From Dryomyza anilis (lineage: Eukaryota; Arthropoda; Insecta; Diptera; Dryomyzidae), in contig OX638136.1 in NCBI GenBank assembly GCA_951804985.1, positions 1,262,501 to 1,326,500 on the forward strand: a stretch of 64,000 bases of DNA. The letters are read 5' to 3'. A model generated the notes under the pieces. That model had not been told where the DNA came from, did no database searches, and saw only the letters and a list, made by a program, of their open reading frames with translations. A program made the translations under genes and the position numbers. Shown one piece after another: positions 1 through 64,000 of this stretch (position 1 is the stretch's first letter; each line of letters begins with the position of its first letter).

Positions 1-235
1 GACTTGTTTCGAGAACCTTCTACTCGTTTCGTGAATGACCCATGCTATTGGCATCTTATTCGCACTCATGTATTTTAATGTGCAGATCTTCCATCTCTTT
101 CTCGCACATTGCATAGTGCGCTGAATGATCTTCCGTCCCTTCCTAACACATTGCTTAGTGCGCTCAATTGTCTTGCGTCTCATTTATTATTGTTGATTTC
201 TTGCACAGTGGAGCAAATTACCTCTTTTCGTAACA
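1..235 (-). repeat. 3' LTR of G1 copy 1 (partial)
   Basis: Identical or nearly so to 7576-7810, the distal part of the G1 copy 2 LTR. It ends TTTTCGTAACA, the family's LTR terminus, directly next to the polypurine tract. The remainder lies outside the window. Confidence 0.88.
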
Positions 236-247
236 CTGCCCTCCACC
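236..247 (-). other. Polypurine tract of G1 copy 1
   Basis: Minus-strand GGTGGAGGGCAG abuts the LTR start TGTTACGAAAAGAGG. This is the expected plus-strand primer site of an LTR retrotransposon and it fixes the element's direction as minus. Confidence 0.75.
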
Positions 248-259
248 TAAATCTGTTAG

Positions 260-664
260 TCCCGAACAGATATCAATCCTCTGTCTCTCTATACGGCGCC
301 AACCTTTCTAAATGTACCACTTCATTTTTCTTCTAACGCCTGCAGTATTCTGAATCCGATACACGACATCGTTAATTCTTTTAATTATCTTGTATGGTCA
401 TTATCAGTGTGTTTGTAGCTTAGGGTATAAGCCTTTCTTCCTTTGTGGGTTATAGAACAAAAGAAGTTGTCCTTCTGTAAATCCTTCTGAATTTGTGCGC
501 AAGTCGTATCTGGCCTTCATCTTATCACTCGCAAATTATGTAGGCTGTCTTACAAACTGATGCACTTCGTTCATTTCTTCACTTTTTCTGAAAACATAAT
601 TGTGTACAGGAATTCTAGCTGAAGGACTGGCACCAAACTTTAAATCCGCAGGTAATCTTAAGTC
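260..664 (-). pseudogene. Integrase C-terminal remnant, G1 copy 1
   Basis: Conceptual translation with stops. Recognisable stretches include MNEVHQFVRQ, KMKARYDLRTNSEGF, GQLLLFYNPQRKKGL and INDVVYRIQNTAGVRRKMK, the tail of a Gypsy integrase (the region after the DDE core that ends in the small beta-barrel). It follows straight on from a truncated RNase H at 665, so the RNase H end, the zinc finger and the DDE core are deleted. Several TGA/TAA codons sit in a cluster near 400-410. It is non-functional. Confidence 0.75.
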
Positions 665-1789
665 TTATTTGTGGAAATTTTTCACACTTTCGATTACAGC
701 AAGAAGCTCCCTCCTGGTGACACAGTAATTTCGCTTGGGTTTGGACAATGTTTTACTGTAGTATGCGATCACTTTTTTTTGTCCATTGATCACTTGAGAG
801 AGAACTCCGCCGATTCCGTATCCACTCGCATCCGTATCAAGTATAAATTTCTCACCTGAAATTGGATACGCAAGAATTGGTGCCGTGCACAGCAGACCTT
901 TTAATTTCAAAAACGACCTTTCTTGATCATTGCCCCATTGAAATGCGCGGTTCTTTCTTGTCAACTCATGAAGACTGCTTACAACATTGGCAAAACCTGG
1001 AACAAATCGTTTGTAGTATGTACATAGCCCCAAGAAACTTCGTAGGTCATGTAGATTTTGCGGTCTGGGCCACTCCTTGACTGCAACTATTTTATCCTTA
1101 TCGGTATGCACTCCTTCCGTGGTAACTCGATGACCCCGATACTTGACTTCTTTCTTGAAAAGTGAGCATTTCTTTGGGCTAAGTTGTAGACCCGCATTTT
1201 TCAATCGAAGGAATACTTCCTCTAGATTTCTTAGATGTTCTTTGAAATACTTGCTCATAACAATTATGTCATCAAGGTATACTAGGCATGTTTTTCAGTG
1301 TAAACCTTTTAATACGTGCTCCATTAACCGCTCGAATGTTGCTGGGGCATTACATAGTCCAAGCGGCATTTCCAAAAATTGCCATAGTCCATCTCCAGTA
1401 CTGAATGCGGTCTTCTCTCGATCTTTCTTATCGATTTCTACTTGCCAGTAACCGCTTTGCAAGTCCAACGTGGAAAACCACTTAGCATTAGATAGTGTAT
1501 CCAAGGTGTCATCGATTCTTGGCAATGGATTACTATCTTTTATTGTGACATCATTAAGTTTTCGGTAGCCAACGCAGAACCGAGTACTACCGTCCTTCTT
1601 TTTCACCAATACTACTGGTGAACTCCATGGACTCTCAGATGGTTCCACCATGTCATTTGTGTGCATTTCTTCAAACAAATGTGATACTTCGTTTGGGTTA
1701 GAATCACCGATGTTTACAATGGAAGTTCTGCCATCCTTTTGGCCCTTTTCAGCAAATATACACCGATATTTGTCAAGTAGCTGTTGCAC
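665..1789 (-). pseudogene. Reverse transcriptase and partial RNase H, G1 copy 1
   Basis: RT domain with KKKDGSTRFCVGYRKLN, FSTLDLQSGYWQ (first catalytic Asp), LGLCNAPATFERLM and VYLDDIIV (catalytic Asp pair), then the thumb (RGHRVTTEGVHTDKDK) and the RNase H start (FILDTDASGYGIGGVL, catalytic Asp). A single in-frame TGA near 1292-1294 separates the two open stretches, just before the YLDD motif. RNase H stops soon after RRELLAVIESVK. This is a Ty3/Gypsy Pol by motif content. The stop and the missing RNase H end make it inactive. Confidence 0.93.
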
Positions 1790-1809
1790 TTGGCAGTCAA
1801 ATCCTTCGT

Positions 1810-2525
1810 CTACTCATTTATAAACCTGTAAGTAGATTGTTTGTTTATTTGCGATGTGCCGTAGTCTCTTGATGGATTTGACTCACAATTTATAATCGCT
1901 GATGCCTCTTGACACTGGCCTATCACTGTTCCTTTTTTAATTAATTTCGACGAGTTTTCCATGTTTAGAACTCTTATTGAAACAACTTTGTCTTTTGTCG
2001 CTTCTACTAATGTTCTTCCGATAACAATATTACTTCTGCTCATTTGCTCATCATTCGCTTCTATAACCCACAACTTGCTTATCCCAAAATCTCCATTTAA
2101 TTTCGCCAAACAATTGCTTCTGAATTAGGTGTTTTTTTTCTATTTTTATGAGTAATAACTTGTTTAATTTTCGGGCATTGGTCACAATCAATGTTTAGTT
2201 GGATCTCCGTGTTGGCATAACTCAAAATTTTCCTTGTTAAATCTAGTGTGAAACCGTTTCTTATCATGAAGTCCATGCCAAGTATTATTACGTCTACTAT
2301 TTCCGCCACTATAAAATCATGCTTAACTGTCGTAGGCCAATAGTGATTTCCTCGGTAATTTTTCCTCTGATTGGAACCTCTTCACCTGTCGCTGTTTGCA
2401 ATCTTATTCCGATAAGCGGCTCTATTTCGTCCCTAACAAGGTTACTTCTTATTATTGAGTGTGAAGCTCCTGTATCCAACGTTACCATATATGCTACACA
2501 ATCAATTAGCCCCTTGACAGTTAAA
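1810..2525 (-). pseudogene. Aspartic protease and protease-RT linker, G1 copy 1
   Basis: The retroviral-type protease is read in two frames. VTLDTGASHSIIRSN carries the catalytic DTGA, encoded at 2465-2476, and a second frame carries IILGMDFMIRNG, the flap-distal helix motif. A frameshift lies near 2310 between them. The linker (KLWVIEANDEQMSRSNIVI) follows before RT. The protease would release Gag and Pol products. It is probably dead because of the frameshift. Confidence 0.8.
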
Positions 2526-2797
2526 CTATTCGACTTTCGAGCAATTTGTGAAATGGAGATTCTGGGGCAATCGGTTATGGGAGTCAGATCGTGCCCGCAG
2601 AACTGACTCGCTTTTGTTTAAAGTTTGATAAAAATTTACGCTATTTTGGACATGATCCTGTCTTTCTTCATGTCTGGGTTCATCTGCAGATTGATTTATT
2701 GAGCGTTTGCGTTTTTTACGACAGTCACGTGCTAGATGAGTCACAGTTGTAACATTTACCTTTGAATTGCGTATTTTTGTTGGCTGATGTGTGTATA
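2526..2797 (-). pseudogene. Gag C-terminus with broken zinc knuckle, G1 copy 1
   Basis: HLARDCRKKRKR is the second half of a CCHC knuckle followed by a basic tail. The first half (KCYNC) lies just upstream in another frame, and residues between them are lost, as in copy 2. The coding sequence is cut at 2797 by the junction with the inverted-duplication arm. The open frame continuing to 2948 beyond the junction is unrelated sequence. Confidence 0.75.
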
Positions 2798-2928
2798 TTA
2801 CGTAATAGGAATAGATTTTATCGCAGGTTGTTCCGAAAATAACAACTTCCAGAACTACATTTATTTGGAATGCAAAGATAAAAAGTCGTCCCACGTTCGT
2901 TTCTAGTGATATGATTTTAGGAATCACT

Positions 2929-3603
2929 TTATATTCGAGAGTTCTCAAGAGTACACAAATTTAACTTTATCGGTTGAATATGGAAATATGAGAGATAATC
3001 AAACAAAGTTCCGTATCTTCATCCAATTCTACAGCAACTGATTCTAGAATAACATCTCTCTTGGTACTGTCGGCCCAGCAACGAGAACAACTTCACATTG
3101 AGTTCCGATAAAAAAACGTTGTTCCACGTTCTCTTCTTTTAGAATATATTTCAGAATCATCAAAAACGTTTCAAAACCTCTTTGAAAATTTTATTTAAGC
3201 AAATTAATGTTGGCTGCGTATTTTAAATCAACATTTCAAACAAAATTAATCGTGTTATAGGATATTTATATTCGAGAGTTCTCAAGAGTACACAAATTTA
3301 ACTTTATCGGTTGAATATGGAAATATGAGAGATAATCAAACAAAGTTCCGTATCTTCATCCAATTCTACAGCAACTGATTCTAGAATAACATCTCTCTTG
3401 GTACTGTCGGCCCAGCAACGAGAACAACTTCACATTGAGTTCCGATAAAAAAACGTTGTTCCACGTTCTCTTCTTTTAGAATATATTTCAGAATCATCAA
3501 AAACGTTTCAAAACCTCTTTGAAAATTTTATTTAAGCAAATTAATGTTGGCTGCATATTTTAAATCAACATTTCAAACAAAATTAATCGTGTTATAGGAT
3601 ATT
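2929..3603. repeat. 338-bp tandem duplication in the left arm
   Basis: Two nearly identical units, starting at about 2929 and about 3267, each beginning TATATTCGAGAGTTCTC and ending near GTGTTATAGGATATTT. The mirrored right arm (14090-14400) has only one unit, so the duplication came after the arms separated, or was lost on the right. Confidence 0.88.
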
Positions 3604-3718
3604 TCGCGAATTTAGTAAGTACTTAATAATTTAAGTTTAAAATATTATAGTTAATAGTTCGTTGGCTCATATGGTTGGTGGGCAGGAAGTCACTATCTTG
3701 GATGGGGACAATGAACAT

Positions 3719-3977
3719 CAATAAAAAGTACAAGTTCAGGAGCAAACGTTGCCTTCAAAATATTTATTTTTTTAATACATTTTAAACATTCCTGATTGTA
3801 TATAATTAATTAATAAAAATCATCTGTAAAATTTTATTTACATTTGTATCAATAAAAAGTACAAGTTCAGGAGCAAACGTTGCCTTCAAAATATTTTATT
3901 TTTTAATACATTTTAAACATTCCTGATTATATATAATTAATTAAAAAATTAACTGTAAAATTTTATTTACATTTGTA
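3719..3977. repeat. ~130-bp tandem pair
   Basis: Two units begin ATCAATAAAAAGTACAAGTT and end in ATTTACATTTGTAT. Both are also present in the mirrored arm (13677-13955), so this pair predates the inverted duplication. Confidence 0.85.
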
Positions 3978-4854
3978 TGGTATTCAAATACTAAATTGTA
4001 TTATATGGGAACAATGTTAGAAAGTGGTTCCAAAAGTCATTCCTTAGCAACCATTTTTAGAAGTAGTTACAAAAGTCATTCAATCGGGCGTTATTCCAAA
4101 ACTACGTTTTTTGGACCGGGAGAAAAGTTGTTCAACGAGTAAAGAGAGAAATTTAAAGAGAGTAATTAAAGTGGTTGCAAACAGTGTTGCCAGAAATTTT
4201 TTTTGAAAAACATTTTATTTTCGGAATAAAAAAACTTTTTTTTGCGAGAAAAAACTTGAACTATAAAAAGACTCAGAATTACTAACTATTCTACACTGTT
4301 CTAATTTTTAAAATATAGGTACACAGTATTCGTTTAAAGTTATATAAGTTTAAATTGCTTTTATTTAAGTCCCATATAGTATTTTATACTTTTTTTATTC
4401 TGTAAAATTGGGGGTTATGACTGGAATTGGAACATTACCCAAATGGATTTATTCCAACAATTTGTAATTTTGATCAAAATGAAATATTAAAAAAGCTTAT
4501 ACGACAAAAAATTATAAAAAAGCAAATGGGAAAATTAGGTTTTAGAAAACTTTCATCAATAGGAATACAAAAAAATTTTGAATTCCACAAAAATTAATAA
4601 ATATTGTCGATTTTAGAAACCAAATGTCGTTTTTAACTAAAAAAAAATTTACAAAAATTAAAAATATGATTTTGTTAATTTTCTGGGTAACAGAAAACCT
4701 GACTATCCAGTCTAAATCAGCACCAGCGAATTATATAAATGTGCCGTATTGGGTGTACAATTACAAAATTTGTAAGGTTCCGACCATGTTTTCTTTAGGA
4801 ATTCTTCGGACGAAGAATCCCACTTAAGGTGGGAATTTCAAATTTGTTTATAAT

Positions 4855-5110
4855 TATACCCTACACCTATGAGGTACAGGGTATATTAACTTTGTGCATA
4901 TATTGTAACGCCCCTTAGGAGGCGTGTCCGGTATGGAAAAGTATATATATTCTTGATCAGCATCACTACCCGAGTTCGTTTAGCCATGTCCGTCTGTCTG
5001 TCTGTCCGTCTTGCTGTCTTGCTGTCCGAATACAGAATAACTTGAGAAATACTGATCAGAATGCGATGAAATTTCGTCTCAATATACAATTATAAATTTG
5101 ATCTGTTGAG
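4855..5110 (+). mobile_element. DINE-1/Helentron-like element, 5' part
   Basis: It begins TATACCCTACACC, has the short foldback head ending GGGTATATT, then GGTATGGAAAAGTATATATA, ATTCTTGATCAGCATCAC and GCCATGTCCGTCTGTCTGTC. This is the classical DINE-1 (INE-1) core of flies, a non-autonomous Helitron-like family. The typical GTCGG...CCGAC hairpin end is not visible here, so the 3' boundary is uncertain. Confidence 0.75.
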
Positions 5111-5124
5111 TGTATATATTTTAA

Positions 5125-5540
5125 ATTAAAAATGTGTGAAAAAAATATCATTTTTCAACAATATAATCACATATAACGACGGTATACCTTTTCCCATTAT
5201 GTGTTTTATATTTATTGCTAGGTTACGACGCTTTCTTTCGACTATATTTAAAATTTTGGAAATCATACTCCCAATACTAAAGTTATAAATAATTTAATTT
5301 ATGTAAACGTGCGTTTTATCGATGTTAAAATTTTAACAATAGTTCTGGAAACTGTATTTTATTGGAGCACTTTTCCTAAAATTTTGTGAATTTACTCCTT
5401 AAACTTTGGAAGATATTCAACTTTTCCCATGAAGCCAACTTATGTTTTTTAGATCGCCAAAGACAGAAAATCCAAGTTCGCGACCTCTAAACATCAATCG
5501 ATTTTGGACAAAAGGCACGTGTGTGTCTTTTCCAACTTTT
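5125..5540 (+). repeat. Dispersed repeat R3, copy 1
   Basis: Matches 12180-12600 (inverted, part of the mirrored arm) and, at clearly lower similarity, 15165-15745. Shared blocks are CACTTTTCCTAAAATTTTGTG, CTTTTCCCATGAAG, ATCAATCGATTTTGGA and GGCACGTGTGTGTCTTTTC. No coding potential was recognised. It may be the body of a non-autonomous element that includes the DINE-like head just upstream. Confidence 0.7.
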
Positions 5541-5572
5541 ATATTGTGTTGGCGTATATATAAATGTATATA

Positions 5573-5573
5573 A

Positions 5574-5658
<85 letters not shown>
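5573..5658. repeat. (TA)n microsatellite
   Basis: Long uninterrupted TA array ending directly at the first base of a G1 LTR (TGTTACG at 5659). The mirrored array at 12081-12127 is shorter. Confidence 0.98.
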
Positions 5659-6179
5659 TGTTACGAAAAGAGGTAATTTGCAATATGAGACGCAAGACAA
5701 TTCAGGGCACTAAGCAATGTGTTAGAAAGAGACGGAAAATCATTCAGCGCACTATGCAATGTGCGAGAAAGATGTGGATGATCAGCACATTAAAACACAT
5801 GAGTGCGCATGAGATGCCAATAGCATGCGTCATTCACTAAACGAGTATAAGGTTCTCGAAACAAGTCTAAGCTTGTCGAAACGTGTCGAATCTTGTCTAA
5901 ACGTGTCGAACTGATGCCTGCAGTATATAAGTGTATTTCAGTTGTGATTTAATAGTGAATTAGTGCGTCTCGTGAGTAAACATTGTAAAGATAAATTGTA
6001 GTAATTCAGCATTTGATATAAGTGATTATTCTTTAAGTTGTTATTTAAATTAATAAAGTTAATTAATACTAGTTGAAATAATACTAGTTAAAACCAAATA
6101 TAAGTGCGTTTTTATTTTGTACACAATCCAGCGATACGAACTCGTAGAACAGCTTTCCGTAGAAAGAATTTTCGTAATA
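5659..6179 (+). repeat. G1-family LTR, sense on plus strand
   Basis: Starts TGTTACGAAAAGAGG and ends TTTTCGTAATA, where the other copies have CGTAACA. It contains a TATATAAG box (5934-5941) and AATAAA (6052-6057), so it carries a potential promoter and polyadenylation signal. It is the mirrored counterpart of the LTR at 11545-12080, sharing its diagnostic differences (ATTTGATATAAGTG, AGTAAACATTG). No G1 interior follows it. Confidence 0.9.
5934..5941 (+). promoter_or_regulatory. LTR TATA box
   Basis: TATATAAG conserved in every G1 LTR that retains this region (also at 7532-7539 and 11788-11795 on the minus strand). Position and conservation suggest the retrotransposon's core promoter. Activity is inferred. 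Confidence 0.5.
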
Positions 6180-6395
6180 AGGAAGGAAGGGACGGAAGAT
6201 CATTCAGCGCACTATGCAATGTGCGAGAAAGAGATGGAAGATCTGCACATAAAAATACATGAGTGCGAATAAGATGCCAATAGCATGGGTCATTCACGAA
6301 ACGAGTAGAAGGTTCTCGAAACAAGTCGAAGCTTGTCGAAACGTGTCGAACTGATGCATGTAGTATATAAGGGAGCCGCATCAGAGGTACAGCAC

Positions 6396-6401
<6 letters not shown>
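6180..6401 (+). repeat. G1 LTR fragment, sense on plus strand
   Basis: Internal LTR piece from GGAAGGAAGGGACGGAAG through the TATA region, ending where a (TA)n array begins. With the preceding LTR end it mirrors 6720-6950: the same abnormal junction (CGTAA.AAGGAAGGAAGG) occurs there in the opposite orientation. Confidence 0.88.

Positions 6402-6483
<82 letters not shown>
6402..6483. repeat. (TA)n microsatellite
   Basis: Long TA array between a truncated LTR piece and the start of the next LTR (TGTAACGAAAATTC at 6484). It lies near the centre of a local palindrome. Confidence 0.98.
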
Positions 6484-6487
<4 letters not shown>

Positions 6488-6942
6488 AACGAAAATTCTT
6501 TCTACGGAAAGCTGTTCTATGAGTTCGTATCGCTGGATTGTGTACAAAATAAAAACGCACTTATATTTGATTTTAACTAGTATTATTTCAACTAGTATTA
6601 ATTAACTTTATTAATTTAAATAACAACTTAAAGAATAATCACTTATATCGATTGCTTAATTACTACAATTTATTTTTACAATGTTCACTCACGAGACGCA
6701 CTAGTTCACTATTAAATCACAACTGAAGTACAGTGCCTCAGATGCGCGGCCTTATATACTGCAGGCATCAGCTCGACACGTTTCGACAAGCTTTGACTTG
6801 TTTCGAGAACCTTCTACTCGTTTCGTGAATGACCCATGCTATTGGCATCTTATTCGCACTCATGTATTTTAATGTGCAGATCTTCCATCTCTTTCTCGCA
6901 CATTGCATAGTGCGCTGAATGATCTTCCGTCCCTTCCTTCCT
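6484..6942 (-). repeat. G1 LTR, truncated
   Basis: Plus-strand reading TGTAACGAAAATTCTTTC to CCGTCCCTTCCTTCCT. This is an LTR lacking the last ~100 bases, followed at once by another LTR start. The right part is the inverted copy of 6180-6401. Confidence 0.88.
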
Positions 6943-7197
6943 TGTTACGAAAATTCGTTCTACGGAAAGCTGTTCTATGAGTTCGTATCGCTGGATTGTG
7001 TACAAAATAAAAACGCACTTATATTTGGTTTTAACTAGTATTATTTCAACTAGTATTAATTAACTTTATTAATTTAAATAACAACTTAAAGAATAATCAC
7101 TTATATCGATTGCTTAATTACTACAATTTATCTTTACAATGTTCACTCACGAGACGCACTAGTTCACTATTAAATCACAACTGAAGTACAGTGCCTC

Positions 7198-7198
<1 letters not shown>
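6943..7198 (-). repeat. G1 LTR, truncated second unit
   Basis: Starts TGTTACGAAAATTCG and breaks off at GTGCCTCATG, where a (TA)n array takes over. It is the second of three consecutive LTR copies in the same direction (6484, 6943, 7266). Confidence 0.88.

Positions 7199-7257
<59 letters not shown>
7199..7257. repeat. (TA)n microsatellite
   Basis: TA array between a truncated LTR and the full LTR starting at 7266. Confidence 0.98.
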
Positions 7258-7260
<3 letters not shown>

Positions 7261-7265
7261 AATAT

Positions 7266-7810
7266 TGTTACGAAAATTCTTTCTACGGAAAGCTGTTCTA
7301 TGAGTTCGTATCGCTGGATTGTGTACAAAATAAAAACGCACTTATATTTGGTTTTAACTAGTATTATTTCAACTAGTATTAATTAACTTTATTAATTTAA
7401 ATAACAACTTAAAGAATAATCACTTATATCGATTGCTTAATTACTACAATTTATCTTTACAATGTTCACTCACGAGACGCACTAGTTCACTATTAAATCA
7501 CAACTGAAGTACAGTGCCTCAGATGCGCGGCCTTATATACTGCAGGCATCAGCTCGACACGTTTCGACAAGCTTTGACTTGTTTCGAGAACCTTCTACTC
7601 GTTTCGTGAATGACCCATGCTATTGGCATCTTATTCGCACTCATGTATTTTAATGTGCAGATCTTCCATCTCTTTCTCGCACATTGCATAGTGCGCTGAA
7701 TGATCTTCCGTCCCTTCCTAACACATTGCTTAGTGCGCTCAATTGTCTTGCGTCTCATTTATTATTGTTGATTTCTTGCACAGTGGAGTAAATTACCTCT
7801 TTTCGTAACA
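7266..7810 (-). repeat. 3' LTR of G1 copy 2
   Basis: 545 bp with inverted ends TGTTACGAAAA...TTTTCGTAACA. It carries a minus-strand TATATAAG box (7532-7539) and AATAAA (7388-7393). Short CGTTTCGA-type repeats lie upstream of the TATA box and may be regulatory. Confidence 0.92.
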
Positions 7811-7822
7811 CTGCCCTCCACC
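7811..7822 (-). other. Polypurine tract of G1 copy 2
   Basis: Minus-strand GGTGGAGGGCAG directly before the 3' LTR, the same as in copy 1. Confidence 0.75.
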
Positions 7823-7834
7823 TAAATCTGTTAG

Positions 7835-8239
7835 TCCCGAACAGATATCAATCCTCTGTCTCTCTATACGGCGCCAACCTTTCTAAATGTACCACTTCAT
7901 TTTTCTTCTAACGCCTGCAGTATTCTGAATCCGATACACGACATCGTTAATTCTTTTAATTATCTTGTATGGTCATTATCAGTGTGTTTGTAGCTTAGGG
8001 TATAAGCCTTTCTTCCTTTGTGGGTTATAGAACAAAAGAAGTTGTCCTTCTGTAAATCCTTCTGAATTTGTGCGCAAGTCGTATCTGGCCTTCATCTTAT
8101 CACTCGCAAATTATGTAGGCTGTCTTACAAACTGATGCACTTCGTTCATTTCTTCACTTTTTCTGAAAACATAATTGTGTACAGGAATTCTAGCTGAAGG
8201 ACTGGCACCAAACTTTAAATCCGCAGGTAATCTTAAGTC
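7835..8239 (-). pseudogene. Integrase C-terminal remnant, G1 copy 2
   Basis: Same content and same stop cluster as 260-664: KMKARYDLRTNSEGF, NPQRKKGL, VVYRIQNTAGVRRKMK. The shared stops show both copies descend from an already inactive ancestor. Confidence 0.75.
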
Positions 8240-9308
8240 TTATTTGTGGAAATTTTTCACACTTTCGATTACAGCAAGAAGCTCCCTCCTGGTGACACAG
8301 TAATTTCGCTTGGGTTTGGACAATGTTTTACTGTAGTATGCGATCACTTTTTTTTGTCCATTGATCACTTGAGAGAGAACTCCGCCGATTCCGTATCCAC
8401 TCGCATCCGTATCAAGTATAAATTTCTCACCTGAAATTGGATACGCAAGAATTGGTGCCGTGCACAGCAGACCTTTTAATTTCAAAAACGACCTTTCTTG
8501 ATCATTGCCCCATTGAAATGCGCGGTTCTTTCTTGTCAACTCATGAAGACTGCTTACAAGATTGGCAAAACCTGTACATAGCCCCAAGAAACTTCGTAGG
8601 TCATGTAGATTTTGCGGTCTGGGCCACTCCTTGACTGCAACTATTTTATCCTCATCGGTATGCACTCCTTCCGTGGTAACTCGATGACCCCGATACTTGA
8701 CTTCTTTCTTGAAAAGTGAGCATTTCTTTGGGCTAAGTTGTAGACCCGCATTTTTCAATCGAAGGAATACTTCCTCTAGATTTCTTAGATGTTCTTTGAA
8801 ATACTTGCTCATAACAATTATGTCATCAAGGTATACTAGGCATTAACCGCTCGAATGTTGCTGGGGCATTGCATAGTCCAAACGGCATTACCAAAAATTG
8901 CCATAGTCCATCTCCAGTACTGAATGCGGTCTTCTCTCGATCTTTCTTATCGATTTCTTCTTGCCAGTAACCGCTTTGCAAGTCCAACGTGGAAAACCAC
9001 TTAGCATTAGATAGTGTATCCAAGGTGTCATCGATTCTTGGCAATGGATTACTATCTTTTATTGTGACATCATTAAGTTTTCGGTAGCCAACGCAGAACC
9101 GAGTACTACCGTCCTTCTTTTTCACCAATACTACTGGTGAACTCCATGGACTCTCAGATGGTTCCACCATGTCATTTGTGTGCATTTCTTCAAACAAATG
9201 TGATACTTCGTTTGGGTTAGAATCACCGATGTTTACAATGGAAGTTCTGCCATCCTTTTGGCCCTTTTCAGCAAATATACACCGATATTTGTCAAGTAGC
9301 TGTTGCAC
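8240..9308 (-). pseudogene. Reverse transcriptase and partial RNase H, G1 copy 2
   Basis: Same domains as copy 1 (FSTLDLQSGYWQ, MPFGLCNAPATFERLM, DTDASGYGIGGVL). Two private deletions: 35 nt just before the YLDD motif (near 8843), a frameshift flanked by the microhomology ATG, and an in-frame 21-nt loss near 8572 that removes seven residues of the thumb/connection (YYKRFVP in copy 1). The catalytic YLDD sequence is still present in the DNA but out of frame. Confidence 0.92.
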
Positions 9309-9328
9309 TTGGCAGTCAAATCCTTCGT

Positions 9329-10044
9329 CTACTCATTTATAAACCTGTAAGTAGATTGTTTGTTTATTTGCGATGTGCCGTAGTCTCTTGATGGATTTGA
9401 CTCACAATTTATAATCGCTGATGCCTCTTGACACTGGCCTATCACTGTTCCTTTTTTAATTAATTTCGACGAGTTTTCCATGTTTAGAACTCTTATTGAA
9501 ACAACTTTGTCTTTTGTCGCTTCTACTAATGTTCTTCCGATAACAATATTACTTCTGCTCATTTGCTCATCATTCGCTTCTATAACCCACAACTTGCTTA
9601 TCCCAAAATCTCCATTTAATTTCGCCAAACAATTGCTTCTGAATTAGGTGGTTTTTTTCTATTTTTATGAGTAATAACTTGTTTAATTTTCGGGCATTGG
9701 TCACAATCAATATTTAGTTGGATCTCCGTGTTGGCATAACTCAAAATTTTCCTTGTTAAATCTAGTGTGATACCGTTTCTTATCATGAAGTCCATGCCAA
9801 GTATTATTTCGTCTACTATTTCCGCCACTATAAAATCATGCTTAACTGTCGTAGGCCAATAGTGATTTCCTTGGTAATTTTTCCTCTGATTGGAACCTCT
9901 TCACCTGTCGCTGTTTGCAATCTTATTCCGATAAGCGGCTCTATTTCGTCCCTAACAAGGTTACTTCTTATTATTGAGTGTGAAGCTCCTGTATCCAACG
10001 TTACCATATATGCTACACAATCAATTAGCCCCTTGACAGTTAAA
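9329..10044 (-). pseudogene. Aspartic protease and linker, G1 copy 2
   Basis: DTGA encoded at 9984-9995, then IILGMDFMIRNG in another frame (9616-9828), and the linker KLWVIEANDEQMSRSN (9329-9628). The frameshift between the protease halves is shared with copy 1. Confidence 0.8.
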
Positions 10045-10936
10045 CTATTCGACTTTCGAGCAATTTGTGAAATGGAGATTCTGGGGCAATCGGTTATGGG
10101 AGTCAGATCGTGCCCGCAGAACTGACTCGCTTTTGTTTAAAGCTTGATAAAAATTTACGCTATTTTGGACATGATCCTGTCTTTCTTCATGTCTGGGTTC
10201 ATCTGCAGATTGATTTATTGAGCGTTTGCGTTTTTTACGACAGTCACGTGCCAGATGTGTCACATTTGTAACATTTACCTTTGAATTGCGTATCTTTGTT
10301 GGCTGATGTGTGTTCGGTTTTAACGCCTGCTTTAACTGCTTGGCACACTACTTGAAATAAATCATCGTTCTCCACAACAATTCTACGCGCCTTTGGAGCC
10401 GATCGGCACAACGCAGTTAGAGCTATGGTAACCGTTTCCGTAAATGTTACCTTGGGCGCAATCACTGTTGCACGTTTTGTCTCCTGATCGCGTATGCCAT
10501 CAACAAAAGCTTTGATCTTGCACATTTCTATGAAATCACTTGTTGAATCTGCATACGACAAATGCGCAAGCCTCTCGACGTCCGCTGCATACGCCTGCAA
10601 AGTTTCACCATTTCTTTGCATTCTGCCCTTCAGCTCCATTCGGTATATCTGTTTCATGTGATCACTGCCATATTTTCGCTGCAGTGCAGCCATTACCGCT
10701 AAATAACTGTTTCGATCACTTTCTGGAACAGTCTGCAATACTTCGACTGCGCATCCTTCAAGCGCCGCGATAAGTGCGGCTACGCTGTCCTCATTATTCC
10801 ATCGATTACTTACAGCCGTGGTCTCAGATTGCAGCTTTAAAATGTTGAACGCTGTGGTTCCATCGTAAATCGGCGATTTTAGCCTCGTACCACTAAAAAC
10901 ATGCTGTGTAGGTCCATTTATCTGCAACACGTGCAA
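10045..10936 (-). pseudogene. Gag capsid and nucleocapsid, G1 copy 2
   Basis: An open stretch of 230 codons (10244-10936) resembles the retrotransposon Gag capsid: KSPIYDGTTAFNILKLQ, RWNNEDSVAALIAALEG, AVMAALQRKYGS, LAHLSYADSTSDFIE. It ends GKCYKCDTSGT, where the zinc knuckle loses its middle through a small deletion and frameshift. The remainder (HLARDCRKKRKR) is read in 10045-10263. Gag would build the particle and bind RNA. The knuckle defect is shared with copy 1. Confidence 0.85.
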
Positions 10937-10977
10937 ATCTTTTTTTTAATTTCCTGGATTTCTTTGTCTATACCGTT

Positions 10978-11514
10978 TTATAATCTTTGAATTTTTTCAT
11001 CAATGTTCACTTCCATGTCATTTACATGCGTTTCTAGCTCCGTCACTTTGCTATGGAGTGTATTAGAAACTTCCAAAAGCTGCTTAGAATGCTCCTGCAT
11101 CTGCTGCTTAATTTCAGTTTGCAGTTGATCAGAACTTTCTAGTTTCTGTTCCATTTTGTTGGAATTTTCTAGATGTTCTTGCTTCATATCTAATTTGAGC
11201 TGATTGGAATTTTCTTGTAGTTCTGTTTTAAGTTTTTCTTCAATCCGGTTCGAATTTTCTAGAAGCTGTTGTTGTATAGCTCCGAGCAACTGGCTCATAT
11301 CAAAACTTTGGGACTGTACTTTTTGCTCCGTGTCCACATTTTTCGATGACGCTGTTGCAGCTTCCACTTCAAACTCGTGCTCTGCTAGGTCAATGCCTTG
11401 GTTCTCTAATTCTTCCATTAGACGCTTTTGTAGCTCCGTACCTACAGTTGTAAGATTATGAATCGCCAGTTCCTTCTTTAGGTGGTCGACTTTAAGTTCT
11501 TCGAATTTAACCAT
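10978..11514 (-). pseudogene. Gag N-terminus: SAP domain and coiled coil, G1 copy 2
   Basis: The natural ATG is at 11512-11514 (MVKFEELKVDHLKKEL). Residues ~1-40 form a SAP-like helix-extended loop-helix (LKVDHLKKELAIHNL, then LQKRLMEELENQGID), a fold usually linked to DNA or chromatin binding. Residues ~75-185 are a heptad-rich coiled coil with repeated LLENSN.. and LQENSN.. units. A TAA near 10978 separates it from the capsid frame at 10936, which in the intact element was probably one Gag protein. Confidence 0.8.
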
Positions 11515-11526
11515 TTTGTACCACAA

Positions 11527-11543
11527 TCCCAATTCTGAGACCA
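11527..11543 (-). other. Primer-binding site of G1 copy 2
   Basis: Minus-strand TGGTCTCAGAATTGGGA starts one base after the LTR end (CGTAACA). It begins with the TGG that pairs with a tRNA CCA end. From memory it resembles a tRNA-Leu primer site with a couple of mismatches. The tRNA identity is tentative. Confidence 0.65.
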
Positions 11544-11544
11544 A

Positions 11545-12076
11545 TGTTACGAAAATTCTTTCTACGGAAAACTATGAGTTCGTATCGCTGGATTGTGTAC
11601 AAAATAAAAACGCACTTATATTTGGTTTTAACTAGTATTATTTCAACTAGTATTAATTAACTTTATTAATTTAAATAACAACTTAAAGAATAATCACTTA
11701 TATCAAATGCTGAATTACTACAATTTATCTTTACAATGTTTACTCACGAGACGCACTAATTCACTATTAAATCACAACTGAAGTACACTTATATACTGCA
11801 GGCATCAGTTCGACACGTTTAGACAAGATTCGACACGTTTCGACAAGCTTAGACTTGTTTCGAGAACCTTCTACTCGTTTCGAGAACCTTCTACTCGTTT
11901 CGTGAATGACGCATGCTATTGGCATCTCATGCGCACTCATGTGTTTTAATGTGCTGATCATCCACATCTTTCTCGCACATTGCATAGTGCGCTGAATGAT
12001 TTTCCGTCTCTTTCTAACACATTGCTTAGTGCCCTGAATTGTCTTGCGTCTCATATTGCAAATTACCTCTTTTCGT

Positions 12077-12080
<4 letters not shown>
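11545..12080 (-). repeat. 5' LTR of G1 copy 2
   Basis: 536 bp from TGTTACGAAAATTC to TTTTCGTAACA, TATA box at 11788-11795. It carries a 20-bp tandem duplication (CGAGAACCTTCTACTCGTTT twice) and a duplicated GACACGTTT..ACAAG block. It lacks the GATGCGCGGCC segment of the 3' LTR and is closer to the mirrored LTR at 5659-6179 than to its own partner. Confidence 0.9.

Positions 12081-12127
<47 letters not shown>
12081..12127. repeat. (TA)n microsatellite
   Basis: TA array immediately after the 5' LTR end. It mirrors the array at 5573-5658. Confidence 0.97.
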
Positions 12128-12130
<3 letters not shown>

Positions 12131-12179
12131 TTATATACATTTATATATACGCCAACACAATATAAAAGTTGGAAAAGAC

Positions 12180-12600
12180 ACACACGTGCCTTTTGTCCAA
12201 AATCGATTGATGTTTAGAGGTCGCGAACTTGGATTTTCTGTCTTTGGCGATCTAAAAAACATAAGTTGGCTTCATGGGAAAAGTTGAATATCTTCCAAAG
12301 TTTAAGGAGTAAATTCACAAAATTTTAGGAAAAGTGCTCCAATAAAATACAGTTTCCAAAACTATTGTTAAAATTTTAACATCGATAAAACGCACGTTTA
12401 CATAAATTGAATTATTTATAACTTTAGTATTGGGAGTATGATTTCCAAAATTTTAAATATAGTCGAAAGAAAGCGTCGTAACCTAGCAATAATTATAAAA
12501 CACATAATGGGAAAAGGTATACCGTCGTTATATGTGATTATATTGTTGAAAAATGATATTTTTTTCACACATTTTTAATTTAAAATATATACACTCAACA
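12180..12600 (-). repeat. Dispersed repeat R3, copy 2
   Basis: Inverted match of 5125-5540 with the GGCACGTGTGTGTC, CAATCGATTTTGGA and CCTAAAATTTTGTG blocks. Confidence 0.7.
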
Positions 12601-12823
12601 GATCAAATTTATAATTGTATATTGAGACGAAATTTCATCGCATTCTGATCAGTATTTCTCAAGTTATTCTGTATTCGGACAGCAAGACAGCAAGACGGAC
12701 AGACAGACAGACAGACGGACATGGCTAAACGAACTCGGGTAGTGATGCTGATCAAGAATATATATACTTTTCCATACCGGACACGCCTCCTAAGGGGCGT
12801 TACAATATATGCACAAAGTTAAT
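12601..12823 (-). mobile_element. DINE-1-like fragment in the right arm
   Basis: Contains the reverse complement of GTCCGTCTGTCTGTC, TTCTTGATCAGCATCAC and GGTATGGAAAAGTATATATA. The TATACCCTACACC head present at 4855 has been deleted here. Confidence 0.7.
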
Positions 12824-14537
12824 TATAAACAAATTTGAAATTCCCACCTTAAGTGGGATTCTTCGTCCGAAGAATTCTTAAAGAAAACATGGTCGGAACC
12901 TTACAAATTTTGTAATTGTACACCCAATACGGCACATTTATATAATTCGCTGGTGCTGATTTAGACTGGATAGTCAGGTTTTCTGTTACCCAGAAAATTA
13001 ACAAAATCATATTTTTAATTTTTGTAAATTTTTTTTTAGTTAAAATCGACATTTGGTTTCTAAAATCGACAATATTTATTAATTTTTGTGGAATTCAAAA
13101 TTTTTTTGTATTCCTATTGATGAAAGTTTTCTAAAACCTAATTTTCCCATTTGTTTTTTTTATAATTTTTTGTCGTATAAGCTTTTTTAATATTTCATTT
13201 TGATCAAAATTACAAATTTTTGGAATAAATCCATTTGGGTAATGTTCCAATTCCAGTCATAACCCCCAATTTTACAGAATAAAAAAAGTATAAAATACTA
13301 TATGGGACTTAAATAAAAGCAATTTAAACTTATATAACTTTAAACGAATACTGTGTACCTATATTTTAAAAATTAGAAGTGTAGAATAGTTAGTAATTCT
13401 GAGTCTTTTTATAGTTCAAGTTTCTCGCAACAAAAAGTTTTTTTATTCCGAAAATAAAATGTTTTTCAAAAAAAATTTCTGGCAACACTGTTTGCAACCA
13501 CTTTAATTACTCTCTTTAAATTTCTCTCTTTACTCGTTGAACAACTTTTCTCCCGGTTCAAAAAACGTAGTTTTGGAATAACGCCCGATTGAATGACTTT
13601 TGTAACTACTTCTAAAAATGGTTGCTAAGGAATGACTTTTGGAACCACTTTGTAACATTGTTCCCATATAATACAATTTAGTATTTGAATACCATACAAA
13701 TGTAAATAAAATTTTACAGTTAATTTTTTAATTAATTATATATAATCAGGAATGTTTAAAATGTATTAAAAAATAAAATATTTTGAAGGCAACGTTTGCT
13801 CCTGAACTTGTACTTTTTATTGATACAAATGTAAATAAAATTTTACAGATGATTTTTATTAATTAATTATATACAATCAGGAATGTTTAAAATGTATTAA
13901 AAAAATAAATATTTTGAAGGCAACGTTTGCTCCTGAACTTGTACTTTTTATTGATGTTCATTGTCCCCATCCAAGATAGTGACTTCCTGCCCACCAACCA
14001 TCTGAGCCATCGAACTATTAACTATAATATTTTAAACTTAAATTATTAAGTACTTACTAAATTCGCGAAATATCCTATAACACGATTAATTTTGTTTGAA
14101 ATGTTGATTTAAAATATGCAGCCAACATTAATTTGCTTATATAAAATTTTCAAAGAGGTTTTGAAACGTTTTTGATGATTCTGAAATATATTCTAAAAGA
14201 AGAGAACGTGGAACAACGTTTTTTTATCGGAACTCAATGTGAAGTTGTTCTCGTTGCTGGGCCGACAGTACCAAGAGAGATGTTATTCTAGAATCAGTTG
14301 CTGTAGAATTGGATGAAGATACGGAACTTTGTTTGATTATCTCTCATATTTCCATATTCAACCGATAAAGTTAAATTTGTGTACTCTTGAGAACTCTCGA
14401 ATATAAAGTGATTCCTAAAATCATATCACTAGAAACGAACGTGGGACGACTTTTTATCTTTGCATTCCAAATAAATGTAGTTCTGGAAGTTGTTATTTTC
14501 GGAACAACCTGCGATAAAATCTATTCCTATTACGTAA

Positions 14538-15164
14538 TATATTTATGAAAATTTCTAATTTTAAGCCGTTTTGACTACGGAAAAACTATGTAAATTTAAT
14601 TAGAAATTAAACAGATTTCAATTTTTTTTTTCAAACAGATTCATAAGCGCTACCAGCGCTTTTAACATGGTACTTGAATTTAATTATTATTATTATAAAT
14701 CATAATGTTAATTTTTAATAGTAATAATTGTTAACTCTATCGTTAATGAAACAATCGTATAATGTTAGATTTACATTATAGAATATCTCGATGTCTTGTT
14801 AAATTAAAATTGCAATAATATATGTGTACTGTTGATTTAATAGTAACACGAAAACTAATATTAATATATAAAAAATCGATTCTTTTTATTTTATAGACTA
14901 CTTTTGGATGATTTTTTAGAATTTCGGATCTAATGATAAATAAGAAAGAGATATATGGTTATCAACAGCATTGCCCAAACTAAAAATATAAACTTTGTTT
15001 CTATATTTACAACATTTTAATTGAGTATCATTTTGTTGAGTATTGTTGTTGTATATTGGATAATCGACTCGGTTGTTTCCCTACCGTAACATTTTTTTTT
15101 TCTTAAATACGTAAAAAATAAAACATTTCAATATTATAGAATTTTATTTTTGTTCTGTTTAGTA
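14538..15164. other. AT-rich, no gene seen
   Basis: No coding sequence, RNA gene or clear repeat recognised. Sequence is AT-rich with short homopolymers. Confidence 0.5.
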
Positions 15165-15745
15165 ATTACATTTAAAGTAAAAATGTATAAAAATATTTCA
15201 TTTTTTGACAATGTAATCACCAATAAATTCGGTACAACTTTACCAATTATGTGTTTTATAATTTTTTGTGATAATTTTCAGACGTTTTCTTTGGACGATA
15301 TATAAAATTTAAGACATCCTACTCCAAATTGCAAAGGTATATACAAATTTCTGAATATAAACGCTATTTACCACTATCTTTTGCCCAGGCCCGCGATTAA
15401 ATTATATTTATTAGATATATTGGATATAAAAGAAACAAGGTTTAGCGGATACGAACTGATTAGCGGAATTTTTTATTAACTGAAATTAATTCATGAATTT
15501 AAAATTAGTTTGTGTATTAATACTGCTGTTAAAAAGATTTAACAACAGTTTTGGGAACCGCATTATATTATAGCACTTTTCCTAAAATTTTGTGAATTTA
15601 CTTCTTAAACTTTGGGAGATAATTAACTTTTCCCATGAAGTTTACTTACGTTTTTCAGATCGACGGTAACAGACAATCCAGAGGTCGCGCACATCAATCG
15701 ATTTTGGAAAAAAAGGCACGTGTGTGTCTTTTCATCTCTTCTGAT
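15165..15745 (+). repeat. Dispersed repeat R3, diverged copy 3
   Basis: Similar along its length to 5125-5540: TTTTTTGACAATGTAATCAC, CCAATTATGTGTTTTATA, CACTTTTCCTAAAATTTTGTG, TTTTCCCATGAAG, ATCAATCGATTTTGGA, GGCACGTGTGTGTC. An internal insertion and many substitutions suggest an old copy. It lies outside the inverted duplication. Confidence 0.65.
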
Positions 15746-16056
15746 CGTATGGTGAGCGATTTCGTGGGAAAATAAAAATACGAAAACGGTTTTTTCAAAC
15801 CGTGTTACGATGCGGACCTTAGCTTATGAATTAATAAGCAATTAATTTGTTTAATTTATATAACAATTAAAAACTTTTATATATATTTTAATTTTTTTGA
15901 TAGTTTCAACATAGTTTTACTAATTGATCCAAATCGAGTCAGAGTTGTAAAAATTAATGCCCCTCTGGTGGTGAAATTAGGAACTAATATTTAATCTCTG
16001 ATAACCGGCTTCCTGCAAAGAGTCCCTGCACAAAATTTCAACTGGATCTAATCTGG

Positions 16057-16369
16057 TGGAGCCGCGGTAGCTCAGTGGTTAGTGCGTTGGACTGCGAGCC
16101 GAAAGGTCCCCGGTTCAAGCCTGGACTGGGGCTAACAACATCTTTTCATAGAAACATTTTTCTATACCGCGCTACCTCTCGTCAGTAAATGGCAAACCTA
16201 CGAGAGTAAAACCATTGCCTATGAAAAAGCTCTCTCCCGCCGTTCGGATTCGGCAATAAACTGTAGGTCCCACCACTTTGAGTACAAATATAACACGCAC
16301 AGCTCAAAATGGTGAGAGAGCTCGGCCGAAGTTCTATACAGAACTGTAGCGCCAAACTATTATTATTAT
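16057..16369 (+). mobile_element. tRNA-derived SINE, copy 1
   Basis: The head resembles a tRNA: GCCGCGGTAGCTCAGTGG with a box A (TAGCTCAGTGG, 16068-16078) and box B (GGTTCAAGCC, 16112-16121), the internal RNA polymerase III promoter. A ~200-bp non-tRNA body follows and the element ends in an ATT-repeat tail. The flanks carry TAATCTGG at 16049-16056 and 16370-16377, a plausible target-site duplication. Two other copies occur at 28684-28979 and 51040-51326. Mobilised by an unidentified LINE. The parent tRNA was not assigned. Confidence 0.85.
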
Positions 16370-16377
16370 TAATCTGG

Positions 16378-19300
16378 GTTACAGAGATTTGGATTTAGAG
16401 TATTTACGCTCTCTGGTGATATAAATTGTAACTAATATACAGTTTTGACACTTTGATATTTAATACAGTGCACTGTGGGAAACTTTACAATAAGCATACA
16501 TGGACTATGAATAGATTTCAGTTCGAAAATAAACAAGATTGGTCCATTGCCACGCCCACCTCTCATATAATTGAAATGGTAATATGACTATAACTTTTGT
16601 GTGGAATGACCATTCTTAATATGCACATGACTATTCCTAATATGGGCGTTATTTGCCAACTTCCACGCCCACCATTCTTCTTAAACTATATAACTTGAAC
16701 ATCGTAAGAGATGTACTGATAATATTAGGAACTATAGTACATATCACAATTACTACCATACCAAATATGAGCCAGTTTTGTCAACTATAATAACAAAATT
16801 TAGTTAAATTTTTTACGATTTTCGTATATTTCTCATCACTTAAACTCATTTTAAATGACGTGTAGCAAACTAATGCAGGCATGTTTAACACCGTTAGAAA
16901 GAAGACATTTCAGACATTATGTCTGTAAAATAATTTATAAAAGTATTTGGAAGTTTTTTTCCATGTCTACTTGTGTATAAAAATATGTAATTTTTGTTTT
17001 ATATTTTTGTCAAATAATCATCAAAAACACGAATAGTCATTTGAAATTTTTGATACACAGGATGATAGTCTCAATTCCCAATAATATAAAAGTAACACTC
17101 TGCATGTGGAGTATATGTTGAAAGAGTTAGGACAGTTTTAATGTAACCGATTTTTATTTATTAAAAAGCACTTGTTTTAATTTTTTGACTTAAGCAAGCC
17201 TAAAGTAGGATTTTTTCACAAGGGTGTAACATTTTTTGTTTGTTCTCTCTCATAAATTATTAATGAAATGATATATTTTTAAAATTTCTGCAACGAACTT
17301 TAAAATCAGATTTTCGGCGAGCTAGACTAAGCTTCTGACCCATAGTGCACTGTTGTTTAAGTTACGTTCAATTATTTAGCATAACTTTTGTGATTTTTAT
17401 ACAGTTTTTTCAAATTTTAAACCAACAAATCTTTCAAAAGGCAAATATGTGTGTATTTCTGATACATGACCATTTCTAAATACCCTTATATATAGGGATT
17501 TGCAATTATTCAAATTATTTGATTAATCAATTTCTAATTATTGAATTATCAAGATTTTCATTTAATCGTTTAATATCGAAAAGGTATTTGAATTATAGAA
17601 AAAATGAATATTACAAAAAACCCGAAGTGAAGTGCAACAAACTTTTATTTCCGATTTTCGGCGAACTAGACAAAGCTCCTGTCCCATAGTGCAGTGTCAA
17701 TATTTTAAATTTGGTCCAAATCGGTTCAGAAGAGACAATGTTGTAAAAATTAGCGGCATCTGGTAGTGAAATTGAGAACTAATATCTAACTTATGCTAAG
17801 TCTTTTTATTAATTTTTATTTATTTAAATTTAATGTCTTAATTTTGTCCAAATCGGTTGGGTGGTTACAGAGATATAGACATTCGTCATTTACGCCCCCT
17901 AACGATAGAATTGCGAATTAAAATATAACCTATCATTCCATCCAGATCCTACCGAATCTGTGGTAAAAATTTGAATAAAATCTGATCAGCCGTTTAGACA
18001 GAGAAGCTGAACAAACAAACGAACCAACAAAGAGATTTATTACATGTATATACACTAGACTGATTCAAAACAAAAAATCTTAAAATGATTCGTTCTGAAA
18101 CTAGACCCTCTAAAATTGAGAAGAAGCTTTTAAAACCAAAAAAAAAAATTAACCTGTGATATTGCGCAAAGAGCTTAAGGACATTTTTTAACTTTAAAGG
18201 ACTATTTTCAATAAAATTATTATTACTACCAAGTATATACATATCACTAGATTTTATTTTTTTATTTACGTTAAAATCTCTTACTGAAATTATGTTTTTT
18301 TTTAATTATAAATTTTTAGTTAACCGTTACAATTTCATTGCCAAACACGTAAAATGTAGACTTTTTTTAATATAGTAATTTTAACTGTCGAAATTTTTCT
18401 AATATTATTCTAACGAGTTTGGAATAACATTTTTGTATTATTGCACATACAATTATCTTTAAAGTTATATAACACACTTATCTTTTCGGATATCGTATTA
18501 TTAGTAGATAGTAAAATTATTCACACCTTGCCTAAAACACTCTCAACCCAAAAGTCTATGCCCACCCCAAATTAAAAAAAAAAAATGTAGCGGACATACC
18601 TCCGGCGTTTTTTAAGATTAAAAAAAATATAAAAAATCGTTAGCAGATTTTTTTAAATATTACATTTTAGTTACTTTTTTGCAGTTTTTTGAAATTTTTA
18701 TAATAAGTGTAATTAATATACTTTTTTGTGCTTAAATTTGTTTTTCCACTAAAAGAACTTATAAAAGTTTCATATAGTTTGTCCACCATTATGGTTCATA
18801 GTTAATTTATGGTAATAAGTGCGAAAAAATAGTTTTTTCAAAAATAGTCCTCTTATGAGCAATATATTTCTTAAGTAGTCCTTACATCGATTAATGTGTA
18901 TAAAAATATTTACCAAACAAAAAAATAATCAATCAGCTAACATTAATAGTTGAAGAGATATTACACTTCAAATTCAAATTTTCAAGAAAATTGAGTAAAA
19001 CCTATTTTAAAATCTTAGTAAACCATAAATAATGAAAGTTAAATTTATCATTTTTTATTCAACCGCATTTCCTAACAGTAAACATTATTTTGTTCATGCT
19101 TGAATAAAAATCTAACTCCTCTAGTGGATATTTTCAAAGATATTGTATCCAGAAAGTCACCCTTTGCATAATTTTATTTTTGATTTTTACCAATATTTTA
19201 CTATTTACTAATAAGACGGTTTCTATAAAGATAAGTATGATTCATCATTTTAAAGATAAGTTTGTGTGCAATAATATAAAAATGTTATTCCAAGCTCTTT

Positions 19301-19427
19301 TGAAAAATGTCCACAACTTAAATTACTGTAGTAAAAAAAAGTCTTTATTTTACGTGATTGGCAAACCATGAAATTGTAACGGTTAACTAAAAATTTGTTT
19401 GAAAAATCGTCGAGTTTGTTTTTGAAG
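16378..19427. other. AT-rich, no gene seen; faint old repeats
   Basis: No gene recognised. Segments near 15920-16040 and 16380-16440 resemble 17690-17940 (ATCCAAATCG.GT, GTTACAGAGAT, TTACGC.C.CT). A TCTGATCAGCCGTTTAGACA phrase near 17980 resembles non-autonomous insect elements. These look like decayed transposons. Confidence 0.4.
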
Positions 19428-21397
19428 TTTACCCCCCCAGAAATGCTCTATTGAATGAGATAAACGATGTGAAAATTTTTCAGCGAAATCCGAATATGGG
19501 AAATGAACCCGCATTTATAGTTTATTGAATTTTAATAAAATTTTCCAACAGATGACATACCCACATTTTTAGTTTATTGCGTTTGAGATACATCATTTCA
19601 ATTCAATTTTGAAATTGTTAATTTAGGAACGAAAAAGCCTATTTTGAGGTCCCGGTGGGTCCATTTCCCATATTCGGATTTCGCTGAAAATTCTCTACAT
19701 CGATTTTTCTCATCCAATAGAGTAGGGATGCCCAACTCACTTCGACGTCAGCCCGCAAGGTAAATGGTGAGGGGAACCGCGCTGAAGTGGAAAGGCTGAG
19801 AGGATTGTTAAAGTTTGAGCGAGCACAACGAATATAAGTTCGTGTGAACTGCAAAAACTCTCAGTCGATCACGCTGCCACCGTTTCCCAAAAAATGCACT
19901 GAAAAATTAAAATGTTTGAAGTGGAGTGGAAATATTAATAGACATGTACTTCGAGGAATGTACAATAGAGATAGTTGGTTTTGTCTAGAAAGAAAATATT
20001 ATAAATTTAATAAACCAAATATTAAGAAAATGCACTCATTTTAATAATACATATTTTTGAACTATATATTTAGCATATATTTGTCATACAACATTATTCA
20101 AATAATGTTGTATGAATTATTATAGTGAATTATATGATTAAATAAATCTAAACTATATATCGTAAAAATAAATTTTATTCAGTGTAAACTCACAGTCATT
20201 TGTAGCAAATAACCCAGTAGAAATTGTGAATTAGAATTTTTGACTAATTATTTCTTTAAACTGAAATAAAATTATTACAATATATTTATATATAATGTTA
20301 ATTTTTTTATTTTCCGAGGGAGAGCGCAAGCTTATGTTTGTAGTTTTGCGTGATTAAAAAAAAAATGAAGATGTTTACATTTACAATTGAAACGTACAGT
20401 TTAAAAATACTTCTAGTACGTTAAAAATATGTTTAAGTTGTTTTTTATTAGATACATGTAAATCATGAGTGGTTTAATTAAATGTATAAAAATAAAATCA
20501 ATTTAAGAAATAGTCAACAATTTATATTTCGTACTGGGGTTGCATGCGTAGAATAGAAGTCTAGTGCACACAGTGGAACATATTATTTTAAGTATGATTT
20601 AAATATTTATATTATTATTTATTATTGCATACTTTATATAAGAACGATTAATGTATGGTATAATAAATATTGTTAATTAAAAATCCTCAATTAATAATTT
20701 GCTTGACACTTTTGCAAAAGCATTTTTTATCCACTTGTCTTTTTTATGAACGGAATAAGAACATATAACCTTGCTATTATCAAAAAGTATAAATTTTCAC
20801 AAAATATAGTATTTTTGGATAATTCTATGTAAATTTTTTTCCAAAACTTCGAATTATTTTATGTCTGGGTTTGTTTTACTTTGTTACACCGTACTCTCAC
20901 CGCACTCTCGCTCTCTTCAGTGTTGCACCACATCTTAAGTAAAATAGGGCAGAAATGTGAAATAAATAATTATTTTAGAATTCAGTTAAGTTTGAGATTT
21001 TAATCACTTTAGACACACATTTTATATCCCAAAACATTTTACAAAATAATAACAAATAATTAATTTTTATTTTTGCATGCGAAAATTATATAAATGTTAT
21101 GAGAAAAAAATTATATTTATTTAAAATGATAAAATTTGTATATTTTAATAAAATTATAAGCAATATAAATGGGTCCGTTAAAAACACACTCAAATAATTA
21201 AACTTTTAAATAGACATTTAAATTTCCCGGAATTTCTAAAAATGCAACACTAAAATCCCCCGCTCATTTCTGCGTTGCAATACCCACTCACTTCTGCCCA
21301 TAGATAACCCACTCCAAGCACTCTATTGCCCGTTCAGTGAGCCGCGCGATGGCGAGTTGGCATCCCAACAATAGAGCATTTCTAGGGGGTGACCACC
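19428..21397. mobile_element. Foldback (MITE-like) element split by a hAT insertion
   Basis: The left arm (about 19433-19512) and right arm (19655-19722 plus 21377-21391) are inverted repeats: AGAAATGCTCTATTG..ATGAG and AATCCGAATATGGGAAATG on the left, mirrored on the right as CCCATATTCGGATTTCGCTG and CAATAGAGCATTTCT. About 140 bp lie between the arms. The outermost bases are a run of C on the left and of G on the right. No target duplication could be assigned, so the superfamily is unknown. Confidence 0.7.
19723..21368. mobile_element. Non-autonomous hAT-like DNA transposon
   Basis: Flanked by the perfect 8-bp direct repeat CAATAGAG (19715-19722 and 21369-21376), the hallmark target duplication of hAT elements. 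Terminal inverted repeats are TAGGGATGCCCAACTC on the left and GAGTTGGCATCCCAA on the right. It is 1646 bp long with no transposase-sized frame. The longest frame (19844-20044) resembles nothing I know. It interrupts the right arm of the foldback element. Confidence 0.8.
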
Positions 21398-21797
21398 TAA
21401 TGTAATGAGGCGATACTAATTCTTAGAATACCAAATTGTCGCTCTCTAATTATTTGTTTTATAAAAAAAATATGATTTTATTTCATGAGTATTTATAAAT
21501 TATTATTTCCGAAATTTGGACCGTCTGCTGCGAAGTTTTCATATAAATTTGTTGATGATTCAAATCAACCATTTTTCAAAAACTTTTGACACCAGAAATG
21601 AAAATTACATATTTACAAGTCCCGCATTTTTTTCATTTTTATAAACTTTACATGACCTTTAAATGGTTTCGGCATGATACAATTATAAGGTAGAAGTATG
21701 CGAGAGAGCCTATCTCAAAAAACAAAAACGAATAATAAACAGCTGATTTGACAGATGATTGATGTAAACAAAAACAAATTGAAATAAATAAAAAATA
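21398..21797. other. Intergenic, no gene seen
   Basis: AT-rich, with no supported feature. It may include the 5' end of the P-element relic, whose terminal repeat was not found. Confidence 0.4.
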
Positions 21798-22113
21798 TCT
21801 CAATATGAAATCAAACTTATTCGATATTATGGTGTACCAAAGAATGAACACTTGTACCAACTATGGAACGTTGCCTGCAACCAAGTTCTGAAAAATTCTG
21901 CGCAAATTTGTAGTGACAACTTTCGGAGATGCGATTTCATCGCGGCACCAGGTGGCTCCAAGCCTGCGCGATTGCTCCCGGCTACTGTCCCATCAGTTTC
22001 ATTTCGTTCGTTATCGCAACCAAATGCGATGCCATTTACTGATGCGATGCGAACTGCTTCCGAGCAACGCGCCACTCTCCACACGGATAGAAAAGATTTG
22101 TTTGAATATGTTT
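21798..22113 (+). pseudogene. THAP-like domain of the P-element transposase
   Basis: In-frame reading YYGVPKNEHLYQLWNVACNQ, SAQICSDNFRRCDFI and ARLLPATVPSV matches the THAP pattern (FP..., the central Trp, C..HF, and the AVPSI-type end). THAP is a C2CH zinc-coordinating DNA-binding domain. The first Cys pair is absent upstream, and the usual His after the third Cys is Asn (CSDNF), so zinc binding would fail. An opposite-strand frame (21827-22150) is its shadow. Confidence 0.7.
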
Positions 22114-23618
22114 GAATGTAATTAAAAAGTAATACTAAATTACCATACATGTATTAGGAATGAAGTGTAATTAAATTATTATCGAAATTGAATTTATTTG
22201 TGTTCACGTGTAAACATTATTATATTGTCCATCAGAATCTGTCAAATTTACCATAAATATGTTACAATACCAACATAAAATTTTAATTGCATTTGAATAA
22301 AATATTTCTGATCAAATTACTTGGTTAAAACTATATTTCGAAACACAGAAAATGCTATGTTCGCAAAGCTCGTCTTAATTCGATAATTTATCGACTGACG
22401 AAGTTGGCAACGTTGTGCATCATTTTCTACCGACGCCATCGTTTGAACATATTGATGCTTACAAACAAATAAAAAAGAAATTGGATTTAAATAAGTGTAT
22501 TCTTGCAACATTCTTCTCGTATACGAAGTTGGCACTCGTTCCGCAGAATTTTCTACCAACGTCTCTTTTGTCGTCGTTTGAAGTATGTATATTTATACAA
22601 AGTTGACACTCGGTGATCGACATTTTCTGCGTACGTGTCTTTTGTTGTTCGTTGAAAAAACGTGTTCGCTTTTTTTATTTGTAAATTAAATAAATATATA
22701 AATTGTGTTACAAAAAGTACAAATAGTAACAGAGTATAATAGTGCAGTATATAATTTCTGAAACTAAAGTGAAAAACCACAAATAAAAATATGTGTTTCG
22801 ATTTTCAAACAGAATTTGGCATGTTTTTTTTACAAAAGCCTTCGTGAATTCCATGCCTACGCTATGTGCTGTGCTGAGATCAACTGTAACTGTACCAAAT
22901 ATAAAGCGAGCCTGAATCGTCTGGTTAGCGTCCGCTGGTGCAATTGTGCATTCATTGATGCTGTCACTTGTACTTGCAGTGTTAAACGAATTATTTATTT
23001 ATACATTTAAAAATTTGTATATGAATTCAATAATTATAAGTTCCCACGTGCATGTTTACAGATTTTTAATAAAAATTAATAAAAAAAACAAAATTTTGTT
23101 TATATTTTATTTTCAGGATTTCTTTCCAAAAATATTTAAATATGTTTCTATGCAAACATACAACTTTTTGAACTGAAACAACTGATATGTTTCACTAGAA
23201 ACATATTTATATTCAGGTTTTATTTTGAACATATCTATGTTTCGGTTCAAATATTTATTTTATTTGGATGTAGTAATTATTATGTTTCCATTAGAACATA
23301 CTCCATTTTAAGGGGCAACATTAAATTGTTTCCGGGATATTATAATGTAAGTCAGAGCTCATTACAACACTGTTCAAGTCTCAATACAACCCTGTTTACA
23401 AATGATTTATTAGTCAATTATATATTATGTTTACATAAAATTCCAAACATACATGTTAATGCCTGTAAAATTATGTTTGGGAGAGCCCTTTTTTGCAGCG
23501 TGCACTGAGGGGCGCTATCCGACACCTTGTCGGCACTGAACGCAATGTCATTTACTTGCGCTTCACATATATTGCCTAAAAGATTGTGGTCGAAATAAAA
23601 ACAACATTCGTTGCTGCG
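22114..23618. other. Gap inside the P relic; weak repeats
   Basis: No transposase sequence recognised. Three diverged copies of a motif like AAGTTGGCA..GTT..CA.AATTTTCTACC.ACG.C lie at about 22396, 22527 and 22596. ATGTTTC-type motifs recur at 23140-23300. It may be intron-like or later insertions. Confidence 0.4.
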
Positions 23619-23628
23619 TTAGAATGTT

Positions 23629-24800
23629 TTGCTGGATTCAACAGCAACAATGTTGAATCCAGCCATACATGCGAGATCACTACCTGATGCGAACGCGTCG
23701 ATTGATACCTGGCCAAGCGAGTCGAATTCAAATTCTTTAACGCAAATTCTTACAGACGTTACAACGCAATATGTTGATTTCTGTACGCGAACAGAAGAAG
23801 TCAAATTTGATTGTTCTACACAGACTGAGTAGGTGTAGCCTCCTTTATTATGTTCAACTTATTTATTTTCCACCTATAAAATTTATTAGTGACGAGTTCC
23901 ATCGTTATGGTCTGTTAGAAAACTTGAATTTGGAAGACAAGTAAAATCGTTGAAGGCGGAAGTTGCCTAAGTAAAGAAACAGCTAAAAGATAATTTGGAG
24001 GAAAATTTGCGCAAAATATTCACCGAAGGACTGAAATATAAGTATATAAATCTATATTTTATATATATATACATATTCTCATTAGATAAAACTTGGTTTG
24101 CAAACCCAACAAGTGCGGTGAGAAAACTATTTGTGTTTACTGATGTGCCGCATATATTGAGGCTTGTTTGCAACCATTTTATAGACACGGGACTAGTGTA
24201 TAATAACACAATAGTTACACCGCATACTGTAAAAGAGGTTACCCAGCATACATCGGGTGCTGATTTGTCGATATGCTACAAATTAACAGACGACCACAGG
24301 TCGTCAAAAAGTTACACTTTTTTCCAATAGCACAGCAAACGCAATTAAAAGTTGCTATTCGTTGGGAAAAGAACTCTATAAACCATGTGAAAATGCAAAC
24401 TTCATACAGCTTTTAAACGATTGGTTCGATGTGCTGAATTCAATATTAAGCACATGCTACAATATCCAATACAAATAAAAATTATTTAGTGGAAGATTTG
24501 TTAGTGGTACCACATAACTTCGACGAGTCCGAGTCTGAACCTACCCCAGAGTCCGACGATCCGTTTAAGTCAGAAGGTCCCTTTGAGCCTACATAAGAAA
24601 ATGAGGAAATGGATATTTTGCAAGAAGATGCATTAGAATATGTAGCAGGCTAAAGCTGGAAAGTGTGAATTCGAGGGCTCCTCATGGACATGTGTGGACC
24701 AAGTCTCACATGGTGAGCTTAAAAAACCGTCCTCAGAATTTTTGGGCCAAATAAAATATTTAGAAACTATTTTCACTAAATTTAATAGCAACGAAATAAG
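23629..24800 (+). pseudogene. P-element transposase, linker and C-terminal part
   Basis: Blocks in several frames: a Ser/Thr-rich linker ending FDCSTQTE (23629-23832), a coil (VKSLKAEVA, VKKQLKDNLEENLRKIF), then KLFVFTDVPHILRLVCNHF and ADLSICYKLTDDH (24060-24330), the P-family PHL.K..RNH region, TANAIKSCYSLGKELY and LLNDWFDVLNSILST (24320-24470), ALEYVAG (24630), and a final block with ELKKPSSEFLGQIKYLE (24700-24790). The RNase-H-like catalytic core is deleted between IF and FVFTDVPH. Similarity is to P transposases from memory, without an alignment. Confidence 0.75.
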
Positions 24801-25708
24801 CTGCTAATTTTCGAAAAACCTTAATAAACTTAAGTAAAGAAATACATCTCTCTCTCTCTAAAAGTAAAAGAATCATTCTTTAAATGCAGAATGTATTTCA
24901 CATTAAAAACTTAAGCAAAAGACTAAAAATACAAAAAATGAAACAGAAAATTATGGGAAATAAAAAACTGTTAAAATATTAATTAAAAAAAAAAATGTAT
25001 TTTATTTACAGCCAAATTATAACAAACAAAATTACAGGTATGATACAGATACTTACATAACTCTCTCATTTTTATGAAATGTTTAAATTTGCTGACACTA
25101 AGCAAGATAATTTTAAAATGTTCACATACATTTTTAGAATCAAAACAAAATCTAAAAAACAATTTAATTTTTTTCTTTCAATACAAATTTCAATGTCTGT
25201 AAATTTGATTCAAAACATAAGCTTGAATCACAGGATTCCATACTTTTGTATGGAAAACTAGGCAATCACACGATTGAAATTTAAATAGTCTTGAAAATTG
25301 ATTCAAAAGTTGATTGTTTATTCAATCATGTGATTCAGGCTTAAATTTTAAAAAATTGTAAAAAAGAAGTGTCAGTGTGATTGAACATGTAAATAGTTGT
25401 AGCATGGGTATAACGATTGCAACTGCCTGCAGCCGTGCTGCTGATAATCCTCGTCGAGCTTGTCCTGGCGTGCACTCTCCGCAATTTCGCTGCCATCGCC
25501 ATCTCGTTCTTGCCAACGAATACGATCAGAGAATATGTATTCTCCATTAAACTATTTCTTGCATATCAATGAATCATTTGAATTGTGTATATAATTTGAC
25601 ACTTATGTCAAATTAAATTACGATCCATTAATAATATGTGTAATTTACTGCATCGATAACAGTATACGTCAGAAAATAATATGTGCAGTAGCTCATTTTA
25701 TAAATAAA
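24801..25708. other. No gene recognised
   Basis: Mostly AT-rich. A more GC-rich patch at 25410-25520 has overlapping minus-strand frames of 64-68 codons that resemble no protein family I know. Confidence 0.4.
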
Positions 25709-26515
25709 CGAGGTGGGAAAGTTAGGTCACATGGGTAAGTTCGGTCACATGGGACGGACTTTTATAGTCGGTCGGGCCCGACTATGGAATACCCTATACT
25801 TTGATGTGTATACATACCTTTAAAGTTCTTAATTATGCTGAACATTCTTACACTCAGAATATTATTTACATATCAAATTTCTGACGACGTATATTCCATT
25901 AATTTAAAAAATTGATGATAAAGTAAAAATATAAAAAAATCAAAAAATGTTAAAACATGTAGAAAAATGAATGTGGGCGGATCACGCCCACTTTTAAAAC
26001 ATATGTAGAGATTTAAGGCTAATATTTCAAAATTTTGTTTTTAATAATTTGAGAATAAAATGTTCACTATAAAAAAGCGAGGAGTAATAAAAAAATCAAA
26101 TGTGGGCGTATCACGCCCATTTTTGGATAATATATTTTTAGGTGAATTCTAACAATACGTTTTAAATTTTATAAGTATATCTTCAATACTTTTCGAGTTA
26201 TTGGTTCGTAAAGAGTTATATAAAAGTGTCTTGTATGGGAGGTGGGCGTGTCCGTTGTCCAATTTGGCTTATTTACTTTTACAAAACTAACTTTTGGCTA
26301 AAAAGTATAGAAACAAAATTCCATCGCATTCTGAGCAGAGTTTTTCAAGTTATCGTGTATACGGACAGCAAGACAGACGGACATGGCTAAACGGACTCGG
26401 GTGGTGATGCTGATCAAGAATATATATACTTTTCCATACCGGACACGCCTCCTAAGGGGCGTTACAATATATGCACAAAGTTAATAATCTCTGTACCTCA
26501 TGGGTGTAGGGTATA
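25709..26515 (-). mobile_element. DINE-1/Helentron-like element, complete
   Basis: On the minus strand it starts TATACCCTACACCCATGAGG, has GGTATGGAAAAGTATATATA, TTCTTGATCAGCATCACC and GCCATGTCCGTCTG, and ends with the GTCGGGCCCGAC hairpin followed by two CCCATGTGACC-type motifs. Internal GGGCGTATCACGCCCA units are repeated. It has no protein and would be mobilised in trans by a Helitron-type Rep/helicase. Confidence 0.82.
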
Positions 26516-26547
26516 AAAATTGTATGCTACATTTTACTGAGCAGCTA

Positions 26548-27345
26548 GTAAATAGTGCAAAATATCAAGAATCAGTTTTTGGTGCAAATCATTGCATGGG
26601 TGCATGGCAGTCGTTTGTTTATTGTTTGTGCTTTAAGGTGCATTTAAGGTTTTGTTTTTGTTTTGCGTGTTAAAAGTTGCCATTTTACGAATTTCTTTTT
26701 TTTTTAATTCTTTTAAAATTTTTCTATTTTTTCCTTTTATGATTTAAAAAAAAACAAAAATTGTCATATCCGACCACATATCGCATTAATTCAATTTAAT
26801 TTTATAATAACCATTATAATATTCCTTTTTTTTACTAATTATAGAAACGATATTTTTTTTAAGATGACCAAAATCAAATTACAATAAATGTCCATTACGA
26901 AGTAATGCACTTTATTTTGTATGTATAAGAAGTATTTATATTTATTTATATAATAACCATATAGTTTTTTTTTTCTAAAACAATAAAGAATTTGAGTTTG
27001 GTAACCCTTGATTTTCGCAACACCCAAAAACAATGTAATACATTATGAGTTATTAAAAGAAAACAAATATACATTCTCCTTATGATACTCCAACGTTGAA
27101 AGATCTTTCAATGTTCCGAGAGTAAGCGCTGGCCTGTAAATGTTCGCTGTTTGGGTGGGTGGTGAGAGAATTACGTGTGTGTCGCAACATGTATTTGAGA
27201 CTACTTATTCTTATGCAACTTTTCTCATTGTTTTTATATTTTTTTTTCTTTTACCTATTCGATATAAGTATTGCCTTTCTTTTTTTCCAAATTAAGTATG
27301 ATAACGCAGATAAAAATGTACTTTGTCCATTAGTTCTCTGTATTC
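26548..27345 (+). repeat. Repeat family A, copy left of G3 copy A
   Basis: Starts AATAGTGCAAAATATCAAG and ends near AAGTATGATAACGCA. Matches 31163-31440 plus 40553-41010 and 53263-53950. Blocks include GGTGCAAATC.TTGCATGG, GGATTTTCGCAACACCC and CTCCAACGTTGAAAGATC. Because it flanks both sides of G3 copy A and starts AGTGC and ends near GATACT, it may be an LTR, but no polypurine tract or primer site abuts it. Confidence 0.8.
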
Positions 27346-27352
27346 GTCCGAT

Positions 27353-27994
27353 TTAAAGTGCTGTGAATTTAAATCCACAAAAAGTGGATAAATCTTCTGT
27401 ATTAACCCTTGACAGCGCGTCAGGAACCACATTCTGACTACCCCGCCTATGCTGAATTTTGAAGGAAACCCCCTGAAGCTTTAAAGCCCATCGAGCCAGC
27501 CGTGAGTTGAGGTCTGTTTGGTACATGAGCCACTTTAACGATGCATGATCGGTTACCACAGTAAACTCATGCTCTTCAACATACGCTCTAAATTTCTTAA
27601 TGCTTAGATCTTTTTTTTTAAACAAAAATTGATTTTCTGAACATCAAGCCTGCCAACTTTAGCTGCTGCGCGACCTTTCGAAGAACTGCTATATGTTTAT
27701 CAACATTTTCAGAAATAATAAGAAGATCATCAAGATAGATGAATACTTCTGAGCGAAGTTGTGGTGGTACATTTTTGTCCATAAGTCGAAACATTGTTTG
27801 TGGCGCATTGAAAAGCCAAACGGCATTACCTTGTAATGGTACAAAGGTCTACCGGGGACAGTAAAAGCAGTTTTGTTCCTTGATGCGACGTCGAGAAGAT
27901 ATTGCCAAAACGCATCTTTTAAATCCGGGCTGGTAATAAATTCCGCTTTTGGCAACCAAGATTTAAATTTATCAAAAGATTCGTTAGAAGCCAA
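27353..27994 (-). pseudogene. RT and RNase H fragments, G3 copy A
   Basis: RT part: EFITSPDLKDAFWQ (first catalytic Asp), KTAFTVPGRPLYHYKVMPFG, then a frameshift, with YLDDLLIISENVDKH readable in the next frame near 27720-27750. RNase H part: [36 protein letters not shown]. The thumb and first half of RNase H are missing. Non-functional. Confidence 0.88.
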
Positions 27995-28089
27995 AAAATC
28001 AAAAGCCGTTTGCGCATTGTTTGAATTTTGTCTATTTTATTATGTGTATTTTAAATGTTGACATGGGATAGAATATTGACATGTACTCA

Positions 28090-28683
28090 TTATTCTGTAT
28101 ACGTCGATTGGTGGTTTAATGAAGTCGGACGTTTGCGTGCACTTGTCTGTGCATTCGCCTGGAAGTTTATTGATTCCGACCACTTGACACAATCTGCTTT
28201 ATACACATTCGGAGTGCCACAGCCGTAACAAAAAAGATTAGGATCGGCCAAGCATTCTTGATGACTATGCCCATGTTTACTACAGTTCCAGCATATCAAT
28301 GATACTGCTGCAACATTTTCTTCGTTTACATACCCATATAAACTTTCATATTAAGCTAATTTTTCCTTATTAGTATCTAATTTGGATACGTGCCTACGAG
28401 TTGGCAATGGGTTTGGAAAATTTCTTTTCAAATCTTTTCGCGTTTTCTGCAGATATCGCGCAAGTGAGAAATTGAATATATTTGCAAATTAAGAATTTCA
28501 TGTTGTATTTCCCGAAGGAGGTTTCTTCGCAGTAGTTTCCGGCAATGGCTCATCAAGCCGATCAGGGAGCTTTAGAATAGACTCGTAAAACATATCAAAA
28601 CTTTCACCAATTTTTATTTACGATCCCTTATCATCACACGGAAATCTACGTCCGTCCTTGAATCTCGGTACTGACGTCTCAAA
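28090..28683 (-). pseudogene. Gag capsid end and double zinc knuckle, G3 copy A
   Basis: Two CCHC-type knuckles in tandem, CWNCSKHGHSHQEC and CYGCGTPNVYKADC (the second lacks the canonical His spacing), at 28200-28299. Upstream, in broken frames (28400-28683), is the capsid end (DSRTDVDFR, ESFDMFYESIL, LPDRLDEPLP). The SINE at 28684 cuts the capsid. Confidence 0.8.
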
Positions 28684-28979
28684 TAATATTTTGACACTAC
28701 AGTCTTATAAGAACTTAGGCCGAGCTCTCTCATCATTTTGAGCTGTGCGTGTTATATTTGTACTCAAAGTGGTGCGACCAACAGTTTATTGCCGAATCCG
28801 AGCGGCGGGTGACAACTTTTCAAAGGCAATGGTTTACTCTCGTACGTTGCCATTTACTGCCGAGGGGTAGCGCGATATAGAAAAATGTTTATATGAAAAT
28901 AAGTTGTTAGCCCCAATCCAGGCTTGAACCGGGGAATTTTCGCTGTCCAACGCACTAACCACTGAACTACCGCGGCTAC
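28684..28979 (-). mobile_element. tRNA-derived SINE, copy 2 (inside G3 Gag)
   Basis: Reverse-oriented member of the family at 16057-16369, with the head CCGCGGTAGTTCAGTGG and box B GGTTCAAGCC. It is bounded by ACTGACGTCTCAAA at 28670-28683 and 28980-28993, a perfect 14-bp target-site duplication. The same insertion is present in G3 copy B. Confidence 0.9.
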
Positions 28980-29144
28980 ACTGACGTCTCAAAGCAACAC
29001 ACAATTTAGTCCACCGGATTTAAAGTACCGATTTATGGTAACGCCAATACCAATCGCTTGCTTTCGCATCGAATAATGCACTAACATTTTGGCAGAGTAA
29101 CTCAAAATCACCACCTAAAGTTTGACGAGTTAAAGCTTCAATTC

Positions 29145-29990
29145 TTAACCCCCAGTAAACCAAACTTTCCAGTTGAATATTATTTGACCAACTTTTTGAG
29201 TCCTAAATGAAGAGACACCCGCAGAATTGGCACCACTAATAGCTGGTGAATTTTGAGAAAATCTGTTAATATCATTTTGAACGTTTAAATTAGATGGCAA
29301 GCCAAGGCGTTGTTCTAATGATCGCTGTTCGACAGCTGGTAATGAAGGGATTTGTTGCGGAGATCCCACGAAAGAAAAATTATTTGGTTGTAGTTCTCGT
29401 TGTTGTTGTTCTTGTTCACCAATTGCTTGGGATACATTACCCACAGTCATTTGATTAAAACCCGCTGCAATTGTAGTCTCAATTAAACGACCTAATTGTT
29501 GGCTAAGTGAGGACAGCATTTCTGCTTGTTGTGAACCTACTGCAGGTGTAACTAAGTTCCTAATGTTGGCTCTCTGGTCTGCAGAAAAATGACTTAAGGA
29601 GGTCTCGGATCTTGATTGGTTATTGTTGTATTGGCAGCAGTAGCCGGTTGCTGTAACTACATTAGTTACCGATACAACTGCACTACTTGCATTGGCTCTC
29701 TGAATTTGTGCTCTTGTGCCATAACCATGTTCAGAAGGTTTTGTGGGGGTTTGTGGTTGTTGACCCACAAGCGAAGCACCCGCCCTGCTTTCAGAAATAC
29801 ACTGCATTCCACAAACTTGACATGTAGTGTTGCTAGATAAATGTTTGGTAATGCAGGTCTTGTGAAACATGTGTCCACATACTACTTTAACCAATTAAGC
29901 GCGTTCACTTATCACGTTTAGACAAATACAACATATTGTTGCACTAGCCTCCGAGGCAGATAAATCTTCGGTACTACGTCTGAGTGACAT
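29145..29990 (-). pseudogene. RING-H2 finger fused to Gag N-terminus, G3 copy A
   Basis: The start ATG is at 29988-29990 (MSLRRSTEDLSASEASATI). Residues ~20-65 give C-x2-C (CCIC), then C-x-H-x2-H-x2-C (CGHMFHKTC), then C-x2-C (CQVC): a complete RING-H2 set with spacings 2-14-1-2-2-10-2. A TAA at 29895-29897 falls in the first loop. The rest (to ~260) is Gln/Asn/Ser-rich with LGRLIETTIAAGF and GLPSNLNVQNDINRFSQ, leading to the capsid region. RING-H2 proteins are usually ubiquitin E3 ligases, but that role here is inferred. Confidence 0.75.
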
Positions 29991-30664
29991 GTTGTTAAAT
30001 AAAAAAAAAATATAAATATGAAAATAAAAATGTTCGTTAAGTGTAAGTGAAGTATTCAAACATATTCGAAAATATTCGAATGTAATCCAAAATATTGAAA
30101 GTATTCAAAAGTTTTCAGATGTATTCAAAAGTATCCAAATTGATATATTTATAATTAATAGTATTATTTATTTACAAAGTTTTATTATTTTATTAAATGG
30201 TATTTTTATTAAATTTATTTAATATTATAAATTTATTTTATTCAAAATATTTAATATCGTTTTTTTTCTTCATGTTATTTGTTGTTTAATTTCTTTGCAA
30301 AGTTTCTAACAGAAATAATAATAAAATTGATTTTAATTTTGAAATTTAAAATGAATAGCTAATATGGAATTATTAACATGAAAGATCGTAGTTATATACC
30401 ACAAAGAAACTTTTTTCCAATCAACTGTACTAAAAAAATAAAATTTTCTTCTTGAGGCTAGACATAAGAGTGTTTGCATGGTTAAAAAGTCAAATATTAA
30501 AGACTAGTTCAAGTTCCAACACTAGTTAAAGTTCCAACCCAAAAATTGAAGAAAAGAGGGGAAAAGAAAAGTAATCGAAATAAATAAGAAATTAGGGAGC
30601 CACACTAAAATAATTTCTGAAAAATTATACAATAGGTGTTAATAATGTAAATTTCACTGTGTGG

Positions 30665-30682
30665 TCCCCATGTTACGCGCCA
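30665..30682 (-). other. Possible primer-binding site of G3 copy A
   Basis: Minus-strand TGGCGCGTAACATGGGGA resembles a tRNA-Lys primer site with some mismatches, and lies upstream of the RING-Gag ORF. Copy B has TGGCGCGTAACGTGTGG. If correct, the 5' LTR lies at 30683-31160, but no matching 3' LTR was found. Confidence 0.35.
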
Positions 30683-31162
30683 AAAATTATCTTCCCTGTA
30701 GCAGGCAACGATATGAAAATATGAACGGTTTTGGAAAGTAACCGGAAGCGGAATCACGCAACGAATCCGGCTCTAGCTCGTCGGCTGTCGGGGTAGGGAT
30801 CTTGCTTTCGAATCACTTAAAGACGCACGTTGCTACAGCAAGAAATATTTAAATTTGCTTGCCAAAGACTGAAATGTTCGAAACATTCCAAAAAGTAAAA
30901 TATTTTAAAATCCAAAGAAAGAAGTATTTCCGTCAAAACGCTTATACACATGTTGTGCATTGATGTTAGTGCAACAACTATTGCCCTCCCAACCTTGATC
31001 ATCTTCAGTAAATCCCGAAATAAAAACCATGATGATCCCAAACCAATATTAAATTCCAATTACGACATGAATAGCTCGAAATTAAACAATATTCATCTTT
31101 ATTTTATTCAATATAGGGTATATTATATTTAATTATAATAGAATTAATTCAATAAAAAAAAT

Positions 31163-31440
31163 AGTGCAAAATATCAAGAATCAGTTTTTGGTGCAAATCG
31201 TTGCATGGGTGCATGACAGTCGTTTGTTTATGGTTTGTGCTTTAAGGTGCATTTAATGTTTTGTTTTAGCTTTGCGTGTTAAGAGTTGCTATTTTACGAA
31301 ATTCTTTTTTTAATTATTTTAAAATTTTTGTATTATTTTACAAAAACAAAAATTGTCATTATAATATTTATTTTTTTTACTAATTATAGAAACGATAATT
31401 TTTTTAAGATTCCAAAATCAAATTACAATAAATTTCCATT
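31163..31440 (+). repeat. Repeat family A, first part (interrupted by G2)
   Basis: Continues at 40553 after the G2 insertion. It ends AAATTTCCATT, the CATT being the 4-bp target duplication of G2. Confidence 0.82.
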
Positions 31441-32285
31441 TGTAACGGTCCGGTTGCCGGGTTCAGAGCTGGGATAGCTTAGCGGAAAGTCCAGAAGTCC
31501 GTGCATTACAAACATTTACATTTGCAGAGGAAACCCTCAGCTCCAAATAAATACGCCGTACGCAAAGTGGTTATAATTATTCAATTTATCTTTATTAAAT
31601 TCATTCTAATATATTATGAGGCAGCGTCCTGCCTGATGCACTCGACGCTCCTCGCTGAAATATATTGTTTGCAACCAGACTTACTCGATGCAATGTGTTT
31701 TCAGGAACTGATTGATATGTCCTGGGTCCATAAACAGGACCGAAACTCTAGTCAGTTAGGTCACGTTTGGTCCACGTGTCCCCCGATGCGGTTTAATTAA
31801 AAACACACCCAGGGCAACACGCTTGGCAAAGTCCCCGATACGGTTTAATTGAAAACACGCCCAGGGCAACACGCTTGGCAAAGTCCCCCGATACGGTTTA
31901 ATTAAAAACACACCCAGGGTAACGATGCAGCTACTTATTCAGTCACGAAGTCAGGAACAGAGAGAGTGATTTTCCCTCGTGCAATGCCTTTTATAAGCCA
32001 TTGGTTGGTGAGTGTGTATTCGTAACACTTGCCGCTTCGCTCACTGGTGCGCCTGCCTTGGTGACACAATTGTATGTTCTGGCCGTTGGTGTCTGCTAAT
32101 TCTCACACCAGTGAGAGTGTAAGAGTGACACTTTGTAGTCAAGCTCACTGGTGAGCTTTAGCTCGTTGGTGTTAATTCGATGCTCTGCGCCGTGTTTGGT
32201 TCGACGGCGTTGACGTCGAAGCCGGTTGCTTGGATCCGCCGTGAATGTGCGGTCGCCATTTGACGCTTAAAATGGTACCGTCACA
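31441..32285 (-). repeat. 3' LTR of G2
   Basis: Plus reading TGTAACGGTCCGG to GGTACCGTCACA. It contains tandem ~60-bp GGGCAACACGCTTGGCAAAG units. Compared with the other LTR it lacks ~100 bp (between GCCATT and GTGAGTGTG) and has an extra stretch near 31745-31775. Confidence 0.92.
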
Positions 32286-32295
32286 CCCCCCCTTT
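32286..32295 (-). other. Polypurine tract of G2
   Basis: Minus-strand AAAGGGGGGG directly before the LTR start TGTGACGGTACC. Confidence 0.8.
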
Positions 32296-32319
32296 ACTTC
32301 GGTTGAGAAAGGAGGTAGC

Positions 32320-33551
32320 CTAGCTCAGTTCAATGACGGTCGCCTCTCCCGAGCCATTGATCCTGATGCGGTATCGACGTCCTTTTATCCGACGGATGGT
32401 GGACATTGGTTTGTGGTCTCGCCGGTTTTGACTAACGGCCCTAACCACTGCCAATACTTCTGGTGGTACCTCGTCACTTGCCGCTCTATCAGTCGTACCA
32501 TCGGATGGGTGGTCCTCGCTCGCATCCGTCTGTGAAGTGCTGGGTCTGGTATTACTGCTTCTTGCCTCGTCATGGCCTGTGCTGCGGCTGCTACTGCTGC
32601 TGCTACCGCTGCTACTACCGCTGCTACTACTGCTGCTGCTACTGTCGCTGCTGCTGCTACTGTCGCTGCTGCTGCTACGGCTACTACTACTGTGGTTGGT
32701 AGGCCCATATGCCTTTCGTGCAGCCGCTGTACACCACGGTTTGGTCGTTGTCTTCGGTGGGGATGTAACCGTCGGTGATGACTGTCGTGGTGTGGTTATA
32801 GCCACCTGTAGTGCCCCTGGTTCCACTTCCTCGTATGGCGCGGTCGCTACAGCCGTCCGCTGTGAGACACTCTGCTGGTCTCTCGTTCGTTGTGGGGCGC
32901 TGATTGTCGCGCCAGCCACCTCCTGTTGTGTCGTCGTCGTGGTTGCGTCGCTTCGACGCTTCGTCGGCACAGCCGTCCGCTGTGAGACGCTCTGCTGCTT
33001 CTCCGCTCGTTGTGGTGCGCTGCTCGACGCGCTGGCCACCTCTTGTTGTGTATTTGCAAACACCTCTGCGTCGCGTAGCTGTTGCGCTGGTTCAGCAACC
33101 TCTGGTGCGGCCTTCAAAACCTCCTCTATCTGATTGCCTACAGCCGTCCACTGTGCACTCCTCCAGACATCCTTCCACTTTGGAGCGCCGGTTACCGCAT
33201 CTGCGGCCCTTGGTTGGGTCTTTTCTCCCACTTGCTGCTGCCATGCCCACACAACCGTCCGTTGTGTGACATCTGTCGCCCTGCCAGTGGCGCTCTGTTT
33301 CGCCGTGTGATGGGCACCGCAGTTGCCGCGCTGCTGTAGCCTGAGTCGTCGTCTTTGGAGTGATCTTCTTCGCCGTCGACGCTCTGCTGCGTCACCTGGA
33401 ACATGGTGATGGGCGCAGCTATCTGTCGTGCTGCTGTCGCCTGCGTGGTCATCGTTGTGGGTGCAACGCTCTGTTGCGTCACCTGGAACATGGTGATGGG
33501 CGGAGCTATCTGCCGCGCTGCTGTCGCCTGCGTATTCGTCGTTCTGGCCAC
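32320..33551 (-). pseudogene. Gln/Ser-rich C-terminal tail of the G2 3' ORF
   Basis: Two open stretches, 33192-33551 and 32320-33252, joined by a frameshift. The first contains two ~29-residue repeats (ATAARQIAPPITMFQVTQQS), the second two copies of a TQQEVA..APQR..QQSVSQRTAV unit and a long Ser tract (~residues 190-230), ending RYRIRINGSGEATVIELS just before the polypurine tract. It is in frame with the protease domain across a TAG at 33552-33554. Low-complexity and probably disordered. No enzyme motif. Confidence 0.65.
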
Positions 33552-34517
33552 CTAATCGGTAGCGGGTCGCTGGAACGCCCGCTGCGCTGGCCGCTTCGCC
33601 AGATCAGGCCATACTGGGACCGCTGTCCCCCCTTCGTTTGCCAGAAGACGGATCTGCCGGGCAATGATCCCGCGTTTCGCATCGCCTTCTCTGCTACTGA
33701 ACCACCTGCTTCTGTCCAACGGCGGGTACAGATGGTGTTGCGGGTCTCGTCGCAGACACTCAACGTTCTGTAGCAAGTAGACGCCGCAATCATAAAGATT
33801 CGGCTGCTGCGGGACGCTGACCTCGTAGTAAGGCGTGTTGATTTATGTAAACTCATAGCCTACGTCGCCATCCTTACGTGAAACTGCCGTTAAAAATTCA
33901 CACAACCTCATAGACACGTCTCTCTACGCCTCGGGATAGGCTTGCGTAGAAGAACGTGTCGTCAACATGCATCCGTCGACCTGGAACCGCGTCCTCTGTA
34001 TTCTGCAGCGACCACTGAACCCAGAAATTGAGGATCGTGTCGTTTAGGAAACGCCCGACTGCCAGACTACGATAGTCTCCTACGGTGACGGACACGCCAT
34101 GTCTTCCTTGCGGGTATCTGCATAGGTGATGCGTATCACCTTTGTTGACGGGTCTCGTCACGCTCAGTTCCACTAGCGTTGTGTGTGGCGCCCCTGGTGC
34201 CTGAGTAACCTGGTCCGTCTGCTGCTCAGACCGGAACCGCTTGCATGCCTGCTCCTCTTTGTCCACTCCTGCCTCGTCCTCGTATGGCGCTACCACCGGT
34301 TCTGCTGGTAGGTTGCTCCCTCTACCATACATCGCTGCAGTGCCGCTGTCGTTGGGCGCAATATTGCGCGCAGTTTCTGGCGACTGCTTTCGTTCAAGCC
34401 ACCTGCGTCTTCAGGGCTCAATGGTGGTGGGTCATCAGCATGACGAAGTGTCGCCAACAGTTGAAGACGGTAGTCGCCTGTGTCCTGCTCCATTGCAGTA
34501 ATCCTGCGATGACTCAT
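33552..34517 (-). pseudogene. Ulp1/SENP-type cysteine protease (C48) in the G2 3' ORF
   Basis: The likely start ATG is at 34515-34517 (MSHRRITAMEQD). The N-terminal part shifts frame near 34300-34330. The domain has VGDYRSLAVGRFLNDTILNF and DTFFYASLS, the substrate-binding start of Ulp1 proteases. After a gap it has VPQQPNLYDCGVYLLQNVE (oxyanion Gln and catalytic Cys, Cys codon at 33786-33788), then WF and KRGIIARQIRLL, as in SENP6/7 (Ulp2-type) ends. The stretch holding the catalytic His and Asp is deleted around 33840-33900, so this copy is inactive. Family members remove SUMO or related modifiers. The retrotransposon role is unknown. Confidence 0.78.
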
Positions 34518-35034
34518 TCTCAGATGTTTTTTTTTTATTTGATAAAACTTAACAGCTCCAAAAATCTTTTACTTTTATTTTATTTGCGCGGTGCACGTGC
34601 GTATGCGTTGACTATCGCGTAACTAATGTCGATCCTCGTCGTGTGTTGGTTTCCTCGTGCCCCACACTTGTTGCTTCGCGAATTGCCGCGCCAAATTCCT
34701 CGAATTGTAAATTTGATTTTTTTAGCGACTGTCGACTACGCACGAACCTCACACACACCAATGTTTTCGTGTTTGTGTGTGCGCATCGTGTTTCGCTCTC
34801 TGAGAGCGCTTGTGCGTCACCGTGGGCCGCTTTGGTTATTCGCGCTCTCCGTGCGAGGCTCTCTTTCTGTTTGCACATACCGGAGGTGGGTTTTTGTATT
34901 CGTACCGCGAGTGTAAATGCGCTCTTGCAATGATTTTTGTTATTTCGCTGCATGCGTAGTGGGTTTGTTGTTGCCATTTTCGGTGCTCGTGTCATTCCAC
35001 GTATTTCCTGTCTTCTGTGCCCCTTGGCGTATAA
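34518..35034. other. Spacer between integrase/repeat region and the protease ORF of G2
   Basis: No domain recognised. A 127-codon minus-strand frame (34612-34995) is Arg/Thr-rich and unlike any family I know. An A-rich stretch precedes the protease-ORF start, so this may be an untranslated leader or promoter for a separate transcript. Confidence 0.4.
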
Positions 35035-35450
35035 ATTTCACGCGATTATTCTCCATCGAGCGTTGATTTTGTGCGCGACACGAATTCTATTCCACGCGAT
35101 CATGTGATTTATGATGCATCGAGCGTTGATTTTGATCGCGACCTGCATGTAAATGTTTGCGATTAAGCTCCATCGATCGTTGGTTTAGTCCGCGACCCGC
35201 ATGTAATTTCACGCGATCATGTTCCCTCGATCGTTGGTTTTGTGCGCGACCCGCATGTAATTTCACGCAATCATGTAATTTCACGCGATCATGCTCCATC
35301 GAGCGTTTATTTTGATCGCGACCTCCATGTAAATGTTTGCGATCAAGCCCTATCGGTCGTTGGTTTTGTGCGTGACCCGCATGTAATTTCACGCGATCAT
35401 GTTCCCCCGATCGTTGGTTTTGTGCGCGACCCGAATGCGTCTGCGCCTCA
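35035..35450 (-). repeat. 54-bp minisatellite in G2, in-frame (18 codons)
   Basis: About seven units of ~54 bp plus a partial one, each with ATTTCACGCGATCATG, CATCGAGCGTTG and GCGACCTGCATGT variants. Unit length divides by three, so a minus-strand frame (35087-35392) stays open and gives basic, His-rich repeats such as KLHAGRAQNQRSREHDRV. The plus strand is also open, so coding is not proven. It sits after the integrase. Confidence 0.85.
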
Positions 35451-35509
35451 GCGCCTGGGCCTATTGTGACCTCGTCATAAAGTGCCTTCGGGAGTCGTGG
35501 CTCCCGTCC

Positions 35510-36418
35510 TTAAGTCAAATATGCCGGACTGTAGCCTGTAGTCTCCGACACACTTGTATTAATTGCCAACGCAATTTCTGGCAACTGCTCGTACCATCGG
35601 TTCTGTCGGTGCCTGCCAACTGTGCTATGATTGTCTTCAGAGTCCTGTTCGCCCTCTCCGTAGGGTTTTCCTGGGGTGTGTACGGAGCTGTGAACTGTTT
35701 CCTCACGCCCATATTTTGAAGAAATCGCCTTGCTGGTGAATTGTGCTGCATTGTCAGCAATGAGTACCTTAGGGACGCCGTATCTCGCCAAAATACGCTC
35801 CCGAAACGCCTTCTGTAAGCTGTCAGCCGTTGCCTTACGTAATGCCACCATTTCGGTCCACTTCGAAGAAACTAACAGCATCGTGTGACCGTGTTTGGAT
35901 CGCGGTAGGGGACCACGATGTGCGAAATCCGCACATAACCAAGACCATGGATCCTGTGCAATTTTCGTTAACATTTTACCCGCAGGTTTTTGTTGTGACG
36001 CCCATGTCTTGCGGACACCCATGTGTCCCGCGGTGGCGTCATCGTGATTTTCGCGCATCAATTGCGCCCGTCGTGGTGTAGGGACGCATAGCTTCCAAGC
36101 TACTCCCTCGCTGTCATCTGAGTGTTGCGGTAGATGCCTGTATAGATTACCATCTTCAATGGCATAGTCGGGGAACTTTTCTGGTTGTTCTCGTTCCTCG
36201 ATTATTCGTCTGTCAGTCCATGGACAACGATCTTCAGCTGGTGCCTCCTCTCCGGTCTTCATCAGCGTTTCCATTGGTTGCCTTGACATTGCGTCAGCCA
36301 CGACATTCAGCTTCCCTTTGCGGTACTGGATGTCGAATGTGTGCTGCTGTAGCTCCAGTGCCCAGCGCGCGATTCGCCCAGAACGGCTCTCAATGGAGTG
36401 CAACCATTTCAGGGACAA
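35510..36418 (-). pseudogene. RNase H end and integrase of G2
   Basis: Residues ~1-50: RNase H end (RIARWALELQQHTFDIQYRK, NVVADAMSRQ). Then the integrase zinc-finger start HDDATAGHMGVRKT, but the segment with the CxxC pair is deleted (it jumps to SQQKPAGKMLTK). The core has WLCADFAHRGPLPRS (first Asp) and VLIADNAAQFTS (second Asp). The Glu-bearing helix (PYTPQENPTERANRTL) is in another frame (35515-35760) after a frameshift. A further small deletion removes residues before SKWTEMVALR. It ends VSETTGYSPAYL. Inactive. Confidence 0.88.
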
Positions 36419-36489
36419 ATGGTCGGTGATGACCAGGAACCGATATCCTTCCAGGTAAGGCCAAAATTTTCTAATTCCCCATACGATGG

Positions 36490-37225
36490 CTATGCACTCC
36501 TTCTCCGTTGGCGAGTAATTTTCTTCTGCCTTGTTGAACCTGCGGCTTGCGTATGCAATGACACGCTCCAGGCCATCAATGTTTGCGTCAGCACTGCTCC
36601 TAATCCGTAGTTGCTGACGTCCGTCTGCAGCGTGAACTTTTTAGTAAAGTCTGGGCAACCCAGCACTGGTGCCTCAGTTTGCATAACCTTTAACTGATAA
36701 AACGGCATCTGATTTTCATCTGACCAACTGAAATGCTTCCCCTTTTTCAGCAGTTTGGTCAGCGGTTGCACAACATCTGAAAATTCTGGTACAAACCTCC
36801 GGTACCATGAGGCGATGCCCAGGCATTGGCGTTGGTCGGTGGTCGTAACTCCTGAATGGCAGCAATCTTGTCCGGGTCCGTATGGATACATTGGTTGCTC
36901 ACCATATGCCCAAGATACCTGATCTCCCGCTTACAAAAATCGCATTTTTATATATTGAGTTGCAGCTTGGACCGTCTCAGCCGTCTGAAAACTTCCTTGA
37001 GATTCGTCATGTGCTCCTCGAGCGTTGTTCCGGTGACGATGATGTCGTCTAGATAGGCGAACGCGTGCGGCTCCATGTCCGGTCCTATCACTCGTCTAGT
37101 GAGCGCTGAAATGTCGCCGGGGCTGAATGTAGCCCAAAGGGCATCACCCACCCGTTGATAATCGCCTGCATCGCTGGATTCTTCGAAAAATAGCGCTACT
37201 TAAGGGGGGCGATCATCCTTCATTA
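36490..37225 (-). pseudogene. Reverse transcriptase of G2, internally deleted
   Basis: Fragments in three frames: KNPAMQAIIN joins directly to GWVMPFGLHSAPATFQRSLD, so the fingers and the first palm motif with its catalytic Asp are deleted. VIGPDMEPHAFAYLDDIIV (36948-37151) retains the YLDD pair. LGIASWYRRFVPEFSDVVQP and FTLQTDVSNYGLGAVLTQ (36490-36891) are the thumb and RNase H start. It cannot be active. Confidence 0.85.
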
Positions 37226-37815
37226 TTATCTTGTGAGTGGTGAGGTCAGTTGTCCCCCATTACACACAAACTTCCCAAGTTCCTCCTTTAGAAATTGATC
37301 AATTATTTCTTGTTCGCTGCGAGAGTCCGGTCGCACCACTGTGCACACCGGCTGCCGTTCTGGTTGCTGCGCAACTTCTCCCAAGGTGACACTCTGTCCA
37401 CCGCAACTCAAAGTGGCGCCTGCCTCTGTAAAAAATCCATCTCGAGGATGATGTGGTCGACCACTGTGGGTAGCACTAGCAGTGTCAAAGGGCACTCCCT
37501 GTCCCCGAGTCTGCCAATCACTAGTATTTCCTCCTTAACGTGCCTAGTTGCACCATCCGCCATGCTCACCCTGACATCCGTGCTTCTGCAATTAAATGGT
37601 GTACGAATCATCTGAGCGCAGACTCCGCTCACAAAACTCCGTGTTGCGCCTGTGTCGACCGTTGCGACCACCAACTCGTTGTCAATGGCAATTGTTGCCA
37701 CAATACGAGTCGCCTCCTGTTTCAGCGCTACTGCCGGATACGGGGAGCTGTGTTCGGGGCCGTCAGCCTTCGCTACTGGCGGTTCCCCCGGTAGTTTCCC
37801 GAACGTTGTTGACAA
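37226..37815 (-). pseudogene. Aspartic protease and linker of G2
   Basis: The protease is open over 37408-37815: VVATVDTGATRSFVSG (catalytic DTGA), VIGRLGDRECPLTLLVLP and DHIILEMDFLQ. It then shifts frame into the linker (37226-37495; QPVCTVVRPDSRSEQEIIDQF), which leads to RT. The protease core itself is intact. Confidence 0.85.
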
Positions 37816-37859
37816 CTTTCAACAGTGCGAACGCCCCTGCATCCACACTCCCAACAAAA

Positions 37860-39162
37860 TACAATCGCGTCATTACGGCAGTCCGCCTGCAGTTGTCCGT
37901 TGTGTCCGCAACGCCTGCATGCGGTCGTTGGGTTGAAGTCCACCCTGGTGACATCATTCTATCGTCGATTTTGTACCTCTCGTGGTCGTGCTGCGTGATG
38001 TTGCTGCGCGTGCCCCATCCTCTGAATAACGTCGTATTCGTCCGCTAGGTCTACTAGCTCTTCCATCGTGGAGAAGTCGCGACGCCGAATATATAGCTGA
38101 TATTCTTGGCGGCAATTTCTAAAAACTCGATCCAGCTCTGTCCTTCATTCCGATGACATAATCTCTGAACGTCTCCCGCGGCCGTTGTGTCCGTTTGTGG
38201 ATGTCGTCATCGAGATCCTCAAAAAATCGTGGCAGCAGGAAAAACCGTAGAAACTCACTCCACACTCGCCACGGCGAGTAGTTGTTTCTGTACCACGTAA
38301 ATGCTCTCCCCCGCAAGAGATCCGCGTGGGACCCAATTCGTGTGGGACCCAATTCGTGTGGGACCCAATCGCGGTCCACTCCATAGGTCTGAGTCAGCTC
38401 CTCTATGCGCTTGATGAACACCAGCGGGTCGCTGCTGCCATTAAACTTCACTGGCCATTTCCTCATCCGCTCCATTGCAATTTCGTATCTTACTGCCTCT
38501 CCTGCGTGTGCCCCTGGTCCTTGATGGTGGACTGGTGCCGCTCCTGTGGTCTGTGCCCAAGTCTGTCTGTTCGACGGTTGAGGTCCCGCGAACCTGTTAG
38601 CGTCGAATGAAGCCATATGCGCTTGTGGTGACTGTAGTGCCTGCTGCACCTGTGGTTGCGCCCTTTGCGCCTGTGATTGTTCCTGTTGTAATTGCTGTTG
38701 CGCCTGTTGTATAAGTTGCTCCCGTTGTACCTACTGTTGCGCCCTTTGCGACTGTTGCTGCTCCTGTTGTATCAGCTGCTACGACAGCTGCGCCTGCTGT
38801 ACATGTTGTTGTGCCTATTGCTGTTCCTGATGTTTTAGCTGCTGTGCCATTTGTGTAATTTGCGCCAATTGTGCCACTGTCGGTGTTGTAAACTTTGGTG
38901 GCTGTGTACCAGCCATCGAAAATGTGTAGGGTGACGAAGTTCCTACCGACATTAACGGCTCGGTAACGAATGTGGGCAGTGTCCATGTCTGCTCACTAGT
39001 GGTAAAAATAATTTTTGACTCACCCGGAAGTCGCGTTCCTTCGGTCGTACTGAATCCAGCGGGTGGTAGAGTTAGCAACTCCTGGAAACTGCTGGCTGCT
39101 ACCATCGGTAACGGTGAGACGCTCTTGCTGTGTAAGGTCCGCCTTCCGGAGACCTTGACCAT
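37860..39162 (-). pseudogene. Gag of G2
   Basis: Start ATG at 39160-39162 (MVKVSGRRTLHSKS). It then has a Gln-rich stretch with several stops (38650-38830), and the capsid (38119-38649): KWPVKFNGSSDPLVFIKRIE, RGRAFTWYRNN, FLLPRFFEDLDDDI, RETFRDYVIGM. Further on in another frame are DFSTMEELVDLADEYDVI and the knuckle CRRCGHNGQLQADC, where Gln replaces the zinc-binding His. A 16-bp unit is repeated three times at 38325-38372 inside the capsid. Confidence 0.82.
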
Positions 39163-39620
39163 GGTGGTTTATATTTATAATTCTTTTTTTTGTCCACTGC
39201 GCGTTGCTTATTATAGTTTATGTCACTCTTGTATTCTTCACTGTGTTTTTTTTTTCAATTTAGACTGCGGTTTTCAATTTTTTTTCAGGGGATTCTTTTC
39301 TTTATTATTTTTCACTTTTCTCAGGGTATTCTTTTCAATTCACTTTTCTTAGGGGATTTCTTTGTAGTTTATTTTTCCATCAAGCGTGGCTCTTGTTTAA
39401 TGTTCGTTGTTTTACTTGTTTAGGCGATCGTTGGTTTTATTTGTTCATGCGGCGTTCGTTGCTTTACTTGTTTATGTGGTGATCGTTGCTTTATTTATTT
39501 ATGCTGCGTTCGTTTGCTTTACTTATTTTATGCTGCCAACGATGCTCTGCTTACTGTTGTGTCCATCGATGTGGAGTTTATTTGGCGTGCATTTATTTGA
39601 TTTTTGCGTTGCACTGAGGG
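39163..39620. other. 5' leader of G2
   Basis: Between primer site and Gag start. Minus-strand reading is A-rich (T-rich on plus) with diverged GATCGTTGGTTTTA-type repeats. No gene. Confidence 0.55.
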
Positions 39621-39637
39621 TCTCTGCTCGGACGCCA
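39621..39637 (-). other. Primer-binding site of G2
   Basis: Minus-strand TGGCGTCCGAGCAGAGA immediately follows the 5' LTR end (CCGTTACA). It begins with the TGG expected to pair with a tRNA CCA end. The tRNA was not identified. Confidence 0.7.
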
Positions 39638-40552
39638 TGTAACGGTCCGGTTTCTGGGTTCAGAGCTGGGATAGCTTAGCGGGAAGTCCAGAAGTCCGTG
39701 CATTACAAACATTTATATTTGCAGAGGAAACCCTCAGCTCCAAATAAATACGCCGTACGCAAAGTGGTTATAATTATTCAATTTATCTTTATTAAATTCA
39801 TTCTAATATATTATGAGGCATCGTCCTGCCTGATGCACTCGACGCTCCTCACTGTCTCGCTGAAATATGTGTTTGCAACCAGACTTACTCGATGCAATGT
39901 GTTTTCAGGAACTGTTTGATATGTCCTGGGTCCATAAACAGGACGGAAACCCCGATGCGGTTTAATTAAAAACACACCCAGGGCAACACGCTTGGCAAAG
40001 TCCCCCGATACGGATTAATTGAAAACACACCCAGGGCAACACGCTTGGCAAAGTCCCCCGATACGGTTTAATTAAAAACACACCCAGGGTAACGATGCAG
40101 CTACTTATTCAGTCACGAAGTCAGGAACAGAGAGAGTGATTTTCCCTCGTGCAATGCCTTTTATAGGCCATTAGTTGGAGAAGCGCTCGTGCTTTGTTGC
40201 CCAACCGTTGGTGGATTGTTGCCCATGATTCTGTAGCTTTGCTACCTCTGTGTATCGGTGATGCGCTCACCAGTGAGTGTGTATTCGTAACACTTTGCCG
40301 CTTCGCTCACTGGTGCGCCTGTGTTGGTGACACAACTGTATGTTCTGGCCGTTGGTGTCTGCTAATTCTCTCACCAGTGAGAGTGTATGAGTGACACTTT
40401 ATAGCCAAGCTCACTGGTGAGCTTTAGCTCGTTGGTGTAAATTCGATGCTCTGCGCCGTGTTTGGTTCGACGGCGTTGACGTCGAAGCCGGTTGCTTGGA
40501 TCCGCCGTGAATGTGCGGTCACCATTTGACGCCTCAAAATGGTACCGTCACA
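39638..40552 (-). repeat. 5' LTR of G2
   Basis: 915 bp, TGTAACGGTCCGG to GGTACCGTCACA on plus. Same GGGCAACACGCTTGGCAAAG tandem units as the 3' LTR. It contains several CTCACTGGTG/CACCAGTGAG inverted motifs (40250-40430). Confidence 0.92.
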
Positions 40553-41010
40553 CATTTCCATTTATTTTGTATGTATAAGAATTAATTATATTTATTTATA
40601 TATTAACTATATATTTGACCATAGAATTAGATTTTGGTAACTCTGGATTTTCGCAACACCCAAAAAAAAAATGTAATACAATATGAGTTATTAACAGAGA
40701 ACAAACTTACATTCTCCTTATGATGCTCCAACGTTGAAAGATCTTTCAATGTTCCGAAAGTAATCGCTGGCCTATAAATTTTACGCTGTTTGGGTGGGTG
40801 GTGAGAGAGTTTCGTGTGTGTCGCAAAATGTCTCTTGACACAACTTATTCTTTTGCCACTTTTCTCATTGGTTTTATATTTTTTTCTTTTACCATTCGAT
40901 ATATTGCCTTTCTTTTTTTCAAATTAACGCACTCACTTATATTTATTTTTGAAGTATGATAACGCAATAAAAGATACTTTTCTTTGACCCATTCTGGTTA
41001 AATACATTTT
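40553..41010 (+). repeat. Repeat family A, remainder after the G2 insertion
   Basis: Continues 31163-31440. Blocks shared with 26700-27345 and 53530-53890: GGATTTTCGCAACACCC, CTCCAACGTTGAAAGATC, GCTGTTTGGGTGGGTGGTG. The right side also matches 53880-53950 once the DINE at 41011-41702 is skipped. Confidence 0.82.
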
Positions 41011-41702
41011 TATACCCTACACTAAGAGTGAAAGGGTATATTCAGTTTGGTACGCCGTTTGTAACACCCTAAAAAAAGCATCTCCGGTATGGAAAAGTAT
41101 ATATATTCTTGATCAGCATGACATCCTGAGTCGATTTAGCGATGTCGGTCTGTCCGTCTGTCTGTTTAAATCACGAATACGGAAAAATAGAAGAGCTAGA
41201 GCAATGAAACTTTAGATTTAGATTACTTATATATCTAAGCTGTCTGAACAAGAAAATTGGCATGATCGATTAATTGTTACCTGAGAACCGACCACTTATG
41301 ATCAAATACCTCATATAAAATTTACATCTACAGATCAATTTTACTGTATACGTGCTTAGGTAAACCTTTTTGATCAAATATATATTGACACCATGCTGAA
41401 ATATATGAAAATAATGTTTTCCTGCGAAACGAGTTGTGGTTCCCAAAAAAAATCGAAATTCGGTACACCTACCCATTTGTAAATATGGGTATCAAATGAA
41501 TGGAAATTCTTCAGCGACGGAAAGTTTTTAGTTACTTTCAGGATTCGTATACCCTGGTGACCTGTATACCAATTTCAATGGTAGCCACACATTTTTGTAG
41601 GGTATTTATAGTCGTCTTAGACCGACTATAATTTTGATTATCCTAACTATCATAATAACACCTCCTTTAAAATTTCCCATGTGATCTAACCTTCCCAACT
41701 GG
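41011..41702 (+). mobile_element. DINE-1/Helentron-like element with an empty site in the duplicate
   Basis: Starts TATACCCTACACTAAGAGTG, has GGTATGGAAAAGTATATATA, TTCTTGATCAGCATGACA and GATGTCGGTCTGTCCGTCTG, then a GTCGTCTTAGACCGAC hairpin and CCCATGTGATCTAACCTTCC. The duplicate block at 53895 reads straight through (AATACATTTTTTTTAAATTTG), so the limits are set by an empty site within a T run, as expected for Helentron-type insertion between Ts. Confidence 0.88.
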
Positions 41703-42084
41703 TTTTTTTAATTTGATGTATGTTGCTACATTTTCTCTTTCAATTAATTTTTATTTCTCGCATGCCATACCATACTTCAATTACACGCACAATTGCAAAT
41801 TACCTTATTTTTAACCTTCACACGCACAACTGTTAAAAATTATTAATTTTTTACATCTTATTTAACAACTATTTTTTAATAACTAAATTTTCATTAATAT
41901 AATATTTTAAATTACACTAATGTATTTTTTTAAAATTTTTATTTTTTTTTTAAATTTAGTTTACAATTATTTTAACATTTTGCACGACACTAAAATTTTT
42001 AGTATTTAAGTATAATTCTCATGACGTTTTTTTAAGTTATTATTTTTATGTATAGTATTTAATAATAATATTTAAATATATATA

Positions 42085-42580
42085 GGAAGAGATAAATAAA
42101 TGAAACTCCTAATTTAGATTACTTATATATCTAAGTCAGTGAAAATGGGCATGATCAGGAATACCTCATATAAAATACCTCATATAAACATACATCTACT
42201 GGTGAATTTTATTGTATATTTGGGTAAACTTTTTTGTCAAATATATATTGACTTAATGCTTTAATACATAAAATAATGTTTTCCCGTGAAACGACGTGTG
42301 GTTGAAAAAAAAATCGAAATTCGGTACACCTACCCATTTGTAAATATGGGTATCAAATAAATAAAAATTCTTCAGCGATTAAAATTTTGTAGTTATTTTC
42401 AGGATTCGTATACCCTGGTGACCTATATACCACTTTGAATGTTAACCACACATATGTGTAGGGTATTTATAGTCGGCTTAGACCGACCAACATTTTGATA
42501 ATCCTAACTATCATAATAACACCTAATATAAAATATCCCTACTTTAAAATTTCCCATGTGATCTAACCTTCTCAACTGGT
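42085..42580 (+). mobile_element. DINE-1-like element, 5' truncated
   Basis: Begins at AGAGATAAATAAATGAAACTCC without the TATACCC head or GATCAGCAT core. The rest, including the AGTCGGCTTAGACCGACC hairpin and CCCATGTGATCTAACCTTC end, matches 54560-55044 in the duplicate block, where the head is present. Confidence 0.8.
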
Positions 42581-43237
42581 TTTCTTTTTTATTAGTTTGC
42601 TATTTTAAGTAAAACTTTATAAAACTTTTAGCATTTTTTTTAATAAAATTTTAACCTTTCACTATTTCACTATTATTTTGTTTAAACTTTTTATTTTTTT
42701 TATGATTTTTTTTACTTTTTTCTCCTTTGTAAAACTTGCTAGTGTTTTTTCTAAATTTCTGATTTTGGGTGATATTTGGTTATTTGGATCGCGCGGTCCT
42801 CTTGTGGTCGATCGTAGTTGCCGTTTTTGAATGCTGACGCTGATGCTTAGAAATGCATGTGGATCCACGAAGAGTAATTATTGTTGAATTAGATTTAGTG
42901 CCAAATCTAAGTGAGAGTTTTAATATAATTTTTTTTGTCTGCTCATTTTTTTATATTCTGCATGAGAATTTACCGGTTTTTGAAATGGAAAATGGTGACT
43001 TTTTATGTGCATTACACTAACTTGGCACAGGTAAAAAATAAATAAAAATCGTAGTGCTGTAGTTTTAATAATTTTGTACATCACATATGAATTTAACTTA
43101 CGTTTAATTAAAGCGAAAGTAATCTCCGATTTAAGTTTAGAGCTTTGTTCATCTTGAAATAATTATGCTTACAAATTATGCATATTAAATATGCAACTAA
43201 AAGGAATTTTAGAAAATAAAATTTCCATATTATTTTT
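42581..43237. other. AT-rich, no gene seen
   Basis: 42581-42780 matches 55045-55210 (TTTGCTATTTTAAGTAAAAC). The rest is unrecognised. A 68-codon minus-strand frame (42662-42868) is mostly Lys-rich low complexity. Confidence 0.45.
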
Positions 43238-43433
43238 TATTGGAGCAATGCTATTAATTTAAACACATATTTATGTAAAACAAACAAACGATCTTTATTG
43301 TATGAGAAAATTATTGAAAGTGAAAAAGTATAAAATGAAAAATATATTTATGTTGATTATATTTTTCATACGATCAATGATCTCCAATATGAAAGTGTTT
43401 TTACACAAAGTATAAATTGATCAACACTCAACA
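43238..43433 (-). repeat. 3' LTR of copia element, with polypurine tract
   Basis: Ends CACTCAACA and is followed by CCCCTTCTC (43434-43442), i.e. minus-strand GAGAAGGGG before TGTTGAGTG. It has 17 bases (ACATATTTATGTAAAAC region) missing from the 5' LTR. Confidence 0.85.
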
Positions 43434-43450
43434 CCCCTTCTCAATTTAAC

Positions 43451-44606
43451 TTACAGCTTGAGCCCAAGTAAACTTCGCATTTGTTTTATTTTATTCGCAT
43501 TCAATGGTTTTATTAAGATGTCAGCTTCCATTATGTCAGTTGGGCAGTATATAAACTTTAAAGTATCTTTTTCTTTTAAATCTTTTATGAAGTGATATTT
43601 AGTTTCAATATGCTTACTTTTTTTGCTTAATTTCTCCGACTGTATTAATTTTAAACAACTTTGATTATCTTCGAAAATTGTTGTTGGCATATTTTCAAAA
43701 ACTTCAAAATCTTTCATTAATCGTCTTAGCCATATTGCTTCTTGAGCTACTTCACTCAAAGATATATACTCAGCTTCGGTTGAAGAGAGTGAGACGCAGT
43801 CTTGTTTTCTGCAGCTCCATGAAATACATGATCCATTATATTTAAATGCAAAACCACTGTTAGATTTCCTATCAATTCGACTTAGTGCCCAATCGGCATC
43901 TGCAAATCCATATAGTCCATTCTTATTGCAGCACTCCAAATTTAGCTTCATAGATTTTGTACCATTCAAATATTTAATTAAACGCTTCAATTCTGTCCAG
44001 TCTCGATACTTACCTTTAAATTTGCTTACCTTTCGACTCAAAATCGACACAGCCGTAGTTATGTCTGGTCTTGTATTGATGCTAAGGTATAATAAACTTC
44101 CAATTAAATGATGATATTTGATATTATCTGGCATATACGTGCTATCATTTTCATCCTTTAAGTATCCAGTATCTATTGGGATTTTTGAATACTTCGCATC
44201 TTCTATTCCAGCATCTTTTATGATTTTGTTAATATAATTTTCTTGACTAATTTTATAATATCCATTACTACCCTTCTCAATTTTGATTCCCAAATAAAAA
44301 TTTACATTTCCGAGATTGGATATTTCAAAATTTTTTCGTAATATTTTTTCAATAAAGATTTGGTTATCTTTATGTTTCGTGGCAACCAGTATATCATCGA
44401 CGTACACTAATATAAAAGTCCACTCACCATTTCTGTGTAATTTTAAAATACATGAGTCAGCCAAACCCTTTTCAAAACCAGCATCAAGAAATTTCATAAT
44501 TAACTTCTCGTTCCAACATCGTGCTGATTGTTTTAGTCCATATATACTTTTTTTGAGCTTGCAAACTGTTCCATTTTGTATTTCGAATCCTACTGGCTGC
44601 TTCATA
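43451..44606 (-). pseudogene. Copia RT C-terminal half and RNase H
   Basis: Open for ~385 codons. RT: IYMKQPVGFE, CKLKKSIYGLKQSARCWN, FILVYVDDILVA (catalytic YVDD), NFYLGIKI. RNase H: GFADADWA (catalytic Asp), SLSSTEAEY (Glu), TIFEDNQS (Asp), KHIETKYHFIKD, ending MRSLLGLKL. This is the best preserved gene of the element. The open frame extends upstream into the solo LTR (to 44650), which would add ~14 LTR-encoded residues. The RT N-terminus lies beyond that insertion. Confidence 0.92.
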
Positions 44607-44611
44607 TATAT

Positions 44612-45124
44612 TGTTACGAAAAGAGATAATTTGCCACACTGTGCAAGCATTCAACAATAATAAATGAGACGCAAGACAATTCAGCGCACTAAGCAATGTG
44701 TTAGAAAGAGACGGAAGATCATTCAGCGTACTGAGCAATGTGCGAGAAAGAGATGGAAGATCAGCACATTAAAACACATGAGTGCGAATGAGATGCCAAT
44801 AGCATGCGTCATTCACGAAACGAGTAGAAGGTTCCCGAAACGTGTCGAACTGATTCATGCAGTATATAAGGGAGCCGCACCTGAGGTACAGCACTTCAGT
44901 AGTGATTGTAAAGTGGTCGAGGGCATCTCGTGTGATAATTGTTAAGTTAAATTGTGGACATGCAGCAGTTGTTAGAATTTGTTATTAGTAAAGTTGTTTA
45001 TTAAAGTGAATTAATAAAGTTAATTGTTATAATTTAAACCAAACATAAGATGGTTTTTATTTTGTACACAATCCAGCGATACGAACTCGTAGAACAGTTT
45101 TCCGTAGACTGCATTTTCGTAACA
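44612..45124 (+). repeat. Solo G1b-type LTR inside copia RT
   Basis: TGTTACGAAAAGAGAT to GCATTTTCGTAACA, 513 bp, with a TATATAAG box and AATAAA. It shares its internal sequence with the LTR piece at 59060-59355 (CATGTCCACAATTTAAC, ATTATCACACGAGATGCC on the opposite strand), so it belongs to the G1b subfamily. Usually left by recombination between two LTRs. No clear target duplication. Confidence 0.92.
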
Positions 45125-45504
45125 AACCGCCTACAGAAAGGCGGTTTTTACATCGTAATGAATAACATCCATATGTGTTTCACCAGCAAGTGTTAAAAAC
45201 ATACGCACGTAGTTTGTCTTACTACTGGGGCAAAAACTTCGTCATAATCGACACCAAATTTTTGGTTAAAACCTTGAGCAACTAATCTTGCTTTGTATTT
45301 TATTATTTCTCCATCTGAATTTGTTTTTATTTTGTACACCCATTTGCAACCAATTGTTTTTCGATCTTCAAGTAGCTTGACCAATTCCCATGTATTGTTG
45401 CTTTTTAAAGACTTTAATTCATCTTGCATAGCAATCATCCATTCATCCTTATCATCTCTCTTGAGCACTTCATTAAAAGACTTAGGTTCGTGTAATTCTT
45501 TCAC
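45125..45504 (-). pseudogene. Copia RT N-terminal part
   Basis: WMIAMQDELKSLKSNNTWELV, KWVYKIKTNSDGEIIKYKAR, LVAQGF.QK.GVDYDEVFAPV (copia RT start), then a frameshift. RMFLTLAGETHMDVIHYDVK with the first catalytic Asp (DVKTAFL) is read in the next frame and ends at a stop next to the solo LTR. The 45505-45819 stretch upstream is degenerate integrase-RT hinge. Confidence 0.88.
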
Positions 45505-45819
45505 AATGTTAGCTTGGTATCTGGATGGTTTACTTAGTACCTTTCGTACTTCTTTCTGATCTTCTCAGATGCTGCGCTTGATCCACATTTAAATTTTGAA
45601 TTACACCAATATCAACTTCTGAACTAATACCAATGTCAACTCTTCCTGATCAAAATTTTCTTTCGGTGCAAATATATCAATATAAATTTCATTTGAATTT
45701 TTATTAAAAAATTGTGTATCATTACAATTAATATTAGATGTAATAATCTTATAATCTCTACTATTTATAATTCTATTTGTATTTTTATTTAAAAAAAATT
45801 AGGTGTTGTGCTTTTGCAT

Positions 45820-46722
45820 CTAGTTTCTTTCTTCTTTCTTTGGTATGTGCACTAAAGCTTCCGATCCGAAAATTTCAAAATTTTGTAATTTAGATTCTTT
45901 TCCTTCCCAAACTTCAACAGGAATTTTCTGGGTCGACCGGGTTAGTATATGATTTTGAATGAATGTTGCGGTTACCACTGCTTCTCCCCAAAAAGGTTTC
46001 TCCATTCCCGCGTCGATTAACATTCACCTTACCATTTCAACAAGATACCTGTTTCGCCTTTCTGCAACTCCATTTTGTTGCGTATGTACGGTTCTGTAAA
46101 CTGCTGTTGTATACCACGCTCCATGCAGAAATTTCCCACATCCGTACTAACATCCACGATCAGATCTAAGTATTTTTGGATATTTGTCGAATTTTGTTTT
46201 AACCATTTCAAAAAATTCTTTTATTTTAACACAAACTTCAGATTTTTGTTTAAGCAAGTATATTTTTGTATACTTACTTAAATCATTTTTGAAGGTAAGA
46301 AAGTATCTGCATCCTCCAGGAGTCGCAACATCCATTGGACGACATATATCACTATGTATGATGTCAAGTAGTGCAGTTGATTGCTGACTTGCCTCTTTGG
46401 GAAAACTATTCCGCGATAGCTTTCCTTTGATGCATGTTTGACATATGTCGCTGCAGTTGCATTTCTTCACACTTAAACCCTCCGAATTTTTATCTTTTAA
46501 AAATTTCTTTACGCACTCAATATCACGATGGCCAAGTCGTCTATGCCAGTCGTGTATGCACTTTGTTTGACTAACCATCATTGCTGTGTCCTCAAAACTA
46601 CTTTTTGAGTTTAATTTCAACTTGTATAAGTTGACATCTAACTCAGCTGTGGCCAAAACTTCTTTATTATCAAATATTTGACAAACTTTGTTGCAAAAAA
46701 CTACTCGCAAACCCTTTTCTGC
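45820..46722 (-). pseudogene. Copia GAG-pre-integrase and integrase
   Basis: 46147-46710: CIHDWHRRLGHRDIECVKKF (zinc-finger His pair), CQTCIKGKLSR (Cys pair), IIHSDICRPM (first catalytic Asp), KILRSDRGC (second Asp). A frameshift follows. The Glu-bearing NGVAERRNRY is read in another frame (~46060). 45820-46023: GMEKPFWGEAVVTATFIQNH, FEIFGSEALVHIP, the end of the core. Inserts cDNA when intact. Here it is broken into at least three frames. Confidence 0.9.
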
Positions 46723-47400
46723 TCACTTCCTGACCGATAAAAGATTGCTTTCGATGCTTGGAACATATAACACATCTTGTACCGTAATTGATACAGTTTG
46801 CCCTTTTTCATTAATTACAAGTAGCTTACCGTTCCCCTTATCATAAGCCTTCATTTCAAAACCATTTGCCGCAGTAATTTTATTGTAACATTTCTCATCC
46901 AACGTGATGAAAAAATCTCTCCGATTGCATATGTGACTCGTAGCACCAGAGTACACATACCAATCGTATTCGCTATTCATACCTGCAGACCACAAACACT
47001 TCTCGTCGTTTCCGTGTACGTACTCAGCTACAACAAGATTTGATTGTGCCTTTTTCTTCAAATAATTTTGATAGAATTTGCAATCCTTGATAGAATTTGC
47101 AATCCTTGCGGACGTGACCTGGTTTTTGACAATAAAAACATACCATTCGTCCTGAATGTTGAATGTTGTCAAAATGTTTGCCCTGGCCATTCTTAATCTT
47201 GAATGCTGATGCTCCATTATTTGATGTTGCTGATTTTTGCGAACTCTTCTATGTTCTTCTAATAGTTTTGCTTTTACTATCTTCAGTGATGGTACGCCAT
47301 CACTTCTTGCTTCCAAGGTTGTTACCAGAACATCATAGGATGCTGGCAAACTTCTCAAAATCATCGCGACTTCCCACTTCTCACTAAGTTTTTCACCCAT
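46723..47400 (-). pseudogene. Copia Gag C-terminus and protease
   Basis: Gag end: MILRSLPASYDVLVTTLEAR, LKIVKAKLLEEHRR. The zinc knuckle CFYCQKPGHVRKDC is present but in the +1 frame, between an upstream indel and a 19-bp duplication (47079-47116) that returns the frame. Protease: YDWYVYSGATSHICN, where copia family members have Asp-Ser-Gly; the catalytic Asp is Tyr here. VPSIESNLLSV follows. Inactive protease. Confidence 0.88.
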
Positions 47401-47469
47401 ACATGAAGATTTTTGATTTCGTGCTGCATCTCGTTCATATGAGACTCCATATCACCAGTCTCCTGCATT

Positions 47470-47817
47470 TTATTGCATTTTACATATCTTCTTCATGATA
47501 AAAACGCATTCGCAGAAAGAGTGATACTCGAAATGATCTTGGATGAGTTGCCATGTTTGCTTTGCGGTTGTTGCATCTTCGATGAGGTAGAAAAGGTCAT
47601 CATCTATCATCAAATATATAGTTGCTCTCGCAGTCTCATCTTTGCGCTTCCATTTATAATCAGGAGTAGCCGGAACTTCGTCTCGAACTGTGTACCATGT
47701 GTCTTCCTTTATCAGCACGCATTCAGCTTTTTTCTTCCAAATTTCGAAGTTGTTGCGGTTTAATTTTTCAAACGATGCTTTAATATCTTGATTCGCAATT
47801 GTATTCGTACGGCCCAT
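47470..47817 (-). pseudogene. Copia Gag N-terminus
   Basis: Starts at the only upstream ATG (47815-47817): MGRTNTIANQDIKASFEKLN, then RNNFEIWKKKAECVL, DYKWKRKDETARATIYLMID, AKQTWQLIQDHFE (copia Gag fold, UBN2 type). A frameshift near 47470-47490 separates it from the next part (47400 down). The start codon lies inside the primer-binding site. Confidence 0.85.
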
Positions 47818-47821
47818 AACC
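47811..47821 (-). other. Copia primer-binding site
   Basis: Minus-strand GGTTATGGGCC, complementary to GGCCCATAACC, the anticodon-loop region (CAT) of initiator tRNA-Met. Copia elements prime from an internal initiator-tRNA fragment. It abuts the 5' LTR. Confidence 0.85.
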
Positions 47822-48001
47822 TATTGGCGCAATGCTATTAATTTAAAACAAACAAACGATCTTTATTGTATGAGAAAATTATTGAAAGTGAACAAGTATA
47901 AAATGAAAAATATATTTATGTTGAATATATTTTTCATACGATCAGTGATCTCCAATATGAAAGTGTTTTTACACAAAGTATAAATTGATCAGCACTCAAC
48001 A
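47822..48001 (-). repeat. 5' LTR of copia element
   Basis: 180 bp, TATTGGCGCAATGC to GCACTCAACA on plus, a close match of 43238-43433 apart from a short deletion. Confidence 0.88.
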
Positions 48002-48479
48002 TTTTGAAAAAAAAAATCATTGCCAGACTTTCGTTCAGTAATTATTTGAGACGTTTAGAAAATTTGACAAAAATGTCTCGAAAACATTGCAGAAAACTTG
48101 TAATTTTAAACTTCAGATATCATTTCATGTGAAAAACTAGAAAATTAATTAAAAATTAAATGAAATTTAGCACTTTAAAAGTACGTAAAAGTTTGAACAT
48201 AAGGAAATAATACTTGTGATTTTAATTACAGCGGTTTAGAAAATTTTGACTACTAGATGGCGACTGTAGGGCATACGATTTTTATTTCAAATTTTATTAT
48301 TGTTTATTTGTATTGAATAAAAAATATATAAATGCATAAAAATTAATTATGGCTACAAGCGATGGTACATTTCCCCTACGTCAAAATCTGACTTTGGGGT
48401 TTACAAACGTACAAAGGCTGATAACGCTGTATCCAAATTATCATGGTTTTGCTCATTGCTGAATATCTTTTGCATGATA

Positions 48480-50030
48480 AATTCCTACAAGGTCTGATCT
48501 TCTAGTTCGTAGTTACAAGTTCCTAACTTTTTTCTTACACGAGCTTTATTAAACGATGGTTCAAGTTTGGCATTAAAACCTTTCTCAAAATTACTTTATT
48601 GAAATTTTCTTCTAAAGACTTCTTGGTCTACATTGTAGGACATAATACGCGACCGCAGATTGTATGCATTTTAATTTCTCAGTTGCTGTTTTTTGATCGC
48701 TTTATTTCTAACTAATTCAAATGAATCGTCTCTATTAAAATTCACAGTTCACTCAAATTCGCGACCGCAGATTGTATGCATTTTAATTTCTCAGTTGCTG
48801 TTTTTTGATCGCTTTATTTCTAACTAATTCAAATGAATCGTCTCTATTAAAATTCACAGTTGTATCTTCTAACATTTCAAGCTGCCGCAGTAGAGCATAT
48901 ATTGAACCATCAGTGATCATATGCTGACCAAAAGCTATAAAATAAGGAGAGGTGCCAATAAATGAGTGCACACATGAGTGCAAAGCACAGCAAATGCTAC
49001 TCAAAAATTCGGCACAATTATTTTGGTCCGGATTAACATATGATTTTATGGCAGCTATCACCGACCGATTGACGCGTTCGGAAGCGTTTGCTTGCAGTGC
49101 ATGTACCGCAGTGTAGACATGTGTTATGCTGTACTTAAGAACAAAATCGTTAGATTATTTTGATTTGAACTTCGAACCATTATCTGAAACAATGGACTCA
49201 GGTACTCCATACGAGTGAAAAAGTTCTTGCTCAAGATATTTTGTTAGATGTGAATTTTTTTACGGGTTTAAGAAACATATATTTCGTAAAATGATCGAGC
49301 AGAATAAAAATCATAATGTTGCCGGATCGGGATCGCGGGTACGGGATCGCGGGTATGGAACTAAGAAGCCAACATAAAGTTTTTGAAAGAATCTTTTTGA
49401 TTGTCATGTTTTTCGTGTGGGTGGTCGTAAGACATGATTTGGATGTTTTGTGCATTTGCAAACCCTACACGCATTTATGTAATTTGTTAAATCAGAAATT
49501 GTATCGTCTCAGCCGTTCAACGGTTTTGTTGATGCCACCACCGACAAGTGATCATCGTGCGCCTTTTGCAAAACCTCCTGAATCATGCTTTTTGGAACTC
49601 AAATTTTCCAAGCCAGATCAATGTGCAGCTGCTCGCCAGACGTATGTTCAGCTTTCCTATAAACGAAATTATCTACCATTTTAACATCAGAAAATTTGGT
49701 TTGGTTTGCCTGTACTTTGTCCATTAGTTCTTTGTATTCGTCCGATTTAAAGTGCTGTAAATTTAAATCCAAAAAAATTCCACTGTCGATATTTATAGCA
49801 GATAAATCTTCTGTATTAAACCTTGACAGCGCGTCAGTAACCACATTCTGACTACCCCGCCTATGCTGAATTTTGAAGGAAAACCCCTGAAGCTTTAAAG
49901 CCCATCGAGCCAGCCTTGAGTTGAGGTCTGTTTGGTACATGAGCTACTTTAACGATGCATGATCGGTTATCACAGTAAACTCATGCCATTCAACATACGC
50001 TCTAAATTTAAATGCTTAGAACTTTCCATG
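48480..50030 (-). pseudogene. RNase H end and integrase, G3 copy B
   Basis: FTVITDHASLK, a stop, then [18 protein letters not shown] and [10 protein letters not shown] (49599-50030), then the spacer [20 protein letters not shown]. The integrase zinc finger is degraded. The core has IMIFILLDHFTKYMFLKPVKK (49231-49461). The end has AAIKSYVNPDQNNCAEFL, FIGTSPYFIAFGQHM (48783-49061) and a C-terminal KGFNAKLEPSFNKARVRKKL (48500-48620). Stops and frameshifts throughout. Confidence 0.85.
48648..48861. repeat. ~112-bp tandem duplication within integrase
   Basis: CGCGACCGCAGATTGTATGC...ATTCACAGTT occurs at 48648 and 48760, almost identical. The duplicated stretch encodes FNRDDSFELVRNKAIKK. Recent, and private to copy B. 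Confidence 0.9.
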
Positions 50031-50046
50031 TAGTAAAAGATGGAAA

Positions 50047-50400
50047 TTAACTTATTAGAACTTGCAGCTGATGTTTTGAACTAATCGACTCCACAGTATC
50101 CAACAATCCAACTATTTTCTTGCCAAACAAAATTACTTCAGCGTATGGCCGAATGTCATTTGGTTTATTAAGCACTGCGATTAGTAACATTTTTCTTGTT
50201 TTATGCACTTTTTGCCAGAAGGAACGCATACGTGTACTAGAACGCGTAGCTTTTACGGTAGTGGGAAAATCAGCGAAAATTCGTTTTCGGACGGCGTTGT
50301 AATCACACAAACGAAGATGAAATTGCTTTAATAGTCTTAAAGATGATCTGCTAATTTGTTCACTAGAATTTATAAGTTTATTATTTGCTTGAATTTTGTC
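50047..50400 (-). pseudogene. Protease start, G3 copy B
   Basis: RKRIFADFPTTVKATRSSTR, MLLIAVLNKPNDIRPYAEVI, LFGKKIVGLLDTVESIS. The last is a retroviral-type protease active site in which the Gly after Asp-Thr is Val. It ends after ~87 codons and joins RNase H sequence, so RT is deleted. Confidence 0.65.
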
Positions 50401-50469
50401 TATTTTATTATATGTATTTTAAATGTTGACATGGGATAGAATATTGACATGTAGTCATTATTCTGTATA

Positions 50470-51039
50470 GGTCGATGAAGTCGGACGTTTTCGTGCACTT
50501 GTCTGTGCATTCGCCTGGAAGTTTATTGATTCCGACCACTTGACACAATCTGCTTTCTACACATTCGAAGTGCCACAGCCGGAACAAAAAAGATTACGAT
50601 CGGCCAAGCATTCTTGATTACGATGCCATGTTTATTACAGTCCCAGCATATCAATGATTTTTTCGGCTACATACCCATACAAACTTTCATATTAAGCGAA
50701 TTTTTTCTTATTAGTATCTAATTTGGATACGTGCCTACGAGTTGGCAATGGTTTTGGAAAATTTCTTTTCAAATCTTTTCGCGTTTCCTACAGATATCGC
50801 GCAAGTGAGAAATTGAATATATTTGCAAATTAAGAATTTTATGTTGTATTTCTCGAAGGAGGTTTCTTTGCAGAATTTCGACAACAGTACTTTCCGGCAA
50901 TGGCTCATCAAGCCGATCAGTGAGCTCTAGAATAAACTCGTAAAACAAATCTAAACTTTCACCAATTTTTTGTTTACGATCCCTTATTATCTCACGGAAA
51001 TCTACGTCCGTCCTTGAATCTTGGTACTGAAGTCTCAAA
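50470..51039 (-). pseudogene. Gag capsid and zinc knuckles, G3 copy B
   Basis: The capsid is open (50769-51092): LRLQYQDSRTDVDFREIIRD, RKQKIGESLDLFYEFILELT, EILQRNLLREIQHKILNLQ. Its first ~18 residues (MMRELGLSSYRTVVPNYY) come from the adjacent SINE. The knuckles (CWDCNKHG, CSGCGTSN) at 50550-50650 are frameshifted. Confidence 0.82.
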
Positions 51040-51326
51040 TAATAGTTTGGCACTACAGTCCTATAAGAACTTAGGCCGAGCTCTCTCATCATTTTGAGCT
51101 GTGCGTGTTATATTTGTACTCAAAGTGGTGGGACCAACAGTTTATTGCCGAATCCGACAGTTTTGCATAGGCAATGCTTTACGTAGGTTTGCTATTTACT
51201 GCCGAGTGGTAGCGCGATATAGAAAAATGTTTCTATGAAAATATGTTGTTAGCCCCAGTCCAGACTTGAACCGGGGAATTTTCTGCTCGCAGTCCAACGC
51301 ACTAACCACTGAACTACCGCGGCTAC
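51040..51326 (-). mobile_element. tRNA-derived SINE, copy 3 (same insertion as copy 2)
   Basis: Same position in G3 Gag as 28684-28979, with the flanking repeat ACTGAAGTCTCAAA (51026-51039) and ACTGACGTCTCAAA (51327-51340), one mismatch. It duplicated along with the element rather than inserting independently. Confidence 0.9.
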
Positions 51327-51492
51327 ACTGACGTCTCAAAGCAACGCACAATTTAGTCCACCGGATTTAACGTACCGATTTATGGTAACGCCAATACCAA
51401 TCGCTTGCTTTCTCATCGAATAATGCACCACCTAAAGTTTGTCGAGTCAATTCTTAACCCCCAGTAAACCAAACATTCCAGTTGAATATTAT

Positions 51493-52067
51493 TTAACCAA
51501 CTGTTTGAGTCCTAAATGAAGAGACAACCGCAGAATTGGCACCACTAATAGCTGGTGAATTTTGAGAAAATCTGTTAATATCATTTTGAACGTTTAAATT
51601 AGATGGCAAGTTGTTCGACAGCTGGTAATGAAGGGATTTGTTGCGGAGATCGCACGAAAGAAAAATTATTTGGTTGTAGTTCTCGTTGTTGTTGTTGTTG
51701 TTCTTGTTCACAAAAATTCTTGTGCAGAAAAATGACTTGTAAAGGTCTCGGATCTTGATTGGTTATTGTTGTATTGGCAGCAGTAGCCGGTTGTTGTAAC
51801 TACATTAGTTACCGATACAACTGCACTACTTGCATTGGCTCTCTGAATTTGTGCTCTTGTGCCATAACCATGTTCAGAAGGTTTTGTGGCGGTTTGTGGT
51901 TGTTGACCCACAAGCGAAGCACCCGCCCTGCTTTCAGAAATGTTGCTGGATAAATGTTTGGTAATGCAGGTCTTGTGAAACATGTGTCCACATACTACTT
52001 TAACCAATTAAGAGCGTTCACTTATCACCGAGGCAGATAAATCTTCGGTACTACGTCTGAGTGACAT
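51493..52067 (-). pseudogene. RING-Gag N-terminus with deleted RING, G3 copy B
   Basis: ATG at 52065-52067. Compared with copy A, one deletion removes the first Cys pair (CCIC) and another removes the last (CQVC), leaving only CGHMFHKTC. A large part of the Gln-rich region is also lost (ORF pieces 51708-52007 and 51493-51711). No RING fold is possible. Confidence 0.78.
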
Positions 52068-53262
52068 GTTGTTAAATAAAAAAAAAAAAAATATGAAAAT
52101 AAAAATGTTCGTTAAGTGTAAGTGAAGTATTCAAACATATTCGAAAATATTCGAATGTAATTCAAAATATTGAAAGTATTAAAAAGTATTCAGATGTATT
52201 CAAAAGTATCCAAATTGATACATTTATAATTAATAGTTTTATTTATTTACTAAGTTTTATAATAATTTTAAATTGTATTTATTTATTTAATTTTATAAAT
52301 TTATTTTATTCAAGATAATTAATATCGTATTTTTTTCTTAAAGTTATTTGTTGTTTAATTTCTTTGCATATCCAGTCGTAAATTTTAGGTAGTTTCTAAC
52401 AGAAATAATAATAGAATTGATTTTAATTTTGAAATTTAAAATGAATAGTTAATATGGATAATTATTAACATGACAGATCGAAGTTATATACCACAAAAAA
52501 ACTTTTTTCCAATCAACTGTACTAAAAAAATAAAATTTTCTTCTTGAGGCTAGACATAAGAGTGTTTTTATGGTTAAAAAGTCAAATATTAGAGACTAGT
52601 TCAAGTTCCAACCCAAAAAAAAAAAAAACTGTGGGAAACAAAATTGAAGAAAAGAGGGGAAAAGAAAAGTAATCGAAATAAATAAGAAATTAGGGAGCCA
52701 CACTAAAATAATTTCTGAAAAATTATACAAAAGGTGTTAATAATGTAAGTTCACTGTGTGGGCCACACGTTACGCGCCAAATATTCTCTTCCCTGTAGCA
52801 AGCAACGATATGAAAATATGAACGGTTTTGGAAAGTAACCAGAAGCGGAGGCAAGCAAAGAATCCGGCTCTAGCTCGTCGGCTGTCGGGATCTTGCTTTC
52901 GAATCACTTAAAGACGCACGTTGCTACAGCAAGAAATATTTAAATTTGCGTGCAAAAGACGAAAACTGAATTGTTCGAAACATTCCAAAAAGTAAAATAT
53001 AATCCAAAGAAAGAAGTATTTCCCTCAAAACGCTTCCACACATGTTGTCCATTGATGTTAGTGCAACAACAATTGCCCTCCCAACCTTGATCATCTTCAG
53101 AAAATCCCGAAATAAAAACCATGATGATCCCAAACCAATATTAAATTCCAATTACGACATGAATAGCTCGAAATTAAACAATATTCATCTTTATTTTATT
53201 CAATATAGGGTATATTATATTTAATTATAATAGAATTCATTCAATAAAAAAAAAATAGTGCA

Positions 53263-53950
53263 AAATATCAAGAATCAGTTTTTGGTGCAAATCGTTGCAT
53301 GGGTGCATGACAGTCGTTTGTTTATGGTTTGTGCTTTAAGGTGCATTTAATGTTTTGTTTTAGCTTTGCGTGTTAAGAGTTGCTATTTTACGGAATTCTT
53401 TTTTTAATTATTTTAATTTTTTTTTTTATTATTTTACAAAAACAAAAATTGTCATTATAATATTTATTTTTTTACTATTTATAGAAACGATAATTTTTTT
53501 AAGATTTCCAAAATCAAATTACAATAAATTTCCATTAAGAAGTAATGCACTTTATTTTATATGTATAAGAATTAATTATATTTATATATTAACCATATAT
53601 ATGACCATAGAATTTAATTTTGGTAACCCTGGATTTTCGCAACACCCAAAAACAATGTAATACAATATATGTTACGCTGTTTGGGTAGGTGGTGAGATAA
53701 TTTCGTGTGACACACGAGATCTTGAGACAACTTATTCTTTTGCAACTTTTCTCATTGGTTTTATACTTTTTTTCTTCTGCCGATTCGATATATTGCCTTT
53801 CTTTTTTTTCAAATTAACGCACTCATTTATATTTATTTTTGGAGTATGATAACGCAATAAAAGATACTTTTCTTTAACCCATTCTGGTCAAATACATTTT
53901 TTTTAAATTTGATGTATGTTGCTACATTTTTTCTTTCAATTAATTTTTAA
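53263..53950 (+). repeat. Repeat family A, copy right of G3 copy B
   Basis: Uninterrupted equivalent of 31163-31440 plus 40553-41010 plus 41703-41760, lacking both the G2 and DINE insertions. A ~100-bp deletion removes the GTTGAAAGATC block. Confidence 0.85.
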
Positions 53951-54432
53951 TTCTCGCATGCCATACCATACTTCAATTACACGCACAATTGCAAATTACC
54001 CTCTTTTTAACCTGCACGCACAACTGTAAAAATTATTTTTTTTTTTTACATCTTATTTAACAACTATTTTTTTATATCTAAATTTTCATTAATATATATT
54101 TTTTTTAAATTACACTAATGTAATTTTTTAAAATATTTTTTTTTTTTTTAATTAAAATTTTTTAAACATTTTGTTTACAATTTTTTTTACATTTTGCACG
54201 ACAGGCAAATTTTTAGTATTTAAGTATAATTCTCATGACGTTTTTTTTTTAATTACTATTTTTATGTATAGTATTTAATATTTTTTTTTAAGTATAGGTT
54301 TTAAATTATAGTTTTTAAGTATAGTTTTTAACCATAGTATTTAAGTATTATTATTCTTTAATTTTATTGAATTTATATTTTGCTTTAGCAAATTATTTTT
54401 TTTTATTTTTGCTTTTCATGTTTAATTTTTTT
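53951..54432. other. AT-rich flank of the duplicated block
   Basis: Corresponds to 41760-42085 (CTCGCATGCCATACCATAC, GCACGACA) with many T-run length differences. No gene. Confidence 0.55.
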
Positions 54433-55044
54433 ACACCCTACACTAAGAGTGAAAGGGTATATCCAGTTTGGTACGCCGTTTGTAACACCCAGAAGGAAGC
54501 ATCTCCGGTATAGAATAGTATATATATTCTGTCCGTCTGTCTGTCTAAATCTTGATTACAGAAAAACTAGAAGAGATAAATAAATGAAACTCCTAATTTA
54601 GATTACTTATATATCTACGTCAGTGAAAATGAGCATGATCAGGCCATTGTGACCTGTGAATCGATAAGTGGTTCAACTACCTCATATAAAACATACATCT
54701 ACTGGTGAATTTTACTCAAATATGTATTGACTTCATGCTTAAATACATGAAAATAATGTTTTCCCGTGAAACGACGTGTGGTTGAAAAAAAAATCGAAAT
54801 TCGGTACACCTACCCATTTGTAAATATGGGTATCAAATGAATGAAAATTCTTCAGCGATTAAAATTTTGTAGTTATTTTCAGGATTCGTATATACCACTT
54901 TGAATGTTAACCACACATATGTGTAGGGTATTTATAGTTGGCTTAGACCGAACATAATTTTGATAATCCTAACTATCATAATAACACCTACTATAAAATA
55001 TCCCTACTTTAAAATTTCCCATGTGATCTAACCTTCCCAACAGG
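54433..55044 (+). mobile_element. DINE-1/Helentron-like element
   Basis: ACACCCTACACTAAGAGTG head, ATCTCCGGTATAGAATAGTA, TTCTGTCCGTCTGTCTGTC (the GATCAGCAT core is partly deleted), AGTTGGCTTAGACCGA hairpin region and CCCATGTGATCTAACCTTCC end. It is the complete equivalent of the truncated copy at 42085-42580. Confidence 0.82.
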
Positions 55045-55243
55045 CTTTCTTTTTAATAAGTTTGCTATTTTAAGTAAAACTTTATAAAATTTGTATGCTT
55101 TTTTTTTAAAAATGTTAACGTTTTTTTCACAATTATTTTGTTTAAACTTTTTATTTTTTTCTCCTTTGTAAAACTTATTAGTGTTTTTTTTTTTTAATTT
55201 TTGATTTTGGGTGATATTACTTTGCGATTTCTGCACATCACAC

Positions 55244-55828
55244 TGTTGTATATTTTAATGTTAAGTATTTTAGAGTTTTTTAATTGCGAAACACTTTTTG
55301 ATTTTATTTTTGAATTTATACTTTTATTTCGTTATTAACTTTATTACCTCCACTTGAGGTTGGCTAAACTACTCTCTTTTAAATTGCAACGGAAGGTCTT
55401 AACAATACCTTCGTTGCAAGCTTTTCTTAAATTCTTTTTTCATTATTGCGAAATATCAGAATTGCGAAATATCAGAATTGTTGCCAAACGCTGCTCTGCT
55501 TATTTTAACATATCCCCCTAATCATGCAATAATAAATTATATGGCAAGCCTCTGTTAACCGTACAAGCTAACTTGCCTAATTATCGCAAGCTTCTGTTAA
55601 CTGTGCAAGCTAACTTGAAAGAGGTGTGGTCTAAGAAAAGCTTTAGCGCTTTGCCAAATTATTATCATTGTTGCCAACGTGAAGCGTTGGGACAATGCTA
55701 TGAACATGTTGCTGTACAACATGATATAAAAACATGATGCGCTCAACATATGTACAGCAACATCCAAAAACTGAATGAATAGTGAAGAACCATTAAGAAA
55801 AAAAAAATGTGTGAACCAATTCACAACA
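55244..55828 (-). repeat. LTR of an unassigned retrotransposon
   Basis: 585 bp, TGTTGTATATT...TTCACAACA on plus, followed by TTCCTCCCCCCTTGG (55829-55843), i.e. a minus-strand polypurine tract before TGTTGTGAATTGG. It contains two ~45-bp GCAAGC.TCTGTTAAC.GT.CAAGC units and an ACCTTC.GTTGCAA hairpin near 55385. It could be the 3' LTR of the pol remnant at 60150-61591, separated by later insertions. No second LTR seen. Confidence 0.55.
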
Positions 55829-55843
55829 TTCCTCCCCCCTTGG

Positions 55844-57193
55844 AGAAAAAAATATTATTAATATTAAGATAATAATAATTTTTCACTAGATATCTTGGAA
55901 ATATTTTTGAATATATAGAAATGATGTTTTCTTGGAATTAATATTAGAATGATATTAAGAATAATAACGATAATATGTATATTTTAAAATGGTGATAATA
56001 ATGATATGTTATTATAACAATATCTTTATTTTTTCTCAAGTTATCTATAGCAATATTTTTGTATATTTGAATGTGTTTCAATAATAACAATAATAATAAT
56101 AATATTTTTTAGAATGATTCCTTAATTTTTTTCGTGTTTCGTATTTTTTTTAAATATTTTTTTTGTTATACTTGTAATATCTTTTGTTTAATTTTTTAAT
56201 ACTTATAATGATAATCTAACCGAATTAATACTTGTGATTGGATGATAATTAATATATATGTATATAGATAAACTTGTGCAAATTATTTTACTTATATGTG
56301 TTTTGCATGTGTAATGAGTGTGTCTGTTGGTATTTTAAAATTACTATATTTACTTGTTTTGGAGAGGAGTCAAAAAATTACGTGAGTGACTTTTATATGC
56401 CATACTGTTGGACCAAATATCTCCTCTTGTTCTTCTGTGTGCTGGGACAGACTTGCCTTGTTCATCTTCAATTGTTCATTGTATGTAGTGCGTTGGAACG
56501 GTTGGGCTTAGATGGTTCTTGTGGAATTTGTAAACGGTGTTATCTCCAGTAGGCGCCGTCATGGTAATACTCTGGACTCTAAATCGTTCAGGAGAGTTTG
56601 GTCCCGTTGACTTGGTTGTCGAAATGTTCGAGATGAATATTTTTTTTTCTCTGCGATCTAGTCAATCAAATTTTTGTATCATCTTGGTCCCCATGTCGCG
56701 TTATGTAGGATATTTTAGATTTCCGAATTTTGATATCAGAAAACCTCGTGGTTCGATATTGCATTGTTTCTTCTTTATGTAAGATTGAAGACATAATAAT
56801 GCGATTTCTCCTTCTTTTGTTTTCTTATTATACATTTTTCGAGGTCGATTTTGCATCTAGTATCTGGCAATTTTCAAGGTCGATTTTGCATCTTGTATTT
56901 GGCAATTGTAAAAATTCAATCATTGCAACCTACTTGTATTTGGTATAACAACAAGTTCGCGTTTAGTGTGTCCTGTCTCGTTTTCAAATATGCTGCCACT
57001 CTGCTTCGTTTCTTCACTTTTCTTTTATTCGAATCTGCTGGGCCTCTGCTTCATTACTCCTTCTTGTTAATAACACGAAGAGCTCCTTACACATATACCC
57101 CTTAAAGTCCCAAGACCCCAACGTCAATATCCAGCGCTGTTAGTCACTCTATATTATAATATATAATGGTTCATGTACATGGCGTGTACTAAA
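55844..57193. other. Unassigned sequence, possibly retrotransposon interior
   Basis: No family motif found on either strand. A ~37-bp unit (AGGTCGATTTTGCATCT.GTAT) is repeated at 56836-56905. Frames up to 92 codons on plus resemble nothing I recognise. Position suggests the internal region next to the preceding LTR. Confidence 0.4.
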
Positions 57194-57195
57194 AC

Positions 57196-57288
<93 letters not shown>
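57194..57288. repeat. (TA)n microsatellite
   Basis: Long TA array ending at TTACGAAAATATTG, a G1-type LTR end fragment. Confidence 0.97.
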
Positions 57289-57289
<1 letters not shown>

Positions 57290-57316
57290 CGAAAATATTG
57301 TAATTGTTACGAAAAT

Positions 57317-58156
57317 TCAGTCCACGGAACTTTTTGCGGATACACATTGCTTACATCTGTGAATACAGTAGGCGGCTGACTTCTGATATCCGACCCAATA
57401 GAAATGTTTCCTTACTTCTTCAATCGTTTTATTAATGCTCAAGTGACATCCATTGGTTCCACAATGGCATTTCAGTACTATGGCTTTTATTTTTGTCTTG
57501 GGAACAACAATCAAATTTCGTGCAGATCTGCCATTTTCACTTTCCCACACACGGTACAAACAACCATTTTGTAGCTTCAGGCCTTGCCACTGCGCCCAGT
57601 ATGCCCTGCTTATTGGACTGTTGGATGCTAACTCTTTCCATAATGGTTTTCTTTGTTGTTCCTTGAACTTCCAAATTTTTGCGATGTCGGGGTCCATCTC
57701 TTGAGCATTTCGTATTTGCTCTAGACACCATTGATCATCTGGCACGACACCCAATGAACGAATGTGAATTATGTTCGTTTTTTCATCTTCTCTCCGGCAT
57801 TCTCCGGATTCCATTGTACACACTCGTACCGACACAGTGCCTGAATTTCCAAGATGGCAACTGGTGTTATTCGGACTATCCTCAGATCTCTTTTCTGGTC
57901 TGTATCTCTTTGATGGTTGCACAATTACACATTTTCGTTTTTTACGACAATCGCGTGCCATATGCCCATATTTTCCGCAATTGTAGCATTTACCTTTCAA
58001 TTGCGTGTTTCCGTTGGCCTCATAATGTTCGGATTTAACGCTGGCTTTGGACGCTCTACTTACTCCTTGACATAAATTTTCTCTCTCCTCATCTTGTACA
58101 CGTGTCTCCGTCGCTGGTCGGTACAATGTAGACGCTATCTCCTGCGTAATCGCCAT
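57317..58156 (-). CDS. Gag zinc knuckle joined to integrase zinc finger (fusion ORF, G1b)
   Basis: 279 uninterrupted codons. Residues ~50-75 carry a canonical CCHC knuckle (CYNCGKYGHMARDCRKKRK). ~120-200 read through the spacer that precedes integrase (DPDIAKIWKFKEQQRKPLW). ~225-275 carry the HHCC zinc finger (KCHCGTNGCHLSINK, FYWVGYQK, CIHRCKQC). Everything between Gag and integrase has been deleted in frame. The ATG (MAITQEIAST) lies in an out-of-frame capsid remnant, so initiation is uncertain. It may simply be chance that it stays open. Confidence 0.72.
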   Translation of the reverse strand: MAITQEIASTLYRPATETRVQDEERENLCQGVSRASKASVKSEHYEANGNTQLKGKCYNCGKYGHMARDCRKKRKCVIVQPSKRYRPEKRSEDSPNNTSCHLGNSGTVSVRVCTMESGECRREDEKTNIIHIRSLGVVPDDQWCLEQIRNAQEMDPDIAKIWKFKEQQRKPLWKELASNSPISRAYWAQWQGLKLQNGCLYRVWESENGRSARNLIVVPKTKIKAIVLKCHCGTNGCHLSINKTIEEVRKHFYWVGYQKSAAYCIHRCKQCVSAKSSVD

Positions 58157-58376
58157 ATTTCACTGCCGTATTTTCGTTGCAATGCACCCATAACCGCTGT
58201 ATAACTGTATATGTCACTTTTTGGAACTGTCAGCAAAACTTCGTCTGCTCCTCCTTTAAGCGCCACGATTTGTGCGGCTACGCTGTCCTCATTATTCCAT
58301 CGATTACTTACAGCCGTGGTCTCAAATTGCAGCTTGAAAATGTTTAACGCTGTGGTTCCATCGTAAATTGGCGATT
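58157..58376 (-). pseudogene. Gag capsid remnant, G1b
   Basis: TVPKSDIYSYTAVMGALQRK, RWNNEDSVAAQIVALKGGAD and SPIYDGTTALNIFKLQFETT are readable, matching the first part of the G1 capsid (10244-10936). The second part is deleted at the junction with the fusion ORF. Confidence 0.75.
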
Positions 58377-59059
58377 TTAGCCTCGTACCAGAACATTCTG
58401 TGTATGTCCACTTATCTGTAGTAAACTGACATCTTCTTGTATTTTCTGTAGCTTTTTGTCGAAACCATTTTCCAACTTTTCTAATTTGTCATCAATGTCC
58501 ACTACAATGTCATTTACATGTGCCTCAAGTTCGTTTACTTTGCCATGGAGTGTATTAAAAACTTCCAGAAGCAGCTTAGAATGTTCCTGCATCTGTTGCT
58601 CAATTTTTACTTGCTGTTGGTTTGAATTCTCTAGAAGTTTCTGTTCCATTTTGCAGGAATTTTCTTGTATTTCTCTTCTCAGTTGATTTGAATTTTCTTG
58701 AAGCAGTTTTGAATTTTCTAGAAGTTTCTGTTCCATTTTGCTGGAATTTTCTTGAAGTTCTGTTTTAAGTTTTTCTTCAATCCGGTTCGAATTTTCTAGA
58801 AGCTGTTGTTGTATAGCTCCGAACAACTGGCTCATATCAAAACTTTGGGAATGTATTTTTTGCTCCGTGTCCACATTTTTCGATGACGCTGTTGCAGCTT
58901 CCACTTCAAACTCGTGCTCTGCGAGGTCAATGCCTTGGTTCTCTAATTCTTCTATTAGACGCTTTTGTAGCTCTACTTTCGTACCTACAGTTGGAAGATT
59001 ATGAATCGCCAGCTCCTTCTTTAGCTGGTCGACTTTAAGTTGTTCGAATTTAACCACTG
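58377..59059 (-). pseudogene. Gag N-terminus: SAP domain and coiled coil, G1b
   Basis: VVKFEQLKVDQLKKELAIHN and KVELQKRLIEELENQGID form a SAP-like helix pair with the KVELQKRL signature intact (G1 copy 2 lacks KVE). A ~110-residue coiled coil of LLENSN../LQENSN.. heptads follows, longer than in G1. The ATG of G1 is GTG here, and LTR sequence follows directly upstream, so leader and start are lost. Confidence 0.78.
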
Positions 59060-59354
59060 TTCTACGAGTTCGAATCACTGGATTGTGTACAAAATAAAAA
59101 CACTCTTATGTTTGATTTAAATTATAACAATTAACTTTATTAATTCACTTTACTAATAACAAATTCTAAGAACTGCTGCATGTCCACAATTTAACTTGAC
59201 AATTATCACACGAGATGCCCACGACCACTTTACTATCACTACTAAGTGCTGTACCTCAGTTGCGGCCCCCTTATATACTTCATGAATCAGTTCGACACGT
59301 TTCGACAAGCTTCGACTTGTTTCGAAAACCCTCTACTCGTTTCGTGAATGACGC

Positions 59355-59355
<1 letters not shown>
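59060..59355 (-). repeat. G1b LTR, partial
   Basis: TGTTCTACGAGTTCGAATCAC through CGTTTCGTGAATGACGC, interrupted by a (TA)n array. It matches the solo LTR at 44612-45124 and contains the CTTATATA (TATA box) near 59270. Confidence 0.88.

Positions 59356-59420
<65 letters not shown>
59356..59420. repeat. (TA)n microsatellite
   Basis: TA array replacing the distal half of the G1b LTR. Confidence 0.97.
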
Positions 59421-59421
<1 letters not shown>

Positions 59422-59491
59422 TATTTGAAATATAGTGTGGTACATTATTTAAAATAACCATATTTAGTGTAGTACTAGCTTTAGTGTAATT

Positions 59492-59575
59492 ATGTATTTA
59501 GCCTAATGGCTAAGATCGTCGTTTTATATGCGGAGGGCCTCAATGCGGCGGACTCAATCCCCCTTCATTGCGCGA
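59492..59575 (+). repeat. tRNA-like segment (possible SINE head)
   Basis: TTAGCCTAATGGCTAAG (59498-59514) fits a pol III box A, and GGACTCAATCC (59550-59560) resembles box B at tRNA-like spacing. An A-rich stretch follows (CGAAACAAAAAAAAATATTT). It is unlike the SINE at 16057. It could be a tRNA pseudogene or a fragment of another SINE family. No target duplication found. Confidence 0.4.
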
Positions 59576-59579
59576 AACA

Positions 59580-60149
59580 AAAAAAAATATTTCATATAAT
59601 TTTTTTTTTATAAACATATACGTAGAATATATTGTACATTTAATATATTGTATATACATACAAATTATTTTAAATTTTCTCAAATATTGTTGATTTTATT
59701 ATATATTTTTTTTTGAAATCTGATTTAATTTAGTTTGAAAATTTATTTAATTACAATACAAATTTTAATATCTCTTTTAAAAGTTTAATATAAAATAAAA
59801 TAATAGAAAAAAAATTAAAATAAATTAATTTTTTTTTAATTCCCCTTATTTTTTTAAAGAAAAAAAAAATGAATATTAATATCTGTTATTTATATATATT
59901 TTATTCTACTCTTTTTTTTCTTCTCTTCTTCCTAAACAATTTATATTTATTTCTGCCGGTAAATGACGAGTAATAAAATGTTTTATTTAATGATTACTCT
60001 ATATATTATTGTTAGATTTATATTTTCTATCATAATGTTGCAATGTACGAGTTTATTTGTCAACGCATAGCTAATTGGTTTGATATTGTTACTTTTATGG
60101 GTGATAACTTAGGGTAATATTGTAATATTTTTGGTTTTAACGGCATACA
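59580..60149. other. AT-rich, no gene seen
   Basis: Long A/T runs. Probably the 3' untranslated part of the pol remnant to the right, plus unrelated sequence. Confidence 0.4.
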
Positions 60150-60874
60150 CTATTTGTGATATGCCTTTAACAAATTATTATGAATTTTCTTATCTCTGTT
60201 TTTGACCAATATCGTCGTGGTCACTGGCCCACTTCCCTCTACGACCACGTAGGGTCCCTTCCAAATTGGAGAGAACTTATTCTTCCTAGTTTGGTTTTTC
60301 ATTAAAACCATGTCGTGTGGTTTGAATCCTCTATAGCAAAACTACGTAAATATTCAGCTAATGGACGATGACTTCGTTCCAATGACCCACTAGCCTGTGG
60401 ATGGTAGGGTGTTATAATTAATTTTTTAATTCCTAACAATTTACATGTATCCGAAAATAGTTTGGAAACAAAATTCGATCCATGAAAAGTTAAGATGTAT
60501 TTATTCCCTGAAATGGTTTCAGGCAGAATACCCACCAGGTCCATATACACTTTGTCAAAGAGTCTGACTGGCGTATCATTTAGAACCTTTGGCATATTCG
60601 TCAGCCTTGAACTCTTGTTTACCTGGCATTTTGCAAAATTTTTCACATAATACTTTATTTGCTGCATTCCCTTCCATCGGTACTGTTGCCGAATTCTCAA
60701 AAATGTTTTTACGCCACCTTGGTGACCACCTAACGGTGAGTCGTGAAAATCTTTAATTACCGTCTCTATGTCCCGAGGTTCAGTTAGAATTATTATATTG
60801 TCATTTACCTTTGTTATTAAATCGTCAGGATCGCATTCTGACTGTTTCTTATCGTCGTCCTTGTCTCTTTTCAT
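60150..60874 (-). pseudogene. Integrase of a 412/mdg1-like Gypsy element
   Basis: Zinc finger: DSPLGGHQGGVKTFLRI, QYRWKGM, KNFAKCQVNK (one Cys of the second pair is Phe). Core: YMDLVGILPET (first Asp), KYILT joined straight to HGSNFVSK, so the piece with the second Asp is deleted, then ITPYHPQASGSLERSHRPLA (Glu). After a frameshift near 60330 the C-terminus is readable: FKPHDMVLMKNQTRKNKFS, PIWKGPYVVVEG and NLLKAYHK, stop at 60150-60152. The PYHPQ.SGSLERSH signature suggests the 412/mdg1 clade. Confidence 0.82.
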
Positions 60875-61591
60875 GGTTTGTACTACAACTACTTTTTCAG
60901 TATTATTCGGTATGCGGCTAAGCGCATCCGCGTTTAAATTACTTTTTCCCGGTTTGTAATGAATTTCGAAATCATATTCCGATAATTTGTGTCGGAAACG
61001 CGAAAGACGTCATGTCTGATCTTTTAAGTTTGCTTTACCCTTTAGTGGCTGATGATCTGTATAAATTTTAAATGGTCTTCCCAAAAGATATGCACTAAAA
61101 TTTTTTGTTGCCCATACAATTGCCAAAAATTCTTGCAATGATTTTAATGGAAATTTAACAAGGTGATTTTTGTTTTCATCGAAAAATGTAATTTTTTTAT
61201 TTAACGCATTTATTATAGATCTGTTCCAGAGATTGTCACGCCTGTCTATTCCATCTGCTGGTACCTCTTGTTCAAGTGACACAACGTGTAGCGTTAAACT
61301 CAGGTTTTCTATGTTTGTGAGCCGGATCTTAGTGGAGCCTAAGGTTCCACCAAAAGCACCACTCAGATTTTTCTTAATATTTTGCCATCCATGTGCCATC
61401 CTATTTTCTTTAATCAGGCTGGCCTCAGCTAAAGAATCCACTAACAGAGTAAGTTTTCCATTTTTTGCTGCCTCGCAAGATACTTCAATGAACACATCTC
61501 TCGTATCGGATATCTTGAAACACTCTCCATGCCGTTTAAATATTTTACGATGCATGCCTAATTGTGAAGCTAATTTCATTTTCCTCGACAT
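60875..61591 (-). pseudogene. Protease-RNase H fusion of a 412/mdg1-like element
   Basis: 61010-61591 is open: [17 protein letters not shown] (protease-like active site, Asp-Ser rather than Asp-Thr/Ser-Gly), [17 protein letters not shown], then [20 protein letters not shown]. Here the RT has been deleted and RNase H begins ([18 protein letters not shown]). After an in-frame TGA (61010-61012) RNase H continues: RFRHKLSEYDFEIHYKPGKS, LNADALSRIPNN. No Gag was found upstream. Confidence 0.75.
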
Positions 61592-62480
61592 AAATTTACT
61601 CTTAAAATTATTAGCAATTGATAAAATTTAATTTTACCAATCGTGAATTTATTATAAATTTCTGACCATAAAACGCACATAGCGCTAATAATAAAAAGAA
61701 ATATTAAAATTATTTCATTGCAAATTATACTCGCCTCTGTACGGAATGCAATCACAGTCTTGCCAGACGTTTAATCTACAATTCCAAAATTTTCAGCGCA
61801 GTTAATTACAACTTTATTTTTATTTGATTTTCTTTTGATTTTATTATTCTTGATTTTAATATTTTTAACTTCCGATTTAATCGGTTTTACTTTCTTTATA
61901 ATTTGCTTATTTTTAATTTCCTTAATTCCTATATTCTGTTCATTTTTCGCGTTATGTTGTGTTTTATTATTATTTAGTTCATTATATGCGAACCAGTACA
62001 AGAAATCTATAGTTCGGAAACTATAGAAAAGGGTATGCTTACAAAACTGGTGTCAAAGTAATCTAAGTTCGCAAAAATCGGTGATTTTTTCTTTGCAAGA
62101 TTGACTTTCAAGAGCAACGACAAATGTATGTTTACAAAACTGGTGTTAATATAGTGCATAAGGTAACCATATATGCAAACACACAGATGGTCAACGAGAA
62201 AAATATTGAAGTTGCTCTGTAACTATGACTTTTTCCAAATAAATTATCAATGTATGTATGTTTGTTTTTAGTTTACCGTTATCGGTACAGTTTTTGTCAA
62301 TGAGTATGCTGCAAATGTGCAGATGTTGTCTCATTTCGTTAGTTTTGTGAAATTATATGACACACGCGGACGTACGTTTGACGCTGTGAACATCATTTTT
62401 TATTTAAAAGTATACTAACGAATACATTACAAGTAAGTACATTTACTATTATATTGCTATTACTATATATATATATTAAA
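61592..62480. other. No gene recognised
   Basis: A 76-codon minus frame (61771-62001) is Lys/Asn-rich low complexity, possibly a Gag remnant. Around 62030-62160 the motif ATG..TACAAAACTGGTGT is repeated about 95 bp apart. The latter part may be the 5' region of the transposase-like gene. Confidence 0.4.
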
Positions 62481-64000
62481 ATGAGTAAGAGAAATTTGAA
62501 AAAAATAATAAAAAATAAACAGGAAATGTATGTTAATAAACTAACATATGTAAAGAAAAGAAAAATAGATCATCAGTCGGTAGAAGAGCAGGAAGAAAAT
62601 GCAAATGTATCTAATTGTAATGAATTGAATATAAATGTAGCAAATACTATTTTGGATAAACTAGATACGGACGAGGTGCACAATAGTGCCACTTTAAAGA
62701 AAAGATTAGAGATTTGTATATTAGACATTTGCCCTCCCGTACATTTTTTGAGGAACTATTACGTGGAGAAAATTTAGACGTACCGATCAACACCGCAACA
62801 ATGCTTGGAATTAGAGAAAAGGCAATAATACATTTTGGTATAAAAAAAAACACTTTGAAAAGATTTTTGGTTTATTAATCAAATTCGATAATATAATTAT
62901 AGATTTAAATTTTGACGGATTACCATTATTTAAAAGTTCGAAAATTCCGTTATGGTCAATATTGGTTAGATTGGTCAATATAGAAAATATTTCGGTTATC
63001 CCTGTTTGCATCTATTTAGGCAAGGAAAACCCAAAAAGTATTGAACAATATTTAAATAGAATGATCGAAATTCAAAATAATGGATTAGTATTATTGGGTA
63101 AGCCAACAAATGTAAAAATACGTTCATTAACTTGCGATGCACCCGCTAAAAATTTTATTTGTTGCATTCCTGGGCATACATCGCGTCATGGTTGCACAAA
63201 ATGCACCCAGATTGGCAAAAAAATAGATAATACATTAACTTATAGTATAGTATCAGGAGATCTTATTTTTGATGAAGATTTTTAACTAGAAAATACATAA
63301 GCCGTCATTTAAAAATTATTTGGAAAATGAATCTCCTTAGGAAAATTTAAAAGTTCTAATGATAACCGAAGTTCCTCTTGACTCAATATATACTACATAA
63401 ATATGTAGTATATATTAATTAAGGGTAATCACTTTTCATTGCAAGATGCATTGTGTATCATTTGAAAAGTTTCAGACCTGTATTTTGTTGTTTTATTGCT
63501 AAATATTTACCAATACAACAACAAAATATACGGCAGGTTTTTATTCCCATTTTTCTCAAATGTATCATGCTACAAAAACTTCATCAACGCCATTTCAATT
63601 AAAATTGAGGGGTGCGTTTTGGAAAAACAATAAGTCAGAAGAATTAACTTAATGCTAGTGAATACCCTTTCTTATTCCCAAATGATATGTTGGACTATTA
63701 TAGCGTTATATTTTTTATTTATCGATACTAAAAGTGAATCAACTGAATATAAACAATTTGGAGAAATGCTTAAGGAATTAAAAGGTATCCAGCACTTGTT
63801 TCTTTTTTACACAGCAATTTAAAAAACTTGATTACATTACAGACAATTTGCAGAATTCTATAGCTGATGTCAAATCAATAATGATTGCGCAATTCCAACT
63901 ATTAGAAAGTAATATATTCAAATTTACGAAGCATAAGATATTGAAAATTTCTTTTTCAGATAATTTACTCATTCAAAATACCCCTATAATGGAGGCTCTA
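62481..64000 (+). pseudogene. Transposase-like gene (insect transposase-domain family), decayed
   Basis: ATG at 62481 (MSKRNLKKIIKNKQ), basic N-terminus, then PPVHF. Frame changes at a T run (~62744) and an A run (~62845) lead through NLDVPINTATMLGIREKAI to LNFDGLPLFKSSKIPLWSIL, VCIYLGKENPKSIEQYLNRM, KIRSLTCDAPAKNFICCIPG, HTSRHGCTKCTQIGKK. This DGLPLFKSS / LW.IL / CD.PAK.F / C.KC layout is familiar from insect transposase-domain proteins often linked to CACTA-like elements. A faint continuation (TEVPLDSIYT, FQLKLRGAFWKNNKSEE) runs past 63600. Ends and terminal repeats are outside the window or unrecognised. Confidence 0.55.

Follow-up and report, generated by a model that had tools for sequence, protein, structure and literature searches.

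The Ty3/Gypsy LTR retrotransposon G2 of the fly Dryomyza anilis carries, between integrase and 3' LTR, a third open reading frame (ORF3) with a protease domain of peptidase family C48. We rate slightly better than even the chance that ORF3 is a genuine gene of a Gypsy clade, captured long ago from a SENP6/7-like gene, held under purifying selection between families and encoding a putative nuclear SUMO isopeptidase that raises element expression or integration. The ORF3 copy in the window, by which we mean the whole 64,000-nt stretch of DNA analysed here, is dead, and elsewhere in the genome there are open copies that inserted recently.

Structure of G2 and of ORF3 in the window

G2 occupies positions 31441-40552 of the window on the minus strand (Table 1). 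Its LTRs share 788 of 810 aligned bases and also differ in length, in an alignment for which the LTR bounds were taken one base wider than the listed coordinates. The frames for gag, aspartic protease (PR), RT, RNase H and integrase (IN) follow one another in canonical order on the minus strand and are broken in this copy; the RT palm fragment was recognised by eye only, and the gag match is weak. An LTR pair and a short target-site duplication (TSD), as in Ty3/Gypsy elements, were found in the window copy and, with a length of 4 bp, in three young copies of G2's own family (family A), from which the 4-bp rule for the TSD of the window copy was borrowed. Among the matches listed, the G2 integrase has at least 100 relatives, many of the named ones from flies, with Drosophila and tephritids among them.

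Table 1. Features of G2 in the window, in the direction of the element
Feature	Position	Strand	Evidence or remark
Target-site duplication AATG, 5' side	40553..40556	-	sequence
5' LTR	39638..40552	-	starts TGTGACGG, ends TTACA
gag frame	38122..38730	-	weak Retrotrans_gag match, E 0.14, below cut-off
Aspartic protease frame	37411..37818	-	PF13975, E 1.6e-8
RT/RNase H fragment	36493..36930	-	PF17919, E 3e-12
RNase H end and integrase frame	35513..36640	-	PF17921, E 1.3e-5 (over cut-off); PF00665, E 6e-7 (below cut-off)
Spacer, integrase to ORF3	34518..35509	-	no coding signal on this strand, z -0.6
Repeats within the spacer	about 35034-35437		
ORF3 (broken)	32320..34517	-	ATG as in intact family A copies, last residues nearly alike
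C48, N-terminal part (GRFLND motif, DTFFYASLS)	33928..34113	-	SENP7 match, frame residues 100-161
Deletion site, His and Asp motifs gone	33914..33919	-	about 215 bp, alignment to L016
C48, C-terminal part, catalytic Gln and Cys (VPQQPNLYDCG)	33663..33818	-	PF02902 match; SENP7 match, frame residues 9-60
ORF3 low-complexity tail	32323..33603	-	repeats, Ser-rich part, conserved last residues
3' LTR	31441..32285	-	G-run (polypurine tract) directly before
Target-site duplication AATG, 3' side	31437..31440	-	sequence

A preliminary description of the window had placed C48 motifs at 33552-34517 on the minus strand, in an extra ORF at the env-like position between integrase and 3' LTR. Both the motifs and the position were confirmed. 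The location given for the ORF was correct and its length was not, as the real ORF3 runs from 34517 to 32320 and ends just ahead of the polypurine tract and the 3' LTR. The C-terminal half of the domain (33555-33842) matched the Pfam profile PF02902 at E 2.9e-6, over the cut-off, and SENP7 in the PDB at E 1.1e-5; the N-terminal half (33901-34410) matched SENP7 in the PDB at E 4.5e-5 and gave no match in the Pfam scan. The two halves are colinear, lie in different frames and lack the His/Asp stretch. This part of the catalytic set, whose loss had also been claimed, is missing because about 215 bp have been deleted relative to the intact family A copy L016.

Coding potential was scored with a codon table trained on G2 gag-pol, with frame switches permitted and the 992-bp spacer as control. 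The minus strand of 32320-34517 reached a z of 6.9 over dinucleotide shuffles, and none of 300 shuffles attained its score. A count of frame breaks in ORF3 made with this gag-pol-trained table carries little weight, since the spacer, as control, itself showed 1 switch and 3 stops. Several frame breaks, together with the lost segment, mark the window ORF3 as dead by its sequence. As a separate observation, the gag-pol codon score of the spacer was 1.1 on the plus strand, a raw value, versus -58.5 on the element strand, the shuffle z having been computed for the minus strand.

The insertion site of G2 is an older repeat, further copies of which lie at about 26631-27116 and 53334-53674. This repeat is Gypsy-like, and its frame at 29145-29894 (minus strand) begins with a RING finger, for which PF13639 (E 9.7e-6) fell just below the cut-off and PF00097 just over it; a frame that by eye resembles a zinc knuckle follows (28090-28299 is listed together with 29145-29894). 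Next to the element with the putative SUMO protease lies, in this repeat, a second one whose domain may belong to the ubiquitin pathway. Nested repeats make up much of the window and include, as judged by eye, a Copia-like element at 43454-47820 and, at 57320-59105, a Gypsy-like one that has gag and a zinc knuckle, both on the minus strand.

ORF3 copies in the genome and selection on C48

The window comes from contig C7 of an assembly of 656.6 Mb. PF02902 gave at least 129 matches at E <=0.001 (best 150 of 166 candidates scored), of which 81, not counting the host Ulp1-like gene L001, extend from profile position 3 or earlier to 185 or later. Among the same candidates, 64 of these 81 full-span matches are stop-free, and 30 of the 64 lie in open frames of at least 700 residues. 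The C-terminal half of G2 C48, used as query, had at least 150 genome matches (best 150 of 167 candidates scored). By identity to this half, the C48 copies were grouped into A, to which G2 belongs (about 89-97%), B (about 78-84%), C (about 62%), E (about 50%) and D (about 40-45%).

The order integrase, C48 ORF, LTR was found at all 12 fetched family A loci. Family B has an upstream integrase match at 4 of 8 loci and a downstream LTR-end match at 7 of 8. The five loci among L029-L040 that match G2 C48 (L032, L036, L037, L039 and L040) all have an upstream integrase match, as do the five loci L041-L045 (partial at L044). Other genomic copies of G2 thus carry the ORF, whose absence from them would, by the preliminary description, have pointed to a private insertion; such an insertion is rejected by the PF02902 matches, the copies of the C-terminal half and the 12 family A loci. 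In at least eight family A copies (best 40 of 306 candidates), LTR matches 9.7-9.9 kb apart flank ORF3. Three copies have LTR identities of 891/892, 892/892 and 898/898 and the TSDs AGCT, ACTA and GTAA; since their LTRs are near-identical and accompanied by 4-bp target duplications, these copies moved recently, and so ORF3 rides inside a recently mobile LTR element.

Several further loci were noted in passing. Three family C copies of ORF3 with 832-residue frames lie within 61 kb (G000 C3:23435490, 23445992 and 23495507), by duplication or repeated insertion. At L032 (2604-4238), integrase sequence continues stop-free into a C48 piece, which may be a recombinant or a fusion. L029, L030, L031, L033, L034 and L035, which have no match to G2 C48, are C48 genes with transposase-like or PHD-like neighbours, as judged by eye. 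Protein database searches with both C48 halves gave nothing within the E-value limit (31 + 1012 word-sharing candidates), and no relative was confirmed among viral contigs scanned with the C-terminal half, the N-terminal half, the integrase and an ORF3 alignment.

ORF3 of families A and B is predicted to encode a protein of about 720-930 residues. In family A it uses the same start site as in G2 and, counted from the first ATG, comprises 858-932 residues in 10 of 11 copies (L010 is cut to 639); the family B frames have 722-868. In both families an N-terminal region containing a basic KR(F/L)R motif precedes C48, after which come a tail of low complexity and a motif at the C-terminus. The KR(F/L)R motif, which we take to resemble a nuclear signal, lies N-terminal of C48 in A, B, C, D and E. 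The motif Y-R-(I/V)-R-(I/V) ends the protein in 11/11 A, 8/8 B and three D loci, the fetched family C stretches stopping short of its position. On the 5' side of ORF3, nine loci were viewed by eye for a shared splice acceptor, and long pyrimidine runs were seen in the D group only.

Single copies matched the C48 profile at E 9.7e-23 (A), 4.1e-21 (B), 5e-16 (C) and 8.7e-22 (D2), so that the profile search upheld the domain in intact copies as well as in the window. At E <=0.1, C48 was the sole Pfam family matched by the four ORF3 frames scanned, and on this content an env-bearing Gypsy element of the errantivirus type was rejected. In the PDB, the family A protein scored 104 bits (E 6.7e-29) against SENP7, as compared to 60 against Ulp2, 58 against SENP2, 54 against SENP1 and 43 against Ulp1; SENP7 was also the top match of D2, at 87 bits, with the next at 52. 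These scores agree with the SENP6/7 type that had been proposed and, together with the domain tree described below, led us to reject Ulp1 as the nearest kin. Every one of the 25 aligned frames (11 A, 8 B, 2 C, 2 D1 and 2 D2) retains the catalytic His, Asp, Gln and Cys and also the Trp that follows His. The aligned copies were picked by score and a mostly open frame, and the count is therefore no census; L020, L032, L039, L040, L045 and L047 were excluded because their frames are broken or recombinant.

Selection on C48 was estimated between families from one A-B pair (L013 and L021, 229 codons), which differ by 99.7 synonymous and 51.3 nonsynonymous changes, giving a dS of 1.08, a dN of 0.107 and a ratio of 0.10. 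Outside C48, dN/dS for this pair was 0.48 in the tail and 0.51 in the N-terminal part. D1 versus D2 gave 0.10-0.14 for C48 at a dS near or above 2, two pairs joining A or B with D gave 0.21 and 0.35, and dS was saturated in the A-C and B-C pairs. The integrase of A versus B had a ratio of 0.03. ORF3 is thus constrained between families, more mildly than integrase, as the A-B ratios of 0.10 and 0.03 indicate. Within families we assumed a neutral nonsynonymous share of 0.75. In family B, nonsynonymous changes make up 8 of the 20 in C48 (P 0.0009). In family A the number is 8 of 13 (P 0.21; pooled ratio 0.61), with no departure from neutrality, which is as expected for very young copies and yet lends no support to selection. 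The purifying selection that was to be looked for is therefore found in the A-B pair, and young family A copies are indistinguishable from neutral.

At four family B loci (L022, L023, L025 and L027), gag and aspartic protease lie upstream of an open ORF3 of 790-868 residues, and matches to RNase H and integrase are absent. L021 and L026 lack RT, RNase H and the beginning of the integrase frame, and an RNase H match was found at 2 of 8 family B loci, L024 and L028. At the four loci, the protease end is followed by 452 bp, of which 268 match the family A post-integrase spacer at 68%; the protease has thus been joined to the post-integrase spacer. The whole junction occurs at 11 or more places (best 40 of 49 candidates scored). 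It is 100% identical over 201 bases at 7 of the 11 places found, and all 11 have a C48 match close by in the same orientation. Among the four loci, 4 of 12 C48 changes are nonsynonymous (P 0.003). However, this value does not prove constraint after the loss of pol, because the C48 of L022 and L023 is identical to that of the integrase-bearing L024. The retention of gag and ORF3 while replication enzymes were dropped gives a hint that it pays to have ORF3 on the same RNA.

Origin of ORF3 and comparison with known systems

All phylogenies were made with a quick tree method. In the domain tree, nine element C48s form one clade (SH-aLRT 100) whose stem is long (0.99 changes per column), with human SENP7 and the host SENP6/7-like gene L046, two open frames taken as exons from the frames alone, outside it. 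An earlier domain tree, in which two very long-branched C48 rows were included and human SENP7 was absent, placed the host SENP6/7-like gene in the same fork as the element groups, with the branching order not separated and all of them together at 96 versus Ulp1. Because that fork was left unseparated, the monophyly of the element C48s is taken from the later tree alone. Seven ORF3-bearing sequences likewise form one clade (SH-aLRT 99) in an integrase tree of 27 rows, the branching of which resembles that of the C48 tree, with D outside and A with B; the remaining 20 rows, for the most part fly sequences or unnamed ones, are pol pieces without flanking context. Since the C48 and integrase trees both unite the elements, the best reading is that the domain was captured once, from a SENP6/7-like gene in an ancestor of the clade, and would since have been inherited with pol. 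The earlier suggestion of a captured host gene fits such an old event, and the two trees speak against a recent one.

ORF3 resembles the Ulp2-type proteases SENP6 and SENP7 (MEROPS C48) in sequence, in the His-Asp-Gln-Cys order and in a WF motif after the catalytic part. It differs in being encoded by an LTR element, in a His-Asp stretch shorter than that of solved SENP7, and in the extra low-complexity tail and C-terminal motif.

Proteases of this family have been described in several other kinds of mobile element. The nematode non-LTR elements NeSL and Utopia, like the G2 clade, are retroelements that code for an Ulp1-type protease, but theirs is described as Ulp1-like and N-terminal on the RT protein (PMC4640811), whereas that of the G2 clade is a separate SENP6/7-type 3' ORF. 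Identity with these elements is rejected by the LTRs, aspartic protease, integrase and separate ORF of the G2 clade. Ginger1 DNA transposons, as excerpted from their description, combine a Gypsy-like integrase with an Ulp1 (or OTU) domain, but are cut-and-paste elements that have no RT or LTR and have Ulp1 fused to the transposase (PMC2836005). Ginger1 was rejected in turn, given the LTRs, PR and RNase H of G2 and an ORF3 that starts about 1 kb past the integrase frame. Passages of two reports place Ulp1-type proteases in Mutator-like elements (PMC2836005, PMC13317346); among these, the plant KI/Vandal elements keep a captured Ulp1 domain, as the G2 clade does, but are DNA transposons with a separate capture, and the function of Ulp1 is stated there as unknown (PMC13317346). 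Oomycete Cryptons also have a C48 peptidase, but are described in the part consulted as tyrosine-recombinase elements (PMC3212892).

Captured enzymes of other kinds are known from LTR elements. The bdelloid elements Vesta and Juno have one as ORF3 in the env position, as in G2, but the enzymes described are a GDSL esterase and a DEDDy exonuclease, not C48, and the main text contains none of the words SUMO, Ulp and OTU (PMC5408684). An orchid Gypsy element reportedly carries an m6A (RNA) demethylase domain rather than C48 (PMC9289625). Searches of an open-access library turned up no LTR retrotransposon that carries a C48 gene. Ulp1-type proteases in mobile elements and captured-enzyme ORF3s in LTR elements are thus known already, and what is new here, as far as that library shows, is C48 in an LTR retrotransposon.

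Possible roles of the ORF3 protease

In the reading that we favour, the ORF3 protein would enter the nucleus, where its C48 domain would most likely act as a working SUMO isopeptidase on poly-SUMO conjugates. SUMO may be stripped from silencing factors, from element chromatin, or from Gag and integrase, and element expression or integration would be raised as a result. It is possible, and put forward here tentatively, that the captured SENP6/7 protease is a counter-silencing factor against SUMO-dependent nuclear piRNA silencing across a whole Gypsy clade whose closest named relatives are from flies, and that the gene is of such use that derivatives which lost RT, RNase H and integrase still retain gag together with the SUMO protease and rely on others to spread.

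In Drosophila ovarian cells, SUMOylation of Panx is required for piRNA-guided silencing, SUMO that ends in its native diglycine is removed by cleavage, and a non-cleavable SUMO fusion rescues silencing by SUMO-site mutant Panx (PMC13195609). Ty1 expression rises in yeast when the SUMO-conjugating enzyme or two ligases are lost, and likewise when Ulp1 is impaired (PMC8585004). The conjugase and ligase losses would fit SUMO as a brake on Ty1. The direction of a SUMO-protease effect is nevertheless not to be assumed, because impaired Ulp1 also raises Ty1.

We think it somewhat unlikely that the protease serves element proteins only, whether by taking SUMO (or ubiquitin) off Gag or integrase or by cleaving the polyprotein, and leaves host silencing untouched. 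The joint retention of gag, protease and ORF3 in pol-less copies fits a Gag-linked role, and the adenovirus protease, a distant relative, processes virion proteins. On the other hand, the elements already have an aspartic protease of their own, and the domain resembles the SENP6/7 class, which is that of poly-SUMO editing and not of polyprotein processing.

Little credence is due to the idea that C48 was retained for binding, with ORF3 as an adaptor for SUMO-bearing chromatin that steers integration or nuclear retention: motifs are conserved beyond the protease domain, but binding alone would not call for the four catalytic residues that all aligned frames keep. The chance is similarly small that ORF3 acts on another ubiquitin-like modifier (NEDD8, ubiquitin or a divergent one) and not on SUMO. 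C48 does include the NEDD8 protease SENP8, and the element clade sits on a long stem; against this, the best PDB match is SENP7, and SENP8 is absent among the 17 PDB matches of the family A protein at E <=0.001, appearing as a weak match (E 0.085-0.087) for the window C-terminal half alone. That ORF3 is a passenger, part of a host gene picked up by one or a few copies and of no use to the element, is already disfavoured and very improbable: the broken window copy, the neutral-looking family A changes and the other mobile-looking C48 genes of the genome (L029 and L033, classed by eye) would suit it, but ORF3 has the same place at every fetched family A locus and in four further groups, the A-B ratio is low, and the C48 and integrase trees have a like order.

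The reading of ORF3 as a putative SUMO isopeptidase bears on a pathway that is central to the transcriptional silencing of transposons in flies, where silencing in ovarian cells turns on whether Panx bears SUMO (PMC13195609). A parallel is seen in plants, in which Vandals that bear Ulp1-domain genes reduce DNA methylation on related copies; such Vandal/KI genes are linked to escape from silencing, the part played by the protease being unknown in the account consulted (PMC13317346). A conserved and apparently complete SUMO protease in LTR copies with identical LTRs makes SUMO-based counter-defence directly testable in animals.
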